This document shows positions 1 through 49,726 of a stretch of DNA of 49,726 nucleotides, one piece after another. Source of the stretch: Candidatus Omnitrophota bacterium (GTDB taxonomy: Bacteria > Omnitrophota > Gorgyraeia > 2-01-FULL-45-10). The notes under the pieces were generated by a model. The model saw only the letters and a list, made by a program, of their open reading frames with translations. It was not told the DNA's origin and searched no databases. The translations under genes and the position numbers were made by a program. Numbering within the stretch: position 1 is the first letter of the stretch; each line of letters starts with the position of its first letter. The stretch lies in the NCBI GenBank assembly GCA_018823705.1, contig JAHJHP010000012.1, positions 1 through 49,726 on the forward strand, in the 5' to 3' direction.

Positions 1-20
1 ATTTTCGCGAAAAAAGCGGC

Positions 21-48
21 TTGACAATAATTTGCGCGGATGATAGCA
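21..48 (+). promoter_or_regulatory. Candidate sigma-70 promoter (TTGACA ... TAGCAT)
   Basis: TTGACA at 21-26 followed at ~17 bp by TAGCAT, just upstream of the first CDS. Confidence 0.45.
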
Positions 49-72
49 TAACTCGTTGGAAGGTAAAATGTT

Positions 73-498
73 ATGATAGATAAGAAGACGGAAGTCGACA
101 TAAAGGCGCTCAAGAGTTTTCTGGAATTCTGGACTAAGTTTCGTTCAATATATGACGAAACTGTGGCCAAGGACATAATATCTGATGAGGATGAGGCTAA
201 GTTCCTCGAGGTGAGAGACCTGATAAAGTCGAAATACGGAGTCTTGACAAGCGGCCTTGACTTCAAATATGCCCAGCGCTCACGGCTGACGGACCCTGTA
301 GACGGAGTCCTCGCGATAAACGGCGTCAGGCTCATGTCCGAAAGAAGCCTTAAAAAACTTAATGACGATTGGCGGGATTCTTACGTCTTTCTGAACAGCA
401 TCACGGAGCGCCTTAAGAATAAGAGGAAGCGGCTCGAAGATTTTAACCCCATCGCCGTATTTTTTAAAAGGTTACTCGAACGTAAGAGGGAGATTTGA
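73..498 (+). CDS. Hypothetical protein, 141 aa
   Basis: ORF track; upstream promoter-like motif; adjacent to the HU gene; no family recognised. Confidence 0.7.
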   Translation: MIDKKTEVDIKALKSFLEFWTKFRSIYDETVAKDIISDEDEAKFLEVRDLIKSKYGVLTSGLDFKYAQRSRLTDPVDGVLAINGVRLMSERSLKKLNDDWRDSYVFLNSITERLKNKRKRLEDFNPIAVFFKRLLERKREI

Positions 499-499
499 G

Positions 500-772
500 A
501 TGACAAAGAAAGAGATAGTGATGAAGATATCGGAAGAGACGAACATCAAACAGATCGACGTGAAGGCGGTCGTGCAGAAGACGCTTGATCATATCATAAC
601 CGCTCTGTCGGCCGGCGAGACCGTGGAACTCAGGAATTTCGGTATCTTCAAGGTAAAATCGAGAAGGTCAAGAATAGGGAGAAACCCAAAGACCGGCCAG
701 GCGGTACCGATACCGGAAAGAAAGGTCGTCTCGTTCAAGGTCGGAATGGTCATGAAGAAGAAAGTCAAATAG
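500..772 (+). CDS. HU/IHF-family DNA-binding protein
   Basis: GETVELRNFGIFKVKSRRSRIGRNPKTGQAVPIPERKVVSFKVG is the HU/IHF signature. Confidence 0.96.
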   Translation: MTKKEIVMKISEETNIKQIDVKAVVQKTLDHIITALSAGETVELRNFGIFKVKSRRSRIGRNPKTGQAVPIPERKVVSFKVGMVMKKKVK

Positions 773-806
773 TTGACAGTTGATAGTCAGTAGTCGGGAG
801 GGGAAA

Positions 807-2078
807 TTGGAGTATAAGTCTGTGAGAGGGATGGATGACCTGCTTCCCCAGGATGCGTGGATCTGGCACGACCTGGAAGCTAAGGCCCGGCGTGAATTTG
901 AGTCTTCAGGATATTCGGAGATACGTACGCCAATACTGGAAGATACGTCTGTTTTTGTGCGCGGTATCGGCGAGACGACCGATATAGTCACGAAAGAGAT
1001 GTTCACTTTTCAGGACAGGAAAGAGCGTTCTCTTACGATGCGCCCGGAAGGTACCGCGCCGATAGTCAGGGCTTATATCGAGCATGCTCTCCTTGCGCGT
1101 TCGCCGATCAGCAGGCTTTACTACATAGGCCCGATGTTCAGGGCCGAACGTCCGCAAAAAGGGCGTTTGAGGCAATTCTTTCAGATTGGCGCGGAAGTCA
1201 TAGGATCAAATTCTCCTTTTGCCGACATAGAGATAATAGCGCAGGTCGATGGCCTGATGAAATCATTTGCTCTCAAGGATTATAAGATAAAATTGAATAC
1301 GCTAGGCTGTAAGGCCGATAAAGCTAAATTCGCTAAAGCCCTTAAAGATTATCTGGCGGATAAGAGTTCGCGGCTCTGCGACGATTGCAGGGCCAGGATG
1401 GAGAAGAATGTCCTCAGGGTGCTCGACTGCAAGAACGAAAGCTGTAAAGATGTCGTCAGGGAATCCCCGAACGTGATTGAGAGCCTGTGCGGCGGATGTG
1501 TCGAGCATTTTGAAAAAGTTAAAAGCAATATTGAGTCTCTCGGAATACGATTCGAGGAAGCAAAGAATCTGGTGAGGGGACTCGATTATTACACCGGGAC
1601 CGTATTCGAGGTGACGCATACGGCTCTGGGCGGCCAGGACGCGATCGGCGCCGGCGGAAGATATGATAATCTGGTGAAAGATATGGGCGGAGCCGATGTC
1701 GGAGCGGTGGGTTACGCCCTCGGCATCGAGAGGATGATTATTGCGCTCATAGCCGAAGGCGCCCATCCGAAAGACGGCGATATAATATATATCGCTACGC
1801 TTGGAGACGCGGCAAAGCTTGAAGGAATAAAGATAGCGAGGAGTATCAGGCACGGAATAGAGTCGGATGGCCTGGTAGTGCTTACGGATGCGGGGGATAC
1901 ATCTTTAAAATCTCAACTGCGCAGTGCGGATAAGAGTAAAGCGAGGATCGTTATATTGCTTGGGGAGGATGAATTGAAACAAGGCAAGGTTGCTATCAAG
2001 GATATGAGCGGTAAGAATCCTCAGGTAATGGTTTCATTTGGCGATGTTGTAGAGGAAGTGAGGAAGGCCCTATGTTAA
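807..2078 (+). CDS. hisS: Histidyl-tRNA synthetase
   Basis: VRGMDDLLPQD, class II motifs, VRGLDYYTGTVFE, GGRYDNLV; TTG start at 807 has a good SD (the ORF track starts at 780). Confidence 0.95.
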   Translation: MEYKSVRGMDDLLPQDAWIWHDLEAKARREFESSGYSEIRTPILEDTSVFVRGIGETTDIVTKEMFTFQDRKERSLTMRPEGTAPIVRAYIEHALLARSPISRLYYIGPMFRAERPQKGRLRQFFQIGAEVIGSNSPFADIEIIAQVDGLMKSFALKDYKIKLNTLGCKADKAKFAKALKDYLADKSSRLCDDCRARMEKNVLRVLDCKNESCKDVVRESPNVIESLCGGCVEHFEKVKSNIESLGIRFEEAKNLVRGLDYYTGTVFEVTHTALGGQDAIGAGGRYDNLVKDMGGADVGAVGYALGIERMIIALIAEGAHPKDGDIIYIATLGDAAKLEGIKIARSIRHGIESDGLVVLTDAGDTSLKSQLRSADKSKARIVILLGEDELKQGKVAIKDMSGKNPQVMVSFGDVVEEVRKALC

Positions 2079-3835
2079 GGACACACACCTGCGGTGAGCT
2101 CAACGATAAATCCATAGGAAAGACTGCTACGCTCTGCGGTTGGGTCGGCGCGAGACGCGACCATGGCAATCTCATCTTTATAGATATCCGCGACGGATAC
2201 GGCCTCACACAGGTTGTCTTCAATCCGAAGTTCAGCGAGGATCTTCATAAAAAGTCCGAAGAGCTGAGGTCGGAGTTTGTCATAAGGGTAAGCGGTAAGG
2301 TCGAGAGAAGGCCCTCCGGTACCCAGAACCCGAAACTCCCTACGGGCCAGATCGAAGTCGCCGCCGAATCGCTCGAGATACTCAATAAGGCCCTCACGAC
2401 GCCGTTTGAGATAGCCGATGACGCCGCGGTCACGGAAGAGAGCCGTTTAAAATACAGGTATCTGGATCTCAGGCGGGGATCGATGCAGGCCAATCTCAGG
2501 CTCAGGCACAAGGTATGTAAGTCCGCGCGTGACTATTTTGATGAGAGAAATTTTGTCGAGGTCGAGACCCCGATCCTCACTAAATCCACACCCGAAGGCG
2601 CAAGAGATTATCTGGTGCCTTCAAGAGTCAATCCGGGCATGTTCTACGCTCTGCCGCAATCGCCGCAGCTCTTTAAGCAGATACTGATGGTCTCATCGTT
2701 TGACCGTTATTTTCAGATAGCGAAATGTTTCCGTGACGAGGACCTGAGGGCCGACAGGCAGCCTGAATTCACCCAGTTTGATATCGAGATGTCCTTTGTA
2801 ACGGAGGATGATATCTATGATATCTCGGAAGGGCTCATGAAGAAGCTCTTCAAAGACGCGATAGGCTATGACCTGAAGACTCCGTTTCCGAGAATGAAAT
2901 ACGCGGATTCGATTGCCAAATACGGATGCGATAAACCCGATATAAGGTTTGCGCTCGAGCTCGTCGAGATCACGGATATAGTCAAGGCTTGCCAGTTCAA
3001 GATATTCCGGGACGTCGTCAATAAGAACGGCAAGATCATCGCGATAAACGCCAAGGGGTGCGGTTCGTATTCGCGCTCTCAGGTAGATGCATTGATAGAA
3101 TTCGTAAAAGAGTACGGCGCGAAGGGCCTGGCCAACTTCAAGTGCGACGGCGTCAGGCTGGTATCGCAGATCGATAAATTCTTCTCGGAGGAAGAGCTGG
3201 ACTCGATAAAGAAAGCGCTCAATGCCTGCGATGGAGATATGATATTCATAGTAGCGGACAAGAAGAGGACAGCATACGACGCCATGTCGAATCTGCGCAA
3301 ACATCTTGGTAAGAAACTCGCGCTTATCGATGAGAAGGTATTTCAATTTCTCTGGATCACCGACTTCCCGCTCCTCCAATACAGTGATGAAGATAAGAGA
3401 TGGGTCTCCGAGCACCACCCTTTCACGTCCGTCCATCCCGACGACCTCGGGATACTGGAAAAAGGGGAAGAGCTGGACAAAGTGAGAGCGCGCTCTTATG
3501 ACCTCGTGATAAACGGCGCCGAAATAGGTTCCGGCAGCATCAGGATCCATGACGGCAAGATGCAGGAGCTGATATTTAAGATCATAGGTATCGATGAGGG
3601 CGAGGCGAAGCTCAGGTTCGGTTTCCTTCTCGACGCGTTTAAATATGGCGCCCCTCCGCATGGCGGCGTGGCCTTCGGACTGGATCGCCTTATGACGCTT
3701 TTCGTCGGTTGCGACTCCATACGCGATGTCATAGCCTTTCCGAAAACACAGAAAGCCTTCTGTCCTATGACGAGCGCGCCTTCCGCTGTGGATGAGAAAC
3801 AGCTGAACGAGCTCAGTATAAAGATAAAGACGTGA
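2072..3835 (+). CDS. aspS: Aspartyl-tRNA synthetase (bacterial type)
   Basis: RTHTCGEL, GWVGARRDHGNLIFIDIRD, CFRDEDLRADRQPEFTQFDIEMSF, GLDRL. Confidence 0.97.
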   Translation: MLRTHTCGELNDKSIGKTATLCGWVGARRDHGNLIFIDIRDGYGLTQVVFNPKFSEDLHKKSEELRSEFVIRVSGKVERRPSGTQNPKLPTGQIEVAAESLEILNKALTTPFEIADDAAVTEESRLKYRYLDLRRGSMQANLRLRHKVCKSARDYFDERNFVEVETPILTKSTPEGARDYLVPSRVNPGMFYALPQSPQLFKQILMVSSFDRYFQIAKCFRDEDLRADRQPEFTQFDIEMSFVTEDDIYDISEGLMKKLFKDAIGYDLKTPFPRMKYADSIAKYGCDKPDIRFALELVEITDIVKACQFKIFRDVVNKNGKIIAINAKGCGSYSRSQVDALIEFVKEYGAKGLANFKCDGVRLVSQIDKFFSEEELDSIKKALNACDGDMIFIVADKKRTAYDAMSNLRKHLGKKLALIDEKVFQFLWITDFPLLQYSDEDKRWVSEHHPFTSVHPDDLGILEKGEELDKVRARSYDLVINGAEIGSGSIRIHDGKMQELIFKIIGIDEGEAKLRFGFLLDAFKYGAPPHGGVAFGLDRLMTLFVGCDSIRDVIAFPKTQKAFCPMTSAPSAVDEKQLNELSIKIKT

Positions 3836-4293
3836 TAAGAGCGGCAAATCTCCATAGGTCATATCGCCTCAATGAGGGAATGGTTCGAAGTCTGACGGCG
3901 GATATATTTAGGATGATCCGCAAGGAGCCTTTTGCGGATCTGGAATTGATCTTCCTGGATGATAAGGCCATGAAGATATTTAACAAGAGGTATGCTTTCA
4001 GGGACGGTTCCACGGACGTATTGAGCTTCAGGATCGAACGGAGAGAGTTCGGTCAAAAGAGGTTTCTGGGCGAAATAATAATATCCCTCGATATGGCCCT
4101 TAGGAATTCAAAGGTATATGGCACGGATTTCACCGAAGAGGTTGTGCTCTACGTGATACACGGCATACTGCACTTATTCGGCTACGACGACGGGAATCCG
4201 CGCGACAGCCGTGAGATGGTCAGGAAACAGAACCGGATACTGGATAAATTATGCGCCTGCAGGGATTTGTCGGAAGTTTTAATGCCGCTGTAG
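3832..4293 (+). CDS. ybeY: Endoribonuclease YbeY
   Basis: STDVLSF and HGILHLFGYDDG zinc motif. Confidence 0.94.
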   Translation: MIRAANLHRSYRLNEGMVRSLTADIFRMIRKEPFADLELIFLDDKAMKIFNKRYAFRDGSTDVLSFRIERREFGQKRFLGEIIISLDMALRNSKVYGTDFTEEVVLYVIHGILHLFGYDDGNPRDSREMVRKQNRILDKLCACRDLSEVLMPL

Positions 4294-4949
4294 AAGGCTT
4301 CATATACGTACTGAAGACAGAGCGTAATATGAGGGCCCATTTTCTTGTCGCCCTATTCTTTCTCCTCCTGGGAATATACCTGAACTTCCCGGCCGTAGAG
4401 ATAATGATCCTGGCCATAACGATAACTCTGGTACTGATGGTGGAGATGATCAACACCGCGATAGAGCTTACCATCGATATGATCAAAACGGACGTTCATC
4501 CGGCTGCGCGCATAATAAAGGATGTCTCCGCGGGCGCTGTGCTCCTGACATCGATCAACGCCACGATCGTCGGCTATATCCTCTTCGCGAAGAAGATCCC
4601 TTTTAACGTTGGTGAGTATATGTTAAATATAAGGTCTTCTCCGTGGCACCTGACTTTCATGGCGCTCATCCTCGTATTCGGGTCAAGCATACTGGGCAAG
4701 ATAATATTTCACAAAGGGACACCGCTGCGCGGCGGCATGCCGTCGGGACACTCCGCGATCGCTTTCGCCATATGGACGATAATCGCCTTCTTTAGCAATA
4801 ATTCCATCGTCATAGCGCTGGCGTTCCTGATGGCGTTTCTTATAGCGCGTCACAGGGTAAAGGACGCCGTTCACACCGTATGGGAAGTGATAGTAGGCGC
4901 TATCCTGGGGATCCTTCTCACGACGGTAGTATTCCAGATATTTCACTGA
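4251..4949 (+). CDS. Diacylglycerol/undecaprenol kinase (DgkA) fused to a PAP2 phosphatase domain
   Basis: N-terminus has DgkA motif (VEMINTAIELTIDMI); C-terminus has PAP2-like motif (GGMPSGHSAIAFA...ARHRVKDAVHTVWEVIVGAILG). Confidence 0.88.
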   Translation: MRLQGFVGSFNAAVEGFIYVLKTERNMRAHFLVALFFLLLGIYLNFPAVEIMILAITITLVLMVEMINTAIELTIDMIKTDVHPAARIIKDVSAGAVLLTSINATIVGYILFAKKIPFNVGEYMLNIRSSPWHLTFMALILVFGSSILGKIIFHKGTPLRGGMPSGHSAIAFAIWTIIAFFSNNSIVIALAFLMAFLIARHRVKDAVHTVWEVIVGAILGILLTTVVFQIFH

Positions 4950-4953
4950 TACA

Positions 4954-5706
4954 ATGCCGATACAGAAGAGTGATGGTATATTGCTCCGCCGACAGGATCT
5001 AAGAGAGACGAGCATACTACTGACTTTTTACACCAGGGACTTCGGCAAGATAAAGGGGATCGTTCGCGGCGTCAGGGGGCCGAGGGCGATATTCGGCGGA
5101 GGCGCATATGAGCTGTTTGCGCTCGATGAAATAATATTCTATGAAAGAAAAGGCGGAGAGATATTTACGATATCTCAATGCGACCTCTTAAATTATTTTA
5201 ATCCCATCAGGGCGTCTCTCGAAAAATTATCCTACGCTTCTTATATAGTGGAGCTCCTGGACTCAGTGACGGGCCTGTCGGACAAGAATAGCGAAGTATT
5301 TGACCTCGCGCTTAACAGTATAACTCTGCTGGCCGGACACTCGAGTTCCAGGCGCGTCGCCCGCATATTCGAGATAAAGCTGCTGAGCCTGCTCGGGCTT
5401 ATGCCCAACTTCGCAGAGTGCGCGAATTGCGGCAGCGCGGCCGGAATTCAGCCGAGATTCAGCCTCCGGCACGGAGGTTTGATATGCAAGAAATGCCTGA
5501 ATGCGGACAGGATGGCGGTCTCTATACTGCCGGGCACGGTAAAGTTCATGGAACATATACGTTCGTCATCGTTCGAGAGGGCGGCTATGGTGAAGGTATC
5601 CGTAGATGTGGGTAGAGAGCTCGAGAGGCTCCTTCGCCGGTATCTCGATTATCATGTTGAGCGCCGCCTGAAGACTGTTCAATTTATCAGAGAGATCGCG
5701 CCATAG
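4954..5706 (+). CDS. recO: DNA repair protein RecO
   Basis: DGILLRRQDLRETSILLTFYTRDFGKIKGIVRGVRG and C-terminal CXXC zinc motif. Confidence 0.92.
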   Translation: MPIQKSDGILLRRQDLRETSILLTFYTRDFGKIKGIVRGVRGPRAIFGGGAYELFALDEIIFYERKGGEIFTISQCDLLNYFNPIRASLEKLSYASYIVELLDSVTGLSDKNSEVFDLALNSITLLAGHSSSRRVARIFEIKLLSLLGLMPNFAECANCGSAAGIQPRFSLRHGGLICKKCLNADRMAVSILPGTVKFMEHIRSSSFERAAMVKVSVDVGRELERLLRRYLDYHVERRLKTVQFIREIAP

Positions 5707-5799
5707 CCATAGCTTTTTTCTTGATTTTGGCGGGACCATGTGTTAGGATGACAAAATTCCATTGTTGATGAGATCGCTATATTAAGGATATACCAGTAT

Positions 5800-7128
5800 A
5801 TGCAGCAACCGGAGTTGAAACAGCCTCTATCAGGCATGATGGATAAGATGGTCTCCCTTTGCAAGAGGCGGGGTTTCATCTTCCAATCGAGTGAGATCTA
5901 CGGCGGACTGACGGCCACCTGGGACTACGGCCCGCTGGGCGCGGAGCTCAAACGCAACCTCAAGGAAGCCTGGTGGCGGTCCAACGTCTATGAGCGTGAT
6001 GACATTGAAGGCCTCGACTGCGCGATCCTGATGAGGCCGGAGACCTGGATGGCATCGGGCCATGTCTCCAACTTTGAGGATACGCTGGTAGACTGCAAGT
6101 CCTGCAAAAAACGGTTCAAGGTCGAGCATGTTACCGGTAAAAAATGCCCCGAGTGCGACGGTGAACTTACCGAACCGCGCCAATTCAACATGATGCTCAA
6201 GACGCATCTTGGCCCCATAGAAGACGCGACGAGCCTGACATATTTAAGGCCCGAGACCGCGCAGGGTATCTTCGTTAACTTCAAGAACGTCGTCGATTCG
6301 ATGAGGCGAAAGGTACCGTTTGGCATCGCGCAGACGGGAAAGTCTTTTCGTAACGAAGTCACCACCAGGAGTTTTACGTTCCGCTCGCGTGAATTCGAGC
6401 AGATGGAGATCGAGTTCTTCGTAAAACCGGGCACGGATGATGAGTGGTATTCCAGATGGGTGGAGGAGCGTTTTAACTGGTACGTGAAGTTAGGCATCAG
6501 AAAAGAAAATCTGAGGATGCGTCAGCACGAAGAAGATGAGCTTGCGCACTACGCGAAGGCTTGCACCGATATCGAGTACCAGTTCCCGTTCGGCTGGTCC
6601 GAGCTTGAGGGCATAGCCAATAGGGCCGATTTCGACCTGAAACAGCATAGCCGACTGAGCGGCAAGGAGATCGACTTTTTCGATGATGTCGCGAACGAGC
6701 GATACGTCCCGTATGTCATCGAGCCGTCCGGCGGCATAGATCGTTCGATCCTCGCGTTCCTCTTTGACGCGTACCGCGAGGAGAAGGTAAAGGACGAGAA
6801 GCGCGTTGTATTGGGTTTACACAAGCATCTGGCGCCGCTCAAGGCGGCGATCCTGCCATTATTGAGAAATAGGCCCGACATAGTGGAATTGGCCCACAAG
6901 ATCACGGATGATCTTAAGAAGGACGCGAAGGTCAGGTATGACGACACCGCGTCCATCGGCAGGCTTTATCGAAGGCAGGATGAGATCGGCACGCCCTATT
7001 GCATTACGGTCGATGTCGATAGCCTCACCGATAGGAAAGTCACCGTTCGCGATCGTGACACGATGAAGCAGGAGAGGATAGAAGTTTCTAATATAAAGGA
7101 ATATCTAAAGGAAGGGTTAAGGAGATGA
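5800..7128 (+). CDS. glyS: Glycyl-tRNA synthetase (dimeric type)
   Basis: SSEIYGGLTATWDYGPLGAELKRNLKEAWW; LRPETAQGIFVNFKN; GIDRSILAFL. Confidence 0.96.
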   Translation: MQQPELKQPLSGMMDKMVSLCKRRGFIFQSSEIYGGLTATWDYGPLGAELKRNLKEAWWRSNVYERDDIEGLDCAILMRPETWMASGHVSNFEDTLVDCKSCKKRFKVEHVTGKKCPECDGELTEPRQFNMMLKTHLGPIEDATSLTYLRPETAQGIFVNFKNVVDSMRRKVPFGIAQTGKSFRNEVTTRSFTFRSREFEQMEIEFFVKPGTDDEWYSRWVEERFNWYVKLGIRKENLRMRQHEEDELAHYAKACTDIEYQFPFGWSELEGIANRADFDLKQHSRLSGKEIDFFDDVANERYVPYVIEPSGGIDRSILAFLFDAYREEKVKDEKRVVLGLHKHLAPLKAAILPLLRNRPDIVELAHKITDDLKKDAKVRYDDTASIGRLYRRQDEIGTPYCITVDVDSLTDRKVTVRDRDTMKQERIEVSNIKEYLKEGLRR

Positions 7129-9869
7129 AGAGAGCAGGTAAGTATGTCTATTTCTTCGGCGGCGGGAAAGCCGATGGTAACGAGTCTATGAAGAATCTCC
7201 TGGGAGGCAAAGGCGCGAATCTTGCCGAGATGGCAGGGCATCCCAGTTTAAAGCTTCCGGTTCCCCCGGGTTTTACCGTCACAACCGATGTTTGCATCGA
7301 ATTCCTGAAGAACAACAAGAAATACCCGGTAAGTCTGACTACCCAGGTCGATAAGGCTATGGCGCAGGTAGAGAAGATCATGGGCAAAAAATTCGGTGAT
7401 CCGGTCAACCCTCTTCTGGTCTCTGTGCGTTCGGGCGCGCGTAAGTCGATGCCCGGCATGATGGATACGGTCCTGAACGTCGGTTTGAACCATAAGACGA
7501 TTCCCGGACTGATAAAGCAGACCGGTAATGAACGTTTTGTATACGATGCCTACCGCAGGCTGATCATGATGTACTCCGACGTTGTTATGGAAAAGGCGGC
7601 CGGCATAGAACCGAAAGGCGGTAAAGGGATCAGGAAGGTCCTGGATGAAAAGCTGGGAGATGTAAAACGCTCCAAAGGTTACAAGTCGGATACGGAGCTT
7701 ACGGTCGCAGACCTGAAAGCGCTGGCGGAAGATTTTAAGAGAACGGTAAAAGACGTCCTGGGCAAGCCTTTTCCGGATGACGCTGAAAAGCAGCTTTGGG
7801 GAGGCATAGGCGGAGTATTTTCGAGCTGGAACGGAAAACGGGCTATCGAGTACCGCAAAATAGAGCGGATACCGGACGAGTGGGGCACCGCGGTCAATGT
7901 GCAGTCGATGGTATTCGGTAATATGGGCGATGACAGCGCCACGGGCGTTGCTTTCAGCCGGAACCCGGGAAGCGGCGAAGCTCAATTTTACGGCGAGTAT
8001 CTCGTGAATGCGCAGGGCGAGGATGTCGTGGCGGGTATACGCACTCCGGCGCCTCTTAACAAGTATTCACAGAACGACCAGAGCAAACAGTTTACGAGTC
8101 TGGAAAAATTGATGCCGAAGCTTTACCGGGAGCTCGACTCTATGCGTAAGCGGCTCGAGAAGCATTATAAGGATATGCAGGACATTGAATTCACTATCGA
8201 AAGGGGCACGCTCTACATGCTGCAATGCCGTGTCGGAAAACGTAACGGTGTGGCGGCTGTACGTATGGCTGTAGAGATGCATAAGGAGAAGCTCATAGAC
8301 GCCAGGACAGCCGTAATGCGCGTCGGCCCTAACCAGCTTGTGGAACTGCTTTTGCCGATGATCGACCCAAAGGCTGAGATCGCCGCGGGTTCGATAGCCA
8401 AAGGTTTGCCCGCGGGTCCGGGCGGCGCTGTAGGCCGCGCGGTATTTACGTCTCATGAAGCCGTTAGCTGGGCCTCGAAAGGCGAGAAGGTGATACTCGT
8501 TCGCGAGGAGACTTCTCCCGAAGACGTAGACGGCATGCATAAGGCGGAAGCTATATTGACATTGAAGGGCGGCATGACTTCACACGCGGCTCTGGTAGCC
8601 CGTGGATGGGGCAAGTGCTGTATAGTCGGTTGCACCGATTTCGAGATTGCCGACGACAATAAGTCGCTTACGACGAAGAAGGGTATTACGATCAAAGAGG
8701 GCGACTGGTTAAGTTTAAACGGGACGACAGGCCTCGTTTATAAAGGGAAGCTTTCCCTGGTGGATGTGGATGTCGATAACAACAGGTCTTATACAAAGCT
8801 TATGAAGCTGGTCGATAAGTTCAGGACGATGAAAGTTCGCACCAATGCGGACACTCCCAGGGATGCCGCCCAGGCCATTAAGTTCGGCGCCGAAGGCATA
8901 GGCCTCTTCAGGACCGAGCATATGTTTTACGGTGAGGGAGCCGATAAGCCGCTATTTCTTTTGCGCAAGATGATCATGTCCAAGAGTCTCGCAGAGAGAG
9001 TGGTAGCCTTAAATGAGTTATTCCCGTTCGTTAAAAGCGATGTCAAGGCGACCCTCGAAGCCATGAAGGGCCATCCGGTCACTATCAGGCTGCTCGATCC
9101 GCCGCTGCATGAGTTTGTTCCGCACAGCGAGGATAAGCTACAGGCTCTTGCCAGGGAGCTCGGGGTAGATATGAGTGAGCTGCATAAGCGCGCTGACATT
9201 TTGAGCGAAAATAATCCGATGTTAGGCCACCGCGGTGTCCGTCTGGGTATCACCTATCCGGAGATCACCGAGATGCAGGTGCGCGCCATTCTCGAAGCTA
9301 CGGCGGAGCTTAGCAAGTCCGGCAAGAAAGTGGAGTCGGAGATAATGATACCTGTCACGTGCGCTAAAGCCGAGCTTGATGCACAGAAGATAATAGTCGA
9401 CAGGGTGCATAAAGAGACTTGCGAAAAGTTCGGAGTGAAGAAGATCCCGTTCATGTACGGCACCATGATAGAGATACCGCGCGCCGCGCTCCAGGCCGGT
9501 TCGATGGCCAAGACTGCGGAGTTCTTCTCGTTTGGCACTAATGACCTGACGCAGATGAGTTTCGGTTTCAGCCGCGATGATATAGGAAGCTTCCTGCCGG
9601 ATTATCTCGCCGCGAAGGTGCTGCCGGCGGATCCGTTCCAGACTATCGACCAGGATGGTGTCGGCGAATTGATAAAGATTGCCATAGACCGTGGCCGTGC
9701 TACGCGCAAAGATCTGGAGGTCGGCATCTGCGGCGAACACGGCGGAGATCCGGAGAGTGTAAAGTTTTGCCATCGGGTCGGCATGAACTATGTTAGCTGC
9801 TCGCCGTTCAGAGTCCCCATAGCTCGTCTGGCAGCCGCGCAGGCCGCCGTCGAAGGAAAGAAGAAGTAA
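7125..9869 (+). CDS. ppdK: Pyruvate, phosphate dikinase
   Basis: GGKGANLAEMA, PPGFTVTT, GGMTSHAALVARGWGKCCIVG, GICGEHGGDPESV. Confidence 0.97.
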   Translation: MKRAGKYVYFFGGGKADGNESMKNLLGGKGANLAEMAGHPSLKLPVPPGFTVTTDVCIEFLKNNKKYPVSLTTQVDKAMAQVEKIMGKKFGDPVNPLLVSVRSGARKSMPGMMDTVLNVGLNHKTIPGLIKQTGNERFVYDAYRRLIMMYSDVVMEKAAGIEPKGGKGIRKVLDEKLGDVKRSKGYKSDTELTVADLKALAEDFKRTVKDVLGKPFPDDAEKQLWGGIGGVFSSWNGKRAIEYRKIERIPDEWGTAVNVQSMVFGNMGDDSATGVAFSRNPGSGEAQFYGEYLVNAQGEDVVAGIRTPAPLNKYSQNDQSKQFTSLEKLMPKLYRELDSMRKRLEKHYKDMQDIEFTIERGTLYMLQCRVGKRNGVAAVRMAVEMHKEKLIDARTAVMRVGPNQLVELLLPMIDPKAEIAAGSIAKGLPAGPGGAVGRAVFTSHEAVSWASKGEKVILVREETSPEDVDGMHKAEAILTLKGGMTSHAALVARGWGKCCIVGCTDFEIADDNKSLTTKKGITIKEGDWLSLNGTTGLVYKGKLSLVDVDVDNNRSYTKLMKLVDKFRTMKVRTNADTPRDAAQAIKFGAEGIGLFRTEHMFYGEGADKPLFLLRKMIMSKSLAERVVALNELFPFVKSDVKATLEAMKGHPVTIRLLDPPLHEFVPHSEDKLQALARELGVDMSELHKRADILSENNPMLGHRGVRLGITYPEITEMQVRAILEATAELSKSGKKVESEIMIPVTCAKAELDAQKIIVDRVHKETCEKFGVKKIPFMYGTMIEIPRAALQAGSMAKTAEFFSFGTNDLTQMSFGFSRDDIGSFLPDYLAAKVLPADPFQTIDQDGVGELIKIAIDRGRATRKDLEVGICGEHGGDPESVKFCHRVGMNYVSCSPFRVPIARLAAAQAAVEGKKK

Positions 9870-9904
9870 TAGTTTATAAGTTAAAGTAATTCTTGCCACA
9901 ATAT

Positions 9905-9932
9905 TGTAGGGGAGGTTTAAACCTCCCCTACA
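9905..9932. repeat. Perfect palindrome TGTAGGGGAGGTTTAAACCTCCCCTACA
   Basis: Read directly; member of the 26-bp palindrome family. Confidence 0.95.
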
Positions 9933-9957
9933 TATAATGAGAATCAGGGACTAAACT

Positions 9958-10785
9958 ATGGATTCAATAAGGCTTTACCTGAAGGACATAAAGAAGCTCG
10001 CACTTCTTACTCCGGAAGAAGAGATCGCGCTTGCCATCAAGATCAAGAAGGGCGACAAGAAAGCGCGCCATAAGATGATCCAGGCAAATCTCAGGCTCGT
10101 TATCAGCATTGCCAAGAAGTATTCCCATCTTGGCGTCTCGATGATGGATCTGATCGAAGAGGGGAATCTGGGCCTTATGAAGGCGGTCGAGAAGTTCAAT
10201 CCGAAGAAGGGTTACAGATTTTCCACTTACGGCGCCTGGTGGATCCGTCAGTATGTCTCCAGGGCAATAGCGAACCAGGGCAAGACCGTGAGGATGCCGG
10301 TCTACGTTATCGAACTATTGATGCGCTACAAGAAAGTTACGGAAAATCTCACCAGCTCCCTTAAGAGAAAGCCGAAATTAAACGAGATCGCCAAACGCAT
10401 GAAGCTGCCCATGAAGAGAGTGAAGCAGCTTAGCAAGATGGTGACCGGCACCACCAGCCTTAATACGCCCGTAGGGGAAGAAGGTTCTACGGAGTTTATG
10501 GATCTGATCGAAGACGAGAATATGCCCTCGGCGGTCGATGGGCTGTCGAACTTCCTCACCAAGGAACGCATAAACGTGCTTCTATCCAGGATGTCAAAGA
10601 GAGAACAGAAGATACTGGGCCTGAGGTTCGGACTGAAAGACGGCGTCGGGCATACGCTCAGAGATACGGCAAAACATTTCGGGATAACCAGGGAAAGAGT
10701 GAGGCAGATAGAGTCGGCCGCTATGCGTAAGATGCGCGAACATATGATCGAGCAGGATAAAGAGGCCGTCGCAAAACAGAGATAG
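9958..10785 (+). CDS. RNA polymerase sigma-70 family factor (short RpoD-like)
   Basis: [70 protein letters not shown]. Confidence 0.95.
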
Positions 10786-10911
10786 ATCCCTATTTTTCAG
10801 AGAAAAATCGGGATATCTTAAAATCCAGGACCTGAAAATTTTTAGAAAATTGCTTTTCGTTATTTTGAGGCGATTTTCATGTAAAATTTTCAGAATAAAA
10901 GGGAGTTACTT

Positions 10912-11436
10912 ATGAGCGATCTGAAGTCATGCGTCAGAGATATACCGAACTTCCCGAAAGATGGGATAATTTTTAAAGACATCACCACTCTCCTGAGGGA
11001 TGGTAAGAAATTCCGGGAAGCCGTTGATCTATTTGCCGAAGAGCTCAAAGATAAGTCAATCGATATCGTGCTCGGCATAGAGGCGCGGGGTTTTATATTT
11101 GGGGCGGCGCTCGCGTATAAGCTCGGATGCGGCATAGCTCCTATACGCAAAAAAGGAAAACTTCCGCACAAGACCCGTTCCGTCACTTACGATCTGGAAT
11201 ATGGCACGGATACGTTAGAGATACACCAGGACGCGTTTCAAAAAGGAGCGAGGATACTGATAGTAGATGACCTGCTTGCGACCGGGGGAACTTGTCGCGC
11301 GGTGATAGACCTGGTAGAAGAGATGGGTGGGAAGATAGAGTCCATCGCGTTCCTTATAGAGCTCACCGCGCTTAAGGGCCGTGAGAAACTCAAGGGGCAT
11401 CCGATCATCTCCCTGATAAAGGACGAATACTGTTAA
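10912..11436 (+). CDS. apt: Adenine phosphoribosyltransferase
   Basis: [48 protein letters not shown]. Confidence 0.95.
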
Positions 11437-11462
11437 AGCTTAAAAAAAATAGGGGATCAATA

Positions 11463-11702
11463 ATGGGAACTTCAAGATGCTGGCAGGAAGATATCGTTAA
11501 AGGGTTTAATCAAAGGAGATTCAGGACGTCGGTAGCCGATAGGAAGAAAGCAAAGCGCATGATGGTGCGGACAATCGTTAAAAAGCTGAAGGCCGCCGGC
11601 AAACCGATCGATCTGCAGAAGATCAACCATGAAGCCGTGAACATGTTTCGCAGGCGGAAGCAGGGCACGAAGAAGAGACACGCCGTCCTGGCGATCAAGT
11701 AA
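11463..11702 (+). CDS. Hypothetical basic protein, 79 aa
   Basis: ORF between apt and tRNA-Arg; lysine/arginine-rich. Confidence 0.6.
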   Translation: MGTSRCWQEDIVKGFNQRRFRTSVADRKKAKRMMVRTIVKKLKAAGKPIDLQKINHEAVNMFRRRKQGTKKRHAVLAIK

Positions 11703-11712
11703 TTTTCTGACC

Positions 11713-11788
11713 CGTTATTGCGAGGAGGCGATGGCCGATTGCTTCACCCGTCATTGCGAGGCTGACGCAGTCAGCCGAAACAATCTCG
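11713..11788. repeat. Two copies of a TCATTGCGAG...GAAGCAATCTCG-type dispersed repeat
   Basis: cgttattgcgagg...gattgcttc and cgtcattgcgaggctgacgcagtcagccgaaacaatctcg; related copies at 13541 and 21193. Confidence 0.75.
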
Positions 11789-11938
11789 TTCTGTCCGATA
11801 TATTGACGTAGATTCATCGCCCCTGTAGCTTCCCGCCGGGAGTGAGGCTAGGGGTGGGACTTCGCAGATGGGTTGCCTTATCTATTTTTACCCGATAAGT
11901 CAACCATCTTCGCCGGACTTTATCGAGTGAGATTACAC

Positions 11939-12015
11939 GCCCCTGTAGCTCAGATGGATAGAGCACAGGTTTCCTAAACCTGGTGTCGCCTGTTCGACTC
12001 AGGCCAGGGGCGCCA
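11939..12015 (+). tRNA. tRNA-Arg (anticodon CCT)
   Basis: Acceptor GCCCCTG/CAGGGGC, D arm GCTCAGATGGATAGAGC, anticodon stem-loop CAGGT-TTCCTAA-ACCTG, T arm GCCTG-TTCGACT-CAGGC, encoded CCA. Confidence 0.96.
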
Positions 12016-12046
12016 TTCTATTATCTGCATTGACGAGGACGTACAT

Positions 12047-12820
12047 ATGAAGAGAAGGCTAAAGGATAACGTCTATTTATTCTTCGCCATCCTCATCATA
12101 ATGTTTATCGCGGTGACCGTTTTAATCCTGACAAAAACCTCAGCAATGCCCATCACGCTTTCAACTATTTTTCTATTTATTATCCTGTCAAGAACAGCGA
12201 AACTGATAAAGAGAGAGATCCTGCAATATCAGAACGGACCTCAAAGATTCTGCGAGGGTAAGGGCATAGAAATAGGAAGCGGCGGATGTCATAATGTAAA
12301 AGGTTCCATGCTGGTCGACATTGTAAATAATTTCTCGGATAAAAATTCATACAAGGTCGATTATCAGGCAGATGCCCACCATCTTCCGGGGCTCCCTAGC
12401 GCGTCTTTAGACTATGTATGCGCCAGCCATGTTTTGGAACATTTGACAAATCCGATAAAGGCGATACTTGAATGGACGCGCATATTAAAACCGGGAGGAG
12501 TGATATGGCTCAGGATACCCGATAAGCGAAAGACTTTTGACAGGACAAGAAACAATACACGCTTAAGCCATTTGATCGAAGATTACGAACATAACGTCCC
12601 TGCTGATGACCCCACTCACATAGAAGACTGCAATAAAAATTCAACCCCTCCCAGAAATGAAAGCCATCCGTATATACACAATCATGTGTGGGTCTTCGAT
12701 GACATCATAGAGCTTTTCAGCTACATAAAAGAAAAGGCCGGCTCCATAGAAATACTGGACTGCAGCGAAAACACCTGTAAGAACGCCCAGGATTTCTGGA
12801 TAGCCGCAAGGAAGAGATAG
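12047..12820 (+). CDS. Membrane-anchored class I SAM-dependent methyltransferase
   Basis: Two N-terminal TM segments; GIEIGSGGC, LDYVCASHVLEHL, ILKPGGVIWLRIPD. Confidence 0.85.
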   Translation: MKRRLKDNVYLFFAILIIMFIAVTVLILTKTSAMPITLSTIFLFIILSRTAKLIKREILQYQNGPQRFCEGKGIEIGSGGCHNVKGSMLVDIVNNFSDKNSYKVDYQADAHHLPGLPSASLDYVCASHVLEHLTNPIKAILEWTRILKPGGVIWLRIPDKRKTFDRTRNNTRLSHLIEDYEHNVPADDPTHIEDCNKNSTPPRNESHPYIHNHVWVFDDIIELFSYIKEKAGSIEILDCSENTCKNAQDFWIAARKR

Positions 12821-12996
12821 TGCGCTGTTCAATGGCGGAACCCGTAAAATTCTGCCTCTCTCCAATACAGAACGATTTGTAAAAATAATGTCAAAGACCC
12901 GGCTTGACAAAAGTTAACCTTATGATATACTTAACGAAAGTTAGTTTAACGCGGCTTACTGCTCATATTCGTATCAATAACTATAGGAGGTGTGAT

Positions 12997-13503
12997 ATCA
13001 GGAAGTCAATCGTGGTATTGTCGGTATTAATGTTAACCCTCTCATTTTTGTTCGTCACCATTTCCTCAGCACAAGATCAAACCGGGGACTCCATATTCGC
13101 GTACAAGAAAGAGCTATCCATGACCGATAAGCAGGAGACCAACCTTCGCAATATTCTCACAAAACTTCAGGACTATATTTCAACGAAGACAAAGAAGCTC
13201 AATGAGCTTAGGGTTGAACTCAGAACCTTGATCACGGATAAGGCGAACCTGCGCACGATAAAAGCGAAACTACGCGCTATAGCCACGATGCAGGCTGACG
13301 CTACATATGAAGATATAGTGAGCGTCAGGGCCATAGAAAAAGAACTTACTGCTGAGCAGATGGCCAAGTGGCGCGCGATACAGGAAGATTTCATGAAGAG
13401 ACAGCAGGAGGCGCAGGCCGCGGCAGCTAAAGCAAAAGAGATTGCGGAACAACCAAAGGTGGAAGCAAAAGCAGCAGTAGCTGCTCCCGTAGTAGTAGAG
13501 TAG
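12997..13503 (+). CDS. Secreted Spy/CpxP-like helical protein
   Basis: Signal peptide RKSIVVLSVLMLTLSFLFVTISSAQ; helical Lys/Glu-rich body; start chosen from the SD (the ORF track starts at 12904). Confidence 0.65.
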   Translation: MRKSIVVLSVLMLTLSFLFVTISSAQDQTGDSIFAYKKELSMTDKQETNLRNILTKLQDYISTKTKKLNELRVELRTLITDKANLRTIKAKLRAIATMQADATYEDIVSVRAIEKELTAEQMAKWRAIQEDFMKRQQEAQAAAAKAKEIAEQPKVEAKAAVAAPVVVE

Positions 13504-13540
13504 AAGGGACTGCCCTCGAGCAGAAGGGCCTGTCCCTTCG

Positions 13541-13584
13541 CGTCATTGCGAGGAGCGAACGAAGTGAGCGACGAAGCAATCTCG
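13541..13584. repeat. CGTCATTGCGAGG...GACGAAGCAATCTCG dispersed repeat
   Basis: Same family as 11713 and 21193 copies. Confidence 0.75.
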
Positions 13585-13640
13585 AAGGAGTCAAAATTAC
13601 AGTTTTCCAGAGTTCTGTACAAACCGAAAGGGGTAGCACA

Positions 13641-16600
13641 ATGAGGAAGCTGTTTTCCGTAATCACAGTTATTGCGATGGTCTCGTCGCTTTCAATGCCC
13701 GTGTTTGCGAACGATGCCACATGGAATGGTACAACCGATGCGCTTTGGGCTTCTGCTACGAATTGGAGTGACGCTGTCTGGCCGGTTGCCGGCAATACGG
13801 CGACATTTAATAATGTCGGAGGCGCTGATGACACGATTAATCTCGGCGGGGCCGCCGCGGCCGGTACTATTCTCTTTGATTTAGTGGGTTGTGCGGCTTA
13901 CACGATAGGGGTGGTGGGAGTTGATACGCTCACATTATCCAACGGTGGCGGGATCACGGTGAACAACACCGTCGTGCAGACTCAGACGATTGCAGCCAAT
14001 GTCCTTTTGTCAGCCGCTGGAGCCAATGGCACCTTCACTAACAATGGCGCAAATGACGCTTTTCTACTGAACGTCACCGGCAATGTTACAGGTAATACCG
14101 TGGCCGGCACCCTTACTCTCCAGGGTAGTGATACGGGTAATAACACCGTCAGCGGTGTCATCGCTGACGGAGCAGCCGCACTGGCTGTGACAAAGGCCGA
14201 GGCAGGCACGTGGATTCTCTCCGGCGCGAACACTTACACCGGCGCGACGGCGATAAACGCAGGTGTGCTCAATATCCAGAATGCTACTGCTACGGGTACC
14301 ATTGCAGGCGGCGTTACAGTTGCTAATGGCGCGGCCCTCCAGATTCAGGGAACCATTGCGGTTGGAGCTGAGGCCCTGTCCTTAACCGGTACCGGTATCG
14401 GAGCTACAGGCGCTTTAAGGAACATACTCAACGATAACAGTTGGGCGGGAGTTATCACATTGGCAGGCGCTACACGCATCAATTCAGATGCCGGCACGCT
14501 TACGCTTGGCGCAGGCGGTGTCACCGGCGCTGGCCAAAACCTCACCGTTGGCGGCGCAGGCAATACTACCGTCACCGGCGTTATAGGCACGACCACAGGC
14601 ACGCTGACCAAAGACGGCGCGGGCACACTTACGCTATCCGGCGCCAACACTTACACCGGAACTACGACAATCGACGCTGGCACGGTGAAGATAGGGGTTG
14701 ACGGGGCTCTTGGCACAAACGCGGCGGGAACGACGGTGACGGCGGGGAATGTGGCGGCTCTGGACCTCAACGGTATCAATTACGCCACGACAGAGGCGTT
14801 AGCGCTTAACGGCACGGGTGTAGCCGGCGCCGGCGCACTGCTAAACAGCGCCGCGGGCGCGGCGACCTATGCCGGCGCGATCACACTGCAAAGCGCAAGC
14901 ACAATCACCTCGACGGGCGCGGGCGGCCTGACGCTGACGGGCGGAATCACCAACGCCGGATTTGCAACGACATTCGACGGGGCGAATGCGACGACGGTCT
15001 CTACGGCGAAGATCACCGGGGCGGGTGGTGTGACCAAGGCCGGTGCCGGAACGCTGACGCTTAATTTTGCCAACGATTACACCGGCGCGACGGCGGTCAA
15101 TGCCGGTGTGTTGAACATCCAAAACGCCAGTGCGCTGGGAACCGTTGCCGCCGGCACAACTGTTGCTAATCTCGCGGCTCTTCAAATTCAGGGCGGCATT
15201 ACCACTCTTGCCGAAGCCTTAACGCTCAACGGCTTAGGCATAGCTGGTGCCAATGGAGCATTGCGCAATATCGCCGGCGCCAACGACTACGCCGGTTTGG
15301 TCACGCTTGGTAGCGCCACGCGAATTGATTCCGACGCCGGCACATTGACGCTCAGCAATGCCGGAACCATCACCGGAGCCACATTCGGACTAACCGTTGG
15401 CGGCGCGGGAAATACGACCGTCAACAGCATCATCGGCACGACCACAGGCACGCTGACCAAGGACGGCGCTGGGACTCTTACTTTGAGTGGTGCGAACACC
15501 TATACCGGCAAGACAAGCATTCAGGCCGGCACATTGAGCGCGGCGTCGCTTGGTGACGTTGGCGGGGCTGCCAGCAGTCTGGGTATACCGGGCAACGTTG
15601 CAAACGGTACAATCGCTTTTGGTTCTGCCGCAACTACCGGACAATTAACCTACACCGGTACAGGTGAGACGACCGACCGCGTCATTGATCTGGCAGGTAC
15701 AACTGGCGGCGGCACTATCGACCAGTCGGGCACGGGCGCTTTGGTATTCTCCAGCGCTAACACAGCTACGGGTAATGGCATCAAGACGCTTACGTTGCAA
15801 GGCTCCACCGCGGGCACCGGTCAAATTTCCGGAGCGATCGTGGATAGCGGCGCTGGGGCGACGTCAGTTACGAAGACCGGCACCGGCACATGGACGCTAT
15901 CCGGAGTCAACACTTACACAGGCTTGACAACTATCACCACCGGTACATTACGGGCTCGGAATGCACAGGCTTTTGGCACAGGAGCCGTCACCAATAACGC
16001 CACTCTGAGTATCGACACGACCAGTCTTTCCATTACGGGAGTATATACGCAAAATGCCGCCTCAACGCTTACGCTTACAGCGAACTCCGCGGCCTCCTAC
16101 GGTAATATTACATCCCCGGCGGCCGCTGTTGTCAATGCCGGAAGCACGGTTGCAGTTACTGTGGGCGGTTATATGGCGAACGGCGCGACGCTTACCATAA
16201 TAGACGCCGCCGCAGGTGCCACTGTCAATGTTCCGACAACGATCACATCGAGCAATAGTAAATATACTTTTGCGGGCTCAGTTGTGAATGGTGACCTTAT
16301 TCTGACAGCTAACCGTGGCGCAAGCGGTGGAGGTGGTTTTGCCGGCGATGCTACGCCCGGAGATTCTAATGCCTCTGCCATCGGCACAGTACTGGATAAT
16401 GTCACAAGCCCGTCAACCGATATGACAGCAGTATTGAATACAATGGATGGATTAAGCGCTTCACAAGTAGCTTCCGCGCTCGATTCGATGGTTCCGGAAG
16501 TCGATGCCGGAGTTATTAATACGAGCACGACAGTTATGAATAACTTCGTCGGGGTCGCCATGGACAGAGTGGAGCAAACCCTGAAGGTTGCTAAGGCTGC

Positions 16601-17483
16601 GGATTCTGCGGCCTCAGGCATCTCTGCGGGAGAAGCGAGCAAATTAAACGGCATCTGGGGAAAAGGATACGGCAGTTATTTGACTCAAGGAACGCGTAAT
16701 GGTATTGCAGGATATGATGCGTGGAACGCTGGTACAGCGCTTGGCGCGGATCACCTCTTCGCAGATTGTGCCACCGTCGGCATATCGGGCGGCTACGCGT
16801 ATGGTAACGTTGACTCTAAAGTCAATAACGCGAATACGTATATCAACAGCGCGCAGACGACCGTATATGGTGGATATGAAGATCCGAATCTGCCTTTCTT
16901 TGTAGACGCAGCGGGTTCCTTCGCATGGAACTGGTATAACGGTCAGCGCGATATCAATGTCGGGAACGTGATATTGCGGACAGCGAATGCCTCATACGAC
17001 GGCCAGCAATATGGCGCGTATATCGGCAGCGGTTACAGATTTGATGTGACAAAGAATATCGAATTTACACCGCTTCTCTCGCTTCAGTATAATCATCTCC
17101 AGCTACAGAGCTACACCGAAACCGAAGCCGGCGCGCTTAATCTAAGCGTCGCGAGCCAGGGCTACGACCAGTTACAGTCCGGCCTCGGCGCGCGTATAGC
17201 TGCCCCAATAAAGTATAAGTGGGGCACATTCACTCCGGAAGCTCATGGAAAGTGGTTCTATGACTTTATTGGCGATCCCGCAACGTTCACGTCTAATTTT
17301 AACGGCGGCGGCGGTGACTTCAACTCGAACGGCGCTAAGCCGGCGCTCAATAGCTTCAATGCCGGTGGCCAGCTTATATTTGACTTTAAAAACGATATCT
17401 CTCTGATAGCTAATTGCGATACTGAGTTGAAGGACCAGTTCTTCGGTATCTACGGTTCGGCTACGGTCAGGTACGAGTTCTAA
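13641..17483 (+). CDS. Autotransporter with PATR-type passenger repeats and C-terminal beta-barrel
   Basis: Repeated GTLTKDGAGTLTLSGANTYTGTTTI units; C-terminal beta domain ending ATVRYEF. Confidence 0.92.
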   Translation: MRKLFSVITVIAMVSSLSMPVFANDATWNGTTDALWASATNWSDAVWPVAGNTATFNNVGGADDTINLGGAAAAGTILFDLVGCAAYTIGVVGVDTLTLSNGGGITVNNTVVQTQTIAANVLLSAAGANGTFTNNGANDAFLLNVTGNVTGNTVAGTLTLQGSDTGNNTVSGVIADGAAALAVTKAEAGTWILSGANTYTGATAINAGVLNIQNATATGTIAGGVTVANGAALQIQGTIAVGAEALSLTGTGIGATGALRNILNDNSWAGVITLAGATRINSDAGTLTLGAGGVTGAGQNLTVGGAGNTTVTGVIGTTTGTLTKDGAGTLTLSGANTYTGTTTIDAGTVKIGVDGALGTNAAGTTVTAGNVAALDLNGINYATTEALALNGTGVAGAGALLNSAAGAATYAGAITLQSASTITSTGAGGLTLTGGITNAGFATTFDGANATTVSTAKITGAGGVTKAGAGTLTLNFANDYTGATAVNAGVLNIQNASALGTVAAGTTVANLAALQIQGGITTLAEALTLNGLGIAGANGALRNIAGANDYAGLVTLGSATRIDSDAGTLTLSNAGTITGATFGLTVGGAGNTTVNSIIGTTTGTLTKDGAGTLTLSGANTYTGKTSIQAGTLSAASLGDVGGAASSLGIPGNVANGTIAFGSAATTGQLTYTGTGETTDRVIDLAGTTGGGTIDQSGTGALVFSSANTATGNGIKTLTLQGSTAGTGQISGAIVDSGAGATSVTKTGTGTWTLSGVNTYTGLTTITTGTLRARNAQAFGTGAVTNNATLSIDTTSLSITGVYTQNAASTLTLTANSAASYGNITSPAAAVVNAGSTVAVTVGGYMANGATLTIIDAAAGATVNVPTTITSSNSKYTFAGSVVNGDLILTANRGASGGGGFAGDATPGDSNASAIGTVLDNVTSPSTDMTAVLNTMDGLSASQVASALDSMVPEVDAGVINTSTTVMNNFVGVAMDRVEQTLKVAKAADSAASGISAGEASKLNGIWGKGYGSYLTQGTRNGIAGYDAWNAGTALGADHLFADCATVGISGGYAYGNVDSKVNNANTYINSAQTTVYGGYEDPNLPFFVDAAGSFAWNWYNGQRDINVGNVILRTANASYDGQQYGAYIGSGYRFDVTKNIEFTPLLSLQYNHLQLQSYTETEAGALNLSVASQGYDQLQSGLGARIAAPIKYKWGTFTPEAHGKWFYDFIGDPATFTSNFNGGGGDFNSNGAKPALNSFNAGGQLIFDFKNDISLIANCDTELKDQFFGIYGSATVRYEF

Positions 17484-17488
17484 CTCAA

Positions 17489-17514
17489 GTAGGGCACCCT
17501 TAAGGGTGCCCTAC
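17489..17514. repeat. 26-bp perfect palindrome GTAGGGCACCCTTAAGGGTGCCCTAC
   Basis: Read directly. Confidence 0.95.
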
Positions 17515-17556
17515 AATTGTGGATAACTTTCAGTACAGCCCCGGTTGTTAGTATAT

Positions 17557-17582
17557 GTAGGGCAGGTTTAAACCTGCCCTAC
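17557..17582. repeat. 26-bp perfect palindrome GTAGGGCAGGTTTAAACCTGCCCTAC
   Basis: Read directly; identical copy at 23717. Confidence 0.95.
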
Positions 17583-17626
17583 TGTTGTCTCGGTTGTTTA
17601 TTAAAGATGCCTCAGGATAATTAATA

Positions 17627-18493
17627 ATGCTGAAAAGATGTTGTATGTCTGTAATTTTATTGGTCTTCGCCTCCGGGTGCGCGACGATGCCGGAGTTTAT
17701 GGATAGGGCATATGACGCCCACAAGAGAGCGCGCCAGGCAGGTTTCGATAAAGAGTATATCAAAGCTTCCGGCTTTGAGCTCATGACTTATCGGAGATTT
17801 ACACCGTTAGAGGAAAAAAGTTCTCTAACGGGGTCGGAAACTATCCGCATCTACATAGAGGGAGATGGAAGGGCATGGGAGGCGAGGAGCAGGCTCTCCG
17901 ATGATCCCACCCCGTCAGATCCGATTGCGCTCGGACTAGCCACAGTAGACTCTTTCGATAGCGTCGCTTATATCGCAAGGCCCGGCCAATTTCCATCGCC
18001 GGATTCCACTGCGTGCGACCCGACGTATTGGTCGGTGCGCCGATTTTCACCGGAAGTCGTGGATGCCCTTGACAAGACTATTGATATATTGAAAAATAAG
18101 TCAGGCGCTAAGAATGTAGAGCTTGTCGGATACTCCGGAGGCGGCGCGCTTTGTGTCCTCGTAGCGGCGCGGCGCAGTGATATTGCGGGAATTCGCACAG
18201 TAGCGGGGAACCTTGATCCAAAGTTGTTGTGCAATTATCACAATGTGAGCCAGCTCGATGGATCGATGAACCCGCTAGATGTCGCGCAAGATATAGCTCG
18301 CATACCTCAGCGCCATTTCATCGGTTCGAAAGATAAAATTGTTCCCTCATCAATAGCCGAGTCATTCGTGAAGAAAGAGGGTGATACAAATTGCGAGAGC
18401 ATCACCATTGTGGATGGCACTACGCACAAAGACGGTTGGATTGAACGCTGGGAAGAGCTACTGTCGATACCTCTGAGCACTGACCATAAATGA
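17627..18493 (+). CDS. Lipoprotein, alpha/beta-hydrolase-like
   Basis: Lipobox FASGC; nucleophile elbow VGYSGGGAL; late DKIVP and His. Confidence 0.75.
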   Translation: MLKRCCMSVILLVFASGCATMPEFMDRAYDAHKRARQAGFDKEYIKASGFELMTYRRFTPLEEKSSLTGSETIRIYIEGDGRAWEARSRLSDDPTPSDPIALGLATVDSFDSVAYIARPGQFPSPDSTACDPTYWSVRRFSPEVVDALDKTIDILKNKSGAKNVELVGYSGGGALCVLVAARRSDIAGIRTVAGNLDPKLLCNYHNVSQLDGSMNPLDVAQDIARIPQRHFIGSKDKIVPSSIAESFVKKEGDTNCESITIVDGTTHKDGWIERWEELLSIPLSTDHK

Positions 18494-18556
18494 CGGAGCA
18501 ACATCACAGCATTAAAATTCTTGATATAATATTTCCACGCGTATATAATATGAATT

Positions 18557-19231
18557 GTGAAAAACAAAAATATAAAATCAATGATAGGGCTGCATGCCCA
18601 CACATTATTCAGTGACGGCGCTTTATTGCCGAGCGAGCTGGTGAGACGCGCTGAAGCTAAAGGCTACGAAGCTTTTGCGCTTACCGATCACGTTGACTCT
18701 TCTAATATTGACTTTGTCCTGCCGCGCATAGTGAAGGTCTGCAAGGTATTGAACAGATCCTGGGCTATCCGCTCGATACCGGGCGTGGAGATCACTCATG
18801 TGCCGGTCGAGGAGATAGGGCGCCTGGTAAAGTTCGCCAGAAAGAACGGCGCGAAGGTGGTGCTCGTGCATGGCGAGACGGTTTCAGAGCCTGTCTTGAA
18901 AGGCACAAACAGGGCCGGCATTGAAGCCGGCTGTGATATACTGGCTCATCCCGGGGTCATATCTATGGATGATGTAAGGCTCGCTAAGAAGAGGGGTGTA
19001 TGCCTGGAGCTCACCACAAGAAAGAACCATGCCTCCACTAATAAGCGCCTCTATAAGCTGGCAAAGCTGGCGGGTGCAAAGCTTGTGCTCAATACCGACG
19101 CGCATGATGAATCTGATGTGGCGACATATGCCCAGGCCCTGAAGGTGCTTAAAGGCATCGGAATGCGGAGGCTTGACATAGAGGAAGTGTTCGAAAATTC
19201 CAGGCAATTAGTAAAGAGGGTTAAAGGTTAA
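18557..19231 (+). CDS. PHP-domain phosphoesterase
   Basis: GLHAHTLFSDGALLPSELVRRA, ALTDHVD, GVEITH, NTDAHDESD. Confidence 0.88.
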   Translation: MKNKNIKSMIGLHAHTLFSDGALLPSELVRRAEAKGYEAFALTDHVDSSNIDFVLPRIVKVCKVLNRSWAIRSIPGVEITHVPVEEIGRLVKFARKNGAKVVLVHGETVSEPVLKGTNRAGIEAGCDILAHPGVISMDDVRLAKKRGVCLELTTRKNHASTNKRLYKLAKLAGAKLVLNTDAHDESDVATYAQALKVLKGIGMRRLDIEEVFENSRQLVKRVKG

Positions 19232-19268
19232 GGGTGTAATTGGTTAAGAATAAAAAGCTGATTTCCCC

Positions 19269-19296
19269 TTGACATTAATCCCGAATGTGGTATACT
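19269..19296 (+). promoter_or_regulatory. Sigma-70 promoter of the porin gene, followed by a ~210-nt leader
   Basis: TTGACA (19269) N16 TATACT (19291). Confidence 0.7.
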
Positions 19297-19512
19297 TTCC
19301 GTTAAGTACGAAAGGTAGTTCCCGAACGACTATAACACCATAGATAATTTAAATCTTGGCGCAAAAGGAGGTGGTGGATCAAATAGCCATAGGTTATCAA
19401 CGCGTGGTGATATAGATAAAGAGGTAAGACTAGACATATATAGAGAGCCAAATCAGACGGTTCTCACTTAGATATAATTTAAATAAGATCATAAATTACC
19501 CTAGGAGGTAAC

Positions 19513-21093
19513 ATGAAGTTTGTGAAATTTGCTCTAGTGGTGGCGATGGCGCTCTGCCTTACGGCAAGTGTCTACGCTGAAACTCAGAGCGTTAAAGTTA
19601 GCGGAGACCTCACGGTCAGAGGGCTCATGAGAGGTAATTACGAATACAGAGGCAGTGTTCCCGGGCCGGTTACGGCGGGGGTCGCTGGCACAAGGACCGG
19701 ATTTAACACTGATTCGACAAACCTGGCCGGCGCGGCTATCGTTCCAGGAGTTAACCAGTCATGGTGGATGAGCACCACTGAAGTACAGATCGACGCCGAT
19801 CTTACTGACAATGTTGGCACAGTGATCAGGCTTGCCAATGAGAGAGACTGGAACGTGCAGAATAAGAACGTTGCGGTCAACACCACAATAGCTCCGAACG
19901 GGCTTGGCGGGTATACACCGAGCGCCAATGATTTCGATATCGGCGTTGACCTGGCTTATGTGAAGTTGAAGAACTTCATCTACAGCCCGCTCACCGTAAC
20001 GATCGGCCGTCAGGATCTCTGGTTCGGTAAAGGTTTCATCGTTGGTTCCAACCATCTCTTCAACAACTGGCAGGCCGGCCAGGACACGAACCTGAACGCT
20101 CCTGAATATACTACCTTCACGGCGTTCGATTCGATAAAGGCCACACTGGACTACGACCCATGGACGATCACCGGCGTATATTCCGCGATCTGGGAAAACG
20201 CTATAGGCGAAGCTGATGATGTAAATCTTTGGGGCGTCAACGTGGGTTATACGTTTGACAACTACAAAGCAGAAGCGGAAGGCTACTGGTTCTTTAAGGC
20301 CGATAGTATGCTCGATGCTTGGGATATCAAGAGTAACAATGATGTCAGCACTGTCGGTATGAGAGGCAGTTTCGATCCGATCGATTCAATTACGGTTGCC
20401 GGTGAAGTCGCTTACCAGTTCGGTTCATATGTCGGCGCAAGAGATCAGTTTACCGCGATGAATCGTTCCGCATGGGCGACTGATATATCGGCAGAGTGGA
20501 GAGGGTTGATGGAGAAATGCGCCTGGAAGCCGAAGCTCGGTATAGAGTACATCTATTATTCGGGTGACGATCAGACGCATGATAACGATCTGGGCATAGG
20601 GAGGGGAGCTACGCGTAAGTCCGGTACATTTACCGGATGGGATCCGATGTTCAGAGGCAAGTTCGATTCAGCGATCCGTGAATTCGTCGGATCTTACTAT
20701 AGCAGTTACGATTACCAGTCCAATCCTACGGGCCTTCCTTCGACCGGGGATGCTTCGTTTACCAATCAGAATCAGTTGATATTCTCCGGTACCATTCAGC
20801 CGATCGAAAGCGTGCTGATCAAGGGGAACGCCAATATGTTCTGGACGGCGACGCATTTTGTGCCGAACGTTCCTAGCGCCAATAGGGTCGCTTTAGGTAT
20901 GCCGAATGGCAATGGCGATGAGACCCGCAAAGGGTATATAGGCACGGAATTTGACATCCAGACGACGTGGAACTATACCGAGGATGTAAGTTTCGGGCTG
21001 CTCACCGCTTGGTTCGTTCCCGGTAAGCAGATATACAAGAACGCCGATAAGCTTGCTTCAGATATCGTCGGTACTTGTAAGGTAAGCTTCTAA
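19513..21093 (+). CDS. Outer-membrane porin-like beta-barrel protein
   Basis: Signal peptide; repeated beta strands (ITVAGEVAYQFGSY, VTIGRQDLWFGKGFI); C-terminal VGTCKVSF. Confidence 0.8.
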   Translation: MKFVKFALVVAMALCLTASVYAETQSVKVSGDLTVRGLMRGNYEYRGSVPGPVTAGVAGTRTGFNTDSTNLAGAAIVPGVNQSWWMSTTEVQIDADLTDNVGTVIRLANERDWNVQNKNVAVNTTIAPNGLGGYTPSANDFDIGVDLAYVKLKNFIYSPLTVTIGRQDLWFGKGFIVGSNHLFNNWQAGQDTNLNAPEYTTFTAFDSIKATLDYDPWTITGVYSAIWENAIGEADDVNLWGVNVGYTFDNYKAEAEGYWFFKADSMLDAWDIKSNNDVSTVGMRGSFDPIDSITVAGEVAYQFGSYVGARDQFTAMNRSAWATDISAEWRGLMEKCAWKPKLGIEYIYYSGDDQTHDNDLGIGRGATRKSGTFTGWDPMFRGKFDSAIREFVGSYYSSYDYQSNPTGLPSTGDASFTNQNQLIFSGTIQPIESVLIKGNANMFWTATHFVPNVPSANRVALGMPNGNGDETRKGYIGTEFDIQTTWNYTEDVSFGLLTAWFVPGKQIYKNADKLASDIVGTCKVSF

Positions 21094-21107
21094 GTAGTCA
21101 GTTGTTT

Positions 21108-21151
21108 AATAATAAACCCTCGCTCTTATATAAGGGCGAGGGTTTATTATT
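21108..21151 (+). terminator. Stem-loop terminator after the porin gene
   Basis: AATAATAAACCCTCGCTCTT-ATAT-AAGGGCGAGGGTTTATTATT. Confidence 0.85.
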
Positions 21152-21192
21152 GACTTTCCTCGTCTACCAAAATATAATTGATAGATTAATTT

Positions 21193-21231
21193 AGATTGCT
21201 TCGGCCTCATTTTATTCGGCCTCGCAATGAC
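21193..21231. repeat. GATTGCTTCGGCC...GGCCTCGCAATGACG dispersed repeat (reverse orientation)
   Basis: Reverse complement matches the TCATTGCGAG family. Confidence 0.75.
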
Positions 21232-21260
21232 GATGAGTTAACACGCCCTGAAAGGCATAG

Positions 21261-22061
21261 ATGAAGAAGATAAGTGATCTGGCAGTGGTAAGTAAGTCGA
21301 CAAAGATAGCTGACGGCGTTGAGATAGGGCCGTTCGCTGTAATAGAGGAAGAGGTCGAGATCGGCGCTAATGTCCGGATATCTGCGCAGGCCTACATCGC
21401 AAGCGGAACTACTATCGGCGAAGGCACTCAAGTTCACATGGGTGCCTGTATCGGCGATCTTCCGCAGGACCTGGGTTTCGATAGGAATAAGAAGACATTT
21501 GTGAAGATCGGCAGGAACACAGTAATAAGAGAACACGCTACGATCCATAGGGCCACCGCGGAAGGTTCCGCCACGGTCGTGGGTGACAACTGCTATCTCA
21601 TGGCAGTATCGCACGTCGGCCATGACTGTCATGTAGGCAATAATGTTGTAGTAGCCAACGGCGCGCTATTAGCGGGGCATGTCAGCGTAGAGGATTACGC
21701 ATTCATATCCGGTAACGTCGTTATCCATCAATTTTGCCGTATAGGCGAGGCCTGCATGATAGGAGGATTTACCGGTATCAATAAAGATGTGCCGCCTTAT
21801 ATGCTCGTCAGGGGGCCGTCGGTTGTTCGCGGTATAAATATCGTCGGTTTAAGACGGCTCAAGTTTCCGCGAGAAGTGATGCTCGGCATAAAAGAGGCTT
21901 ATAAATTAATATTCGCTTCAGGCTTAAATACCGCGCAGGCTCTGGAAGGCATTAAAAAGCTCAAAACTTGTAAAGAGCTTGACCACCTGATGGATTTTAT
22001 CCGAAACTCCAAGCGCGGCATATGTAAAGCAAAGGATGATAACGATGAATATTTTGAATAA
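21261..22061 (+). CDS. lpxA: Acyl-ACP--UDP-N-acetylglucosamine O-acyltransferase
   Basis: Left-handed beta-helix hexapeptides; NTVIREHATIHRAT; C-terminal helical domain. Confidence 0.93.
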   Translation: MKKISDLAVVSKSTKIADGVEIGPFAVIEEEVEIGANVRISAQAYIASGTTIGEGTQVHMGACIGDLPQDLGFDRNKKTFVKIGRNTVIREHATIHRATAEGSATVVGDNCYLMAVSHVGHDCHVGNNVVVANGALLAGHVSVEDYAFISGNVVIHQFCRIGEACMIGGFTGINKDVPPYMLVRGPSVVRGINIVGLRRLKFPREVMLGIKEAYKLIFASGLNTAQALEGIKKLKTCKELDHLMDFIRNSKRGICKAKDDNDEYFE

Positions 22062-22401
22062 GAAGGTAAGGGTGAAGAAGAAAGTAGCGCGTAAAACCGT
22101 GAAGAAGAGGGTAGCGCGTAAAGTTGTGAAGAAGGTAAGAGCGCCTGAACTCAAACTGGAGAAGATAGGGGAGGTAACCCACTATTTTCCTCATGTCAAC
22201 GCAGCTGCAGTCAAGCTCGCGAAGAGCGGAATATCCGTAGGCGACAAGATATATATAAAAGGGCATACCACAGATTTTAAAGAGAACGTTCGTTCCATAC
22301 AGCTCGATCACGTCTCCATAGCCAGGGGTAAGAAAGGCCAGGAGATCGGCCTATTCGTTAAGTCCCGGGTGAGAATAGGGGACAGGATATACAAGGTATA
22401 A
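22045..22401 (+). CDS. Elongation-factor-like beta-barrel protein with a Lys/Arg/Val-rich N-terminal tail
   Basis: KIGEVTHYFPHVNAAAVKL...GDKIYIKGHTTDFKENVRSIQLDH. Confidence 0.8.
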   Translation: MNILNKKVRVKKKVARKTVKKRVARKVVKKVRAPELKLEKIGEVTHYFPHVNAAAVKLAKSGISVGDKIYIKGHTTDFKENVRSIQLDHVSIARGKKGQEIGLFVKSRVRIGDRIYKV

Positions 22402-22405
22402 TATC

Positions 22406-22660
22406 ATGGCTGCACGGCGCAAAAAGATCATATTGGGGTTGGGCCTCGATAATAAGGACGCTCATATTCGCATAACCAAGGGCAAGAACTTCCGTCTTTA
22501 CGGCGGGAGCGAAGAGACCCACGAAACGATGCAGGAGAAGGCCCTGAAGCTTAATGAGCAACTCGACAAGCGCCGTAAGACGCTCGACGATATAGATAAG
22601 GAAGAGTTTCACGAGATAGCCGAGAAGGTAGGCCTGGATATAATCGAAGATAAGAGTTAG
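22406..22660 (+). CDS. Hypothetical protein, 84 aa
   Basis: IILGLGLDNKDAHIRITKGKNFRLYGGSEETHETMQEKA. Confidence 0.75.
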   Translation: MAARRKKIILGLGLDNKDAHIRITKGKNFRLYGGSEETHETMQEKALKLNEQLDKRRKTLDDIDKEEFHEIAEKVGLDIIEDKS

Positions 22661-22678
22661 CTCGTAAAGGCTTGAGAG

Positions 22679-23245
22679 ATGAAAGTTGTCGGAATAAGCG
22701 GTAGTCCCAGGAGGTCCGGTAATAGCGAGATCCTGCTCGATAGGGCTCTGGAAGGCGCGATGTCGACAGGAGCCGACGTAGAGAAGATCGTGCTTAATGA
22801 GCTGGATATCAGGTCATGCCAGGAGTGCGGTGGTTGCGATAAGGCCGGCGTATGCGTTATCGCCGACGGCATGGGCCATCTTTATAAGACACTGGATAAA
22901 GCCGACGCTATCATTGTATCGTCACCGGTCTTCTTCGCCAGCCTGAGCGCTCAAACAAAGATGATGATAGACCGCTTTCAATGCGAATGGATGGCGAAGT
23001 ATATGTTAAAAAAAGCTATGCGTAAAAAGAGGCGTAAGGGACTTTTTATATGCGTTGCCGGCTCACACAGGAATGATCATTTTGACAATGCCAGAAGCGT
23101 CATTAAAGCTTTCTTCGCGACGCTCGATATAGAATATTGCAGTGAATTATTCTGCGGCGGGATCGAGAAGATGCGGGACGTAGACAATGAAGAGAAGGCC
23201 CTGAATAAGGCGTATGCTTTAGGTATGAAGCTTGTTAAATTATAA
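22679..23245 (+). CDS. Iron-sulfur flavoprotein / NAD(P)H-dependent FMN reductase family
   Basis: VVGISGSPRRSGNSEILLD; CQECGGCDKAGVCVIADGM. Confidence 0.88.
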   Translation: MKVVGISGSPRRSGNSEILLDRALEGAMSTGADVEKIVLNELDIRSCQECGGCDKAGVCVIADGMGHLYKTLDKADAIIVSSPVFFASLSAQTKMMIDRFQCEWMAKYMLKKAMRKKRRKGLFICVAGSHRNDHFDNARSVIKAFFATLDIEYCSELFCGGIEKMRDVDNEEKALNKAYALGMKLVKL

Positions 23246-23322
23246 AATAGTTAGTTAAAGACTATTGACATATCACCAGTCCTGTTATATACTCGATTGA
23301 ACAAACAAAAGGATGATATGTT

Positions 23323-23685
23323 ATGAGATTCAAAACTGTAATTAAATTAGTATCAGACGCGCAAGATAAGAATGATGCGATAGATCTGGTCGATGATTAT
23401 TTAGCGGGAAATATCGTCTCCGGCGTCGATATGAAGTGCGTAACAAGGCGCGTCCATAGTCCCGCGAAGATAGTAGGCGCTTGCGCGCTTGTATTGGCGA
23501 TAAGTGCGGGCGTAGTTGTATCTTCTTATACTAAACATTCGCAGAACATGCTGCAGTCAGTCCCCGGCGTGAGCGCCGTCCAACCGCCGCTTAAGACTTC
23601 GAATATTGCGGATAAGAGTTCTGAGTTCAAGAATGAGTGGCAGGAGAGGCATACAAAAGAAGCGCTTGGTCAGATTACGCGATAA
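23323..23685 (+). CDS. Hypothetical single-TM protein
   Basis: Central TM segment; TTGACA...TATACT promoter upstream. Confidence 0.7.
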   Translation: MRFKTVIKLVSDAQDKNDAIDLVDDYLAGNIVSGVDMKCVTRRVHSPAKIVGACALVLAISAGVVVSSYTKHSQNMLQSVPGVSAVQPPLKTSNIADKSSEFKNEWQERHTKEALGQITR

Positions 23686-23716
23686 CCATAACAGTTTAAG
23701 TATTTGCAGCACTATT

Positions 23717-23742
23717 GTAGGGCAGGTTTAAACCTGCCCTAC
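23717..23742. repeat. 26-bp perfect palindrome GTAGGGCAGGTTTAAACCTGCCCTAC
   Basis: Identical to 17557-17582. Confidence 0.95.
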
Positions 23743-23757
23743 TTTTTTAGTGACATA

Positions 23758-23817
23758 AAAGAGGGGACACTCATTTTTTATTAGTAAAAACTGCGTAAAA
23801 ATGAGTGCCCCCTCTTT
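23758..23817. repeat. 21-bp-arm inverted repeat (AAAGAGGGGACACTCATTTTT ... AAAAATGAGTGCCCCCTCTTT)
   Basis: One mismatch between arms, compatible with a G-U pair; 18-nt loop. Confidence 0.92.
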
Positions 23818-23877
23818 ATTTATCTTGAAATCTCAACCATTTATTGTATACTGGGTATATAAATAAAGGAGAATATT

Positions 23878-24333
23878 GTGAGACTATTGACATATCTTTT
23901 GATAGCAGGATTACTACTTTCTTTAAGCGCCCCCGTTGTGCTTGCTCTCGATTCAGGTGATGATTCCGACGATGGTGGAAGCTCAGGCCTGGGCAGCGCT
24001 GTAATGGGAGGGTTGCTCGGCGGCGGGCTTGGCACCGCGATCGGAAGCGCTTCCGGAAACGCCGGTAAGGGCGCTATGATAGGCGCCGGTATAGGCGCTA
24101 TCGGCGGCCTTTTAATGGGCAACGCTAAAGATGCCGAGAAGAAGAGAGACAGGCAGTATAATAACGAGGCCCGGCGCGATGAAGAGAGGTATCAAAAGGA
24201 ACAGTATATGCGAGCCTCCAGTCCGGCTCAGGAACCGCAAGTCTTGAAGGACCGCCCGATCAAGAAGAAGATAGTGCGCCAGTACGATGCTAACGGCAAC
24301 GTGACCTCCGAGAGGGAAGTCCCTGTTAATTGA
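23878..24333 (+). CDS. Secreted glycine-zipper protein
   Basis: Signal peptide; GGLLGGGLGTAIGSASGNAGKGAMIGAGIGAIGGLLMG. Confidence 0.8.
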   Translation: MRLLTYLLIAGLLLSLSAPVVLALDSGDDSDDGGSSGLGSAVMGGLLGGGLGTAIGSASGNAGKGAMIGAGIGAIGGLLMGNAKDAEKKRDRQYNNEARRDEERYQKEQYMRASSPAQEPQVLKDRPIKKKIVRQYDANGNVTSEREVPVN

Positions 24334-24360
24334 TCCGGATACACTCAATAGTTATTTAAT

Positions 24361-24392
24361 GGCCCTCAAGCGCGGCGGAGGGTCATTTTTTT
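24361..24392 (+). terminator. Rho-independent terminator
   Basis: GGCCCTC aagcgcggcg GAGGGTC ATTTTTTT. Confidence 0.8.
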
Positions 24393-24403
24393 AAAGGTGT
24401 TGC

Positions 24404-25897
24404 ATGATATCTAAAAAAGATCCCGATATTATAAGGGCATACCTGGAAGACAGCTCAAACCTTAAAGGTGGTTACGCCGATGAGGTCGTAATACCGGAAA
24501 ATATAGAAGAGCTTTCCAGATTTCTTAAAAAGGCTAATGCGGCCAAAGAACCTGTGACGATATCCGGAGGCGGCACAGGCACGACCGGCTCTCGCATACC
24601 GTTCGGCGGCGTTGTGGTTTCTCTCGAGAAGTTCAACAAAATAATAAGAATATCCGCGCCGGATATGTCCGCTGTCGTCGAGACAGGCGTTATCGTGGAT
24701 GAGCTCAAGAGAGCCGCTGATAAAGAGAATATGTTCTATACGTCTCACCCTACGGAAAGCACGGCATCGGTAGGCGGGACCGTAGCCACAAACGCTTCAG
24801 GGGCAAGATCGTTCAAATACGGATCCACAAGAAATTATATTAAAAGACTGAAGATGGTACTTGCAAGCGGAGAGATAGTGGACTTGTCCCGCGGGCAGGT
24901 TATGGTTTCGCGCGATGACCCCAGGGTCAGGTTGCCGGGTGGATCTGAGATTGGCCTGCCCTTACCGGCGTACAGTATGCCTGACGTGAAGAGCGCATCC
25001 GGATATTTTGTGAAGAAAGGCATGGATCTTATAGATCTTTTCATAGGACAGGAGGGGACTCTCTCCGTTATAATTGAGATCGAGATGGCGCTCGTTAAGA
25101 AGCCGGAGAAGATACTAAGCTCGTTCGTATTTTTTGACAACAATGAGAGTGCCTGGAATTTTGCGGTAGATGCGCGTGATATGTCAAAAAAGAAGCTTCC
25201 CAGATATACCGCCTCAGCGATAGACGCGTTGTCCATAGAGTATTTCGATTCGAATGCTCTCGATTTCTTGAAGGCAGGGAACGCCGGTATTCCGGCTTCT
25301 CGGTCGTGCGCAATATTCTTTGAGCAGGAAGTGGTCCCGGATAGAGATGAGGATGAGATCCTGAATGAATGGCTCGCTCTCATCTCGAAGCACGGGGCAT
25401 CGCTCGACGATACGTGGGTCGCCATGACTGAGAAGGAAGCTGAAAGATTTACGGGATTCCGCCATGCTATTCCCGAGGCTGTAAACGACCTGATCAGGGG
25501 GAGCGGTTTTCGTAAATTCAGCACAGATATCGCGGTGCCGGATGACAGGTTATTGGAGATGATGAAATTTTACACTGATGCATTGGCCCATCAAAAGATG
25601 CGGCACGTCATATTCGGCCATATAGGCGAAAACCACGTCCATGTTAATATATTGCCCGGATCCGAAGAAGAGGTGGCCCTGGCCGGAGAGCTTGTCTTAA
25701 AATTCGTAAAAAAAGGCGTATCGATGGGCGGCTCGGTATCCGCGGAGCACGGCATAGGCAAGATAAAGCATAAATACCTCGAAGAGATGTATGGAACTTC
25801 CGGGGTGCTTGCGATGTCTAAGATAAAGAAGGCGTTTGACCCTAACTGCATACTCGGGCTGGATAACATATTTTCGCGAGAACTGTTGAAATTATAA
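24404..25897 (+). CDS. FAD-binding oxidoreductase, GlcD/D-lactate dehydrogenase-like
   Basis: VTISGGGTGTTGSRIPFGGVVVSLEKFNKI; GSVSAEHGIGKIKHKYLEEMYG. Confidence 0.9.
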   Translation: MISKKDPDIIRAYLEDSSNLKGGYADEVVIPENIEELSRFLKKANAAKEPVTISGGGTGTTGSRIPFGGVVVSLEKFNKIIRISAPDMSAVVETGVIVDELKRAADKENMFYTSHPTESTASVGGTVATNASGARSFKYGSTRNYIKRLKMVLASGEIVDLSRGQVMVSRDDPRVRLPGGSEIGLPLPAYSMPDVKSASGYFVKKGMDLIDLFIGQEGTLSVIIEIEMALVKKPEKILSSFVFFDNNESAWNFAVDARDMSKKKLPRYTASAIDALSIEYFDSNALDFLKAGNAGIPASRSCAIFFEQEVVPDRDEDEILNEWLALISKHGASLDDTWVAMTEKEAERFTGFRHAIPEAVNDLIRGSGFRKFSTDIAVPDDRLLEMMKFYTDALAHQKMRHVIFGHIGENHVHVNILPGSEEEVALAGELVLKFVKKGVSMGGSVSAEHGIGKIKHKYLEEMYGTSGVLAMSKIKKAFDPNCILGLDNIFSRELLKL

Positions 25898-25914
25898 AAA
25901 AAGTGATGTATGAT
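25886..25914 (+). promoter_or_regulatory. Sigma-70 promoter with a two-hairpin leader (to ~25997)
   Basis: TTGAAA N17 TATGAT; GCCTCGGTCGGAGACCTCGGC and TTAGCCAACACTGTGGCTTAA hairpins before the SD. Confidence 0.55.
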
Positions 25915-25997
25915 TAACTTATATTTAAATATAAGGCCTCGGTCGGAGACCTCGGCACTTAGCCAACACTGTGGCTTAATAAACTTGGAGGTTTACG

Positions 25998-26738
25998 GTG
26001 AGGAATTTAAAGAAGATATCAGTGTATTTGATAATTATATTATTTACCTGTGATCTGTTGGCTGTCTTTGCCCATGGTCAGGATGATAATACGAAGAATG
26101 TATTGAAGCAGGGCCTTTTGGGAGCAGGCGTCGGAGCCATATCGTCTTCAGCGTCAGGTGGAAAAGCCGGCCAGGGCGCGTTGATCGGCGCGGGGACGGC
26201 AGTAATAGGCAGCGCGCTCTTAGATGCGATCACCGGCCCGTCAGCTTCTTCTTCGCCCGCGCGCAGAAGCGCTCCGCCACCGGACGATTATTACTACGCG
26301 GATTCGCCGCAGGACTATTACTACGAGGAGCCGCCGCAAGAGTCCGGCACTTCCAAAGTACTTAAGCAGGGACTTGTGGGAGCTGGAACCGGGGCTCTGG
26401 CATCCGGGATGTCAGGTGGTGATGCCGGAAAAGGCGCGCTTATAGGCGCGGGAACATCGGTTATCGGCGGCGCTTTATTGGACGTTATAACCGCGCCACC
26501 CCCGCAGAGAAGAAAGGTATACAGGCGCCCGCCGTCGCAGCAGTATCCACCGCAAGCTTATCAACAGCAATATCAGCCTCAGCCTTATCAGCAGCAGTAT
26601 CAGCCCGCGCCAGCGACTCAGGCGCAGAACATCAAGGTTTCAGATGAGATCGTAGGCTCGGGGGAGGGGAAGAAGAGGATCGTTAAGAAGTATGATGCCA
26701 ACGGAAAATTGGTGTCGGAAGAAGAGACATACTATTAG
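25998..26738 (+). CDS. Secreted protein with two glycine-zipper modules
   Basis: NVLKQGLLGAGVGAISSSASGGKAGQGALIGAGTAVIGSALLD and SKVLKQGLVGAGTGALASGMSGGDAGKGALIGAGTSVIGGALLD. Confidence 0.8.
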   Translation: MRNLKKISVYLIIILFTCDLLAVFAHGQDDNTKNVLKQGLLGAGVGAISSSASGGKAGQGALIGAGTAVIGSALLDAITGPSASSSPARRSAPPPDDYYYADSPQDYYYEEPPQESGTSKVLKQGLVGAGTGALASGMSGGDAGKGALIGAGTSVIGGALLDVITAPPPQRRKVYRRPPSQQYPPQAYQQQYQPQPYQQQYQPAPATQAQNIKVSDEIVGSGEGKKRIVKKYDANGKLVSEEETYY

Positions 26739-26740
26739 CA

Positions 26741-27665
26741 ATGGAAGAATTTAAAATATTTAAAGAAGTGGAATTAAAGGATCCTGTCATGATCGCCGGC
26801 TGGCCGGGTATGGGCAGCGTGGCGCTCGGGGTTGTGGATTATCTGCGCAGAAAGCTGGCTTCGGAGAAACTGGCTGAGATACACCTGGATCCGATGGCAA
26901 CGATAGATTCCGTAGTGGTGGAGAACGGCGTTGCCGATCTGCCGCCGGGGGCCCAAGAATACGCTGTATTACACGAAGAATCCGGATCTTATAATACTGG
27001 AAGGGGACTTACAGCTCGCGGGACTTCCCGGAATAGCCTTACTGAATAAAGTGCTGGATATGGCTGTAAAATTCAAGGTGAAGACCATATATACAGGAGC
27101 CGCGTTTCCGTTACCGATAAGCCACAAAGAGGACCCTGATATTTACGGGGCGGTCAATAAGAAATCGCTCTCACCGACGCTGTTAAAATTTGATATAAAA
27201 CCGATGGAGGCGGGCCATATATCCGGCCTCAACGGCCTTGTGCTCGGCCTTGCGAAGAAAAGGAACATAGACGCTTTCTGCTTATTAGCGACTATGCCTC
27301 AATACGCGATAAGCCTTCCCAATCCCAAAGCATCCGGCGCGATAATCGAGGCTCTTGAGAAGATATTGAATTTTATCGTATCGCTCGAAGAGATGGACGA
27401 TTATATCAGGGATATGGACGAGAAGATGTCCGCGATAGAAGACAAGGTTAAGGACGTTATGACGATAGATAATAAAGAGCTGCATTCACCGCCGCAGCCG
27501 CCGAAGAAGATCCCGGGATATATAATGGAGAAGATAGAGAAGCTCTTTCAGGAAGCCAGGAAGGATAAAACCAAGGCTAAAGACCTGAAGATAGAGCTGG
27601 ACAGATGGGACCTGTATAAGTTCTACGAAGACAGGTTTCTTGACCTTTTTAAAGATAGCCAATGA
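26741..27665 (+). pseudogene. PAC2-family protein split by a frameshift
   Basis: 26741 frame carries the N-terminal half (VMIAGWPGMGSVALGVVDYL); continuation NTLYYTKNPDLIILEGDLQLAGL is in the 26931 frame; junction near CCGCCGGGGGCCC (~26943-26955). Confidence 0.75.
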
Positions 27666-28906
27666 TAACGAGATATCCGGCGTTTAAAGCGATATTTATT
27701 ACGATCGTTTCGCTGGTCCTCGTGGCCGGCGCCGCAATATTCATCTATAGGTATCAGATCCTTCAATATTCCGCAGAAAAGGTAGTCAGAAAACTATTAC
27801 CCGATTATATCACCGTAGAAAAGATGAGCTTTAATCTCAGGGACAGCAGGATAGTCTTCAGCGCTTTCAGGATCATGAATCCGCCCGGATTTTCCGGCAA
27901 GTATCTGCTGGAAATAAGTGAGGCCGAATGCCGGTTCAGGTTGAAGGGCAAGAACATGCTGGAAGGATTCGAGGTGTTAAATCCTGTATTTAAGAAGCCT
28001 CTATTATCTATAGAGAGATTGGCCGATGGACGGACAAACCTTCAGGAGATGACGGGTTTTCTGGAGAAGAAGGGCCTCGAGACTAAGACCAAGGCGCAGG
28101 TAGGGGAAGTTAAACCCTCTGGTAAATCCGATGCCACGGGAGGTATAAGCCTGTCCGGAGTCGTGAAACTGCCCGAAGAATTCGTTATAAAAGACGGCAA
28201 GGTAGTCTTTCTGGATGGGATGGTATCTCCGGGCAGATATACGATAACGCTCGAAAATGTCAATGCAACTCTTGGTTTGAAGCTCGATAGCGCTTATACA
28301 AGAGCATTGAATGTCTCCACCATCGGTTCCGGCATGGTCAATGGCCGGCCGGATGAGACCATAAAATGGGATACAAAAATTGACCCCACTACGAGCGAGC
28401 TCACGATGTCGAACAGATTTAATGTCTCCAGGGTGGATATTACGGCCTTTGCGCCGTATTTTGATAAATATTCGCCTCTTACTTTCAGCAGCGGTTATTT
28501 CTCGGGGCTGCTTATATTCGATTTTGATAATGGCAGTATAGGTTCGACCAACGAAGTGCTGTTGTCAAAGATCTCATTTGAAGTAAAGAGGGGATCTGAG
28601 AACGCGCGATTTCTGGAGACTACGGTACCCGACCTGGTAAAATACTTCACTTCCTCGAGCGGCGACATAATGTTCGATTTTAAAATAAAGGGCCGGATGT
28701 CGGATCCGCAATTTTATCTGGGGCCTATCTCCAAACAGGCTGTTGCTTCGATGGCGATAGATAAGATCGTCCAGGCTCTATCGCAGGCGGCCAGGGAACA
28801 GGCAGACCCGCAAGCCGCCGCGGCGGCAGCCGGGAATAAGAGCGATATGGAGAAGGCCTCCGAATATATAGATATGTTCAAAGGACTGCTTAAAGAGAAG
28901 AAATAA
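27662..28906 (+). CDS. AsmA-like / DUF748-type membrane-anchored protein
   Basis: N-terminal TM; long beta-rich periplasmic body; late SGDIMFDFKIKGRMSDPQFYLGP. Confidence 0.6.
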   Translation: MITRYPAFKAIFITIVSLVLVAGAAIFIYRYQILQYSAEKVVRKLLPDYITVEKMSFNLRDSRIVFSAFRIMNPPGFSGKYLLEISEAECRFRLKGKNMLEGFEVLNPVFKKPLLSIERLADGRTNLQEMTGFLEKKGLETKTKAQVGEVKPSGKSDATGGISLSGVVKLPEEFVIKDGKVVFLDGMVSPGRYTITLENVNATLGLKLDSAYTRALNVSTIGSGMVNGRPDETIKWDTKIDPTTSELTMSNRFNVSRVDITAFAPYFDKYSPLTFSSGYFSGLLIFDFDNGSIGSTNEVLLSKISFEVKRGSENARFLETTVPDLVKYFTSSSGDIMFDFKIKGRMSDPQFYLGPISKQAVASMAIDKIVQALSQAAREQADPQAAAAAAGNKSDMEKASEYIDMFKGLLKEKK

Positions 28907-28907
28907 A

Positions 28908-30122
28908 TTGGAAAAGATAGAGCGCAATTTTATTTGGTTAACGGCCGCTAATGTCACTAGCGGCCTTTTTACCGTCATCTTATTCATCTATCTGGCCAGG
29001 ACCCTTGAGGCCGAGAATTTTGGATATCTTTCTTATGCCGGGGCGATCGTATTTTACATATTTAATTTTATAGATCTGGGTCTTTCTACGTATGGTATCA
29101 GAGAGATCGCAAAAGATAGGCCTGAGGCGTCCGAGTACGTATCTAATATAGTTTCGTTTAAACTGATACTTGCCGTGAGCCTCTTTACGGGCTTTGTCAT
29201 AATATGCTCTTTGTCGCACCAGCTTCTTCTCGTTAAGATCCTGATGCTGGAGACGGCTCTCATGTTCTTTGTGTCGGCCCTTGCATCCGAGTGGGCATTT
29301 CAGGGCCTTGAAAAGATGTACATGGTATTTGTGTCGCTTGGACTCACGTCTTTTTTACAGCTTCTGCTGAGCGTTCTTATAGTGAAAAACCCGGGGGATC
29401 TGTTAAAGGTACCGCTCATCAACTTTTTCGCGTCGATACCTGTAATAGTATTCTTTTTGAGCCGCTTAAAGTTCAGGCTGCGTCTCTTTACGCTCGATAT
29501 AAAAAAGATACGGGTTTATCTATCGAGCTCTATCGTAATATGGTCGATATCGATCTTTGCCCAGGTGTATAATGGCCTGGATATAGCTATACTTGGTTTC
29601 TTCAGGCCGCCTCAGGAAGTCGGTTATTTCAGTGTTGCAAGGCGCATTGTAGGCGGCGTAACGCTTTTGATGACGTTTCTGGCCAGCGCCGTATTGCCGC
29701 ACCTGTCGTCCACATTTAAAGATGATATGCCGGGTTTTCGCCGGGGCACCCGTAAATTTCTGAAGATGTCGGGCATGATACTTGTGTTGATATTCGTACC
29801 CGTAATTTTATTCAGCAGCCAGATCATATCCCTGACCGTGGGAAACGAATACCTGCCGGCCAGCATGCCGTTAAAGATAATGATGATAGCTATCGTTCTG
29901 GTCACATTTAATCTGCCGTATTCAACCGGCCTGATCGCGGCGCGCCTGGAAAAAGAAGTTTTAAAACAAGCCTGCGCCAGCGCGGCCTTAAGCTTATTTT
30001 TAAATTTCCTACTTATACCAAGATATGGTATGATAGGCGCGTCAGTATCATTCTTTTTTGCTGAACTATTGGCGCTTATTTGGATCATTACGGTTTATAA
30101 TAATAAGATCCGCGCGAGATAG
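28908..30122 (+). CDS. Polysaccharide flippase (Wzx/MATE-like)
   Basis: Multi-TM; LARTLEAENFGYLSYAGAIVFYIFNFIDLGLSTYGIREIAKD. Confidence 0.88.
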   Translation: MEKIERNFIWLTAANVTSGLFTVILFIYLARTLEAENFGYLSYAGAIVFYIFNFIDLGLSTYGIREIAKDRPEASEYVSNIVSFKLILAVSLFTGFVIICSLSHQLLLVKILMLETALMFFVSALASEWAFQGLEKMYMVFVSLGLTSFLQLLLSVLIVKNPGDLLKVPLINFFASIPVIVFFLSRLKFRLRLFTLDIKKIRVYLSSSIVIWSISIFAQVYNGLDIAILGFFRPPQEVGYFSVARRIVGGVTLLMTFLASAVLPHLSSTFKDDMPGFRRGTRKFLKMSGMILVLIFVPVILFSSQIISLTVGNEYLPASMPLKIMMIAIVLVTFNLPYSTGLIAARLEKEVLKQACASAALSLFLNFLLIPRYGMIGASVSFFFAELLALIWIITVYNNKIRAR

Positions 30123-30141
30123 ATAAAAAAAGGGGGGGGAG

Positions 30142-30315
30142 ATGGCAGAGATATCAAGAACCGAATTTAAGGGAAAGCCGGTCCTGGTAATAAAAAGGGA
30201 CGCGGAAGATAAGTATCCCTTCAGCTTCGGTATGACCAAAGCGAAGCTAATTTTGGAAAACCTGGAAGAGATCAAAAGGTTCGTTGAAGATAATTCAAAA
30301 GAAGCGAGCGAATAA
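30142..30315 (+). CDS. Small hypothetical protein, 57 aa (below the ORF track cutoff)
   Basis: MAEISRTEFKGKPVLVIKRDAEDKYPFSFGMTKAKLILENLEEIKRFVEDNSKEASE, with a strong G-rich SD. Confidence 0.75.
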   Translation: MAEISRTEFKGKPVLVIKRDAEDKYPFSFGMTKAKLILENLEEIKRFVEDNSKEASE

Positions 30316-30326
30316 CATATAGCCTG

Positions 30327-30650
30327 ATGCGTTTTTTAAACAGGCTATTCTTCTTTATAGGCTGGCTCTTATCGCCACTTACCATCTGGAACGACGTATT
30401 TATAAATATTCCATTGGCGTATATAAGCGCCAGCCTATTTTTTAAGATATTTCCCCGTAATTTCGCCTTACAGGTGATAGTCTTCTATTGGCTCGGTAAT
30501 GCCATCGGCTTGCTGATGATGTACGTTACAAGCCGCAATGTCCTGAAAGAGAAGCACCTTACCTTGAGGTCGATTTTGGTAACTCTCCTGATATACAGCA
30601 TCATCCTGCTTCTCCTGGACAAGTTCGTCGTGCTCCGTCCGGTCATATAG
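30327..30650 (+). CDS. Multi-TM hypothetical membrane protein
   Basis: Three to four hydrophobic segments. Confidence 0.65.
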   Translation: MRFLNRLFFFIGWLLSPLTIWNDVFINIPLAYISASLFFKIFPRNFALQVIVFYWLGNAIGLLMMYVTSRNVLKEKHLTLRSILVTLLIYSIILLLLDKFVVLRPVI

Positions 30651-30676
30651 AAAACTCAACTCCCGTAAAAACTCTC

Positions 30677-30710
30677 AATAGTAGGCCGGGCTTAAGCCCG
30701 GCCTACTATT
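30677..30710. repeat. 34-bp perfect palindrome AATAGTAGGCCGGGCTTAAGCCCGGCCTACTATT
   Basis: Core 30681-30706 matches the 26-bp palindrome family. Confidence 0.95.
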
Positions 30711-30800
30711 TGTTTATAGACTATTGACAGATATACATTATGGGTATATACTCATAATATAAGCTGTGGATAGATTTTGTAAACCGGGGGGTTTATGTAG

Positions 30801-31136
30801 ATGGCGATGAAGAAACAAGCCTCAAAATCAATAAAAAAGGGACGGCCTATTAAGGCCAGGATAGTCAGTAGAGAGCCCCGGACGAGGCAATTTAGCCCGC
30901 GCGGAACCATCGGTAGGCCCGGTTATAAAGTGCTGAAATTTGAGGAGATTGAGTCGATAAGGCTGATTGACTATATGGGCCTGGACCAGTGTGAAGCGGC
31001 GGCCTTAATGAAGGTCAGTCAACAGACGTTTTCAAGGGTCTTACGGAAAGCCCGAAAAGCGGTGGCAGAAGCCCTGATCCTGGGCCGTATAATAAAGGTG
31101 GCCGGGGGAGACTATAAAGTCGAAAAGATGGTTTAA
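30801..31136 (+). CDS. DUF134/UPF0251-like HTH DNA-binding protein
   Basis: RPIKARIVSREPRTRQFSPRG...EIESIRLIDYMGLDQCEAAALMKVSQQTFSRVLRKARKAVAEALILGRII. Confidence 0.85.
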   Translation: MAMKKQASKSIKKGRPIKARIVSREPRTRQFSPRGTIGRPGYKVLKFEEIESIRLIDYMGLDQCEAAALMKVSQQTFSRVLRKARKAVAEALILGRIIKVAGGDYKVEKMV

Positions 31137-31187
31137 ATGTCTTAAGTTAACATTGACACCTCACACGTCCTGTGATATGTTTATAAC

Positions 31188-32030
31188 ATGAACAGAGATT
31201 TAAGATCAAGGTTACAACAAGAAGAACTGCGCAGATTGTATCTGATAGAAAAGAAGTCACTCGAGGACATAGCGCGGTTGTATGGGGTGTCCAGGGTAGC
31301 CATATGGAAGTACTGTGTAGCTGAAGGATTGGTAAGGCGCGGAAGGTCTGAGGCTAGATTAGAAGCCCAGAAAAAAGGTAAAGTTCCCCAGGGTTTCTTT
31401 GATATAAACGATAATTTTTTTAGTAATTGGTCCCCGGAAATGGCGTATGTTCTGGGGCTGATTGCCACAGATGGCTGCATTTCTAAATCAGGTACCGTAT
31501 CGCTCTGCATAAACGATAAAGATCTATTGGAAGAAGTAAGGCTGGTTATGGATTCCGAGCATAAGATATGCCAGTCGAAACATCAGGAAGGATTATATTG
31601 TTTTCACTTTGCCAGACCCCGGTTAGTTAAGGATTTGGCAGGGCTTGGAATTTTGCCCAGGAAAAGCTTGAATGTTAAATTTCCGGCAGTTCCAGATGCT
31701 TTTTTGAAGGATTTCATAAGGGGGGTTTTTGATGGTGACGGCTCAGTATATTTTGAGAAACGAAGCAAGCGATATCCCTTAAGAACGACGTTTGTCAGTA
31801 GTTCGCAAGAGTTCATTGAAAAACTGGAGATTACTCTCCAGCAACTAGGATTGCCCAGGAGGGTAATACATAAGCAAGGGACGAAGAATGGAACGCATTT
31901 TAAGATCAGGTATAGTCATGAAGACAGCGGAAAATTATTTAAAGTGATGTATTATGATGCCATAAATTGCCTATTTCTGGAGCGTAAATATAAGAAGTTT
32001 TTGGATGGTTTTGAGCAGGAAAGGAGCTGA
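31188..32030 (+). CDS. Free-standing LAGLIDADG homing endonuclease with N-terminal HTH
   Basis: YVLGLIATDGCISK and FIRGVFDGDGSVYFEKRS motifs; N-terminal SLEDIARLYGVSRVAIWKY HTH. Confidence 0.9.
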   Translation: MNRDLRSRLQQEELRRLYLIEKKSLEDIARLYGVSRVAIWKYCVAEGLVRRGRSEARLEAQKKGKVPQGFFDINDNFFSNWSPEMAYVLGLIATDGCISKSGTVSLCINDKDLLEEVRLVMDSEHKICQSKHQEGLYCFHFARPRLVKDLAGLGILPRKSLNVKFPAVPDAFLKDFIRGVFDGDGSVYFEKRSKRYPLRTTFVSSSQEFIEKLEITLQQLGLPRRVIHKQGTKNGTHFKIRYSHEDSGKLFKVMYYDAINCLFLERKYKKFLDGFEQERS

Positions 32031-32035
32031 TCGCA

Positions 32036-32242
32036 ATGGAAAATGATCTAGAAACCTGGCAAAAGCTTCACACGTTTTATATGTCTCAAGGATATCAGAC
32101 CAAGGATTTGGCAGCACACTTAAAAGTTTCTACGAGAACAATACAGAGATGGCTAAAAGGCAAGTCGCAGCCCAAGAAAAAATATTTGGAAATGATCAGA
32201 AAATACCTATGTGAGACCGCAAAAAGCAAGATACAGGACTAA
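32036..32242 (+). CDS. Small HTH protein
   Basis: YQTKDLAAHLKVSTRTIQRWLKGKSQPKKKYL. Confidence 0.75.
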   Translation: MENDLETWQKLHTFYMSQGYQTKDLAAHLKVSTRTIQRWLKGKSQPKKKYLEMIRKYLCETAKSKIQD

Positions 32243-32311
32243 ATACTAACCGCTGACTTAACAAATGACACCTAATACCAGCGGTTTGCTTTCCTTCAGT
32301 AATGTCGCACT

Positions 32312-32339
32312 TGTTCTTATAATATATCTTATGTTAACT
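32312..32339 (+). promoter_or_regulatory. dif-like XerCD site / attL of the element
   Basis: TGTTCTTATAA-TATATC-TTATGTTAACT; compare E. coli dif GGTGCGCATAA-TGTATA-TTATGTTAAAT. Confidence 0.85.
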
Positions 32340-32463
32340 ACGTATATAGCAGTAATCCCCTCCACTAAGTAGTTAATCCACAAGCAGTTACAGTAAATCT
32401 AAGCTCAAAATAGCTAACTTTGTCATTCCTAAAATAACTCTATCTTAACAAAGGCCTGATTAT

Positions 32464-33252
32464 ATGCCGGATAAACCCAAATTACAGCCAGATTTCATAC
32501 CAGTTTGGAAGGTCGAATTTAACGATCTAAGGACTATGCCGCAACGCGCTTTTTTGCTCCAGCTAATTTACCGTGCTTATCGCGATCCGCAGACTTCTAT
32601 CTGCTCCCTCTCTGATTATGAAATTCAAAGGATAACGGCTTGGGAACGCACAACGATAAAGGCCGCCAGACGCTTCCTATTGAAGAATAACCACATCAAG
32701 CCAGCCGGATATCATACCTACATTCTTAACGATTTTAAGCGCTTTAAGTTATCAACATGTAGCAGGGAAACCCCTCTACCACAAGAAGAAAGTAGCAGGG
32801 AAACCCCTCTACCAATAGCAGGGAAACCCCCCTACAGTAGCAGGGAAACCCTACCAGAGAAGCATGGAAACCCTACCAGTACGTTATATAAGAGTAGAGA
32901 AGAGTTGTTAGAGTCCAACAACAACCCTCTCCCCTCTATCCTAAAAGACGACCTAAAGCTCCTATTTACAGCGCAAGGACAGCAAGGCGATCCCCTGCTT
33001 GTATTCTTCTACACAGTAGCCCAGGAGCGCTTAAATAAGGGCTATAAACCAGGTATTTTAAGAGTAGCTATCAAGCGCGCGATCTCCGCGAACTCAAAAG
33101 CGAACATACAGGACATATTGAGCTTTGAAGCGCTGGCGGCTATTAAGGCAGACCAAGGCCGCCAGGCGAAACAGGCCGCGGAGGATATAAAGCTCAAAGA
33201 GTGGCAGAACGGACAGCGTTTTGAAGGCTCAAAAAAGGAGGTAAAGGCATGA
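32464..33252 (+). CDS. Putative replication initiator (N-terminal winged-HTH-like) with embedded iterons
   Basis: MPQRAFLLQLIYRAYRDPQTSICSLSDYEIQRITAWERTTIKAARRFLLKNNHIK; first gene of the element; SRETPLP repeats. Confidence 0.6.
   Translation: MPDKPKLQPDFIPVWKVEFNDLRTMPQRAFLLQLIYRAYRDPQTSICSLSDYEIQRITAWERTTIKAARRFLLKNNHIKPAGYHTYILNDFKRFKLSTCSRETPLPQEESSRETPLPIAGKPPYSSRETLPEKHGNPTSTLYKSREELLESNNNPLPSILKDDLKLLFTAQGQQGDPLLVFFYTVAQERLNKGYKPGILRVAIKRAISANSKANIQDILSFEALAAIKADQGRQAKQAAEDIKLKEWQNGQRFEGSKKEVKA
32761..32878 (+). repeat. Five iteron-like repeats (AGCAGGGAAACCCCTCTACCA and variants)
   Basis: Starts at 32761, 32794, 32817, 32839, 32861; the last four spaced 22-23 bp; DnaA-box-like TTATCAACA at 32749-32757. 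Confidence 0.85.
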
Positions 33253-33500
33253 AGGCCAGGCCGATTAAAGTCCAGGAGCAAATGTCTTTTATTCCAGGCC
33301 AGAGTTTTTATTTTGTCTTTTTTAAGGGAGAGGACGGATCATCTTATCGGACTTGCCTCTCCCCTTCTTGCGGAAACTTTAAGCGCTGGGCTCCTATCAT
33401 TAACCAGGTGCGCGCTGGCCTGGAGATCTGGCTTGACGGCCTTATACTACGCGGCCGGAGGCTCATTGACGCGGACAGTATGTTTAAGGTGATATCGTGA
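33249..33500 (+). CDS. Viral hypothetical protein, 83 aa
   Basis: Overlaps the upstream stop; GQSFYFVFFKGEDGSSYRTCLSPSCGNFKRW. Confidence 0.65.
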   Translation: MKARPIKVQEQMSFIPGQSFYFVFFKGEDGSSYRTCLSPSCGNFKRWAPIINQVRAGLEIWLDGLILRGRRLIDADSMFKVIS

Positions 33501-33604
33501 TAACGTCCTGCCTATCCGTTTATGATGTGATAATCGGCTACTCGCTGATCGCCGCGGCCGGTATAGGCACGATCATTATATTCGTTACCGGACTATATGA
33601 ATAA
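33497..33604 (+). CDS. 35-aa single-TM viral protein (below the ORF track cutoff)
   Basis: VITSCLSVYDVIIGYSLIAAAGIGTIIIFVTGLYE; GTG start overlaps the previous stop. Confidence 0.55.
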   Translation: MITSCLSVYDVIIGYSLIAAAGIGTIIIFVTGLYE

Positions 33605-33685
33605 TGCCAGGTGAATTTGTCGGCTCCGGCCTCTTATCCGGCGGCCTCGCTCGGCTACCCTGGCATACCTAAAGAAAGGAATCGT

Positions 33686-34354
33686 ATGTTTGACAAGAAA
33701 AAAAAGGTATTTATCGGCATAGCGAAGTATAACGGTATGGAATCCGAAACGGAGAACACCCTCAAAGCGGTAATAGATACGCGCAAAGGCTGGGAAGTCG
33801 GCGAATACATGGAGATCATAGGCCGGAGCGCGATCTCGCGCGTCCGGAACGATCTCGCAACAGCCTTTCTAAAGACAGATTCAGACTTTCTTTTTTTCCT
33901 TGATACAGATATGACCTGGATGCCGAAAGATAAGAACGAAGAAAATCCCATAGACGTAATGATCCGCGCGGACGTTGACATAATATCACCCCCTATGACT
34001 AACCGTCAGCAACCGATTCGCGCCTTGTGGCGGCCTATCTCCAAGAAAGACCTTGACGTGTGGAATCGTAAATGGCCTTTTCCGGTGCTACATACCGGAT
34101 CGGGCTTCATGCTGATCCGGCGCAATGTTATCGAAGGCTTATTGAAGGCCGGACACGCCGCGCCGTTCATGCCCGTATGGTGTTCGGAGGAACAAGTCGA
34201 AACCTCGGACGATGTGGCCTTCTGCCGCCGCGCGCTTCAATGCGGTTATAAGATATGGCTACAACCGAATATACTGATCGGGCATATAGGCAAGTATGCC
34301 TTTAACGTGGACAACATAAAGCCGATCTTACAGCAGGAAGCGCAGAAGCCATGA
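33686..34354 (+). CDS. GT-A-fold glycosyltransferase-like protein
   Basis: KVFIGIAKYNGMESET...SRVRNDLATAFLKTDSDFLFFLDTDMTW...LHTGSGFMLIRRNVIEGL; ATG at 33686 (ORF track starts at 33611). Confidence 0.78.
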   Translation: MFDKKKKVFIGIAKYNGMESETENTLKAVIDTRKGWEVGEYMEIIGRSAISRVRNDLATAFLKTDSDFLFFLDTDMTWMPKDKNEENPIDVMIRADVDIISPPMTNRQQPIRALWRPISKKDLDVWNRKWPFPVLHTGSGFMLIRRNVIEGLLKAGHAAPFMPVWCSEEQVETSDDVAFCRRALQCGYKIWLQPNILIGHIGKYAFNVDNIKPILQQEAQKP

Positions 34355-34518
34355 TAAAAGAGCTTTGCGATGAGTGCGAAAAAGAAGTAGCTTTAGGCTG
34401 TCATCAAACAATACGCGTAACAGTTGAAAAATATGTAGAGCTATCGCGCGTTGCAAATACGTATGCCTTTTGTTCGTATAGTTGCTTTGAAAATTCGGTG
34501 AAAGGAGGCGGTAAATAA
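34351..34518 (+). CDS. 55-aa Cys-rich (zinc-ribbon-like) viral protein (below the ORF track cutoff)
   Basis: MIKELCDECEKEVALGCHQTIRVTVEKYVELSRVANTYAFCSYSCFENSVKGGGK; ATGA overlap with the upstream gene. Confidence 0.65.
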   Translation: MIKELCDECEKEVALGCHQTIRVTVEKYVELSRVANTYAFCSYSCFENSVKGGGK

Positions 34519-34781
34519 TGCCCGATCAGCATACTTGTAAGAATTGCGGAGCGATCGAGAACCTAAAGACCGGAGAGCTAACCTATAAAGGCGATAATCC
34601 GCTACTCAAAGAGAATAAGGCTTTGAAAGAAGCGGTTACAACCTTAGAGGTTAAAAACAAATACCTGGCGAAGCTCGCGGCCGGTAAAAGAGCCAAGAAA
34701 GAGCCAGGAACCCAGCCAGCGGCGCAAGCCAGAAAGGAGCCAGAAAATGCCAAAGAAAAAGAAAACCCCTGGCACTATTAG
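34518..34781 (+). CDS. Viral hypothetical protein with N-terminal CKNCG and basic/Pro-rich C-terminus
   Basis: MPDQHTCKNCGAIENLKTGELTYKGDNPLLKENKALKEAV. Confidence 0.65.
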   Translation: MPDQHTCKNCGAIENLKTGELTYKGDNPLLKENKALKEAVTTLEVKNKYLAKLAAGKRAKKEPGTQPAAQARKEPENAKEKENPWHY

Positions 34782-35265
34782 CCAGGACGAAGGCCTAAAT
34801 AAGCTAAAAGCGATCAAAGAAGCCCTTCCCCCTCCCCCTCCTGTTAGCCAGGATCAGCCAGGGATTAGCCAGGAGGAGATCAAAGTTATACCAATAGGCC
34901 AGGAGCCGAAGCCGGTATCTGGTATATTCAAATCTATATATCCGCTTTTTATAGATATGATCTGCCACATAACGAACAAGGAGAAGTTTAACGATACCAG
35001 GAAAGCGGAACTCCTGGACAGCGTAAGCCAGGATCTTGACGAACTGGAGCGCAGGTATATACCGGAAACAGTCCGGAATATGCCAGGCATTAAGGCGTTA
35101 AGCATTACCGGAATAGCTGTCGCCTTCCAGCCGAAAGCCAAGAAAGAGCCAGCGAAGAAGCCGGAGGATAGCCAGCCGGAGCCAGAAAATAAGCCAGAAC
35201 CGCCAGCTCCAGCCGCGCCGCCCACAATACCGGAGCCAGCGCCACAGCCAGGATTGCCAGCCTAA
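34747..35265 (+). CDS. Pro/Gln/Lys-rich viral protein
   Basis: Low-complexity PPPPPVSQDQPG start and PAPAAPPTIPEPAPQPGLPA end; overlaps the preceding ORF. Confidence 0.65.
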   Translation: MPKKKKTPGTISQDEGLNKLKAIKEALPPPPPVSQDQPGISQEEIKVIPIGQEPKPVSGIFKSIYPLFIDMICHITNKEKFNDTRKAELLDSVSQDLDELERRYIPETVRNMPGIKALSITGIAVAFQPKAKKEPAKKPEDSQPEPENKPEPPAPAAPPTIPEPAPQPGLPA

Positions 35266-35871
35266 ATGCCAAGCAATAAGATCGTTGTCATATTAGGCCG
35301 GAAAGGATCCGGAAAGACTGAATACTGCCGCGCCATGATGAAAGGCTTAACCAGGTTTATAGCCTATGATCCGGTGCGGCAGTTTAAGGCCGGCGTTGTA
35401 TTCAATAGGCTTGATCTGCTCCTGGACTTCTTAATCAATAACTACCATAACAATTTTAAAGCGATATACCAGCCGCAGTTTAATGATGATGATATAGACA
35501 CCGCGCAAGCGGAATTTATCCAGCTCTCGCGCGTTGTCCAGAATTTAAGCAAGATCTATTTTGTTATTGACGAAGTGGATATATATACATCAGCTCATCA
35601 ATGCCCTCCGATATTCAAGAATCTGATCCTCCGCGGCCGGCATAAGGAGATCTCTATCATTTGCACAACCAGGCGGCATACTGAAACATCAAGGAACTTG
35701 ACCGCGCAAGCGGACGTTATAGTATCTTTTCACCAGCAGGAGCCTAACGATATCAAATATCTTTCGCAGTTTTACGGAGAGAAGGCGGCCTCCCTCCCCT
35801 CCCTGGAGCCATACCATTACATAAAATATGAGAATGGCGAAACCACTATTGAAAAACCGATCAAGATATAA
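35266..35871 (+). CDS. Genome-packaging ATPase (A32/FtsK-HerA-like)
   Basis: Walker A LGRKGSGKT; Walker B IYFVIDEVDIY; ILRGRHKEISIICTTRRHTETSRNLTAQADVIVSFHQQEP. Confidence 0.85.
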   Translation: MPSNKIVVILGRKGSGKTEYCRAMMKGLTRFIAYDPVRQFKAGVVFNRLDLLLDFLINNYHNNFKAIYQPQFNDDDIDTAQAEFIQLSRVVQNLSKIYFVIDEVDIYTSAHQCPPIFKNLILRGRHKEISIICTTRRHTETSRNLTAQADVIVSFHQQEPNDIKYLSQFYGEKAASLPSLEPYHYIKYENGETTIEKPIKI

Positions 35872-36019
35872 AAAGACTTATGTCCGGTGCGCTCAATGCG
35901 GATCGCCGAACGTCCGGTATTATGTATGTTACAAGAGCATAGGCCGCGGAAAGTTTTGTTCGCATAGTTGCCAGATGAAATTTATCTGGAACCTTCTATA
36001 CGGTAAGAATTACTATTAG
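35828..36019 (+). CDS. 63-aa zinc-ribbon-like viral protein
   Basis: VRCAQCGSPNVRYYVCYKSIGRGKFCSHSCQMKF; overlaps the ATPase 3' end. Confidence 0.65.
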   Translation: MRMAKPLLKNRSRYKKTYVRCAQCGSPNVRYYVCYKSIGRGKFCSHSCQMKFIWNLLYGKNYY

Positions 36020-36036
36020 AAAGTAAACTTTCGGTA

Positions 36037-36064
36037 TTGCCAAATAAAAATATATCAGTATACT
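36037..36064 (+). promoter_or_regulatory. Candidate late/structural promoter
   Basis: TTGCCA (36037) N16 TATACT (36059). Confidence 0.6.
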
Positions 36065-36082
36065 TAATCATAGAAATTCTTT

Positions 36083-36121
36083 AAGAGGCCACTAAGAGAA
36101 TCGAGTGGCCTCTTTTCTTTT
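36083..36121 (+). terminator. Rho-independent terminator immediately downstream of the promoter
   Basis: AAGAGGCCACT aagagaatcg AGTGGCCTCTT TTCTTTT. Confidence 0.88.
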
Positions 36122-36158
36122 AGTGCGCCTCGCAACCAAATAAAGGGAGGGTGTTAAG

Positions 36159-36290
36159 ATGTTGAATGATATCATGAACCTGTTCGCTCCGAAAAAGATA
36201 ATCGGCACGGTCATAGTTATGGTAGTGATTTTAGCCGCCATACACAATTTCGCGCCAGCGGCCTGGAAGCAGAATATCGGTATTGCCTAA
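36159..36290 (+). CDS. 43-aa single-TM viral protein (below the ORF track cutoff)
   Basis: MLNDIMNLFAPKKIIGTVIVMVVILAAIHNFAPAAWKQNIGIA, preceded by GGGAGG. Confidence 0.65.
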   Translation: MLNDIMNLFAPKKIIGTVIVMVVILAAIHNFAPAAWKQNIGIA

Positions 36291-36351
36291 AAGCGGCGTT
36301 CGCTCTTAGGAATTTTTTTCGCAAAAATTCTTTAAGGAAGGAAAAAAGAAA

Positions 36352-37335
36352 ATGTCAAAGCAGATACGAAATATAGCGGTCAAGAGCTTAACGCTCGGAC
36401 AGCCGGAAACGATCCTTCTGCCGCGTAACTACGCGATCAGAGGCCTTGTCCTCCAGCTCGCAGGATCAGTAACCGTAACCGGCGCAACCGGCAACGGCGG
36501 AGTGAAAACAGCCGGACTCTGGCATACGATATCGTCCTTGCGCGTAAGGCGCGACGGCCGCGATACGCTTATCTCGATTCCAGCTTTCTTGCTGTATACC
36601 TTGAATAAGATACTCTACAAAACAGCGCCGAAGCTAACCAACGCGACCACAGGCGCCGCGCAGACGAATACCGCGCTTACCGGCGGCCTCGTTCTTCCTT
36701 TTGAGAATCTCGGCGGAATTAAGCCGTTTGATACTCTACTGAAAGGAAGCGGCCTCTCATCGCTTGACCTGTTAATAGACACACAGGCGATATCGAATAT
36801 GTTCGGAACGGCCTGGGCTAACGCGGCCATAGTAGGCACAGCCGCGATGAGCTTATCCGTTGACGTTATTGAGGAAGTCGGCGTTAATAACTTCATATTC
36901 GGCGATATCCGCACTTCGCTAATATCGAAGGCAAACGTCGCGGCCACTTCCACGAACTTCCAGATCAAGCCTTTACCGGTAGGCAACTACTATAAAGGCT
37001 TCCTGCTGTTCGCGGTGGATTCGACAGACGGCCCGTCTGATTCTGTCATAACGAACATCAAGCTGAAAAGCGGCTCGGAAGTCATCGTTGACATACCGGC
37101 GCTGAACTGCAAGGACTTGATGAAGCTAATCAACGCGCAGGAAACTGCCGTTGAAACCGGCGTGTATTATCTCGATCTCATGCCGGACGGTATGCTGAAT
37201 CAATGCCTCGACGTTACGCCCAAATCCGGCCGTGAAACGCTGGAGCTGGAGCTGGCGGTTACCAAAGGAACGGCCACGACCGATATCTATATCGTCGGCC
37301 TGGAATACATTCCTCCGGTAATAGTAAAGAAATAG
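36352..37335 (+). CDS. Candidate major capsid protein (double-jelly-roll type)
   Basis: Directly downstream of the ATPase module; beta-rich 327 aa; LLPRNYAIRGLVLQLAGSVTVTG...LWHTISSLRVRRDGRDTLISIPAFLLYTLNKI. Confidence 0.75.
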   Translation: MSKQIRNIAVKSLTLGQPETILLPRNYAIRGLVLQLAGSVTVTGATGNGGVKTAGLWHTISSLRVRRDGRDTLISIPAFLLYTLNKILYKTAPKLTNATTGAAQTNTALTGGLVLPFENLGGIKPFDTLLKGSGLSSLDLLIDTQAISNMFGTAWANAAIVGTAAMSLSVDVIEEVGVNNFIFGDIRTSLISKANVAATSTNFQIKPLPVGNYYKGFLLFAVDSTDGPSDSVITNIKLKSGSEVIVDIPALNCKDLMKLINAQETAVETGVYYLDLMPDGMLNQCLDVTPKSGRETLELELAVTKGTATTDIYIVGLEYIPPVIVKK

Positions 37336-37350
37336 TTTAAGGAAAAGGAC

Positions 37351-37392
37351 ACGGACGGAAAATCCTTTAAACGGTTTTCCGTCCGTTTGTTT
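37351..37392 (+). terminator. Hairpin terminator after the capsid gene
   Basis: ACGGACGGAAAA tcctttaaacgg TTTTCCGTCCGT TTGTTT. Confidence 0.82.
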
Positions 37393-37406
37393 AAGTAAAG
37401 GATTTT

Positions 37407-37982
37407 ATGGAACCGATAACAATAGCGACCACAGTAATAGCGGCGGCCTCGGCAATTAAATCCGGCGGAGAGGCCTCCGGCGTTGACTGGGGAAAAGTTT
37501 TCGGCCTTCGGCCGAAGGGCGGCGCTGGCGGCAACGATCCTGGTTATACCCAAGCTGTCGCGGCAGATATGCAGGCCGAATATGATAAGGCGCAGGCCGC
37601 GGTTAATCAGACAAATGATCCGGACGCGCAACAGGCTATCCTTAACGCTTACGATACGGAAAAAGCGGCCTGGGGAGATCCTAATAATCCTAACCGTAAT
37701 TCAGCAATAGGACAATCCCGATTTGCGCAACAGATAGATTCTATATTAGCCAGCGCGAAGTCTTATTCCGCCGTTCCTATTCCGGCAGCTCAATCCTCGA
37801 CAACAACGCCTGTAACGACAATTGTTCCGGCGAATAATTTTAACCAGACAGGCGCGGATGTTTTTTCCGGAGTGAATCCAAAGCCTGTAACATCAAACCC
37901 TTTAATTGATAACGCCCCTATAATTTTAGTGATTATAGGCGTTGTGGTAATAGCGTTGGTTATAAGAAAGAAAGGCAAATAA
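37407..37982 (+). CDS. Virion protein with C-terminal TM anchor
   Basis: C-terminus NAPIILVIIGVVVIALVIRKKGK. Confidence 0.7.
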   Translation: MEPITIATTVIAAASAIKSGGEASGVDWGKVFGLRPKGGAGGNDPGYTQAVAADMQAEYDKAQAAVNQTNDPDAQQAILNAYDTEKAAWGDPNNPNRNSAIGQSRFAQQIDSILASAKSYSAVPIPAAQSSTTTPVTTIVPANNFNQTGADVFSGVNPKPVTSNPLIDNAPIILVIIGVVVIALVIRKKGK

Positions 37983-37983
37983 A

Positions 37984-38451
37984 ATGGCTACGTTGAACGA
38001 CTTATGGAATAGCTTAACTGCTCCGAAAGCAAAACCCGTTGATTATTACAGCAAAGGATATGATCCAAGTTATCTTACCGGCACCGCTTCCGGAGGAGCA
38101 AAGATAAGCGTTCCGCCAAAAGCGGTGGATAATCAACAGGTATCAAATTATTTAACTCAAGGGGTTAGCTGGTTAAACGCTATCGGTGGAATAGTATCTA
38201 CCATTGCTCCAAAAGCCGCGCAGATTACGGCTCCGGCGGAAGCACTAAAAGTCGGCGGAGTTGTTACCGGCGCGGCTACCCCAGGCACATCTGCACAGGT
38301 GAACTTGCCGGATAATGTAATAGTATTGCCAGGCCAGGTATCAACGCAAGGCTCCCAGGCTATTCAAGCGCAAGACTTCTCATGGGTTATGTGGCTGATA
38401 ATCGCCCTTCTCGTCTTAGGTGGACTGTATATCGTAACGAAAGGAAAATAA
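37984..38451 (+). CDS. Virion protein with C-terminal TM anchor
   Basis: C-terminus FSWVMWLIIALLVLGGLYIVTKGK. Confidence 0.7.
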   Translation: MATLNDLWNSLTAPKAKPVDYYSKGYDPSYLTGTASGGAKISVPPKAVDNQQVSNYLTQGVSWLNAIGGIVSTIAPKAAQITAPAEALKVGGVVTGAATPGTSAQVNLPDNVIVLPGQVSTQGSQAIQAQDFSWVMWLIIALLVLGGLYIVTKGK

Positions 38452-38454
38452 CCA

Positions 38455-39189
38455 ATGGACAATTTCATTCCGCCAGGCTTAGAAGCTCGTAACGTTGGCA
38501 CATTATCACAGCTTAATATCAAAGACATCAAGTCGATGTCTTTCGAGGACATCATACAAAAGATAAACGCCGGAGATATCGCGGAGCCGGTAAAGTTTTC
38601 GCTTCCGCTTGATACGGCTACGGAGAATCTTCAATTAAATTTCGCTGGTAATTACTTCGGCGTTATAGACGCTTCCGATCAGTCCGCGGAAATAGCTGTT
38701 AAATTTAATAAACAGCAAAGTGAATCTCTTACATTCTCAAAAGGCCTTTACATGGTGCGGCCTTTTAACCAGGTATTTTTGACCTGGGCGGCGCAGACAA
38801 GTAAAACGATAGATATTATAATATCGGCCTACGCGAAAGAGCTGTTTGAGGTAATGGACTTTAGATCGGCCACGCAGTTGTCAGCCGATACTGCTGATAT
38901 TCTCGATCAGATGAAAGGTGTAGCAACCGCGCTCGGATTCGATCTTGTAACGCTTGATACCGATCCCCATGTGGCAGTAGCCGCGAACACTCAAAGGCGA
39001 TCTGTTATCATTCAAGCGGCCGCCGGAAACACTTCAACCGTATATCTCGGCTTCGATAATACTACCGCAACCACTAAATACGTTGTCGCGTTAAAGCCTG
39101 GCGAAATATACTCTATTGATGATTACCAGGGCGCGATCTGGGCTTCCAGCGCTACGGCAACGGATAAGATCAGCTACGGAGAGGTGTAA
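38455..39189 (+). CDS. Putative minor structural/penton-like beta-rich protein
   Basis: Position after the membrane proteins and before the spike; beta-rich sequence. Confidence 0.55.
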   Translation: MDNFIPPGLEARNVGTLSQLNIKDIKSMSFEDIIQKINAGDIAEPVKFSLPLDTATENLQLNFAGNYFGVIDASDQSAEIAVKFNKQQSESLTFSKGLYMVRPFNQVFLTWAAQTSKTIDIIISAYAKELFEVMDFRSATQLSADTADILDQMKGVATALGFDLVTLDTDPHVAVAANTQRRSVIIQAAAGNTSTVYLGFDNTTATTKYVVALKPGEIYSIDDYQGAIWASSATATDKISYGEV

Positions 39190-39191
39190 TC

Positions 39192-39797
39192 ATGGGGCAG
39201 AACGCTAAAATTTCAGAGCTTCCGGCAAATCCGGCTGTCGGAGATATAATATATCGCGCTCCTGCTACATACGGAAGTGATTTTTTTACCGGAGGAACGC
39301 CTAGTGCGAGTAGTGTAGATTTAGCTCCCGCCGCGCAAGCTTTTGACAATAACGCTGGGACTTATTGGGGCACGGGCGGCGCGGCTAATCCATATCCGCA
39401 TTGGGTGAAATATGATCTTGGCGTGGGTGTAGCAAAAATAGCCAGGAGATTAACGATTACGCCTTATAGCGATGTCAGTGGTGGGTGTGTTGGAAATTTT
39501 ACTCTTCATGGCTCAAACGATAATACTAACTGGACGCTTCTATATACAGGCACACACGCTAACAGCGGAACAATAGAAAATTACGACTTTGCCAATACCG
39601 TGGCATATAGATATTACAAAATAACTGTCTCAAGTGCGTATGCATCTAACGGCGACGCTACGCATAATTACGCGCTTATAGTTGAAGCTGAGATAATGGA
39701 ATTTGCCGCAGGCGCAAAATGGCAAAAGTTAGCAATCGGCACAAGCGGCCAAACGCTTAAAGTTGCGGCAACGCTTCTGCCGGCCTGGACAACGTAA
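39192..39797 (+). CDS. Spike/fibre protein with F5/8 type C (discoidin-like) domain
   Basis: AAQAFDNNAGTYWGTGG...PHWVKYDLGVGVAKIARRLTITPY...FTLHGSNDNTNWTLLYTGT...YRYYKITVSSAY, flanked by GDIIYRAPA and KWQKLAIGTSGQTLKVAATLLPAWTT. Confidence 0.8.
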   Translation: MGQNAKISELPANPAVGDIIYRAPATYGSDFFTGGTPSASSVDLAPAAQAFDNNAGTYWGTGGAANPYPHWVKYDLGVGVAKIARRLTITPYSDVSGGCVGNFTLHGSNDNTNWTLLYTGTHANSGTIENYDFANTVAYRYYKITVSSAYASNGDATHNYALIVEAEIMEFAAGAKWQKLAIGTSGQTLKVAATLLPAWTT

Positions 39798-39806
39798 AGG
39801 AGCTAT

Positions 39807-40037
39807 ATGATCGATCTTATTGATAAGAGTAAAAATATCGGGGTTAATACTTTGATCGATAAAATAAACGAAGTTATTCTAAAAATCGATCAAGATTTAA
39901 AGGCTAAAAGCGATAAAATATCGGCGATAGAAACAAACGTAGTCGCTATCGATCAGGATCTAAAAGAAAAAACCGATAAAATATCAGCAATACAAATAGA
40001 TGTGGCCGCTATTAAAGCAGTTGAGCCTATAACATGA
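39807..40037 (+). CDS. Small coiled-coil viral protein with internal duplication
   Basis: VILKIDQDLKAKSDKISAIETNVVAIDQDLKEKTDKISAIQIDVAAI. Confidence 0.65.
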   Translation: MIDLIDKSKNIGVNTLIDKINEVILKIDQDLKAKSDKISAIETNVVAIDQDLKEKTDKISAIQIDVAAIKAVEPIT

Positions 40038-40070
40038 TAAGGCAAGTCAGCAGGAGGCCTTAGATAATTT

Positions 40071-40235
40071 ATGATATCAAAGACAAGGCTCCGCGTTGTT
40101 ATGGCTTCGGCAGTTGTCTATTTTTTCGTTACGATGATACTACGCCGATTCGTTCCGGATAACCTTCTCGGCGAACCGGCCAAGCCGTTAACGATTAAAA
40201 CCCTGGCCGAAAAAGACGAAGGAGCCTCCGCGTAA
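40071..40235 (+). CDS. 54-aa single-TM viral protein (below the ORF track cutoff)
   Basis: MISKTRLRVVMASAVVYFFVTMILRRFVPDNLLGEPAKPLTIKTLAEKDEGASA; stop overlaps the next start (TAATG). Confidence 0.65.
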   Translation: MISKTRLRVVMASAVVYFFVTMILRRFVPDNLLGEPAKPLTIKTLAEKDEGASA

Positions 40236-40552
40236 TGAATATATTCGATACGGTATACGCGATAATGAATCCGGCACAGCTCGGCATACAGGCCGGAGCC
40301 TCAACAGCAAAGCAGATCCTACCGGAACCGGAGTGGATCCTCACTCCCTACACCGAAGAACGCATGAAACAGATAGACCCTGCCAAATATCAACAGCTCG
40401 TAAAAGAATACGGAACCTTACAAGCGGACACACGCGGCGCATACGCGCAAGCCCTTAATCCTATTCCGGCACTTTCAGATATAAGTAAGTATGTATTGAT
40501 CGGCGTTGTGGCAGTCGCGGTAATAGTCCTGTTCATAAAGAAAGGAAAATAA
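40235..40552 (+). CDS. Viral protein with C-terminal TM anchor
   Basis: C-terminus ISKYVLIGVVAVAVIVLFIKKGK. Confidence 0.7.
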   Translation: MNIFDTVYAIMNPAQLGIQAGASTAKQILPEPEWILTPYTEERMKQIDPAKYQQLVKEYGTLQADTRGAYAQALNPIPALSDISKYVLIGVVAVAVIVLFIKKGK

Positions 40553-40553
40553 C

Positions 40554-40658
40554 ATGATGAAATTTTTTATCGGAATGTTTGTCGGCGCGGCAATAGTCTA
40601 TGTTTTCTACCCTCTTATAAAGAACTCGCTGAATAAGCTATTCCGGCAGAACGATTAA
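40554..40658 (+). CDS. 34-aa single-TM viral protein (below the ORF track cutoff)
   Basis: MMKFFIGMFVGAAIVYVFYPLIKNSLNKLFRQND; AAAGGAAAATAAC SD. Confidence 0.6.
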   Translation: MMKFFIGMFVGAAIVYVFYPLIKNSLNKLFRQND

Positions 40659-40661
40659 GCC

Positions 40662-40976
40662 GTGGCCGAATCTTTTGAACTCGGCAAAGTCTTTTCAGTT
40701 AAAGGCTGGTATCAGTTTATCGGTATCATAGCGCGGATCGCGCTGATAGCCCTTTTTGTCCTGGCCTTCCTATTCGTATATAGCCTATTCGCTCCGAAAA
40801 AACCGTCCGTCCAGCAGAACCAGCCGCAGATCACCGGAGATCATGCCGCGGTAACCAATAACTACATACAGAATAAGGAAGCCGGAGCCTGGGAAGCTGG
40901 CGGCCATGCCGGAGTGATCCGGCTGGGCGATCAGAACGGCGGCTATGCCGGACTTGAACTTAAAAGGAGATTTTAA
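40662..40976 (+). CDS. Viral single-TM protein
   Basis: IGIIARIALIALFVLAFLFVYSLF segment; GTG start. Confidence 0.65.
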   Translation: MAESFELGKVFSVKGWYQFIGIIARIALIALFVLAFLFVYSLFAPKKPSVQQNQPQITGDHAAVTNNYIQNKEAGAWEAGGHAGVIRLGDQNGGYAGLELKRRF

Positions 40977-40978
40977 CC

Positions 40979-41158
40979 ATGCCGGAAGCTCCAGCATATA
41001 GCTTTGATACGCCACTCGGAAAGATCAAGATACAATGCCGGAAAGACGACAGCCATTTTTATTGCCATGTCAATTCGCCGTTTTATAAGAACGAAATCAA
41101 GTTTGAAAAGGCCAAATTGACAGAAGGAGTGCTGAAATTCGTTGAATGGCTAAAATAG
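40979..41158 (+). CDS. 59-aa viral hypothetical protein (below the ORF track cutoff)
   Basis: MPEAPAYSFDTPLGKIKIQCRKDDSHFYCHVNSPFYKNEIKFEKAKLTEGVLKFVEWLK. Confidence 0.6.
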   Translation: MPEAPAYSFDTPLGKIKIQCRKDDSHFYCHVNSPFYKNEIKFEKAKLTEGVLKFVEWLK

Positions 41159-41240
41159 GCGTTTTTAGCGTTCACCGTCGGAGAAGTGTATCGTTTAAAC
41201 GCTATTAGAGGCACGATCTAAGGACACCGAAGGGTAACAC

Positions 41241-41435
41241 ATGGCTGAAAATACGGTATATGTCCACATGAGGACAAAAGACATTGAGATCCTCTGTAAG
41301 TGTGGCGGCAAGACATATCCGGTCGCGCATTTACTCGCTCATAGCGTAATAGAGGTTAGCGTGTTCTGCCGGAAGTGCGGCGCCATGGTAAAACAGTATA
41401 ACAGAATGATCCAACAACGAAGGCCACATGATTAA
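41241..41435 (+). CDS. Zinc-ribbon-like viral protein
   Basis: ILCKCGGKTYPVAHLLAHSVIEVSVFCRKCGAM. Confidence 0.65.
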   Translation: MAENTVYVHMRTKDIEILCKCGGKTYPVAHLLAHSVIEVSVFCRKCGAMVKQYNRMIQQRRPHD

Positions 41436-41667
41436 CAACCTTATGAAAAAAATAGCCTGTAATCCTTTATCATGCCTGGCGGCGTATCTTATCATTATGG
41501 GTATGCTGATCGCTCCGATATATGTGCGAATGGATAAGCTCGATGATAAGATCGGGAAGATCTACGAATACATGATAACCGGCCATAGGAGCCTCGATCT
41601 CGCTTCCGCGCTACCCTCTCCCCTAAATCTCGCCTTTGCGCGTAACCAGCCGCGCCCTACACAGTAA
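41428..41667 (+). CDS. Viral single-TM protein
   Basis: PLSCLAAYLIIMGMLIAPIYVRMDKLDDKIGKIYEYM; overlaps the upstream ORF. Confidence 0.6.
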   Translation: MINNLMKKIACNPLSCLAAYLIIMGMLIAPIYVRMDKLDDKIGKIYEYMITGHRSLDLASALPSPLNLAFARNQPRPTQ

Positions 41668-41790
41668 GCCAGCCTATCCAGGAGTAGTGTTAAACTTTTT
41701 TTCACTTCTCCCCTGCCGCGAGATCTCTTTCTGCTCCGTCGGAAAAAATAAAGTATCAGATCGTTTTTAACTTTTTATCCTAACAAACCC

Positions 41791-41818
41791 TTGACAAAAG
41801 CCAGATATGTGGTATATT
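41791..41818 (+). promoter_or_regulatory. Promoter of the excisionase-like gene
   Basis: TTGACA N16 TATATT upstream of 41844. Confidence 0.65.
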
Positions 41819-41843
41819 ATTTTCAAAAGCAAGGAGAACGAAC

Positions 41844-42098
41844 ATGAGCGAAATTAAGGAGAGGGGGGGTGAGAAAAAAATGGAGTTGGATATTCTATAT
41901 ACGAAAGAAGATATAGCGCGAAGATATACACTCGAGTTGACTACTCTTAATAACTGGGTATCACAGGGAAAAATCCCTTATGCCAAGATTGGCAAGAAAG
42001 TTTTATTCCCAGCCAGAGAGATCGAGAGGTGGGAGAAGCAGAGATTTCGGCCTGCTATCAAAACCACAGAGTTAACGAGCGTTATCAAAAGTGAGTAG
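41844..42098 (+). CDS. Excisionase-like HTH (MerR-type/HTH_17) protein
   Basis: ILYTKEDIARRYTLELTTLNNWVSQGKIPYAKIGKKVLFPAREIERWEKQ. Confidence 0.85.
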   Translation: MSEIKERGGEKKMELDILYTKEDIARRYTLELTTLNNWVSQGKIPYAKIGKKVLFPAREIERWEKQRFRPAIKTTELTSVIKSE

Positions 42099-42117
42099 TA
42101 TATATCTTATGTTAACT
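42090..42117 (+). promoter_or_regulatory. attR of the element (hybrid dif-like site)
   Basis: AGTGAGTAGTA-TATATC-TTATGTTAACT; core and right arm identical to 32323-32339, left arm divergent. Confidence 0.85.
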
Positions 42118-42222
42118 AGCCAAGCACAAAGGTAATAACCTAACCTATTGCTATGCCGCCTGTTATGATTATATACGGATTACCTGTTGATAAGCTCATC
42201 TTCTTGATCTGCTTGCGGAGAC

Positions 42223-42594
42223 TTATGAGGTTTTTTGCTGCGATTGATTATCTGCAACGTTTATTGATTCGATCACGAATTCTTTGCTATATGCCATATC
42301 CAGATCCGAATCATTACACTTAACACATCTGGTCGTTGGTTTATCTATCTGAAAAGCATGTTTACAGGTGCGGCATGTCAGTTCTATCTTTAAGACCTTG
42401 ATATTAAGGCCTATTTTATCAAGCTCCGTGCCTTTTGTCATGACCCTGAAGGTCTCTGTGAGAGTTTCGGGTTTGACGTGGCTTAAAGGGCTTAATGCGG
42501 CGTTTATAGACGTTATTCTGGAGCCATTTGGGATGCTGTTTTGCTTAATATTCAACGCTCTTACAATCTCTTTTGCAAAGGTCAGATCATGCAT
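42223..42594 (-). CDS. HypA-like nickel-insertion protein
   Basis: MHDLTFAKEIV start; CRTC...CVKC zinc motif. Confidence 0.75.
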   Translation of the reverse strand: MHDLTFAKEIVRALNIKQNSIPNGSRITSINAALSPLSHVKPETLTETFRVMTKGTELDKIGLNIKVLKIELTCRTCKHAFQIDKPTTRCVKCNDSDLDMAYSKEFVIESINVADNQSQQKTS

Positions 42595-42605
42595 TTTTAG
42601 CCCTC

Positions 42606-42998
42606 CTAAATCGCTATTTTTGAGCGGATCTCTTCAGGTATTCTCGTGGGCCTCAGGCTTCCATTTACACAGGCCCAGACCGCCTTACAAATGACTAAAG
42701 TGGACTCCCCCCTCTTTATCTCCTGTATGAAGGTAAGAGAGGCATTGCCCACTTTTTCAGGCCTGGTAAATACCCGGATTAAATCACCGTATCTGGCAGG
42801 GCTCTTATAGTCGATCTCGAGGCGTACCACAGGAAATAGTACGCTTTTCTTCGCGTACCCTACCAGGTCTATGCCAATTGAGCGGAAATACTCCGTGCGG
42901 GCTTCCTCAAGATGCTTTAAATAAGCGCCGTAATACACGACGCCTCCGGCATCCGTATCGTGGTAGTATATCCTTTTTTCCAGGTAAGGGTTCTTCAT
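42606..42998 (-). CDS. YbgC-family acyl-CoA thioesterase (hotdog fold)
   Basis: RIYYHDTDAGGVVYYGAYLKHLEEARTEYFR. Confidence 0.92.
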   Translation of the reverse strand: MKNPYLEKRIYYHDTDAGGVVYYGAYLKHLEEARTEYFRSIGIDLVGYAKKSVLFPVVRLEIDYKSPARYGDLIRVFTRPEKVGNASLTFIQEIKRGESTLVICKAVWACVNGSLRPTRIPEEIRSKIAI

Positions 42999-43621
42999 AT
43001 GCTCAGTATAAGTTTTATGAACGTCAGTATGGCGTTCTGTGTAGATATTATAATCGGATCGAGCATCCTTGTAAATAATAAAGCGAATATTATCAATATG
43101 CCGTACGGCTCGATCTTTACCAGCGCCCCCTGGGCTTTTTCCGGCAATATTCCATAGAGTATTCTTGAGCCGTCAAGTGGAGGTATAGGAATAAGATTAA
43201 ACGACGCCAGAATGATATTTACCTTAGTCATTACTACGAGGACCATCGTAATGATCGGGTTGGCGGTTACAACTTTGAACTGAAGCAGTAAGATGGATAT
43301 GGTGGCGAGGGCTATATTTGTAACGCAACCGGCAAGAGATACACATATCAAGCCCACCCTGAAATTTCTCAGTTTTGAGTAAACGACAGGTACGGGTTTT
43401 GCCCACCCGAATCCTACCAAAAAGAGCGCCAGTGTTCCTATCGGATCCAGGTGGACAAGCGGACTAAGGGAGAGCCTTCCGGTGCGTTTTGCGGTATCAT
43501 CGCCGAAAAAGTATGCGACCCAGCCGTGAGATACTTCGTGCAATATCACTGAGTACAGAAGCGGAACCACCAGTAATATAAACGCGATGGGATCCTTGAA
43601 TAATAGTGACGACAGGCCCAT
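42995..43621 (-). CDS. Site-2 protease family (M50) metalloprotease
   Basis: VILHEVSHGWVAYFFGDDTAKRTGRLSLSPLVHLDPIGT; FNLIPIPPLDGSRIL; M at 43621 (ORF track starts at 43762). Confidence 0.92.
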   Translation of the reverse strand: MGLSSLLFKDPIAFILLVVPLLYSVILHEVSHGWVAYFFGDDTAKRTGRLSLSPLVHLDPIGTLALFLVGFGWAKPVPVVYSKLRNFRVGLICVSLAGCVTNIALATISILLLQFKVVTANPIITMVLVVMTKVNIILASFNLIPIPPLDGSRILYGILPEKAQGALVKIEPYGILIIFALLFTRMLDPIIISTQNAILTFIKLILSI

Positions 43622-43637
43622 AGTTGTATAGGTTCCG

Positions 43638-44327
43638 TTATTTTTTGGGATACTTATTGAGGATCTTGAGCAGAGAATCTGCCGATTCAGGCATATTCGC
43701 CATATCCTCAAGTAATATCTGCCTGGCGGAAAAGCTCTTGCCGTAGAGCGCGAAGTTGCCATCCCATTGCTGTGTTATCACGGCGCCTTCCAGCTTCACT
43801 CCCGCGAATAAACCGCGGCTTCTGGAGTATGATAATATGCCGCCCTTCATCTGTATGTCGGTCGATACTTCAGCGGCCCTGCCTACCGGACCTGCCGCAA
43901 CGGATGCGTCAGCGCCAAGCTTGAATTGGCCGTCGAGTATACCGTCAACGCTCCTTCTGTTCATTATAAGCAGCACGAAGTCCGTCGCCTGGCCGCCTAT
44001 CTGCCATCCGAAACTGCCGCCGGCCATCGTGAAGACGGCCGGTGGCGACCAATTACCGGTATCCTTAGCCCTTACCATTATAATGCCCTGGCCGTATTTC
44101 CCGCCGAAAATAAAACCTGCGGAGATGGTGTTCGGGAATATACATATCGCATGACAGCTTCTCAGGAGGTCTTCGGGTATTGACTGGTCCGGCATTTGCT
44201 GTATCTCGCCAAGCACCTGCCCCGCCTCCTTGACGAGTCTCCCCCATCTTGACTCAGCCTGAGCAGAAGGAGACGCACATGACACTATTATAGCGAAAAC
44301 AAGCGCAGTAACGGCAAATCTTCTCAT
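43638..44327 (-). CDS. SYLF-domain (Ysc84-like) lipid-binding secreted protein
   Basis: Signal peptide; IPEDLLRSCHAICIFPNTISAGFIFGGKYGQGIIMVR; SFGWQIGGQATDFVLLIMN. Confidence 0.88.
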   Translation of the reverse strand: MRRFAVTALVFAIIVSCASPSAQAESRWGRLVKEAGQVLGEIQQMPDQSIPEDLLRSCHAICIFPNTISAGFIFGGKYGQGIIMVRAKDTGNWSPPAVFTMAGGSFGWQIGGQATDFVLLIMNRRSVDGILDGQFKLGADASVAAGPVGRAAEVSTDIQMKGGILSYSRSRGLFAGVKLEGAVITQQWDGNFALYGKSFSARQILLEDMANMPESADSLLKILNKYPKK

Positions 44328-44412
44328 CTAATCCCCCTTTTTATTGTCAGTTATATTCATGACATTATAGATGGTGAGTTGTCTCTGTGTCAAGACGTTA
44401 CGCGTGGTCGTT

Positions 44413-44432
44413 AGCGTAAAATATTTTACGCT
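44413..44432. promoter_or_regulatory. 20-bp perfect palindrome AGCGTAAAATATTTTACGCT
   Basis: Read directly; upstream of the SYLF gene. Confidence 0.6.
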
Positions 44433-44448
44433 GCCTTTTATTATAGAA

Positions 44449-45314
44449 TTATTCCATTAGTGACGGTGATTTTATGTTATGACTACTAAAGTTCTTTTTG
44501 GCGGTCGTTATATTGCCTGTAGCATAACAATATTTGCATCCGAAGAGGCACGTGTCATTTACGCCTATATCCTTGAGACTACGCATCCGCATAATTTTCT
44601 TTGGCGGGGGTCTTTTTTCAATATGAGTTTGAGATCTGTTATCTTCGCGATCAGGCCGTCGTCGATACACTTTCCGTGCCTTATGCCGTATTTTTCCAGA
44701 TCCGCTTCTTCCGCGCATGATTGCGCCTCGATCCCCGCTTCGCCTGCCCTCTTTCCGATCCATTTGATAAGCCTGTTATATGCCGATATCTCTCTATCCA
44801 TTCGTGTTGTCATCTTTCTATACGGATCGATAAAACTGATGATCAGCCTGTTAGTATAGTCCTTAAGCCTTTCGATCAAAAAGGATAATCGTTTGACATG
44901 CCATTCAAAAGATATTATATCGGAAAGCAGAATAGGGTCGTAACGCCAGATGACCTTTTCTCTTCCGATCAGTTTGCTTAACTCTTGAAAAGTTTTTACT
45001 GCCCCCTGAACCGGCGGGCTTTTAGGGTCGATAGATCGTGGATAACCTATTATCGTTTGCTGGAAGTAGTACTTATACCCTCCCCTATCCAGCTCCGGGA
45101 GATATTTTATAAGCGGTCTCGGATCGCGCGTCCAGAAGACGATTGCACGGACATCCTGAGGTTTAAGGCTTACGTACGAGACCTGTTTTGCGTTGAACGG
45201 ATTCGGAACGGTACAGTATCCGGCCCTTATCCTATTCATGAACCATTCCGAATAGAAAGCGGGTATATCCGTCCTTCTGCTGACGCTTATTATCTGACTT
45301 GATAGCAGTTTCAT
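44449..45314 (-). pseudogene. DUF1848-like protein, C-terminal radical-SAM-type cysteine segment in a different frame
   Basis: 45314 frame ends ...RKLCGCVVSRI*; next frame reads KDIGVNDTCLFGCKYCYATGN; junction near 44570-44577. Confidence 0.75.
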
Positions 45315-45432
45315 TGCCCCAGTATACGCCTCCAGGTAACTATATTCAACTCTCTCTAAAGATCGGTGGTTGCGAGCTTGCCTTTGGGTATTAATATGAT
45401 ATACTTAAAGCATTAAAATAAAGGAAAAAAAG

Positions 45433-46683
45433 ATGAAGAAAGTTATTGCGCTTATTTTAGGCGGCGGCCAGGGTAAGAGGCTTTTCCCTCTCACCGAGTA
45501 CCGGTCTAAACCCGCAGTTCCGATAGCCGCAAAATACCGGCTCATAGATATCCCGATATCGAACTGCCTCCACTCCAGCATCAAAGATATTTACGTGCTT
45601 ACGCAGTTTAATTCGGAATCCCTGAACAATCATATAAATAGTACCTATCGTTTTGATTATTTCTCCACGGCATTTGTCAGGATACTTGCCGCCGAACAGA
45701 CCGTGGATAATACAAACTGGTTTCAGGGAACAGCGGATGCCGTCAGAAGAAATATATTTCATCTTAATCTTAGGGGCGATGAATTGATAATGGTCCTGTC
45801 CGGCGACCATCTTTATAATATGGACTACCGCAAATTCATAGATTTTCACATAAAACATGCCGCCGATTTTACGGTATCCATGATACCGATAAAGACTAAA
45901 GAAGCCGATCAGTTCGGCGTGATCAGGATGAACCGGGCCGGCAGGATAGTCGGATTTAAGGAAAAACCCAAGAGTAAGGCCGAGCTCAAGGACTATATCC
46001 TCAGAAAGGCCGTAAACGGAGTGGGGGCTGCTTCCGGAGCGTACTGTCTTGCCTCCATGGGCGTGTACGTATTTAACGCGGATGTTCTTATCAAAGTCCT
46101 CGAAAGCAATGATGCGGACTTCGGGATCGAGCTCATCCCCCATTCGATAAAGAACTATAACGGCGCCGGATATATATTTGATAGCTACTGGAAGGATGTT
46201 GGCACGATAAAAGCATACTACGAAGTCAATATGGATCTTGCCGATGGCAAACCGTATATGTCGTTCTTTTATGACGGTTCGGTCTTTACCAGGCCCCGGT
46301 TTCTTCCCGTTGCCAGGATAACAGGCAGCAAAATAGAAAAATCGCTCATAGCCGAAGGGTCGATTATAAGAGGCGCCGGCATATCTCACTCTATCGTAGG
46401 CCTGCGTTCTATTGTAGGAAAAGGCTGCAAGATATCCAGGACGGTGCTTATCGGCGCCGATATGTATGAGAAGCCCGGCAGTAATGAACCTATAAAGATG
46501 GGCATCGGCGACGGCACGATCATAGATAAGGCTATAGTGGATAAGAATGCCAGGATCGGCAGGAATGTCGTGATAAAAAATATCGATAAGCTGAAAAATT
46601 TCGACGGCGGAAACTATTTTATAAGGGACGGCATCGTAGTCATTCCCAAGAACTCGATCATTAAAGACGGAACGCGTATCTAG
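45433..46683 (+). CDS. glgC: Glucose-1-phosphate adenylyltransferase
   Basis: LILGGGQGKRLFPLTEYRSKPAVPIAAKYRLIDIPISNCLHSSI; GTADAVRRN; LSGDHLYNMDY. Confidence 0.96.
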   Translation: MKKVIALILGGGQGKRLFPLTEYRSKPAVPIAAKYRLIDIPISNCLHSSIKDIYVLTQFNSESLNNHINSTYRFDYFSTAFVRILAAEQTVDNTNWFQGTADAVRRNIFHLNLRGDELIMVLSGDHLYNMDYRKFIDFHIKHAADFTVSMIPIKTKEADQFGVIRMNRAGRIVGFKEKPKSKAELKDYILRKAVNGVGAASGAYCLASMGVYVFNADVLIKVLESNDADFGIELIPHSIKNYNGAGYIFDSYWKDVGTIKAYYEVNMDLADGKPYMSFFYDGSVFTRPRFLPVARITGSKIEKSLIAEGSIIRGAGISHSIVGLRSIVGKGCKISRTVLIGADMYEKPGSNEPIKMGIGDGTIIDKAIVDKNARIGRNVVIKNIDKLKNFDGGNYFIRDGIVVIPKNSIIKDGTRI

Positions 46684-46703
46684 TTCTTAGATTAGAAAAT
46701 TGG

Positions 46704-47588
46704 CTAAGAACAATAGATCCCCTGATGGCTGTTTCTCTTCCGCAGAGTATCTTCTATCCTTTGTATCGTCCCTATCTTGTCCATAGCCCAGTTCGGAGCG
46801 ATATGCTCTTCCCTGTTTCCCTGGCCTGTCATGCGCTGGACTATGATCTTCTCAGATAGGTTCTCCAAGAAATTACATACGAGATTCACATATTCTTCCT
46901 GTTCCAGGACTTTAACCAGGCCGCCGCTGTGAAGCTTTTCGAGCTCACTTCCTTTAAGGATGTGTAAGAGGTGTATCTTAACGCCGTCGACTTTCAGTTC
47001 GGACAGCTTTAGCGCGGTCTTGACCATGTCTTCTCCGGTCTCACCGGGAAGCCCGATTATTACGTGGACGCAAACTGGTATCGAAAACTTTCTGGTTTCG
47101 TTGTAAGCTTTTAAAAAATCGTTAAAGCTATGGCCTCTATTAATTGCCTTAAGGGTCCTGTCATGTATGGATTGAAGCCCGTATTCCATCCAAACTTCGT
47201 ACCTGTCTTTATATGAGGCGATCAGTTTTAATTTATCCATATCGATGCAGTCGGGACGTGTTCCTATGGACAGACCAACGATCTCCTCAAACGGCAATAT
47301 ATTGTCGTAAGCCTCCTTCAGTTGTTCCACCGGCGAGTTGGTGTTGGTGAAGGCCTGGAAATAAGCGATGAACTTTGCCGCGCTTTTGGTCTTCTTCAGG
47401 TATTCTATCCGGCCCGAAAGTTGTTTTCCGATGGACTCTTTCGGGTCCGTATAAGAGGATCGTGAGCCATTTACGTTGCAATAGATGCAAGCTTTTGGGC
47501 ATGAGAATCCGGCGTCCAGACCGATGCGGTAGACCCTGGAGCCGTATCTCTCTTTCAGGTATGAACTGTAATTATTGTAGAGCTTCAC
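46704..47588 (-). CDS. TIGR01212/YhcC-like radical SAM protein
   Basis: [50 protein letters not shown]. Confidence 0.9.
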
Positions 47589-49378
47589 CTCGATCTCCTT
47601 ACGCTATCCAGATATACCATAAGTATCGATACGGCCGCAGGCGTGACTCCGGAGATCCGCGATGCCTGGCCCACGTTTACGGGTGTGGCTTGCGAGAGTT
47701 TCTCTTTTATCTCTGATGATAGGCAGTGGATCTTTCCGTAGTCCAGGTTTTTGGGGATCTTTATCCTCTCTATCTTACCGAATTTTTCGATCTCTTTAAG
47801 CTGCCGCTTAATGAAGCCCTCGTACTTGATCTCTATCTCCACAACCTTCTTCTCTTCTTCCGAGATATCCACCCTCTCTTCTTCAGGTACCGCATCATCA
47901 TACGACGTACCGGGCTGCCTTAACCGCTTTTCAAGGAGATTCTCCTTAAGCCTCTTTATTTCGGAAGAGATCCTTTTATCTTTCTCGACGGTTTTATTAT
48001 ATATAGCCTCATTCACCAGTCCGAGCTTATATCCGATAGACCTGAGCCGTAAGTCGGCATTATCTTCCCGTAACAGCAGCCGATATTCAACGCGAGAGGT
48101 GAACATCCTGTATGGTTCGTTAGTTCCTTTGGTTACCAAATCATCGATAAGGACACCTATGTATGCTTGTGACCGCTCGAGCACCAGGGGCTCTTTGCCT
48201 TTTGATTTCAGGGCGGCATTTATCCCCGCCATCAACCCCAGCGCCGCGGCTTCCTCGTATCCGGTGGTGCCGTTTATCTGTCCGGCCAGGTACAGTCCCG
48301 AGACGGCTTTCGTCTCTAGCGTCGGGTAGAGTTCTGTCGGATCTACATAGTCGTATTCAATTCCATAGCCTGGCTTTGTTATCTTTGCCCTCTCAAGGCC
48401 TTCAATGGACGTTACGATCTTTTCCTGCACGTCAAGAGGCAGGCTCGTCGATATGCCGTTCGGATAATATTGAGTAGTAGATATGCCCTCCGGCTCCACG
48501 AATACGTGGTGACGGACGCGCCCGGGAAATCGATGGATCTTGTCCTCTATGGACGGGCAGTACCTGACCCCCGTGCCTTTAATCACCCCCGTAAAGAGAG
48601 GTGATCGGTCGAGGTTTGACAATATTATGTCATGGGTATTCTTATTAGTGTATGTTATGTGGCATGGTGCCTGAGCTAGTTTAATCTTTTTGGTCCGAAA
48701 TGAGAACGGCATTATCGGTTCGTCGCCATACTGAATAGCCATCTTCTCAAAATCGATGGTATTACCGTCCAATCTCGCGCAGGTTCCGGTCTTGAGCCGC
48801 CCCATTCGCAATCCCAGATCCTTTATACCCCTGGATAACCCTCGTGAATCAGCCTCCCCCATCCTTCCACCGGCCCAATGTTCAAGCCCTATATGTATCA
48901 ATCCGTTCAGGAATGTGCCCGTCGTTATTATGATGCTGCCGGCATGGTACTTTTCATTGGAAGATGTCCTGACTCCCTCTATACATCCGCTTCTGACGAT
49001 AAGGTCTTCCACCGTCGCTTCACGCACTTCTAGTCCGGGCTGTCCCAAGATAGCGGCCTTCATATACAGCCGGTAAGCCTCGATATCCACCTGAGCTCTT
49101 GTCGATCGTACGGCAGGGCCTTTCTTAGTATTTAAAGTGCGAAATTGTATGGCGCATGCGTCCGTAGCTATCGCCATAAGCCCGCCTAGTGCGTCGATCT
49201 CCTTTACAATCTGGCCTTTAGCCAGGCCGCCTACGGCAGGATTGCATGACATGAGGCCTATAGTGTCGACGCTCATAGTTAAAAGAAGCGTCTTTAGGCC
49301 GAGCTTTGCTCCGGCAAGCGCTGCCTCACAACCGGCATGTCCGCCGCCAATTACAATTATGTCGAATAGATTAGTCAT
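47585..49378 (-). CDS. mnmG: tRNA uridine-5-carboxymethylaminomethyl modification enzyme MnmG
   Basis: [45 protein letters not shown]; start at 49378 preferred over 49477. Confidence 0.97.
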
Positions 49379-49425
49379 AACTCTTGAGTTCCGCAAGTAA
49401 TTAGTAACAATATTGTAGCATACTC

Positions 49426-49453
49426 TTGATTTTTTAAAAATATAATGTATACT
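49426..49453 (+). promoter_or_regulatory. Promoter of the candidate sRNA
   Basis: TTGATT (49426) N16 TATACT (49448); predicted start ~49460. Confidence 0.6.
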
Positions 49454-49460
49454 TAATAGT

Positions 49461-49570
49461 GGATGACAACGGCTCACTGACCCGTTCTCGGGCCTATGGT
49501 ACTACGTACCGCAAGACGCTGTTGCCATCCGGACTAATTCCCGCCATTGGTTAATAATGGCGGGTTTTTT
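49461..49570 (+). ncRNA. Candidate structured small RNA with intrinsic terminator
   Basis: Closing stem GGATGACAAC/GTTGCCATCC, inner hairpins CCCGTTCTCGGG and GGTACTACGTACC, terminator CCCGCCATT-ggttaat-AATGGCGGG-TTTTTT. Confidence 0.6.
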
Positions 49571-49726
49571 ATTTTATAGTTCGATTTATTGATATGGCGG
49601 GCTTATTCTACTTCGCTCTTAAGACGCTTAGATTACAGTAGGGTTTCGTAGGATTTCGCCAACTGGCTGAAGGAAACTCCTGGTTTCAGTTTGGTGAGCT
49701 TTATTTCTTACGCAGAGGAGCAAGGA

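Follow-up and report, generated by a model that had tools for sequence, protein, structure and literature searches.

Iterons of a probable lambda-type replication origin inside the initiator gene of a dif-integrated PM2-like provirus from the Omnitrophota

The presence of a replication origin inside the gene for its own initiator is a classical arrangement that is already known, and RepA_N plasmids also place the origin within rep. The origin of phage lambda (ori-lambda) lies within gene O as a set of inverted-repeat iterons of about 19 bp, which are bound by dimers of the O protein, and a neighbouring AT-rich region is opened (PMC4488673, PMC5043065, PMC7466680). Plasmid iterons, by comparison, are mostly direct repeats and bind monomers (PMC5043065). 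Phage PM2 replicates by a rolling-circle mechanism with its P12 protein (PMC1950889); DnaD-like winged helix-turn-helix initiators have been noted among the Vinavirales (PMC9502842), and some tailless prophages of Vibrio integrate at dif (PMC11630473). Judging from comparative sequence analysis, the repeats described here, which lie in the linker-coding part of an initiator gene, are very probably the origin iterons of a PM2-like virus integrated at dif.

The window is the whole stretch of 49,726 nt that was analysed, and all coordinates are positions within it. It carries a PM2-like provirus of 9,778 bp plus a duplicated 17-bp dif core (32323..42117, + strand). Core searches located the dif-like sequence TATATCTTATGTTAACT at 32323 and 42101 (left core 32323..32339, right core 42101..42117, both +), the longer form of which is not expected by chance. 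Genome G007 of the same genus (locus L045) contains the core once, with flanks aligning to window positions 30852-32339 and 42100-43609; this is the empty site, from which it follows that the element measures 9,778 bp and was inserted at the host dif. The LAGLIDADG gene at 31188-32030 is assigned to the host flank because the genome with the empty site has it too. Integration is presumably performed by the host XerCD at dif, and no recombinase family is found among the element ORFs scanned, which cover all but some small ones. The last gene of the provirus (41844-42098) specifies an excisionase-like HTH protein. A packaging ATPase of the PRD1/PM2 type is present, with a match to phrog_2666 (E 1.4e-23) and tblastn matches to the packaging ATPases of STIV2 and the PRD1 group, and the capsid protein gives a borderline match to P2_C (24.9 bits against a cut-off of 25). 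Further genes inside the virus include a glycosyltransferase-like gene (33611-34354; phrog_1574, E 1.4e-17, with weak Pfam glycosyltransferase matches), a protein with an F5/8 type C (galactose-binding-like) domain (39192-39797; E 2.3e-13), which is a candidate receptor-binding or spike protein, and a small ORF (39807-40037) in which a 63-bp coding repeat occurs twice at 39885-40012, possibly encoding a coiled coil.

A phylum-wide protein search revealed homologous initiator ORFs in three further genomes (L003, L004, and L005), each situated just inside a dif core. The elements of these relatives (L033-L035) possess P2_N and P2_C capsid matches above the cut-off together with packaging ATPase-like proteins. 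When the relatives' capsid proteins were used to scan 376 genomes only these three elements were recovered, and thus the iteron-bearing gene accompanies that capsid in every element recovered; the window capsid is too diverged to match the relatives' profile, so the initiator is common to elements with divergent capsids. The L005 contig (L035) is 9,744 bp in length with a 25-bp terminal overlap, which is consistent with a circle of 9,719 bp and suggests that this element is circular. A second dif core was not found for the L033 element, and the orientation of the core relative to the initiator gene in L033 and L034 is opposite to that in the window and L035. An alignment scan of genome contigs returned the same three elements and one near-copy. 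No match was obtained by tblastn of the window initiator against phage and plasmid records, by scanning viral and genome contigs with single proteins, or by alignment scans and an iteron-pair pattern search of viral contigs. The comparison sample is four elements, all from one phylum. A decayed copy of the initiator gene is found in G243 (L026:1501-1680), a member of the same genus as the L004 host, where a single deletion has taken out every iteron together with the latter half of the winged helix. The near-identical start of the L004 element is also present on a 2.6-kb contig labelled Gastranaerophilales (L030), which shares its sampling project with the L003 genome and has other sequence at the expected outer dif arm; mis-binning and another host are both possible explanations. 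With dif cores at both ends, an empty site in a sister genome, and a possibly circular relative, the window element appears to be a discrete replicon.

The first gene of the provirus, which begins at the dif core at 32323, encodes an initiator-like protein of 262 amino acid residues (32464..33252, +) and contains the repeat array. Matches to AGCAGGGAAACCC start at 32761, 32794, 32817, 32839, and 32861 (span 32761-32873), the fifth with one mismatch (AGCATGG), exactly where the first-pass annotation had placed five copies; it had put these within the first gene, which is true of the mobile element and not of the window. No other copy occurs in the window, and in 100 dinucleotide shuffles a mean of 1.1 matches was found, with 0/100 reaching five. 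The start-to-start spacing is 33, 23, 22, and 22 bp, which bears out the 22-23 bp originally reported for the last four copies. The unit is better delimited two bases earlier, where it forms the dyad GTAG-CAGGGAAACCCCT-CTAC. On the basis of repeat count, spacing and frame comparison, and the dyad frame, iterons 1 and 2 are assigned to 32759..32779 and 32792..32812, iteron 3 to 32815..32835 (first base A, not G), and iterons 4 and 5 to 32837..32854 and 32859..32876 (all +). The first three are 21 bp in length and the last two are short forms of 18 bp, three bases fewer, as had been noted; iteron 5 carries two substitutions. The array occupies nt 296-413 of the gene, and the five copies use all three of its codon frames, which is why the peptide SRETPLP is, as first observed, limited to some units.

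Phased repeats of different sequence had been predicted in relatives, and they are present in 3/3 intact ones. In each of L003, L004, and L005 five tandem repeats occupy the same gene position, directly behind the winged-helix domain; they are of the AGCCCTAAAGGCTC, GCGGGAAAACCCCGC, and GTTGGGGAGCAAATACCCAAC types. The spacing is 34, 23, 22, 23 in L003, 35, 23, 23, 22 in L004, and 55, 23, 23, 21 in L005, such that the last four copies lie 21-23 bp apart in all four elements, and the arrays begin 43-67 nt past a conserved GYH motif. All four repeat types share one 21-bp dyad frame, GTWG-N13-CWAC, and their consensus units are self-complementary at 14-16 of the 21 positions; the frame alone occurs too often to serve for locating iterons across whole genomes. 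Directly after the array, 4/4 elements show a segment that is among the AT-richest stretches of the gene (96-99th percentile). In the window this AT-rich and purine-rich segment, a candidate unwinding element, adjoins the array at 32884..32923 (+; 68% AT, 96th percentile of the gene).

The winged-HTH-like start proposed for the protein agrees with modelling, in which residues 14-92, approximately (32503..32739, +), are predicted to form a winged-helix DNA-binding domain. Because the model of the full-length protein was of low quality (pLDDT 45), that of the N-terminal domain alone (pLDDT 77) was used. Fold searches with this domain returned general winged helices, every E value being above 0.001. 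Comparison of a four-sequence N-domain profile with a six-sequence O-family profile using hhalign gave 91% (E 1.1e-6, 88 columns), against 0.3% for LexA and 0.5% for MarR; these controls, being single sequences, have lower sensitivity than the O profile, and as a single sequence lambda O itself scored 25%. The PHROG category "replication initiation O-like" is matched by up to 3/4 members, the window protein by itself giving no O-like match, such that homology is seen with the profile and the other members. The N-terminal winged helix is remotely related to lambda O, a relationship at the profile level. The C-terminal part of the window protein (32920-33249) has no match and is helical in a low-confidence model, and those of L003-L005 comprise a short cysteine-rich module with CxxC pairs; with such differing C-terminal kinds the two halves of the protein appear to be exchangeable. 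Neither an O-type C-terminal domain nor a P helicase loader was detected by Pfam or PHROG in ORF 32464-33252 or the next gene (33249-33500), and neither the window protein nor its relatives have a Pfam match to RepA_N or Rep_3 (PF06970, PF01051).

The locus is best read as a lambda-type origin bound by the protein that it encodes. The computed features that bear on this reading are the array, its conserved geometry with diverging sequence, selection on the DNA, the AT-rich neighbour, and the remote O-domain homology; from them we infer protein binding, opening, helicase recruitment, and theta replication. The imperfect dyads would each be bound by the winged-helix domain of the 262-residue protein, most probably as a dimer, and with a spacing of approximately two helical turns (22-23 bp) the complexes would stack on the same side of the helix. 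The stacked complexes may then strain the adjoining downstream segment, rich in A+T and in purines, until it opens, after which the C-terminal part would bring replication proteins of the host to the excised 9.8-kb circle. Two further sequence signals were considered. A DnaA-box-like sequence, TTATCAACA, does lie just upstream of the array (32749..32757, +), though as evidence it is weaker than first claimed, since it has one mismatch to the DnaA box TTATCCACA and is inconsistent in the relatives: L005 has a perfect box at nt 307-315 of its initiator gene, immediately upstream of the iterons and corresponding in position to that of the window, and two of the three relatives have none at the corresponding position. 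In 4/4 elements the GC skew reaches its minimum 260-480 bp downstream of iteron 1, with an amplitude that in 3/4 is not above that of block-shuffled sequence.

It is improbable, though the most credible of the alternatives, that the repeats serve as autorepression operators, a partition centromere, a packaging signal, or some other binding platform rather than as an origin. Repressors are commonly built as a winged helix acting on dyads, the weak fold matches include TubR-type partition proteins, and any such role would also select on the DNA. The array, however, lies about 300 bp into the gene with no promoter-like site at the array on the coding strand, no iteron copy is found elsewhere in the window, and the partner NTPase of a partition system was not identified; moreover, the N-domain matches O and not MarR or LexA, and an AT-rich segment directly after the array fits origins. 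That the repeats act as hairpins in mRNA or single-stranded DNA is very unlikely. Every unit is a dyad, and folded as RNA the array has a somewhat greater stability than shuffled sequences (z -2.25; 5/200 as good), but this excess is small, hairpins explain neither the phasing of the tandem copies nor the AT-rich segment beside the array, and no rolling-circle Rep family was found among the element ORFs scanned against Pfam.

The question of whether selection acts on the DNA or on the peptide bears on the two remaining alternatives. Between-unit DNA identity is 0.89-0.94 in the four elements, compared to 0.53-0.60 in synonymous shuffles; relative to synonymous recoding of the same proteins, unit identity gives z values of 7.7, 7.2, 5.9, and 7.9. 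The dyad sums exceed all or nearly all shuffles in the four elements, and the units are read in two to three codon frames in every element. Since the DNA of the units is much more uniform than in synonymous shuffles, selection acts on the DNA, with conserved geometry, a conclusion which these comparisons support well and which had been suggested at first reading from the unit lengths. A functionless minisatellite, made by slippage and drifting in a disordered linker, would account for tandem copies sitting in low-complexity sequence and for copies that are alike within an element and unlike between elements, as in satellites. There is little to recommend it, given that copy number and spacing are kept although the proteins share no more than 22-34% identity along their length, that the dyad and common outer frame recur in all four elements, and that frame-shifting unit lengths are tolerated while the spacing stays; together with the synonymous shuffles, the frames and conserved spacing led us to reject it. 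A peptide repeat in the linker as the selected feature is the least probable explanation of all and in its pure form was rejected, for although two units encode an identical SRETPLP, the search for a conserved peptide repeat with synonymous divergence found instead DNA units that are alike, far beyond synonymous shuffles, and frames that differ. The interpretation as an origin within the initiator gene, which the first-pass annotation had put forward, is accordingly favoured by both the DNA-level selection and the phased, divergent repeats of the relatives.

In the open-licence literature searched, a lambda-type in-gene origin appears to be undescribed for PM2-like viruses: no report of in-gene iterons in Vinavirales was found there, and the surveys of Vinavirales and double-jelly-roll viruses searched make no mention of Omnitrophota. 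We lean towards the view that the Omnitrophota PM2-like lineage swapped rolling-circle initiation for a lambda-type origin-in-gene module, in which virus-specific iterons on a fixed frame co-diverge with the initiator and the C-terminal recruiting part has been exchanged (helical or cysteine-rich). If this is true, origin specificity and contact with the host machinery evolve as separate modules of one gene. The lambda-type arrangement would also then be known from tailless viruses of the double-jelly-roll kind and from a phylum in which laboratory genetics hardly exists. The initiators and iterons of these elements form naturally occurring pairs that share a geometry and vary in sequence, through which recognition residues could be mapped, and the element is a small testable replicon that might be a starting point for an Omnitrophota vector.

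Among known systems, the RepA_N and Rep_3 iteron plasmids share iteron-type initiation with this element but differ in their Pfam families, which are absent from the window protein and its relatives. With PM2-like viruses (Corticoviridae, order Vinavirales) it has in common a circular genome near 10 kb, the packaging ATPase and, in relatives L033-L035, a P2-type (double-jelly-roll) capsid protein; it differs from PM2 in that no rolling-circle initiator such as P12 is found among its ORFs scanned against Pfam. The lambdoid phages possess a tailed virion, whereas the virion type here is PM2-like. To calibrate the likeness to ori-lambda, the same script was run on the O genes of lambda, HK446, and P22 (gene 18). 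It recovered the annotated lambda iterons with their spacing of 20, 24, 23, and HK446 and P22 show the same spacing with different iteron sequences and mixed frames; the AT-rich segment after the array was also found in lambda. Ori-lambda has four iterons at 20, 24, 23, whereas there are five here, the first of which starts 33-35 bp before the second (55 in L005), and the homology is remote and confined to the N-domain, with no P gene found. As no O C-terminal domain or P loader was detected, the locus is regarded as ori-lambda-like in its working and is not filed as an O/P module. Both origins nevertheless consist of tandem imperfect-dyad iterons of about 18-21 bp, spaced at approximately two turns and in mixed codon frames. 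In each, the array comes just after the DNA-binding domain (nt 349-433 of the lambda gene; 296-413 here) and is followed by an AT-rich, strand-asymmetric segment, and in each the relatives keep the geometry and diverge in sequence.
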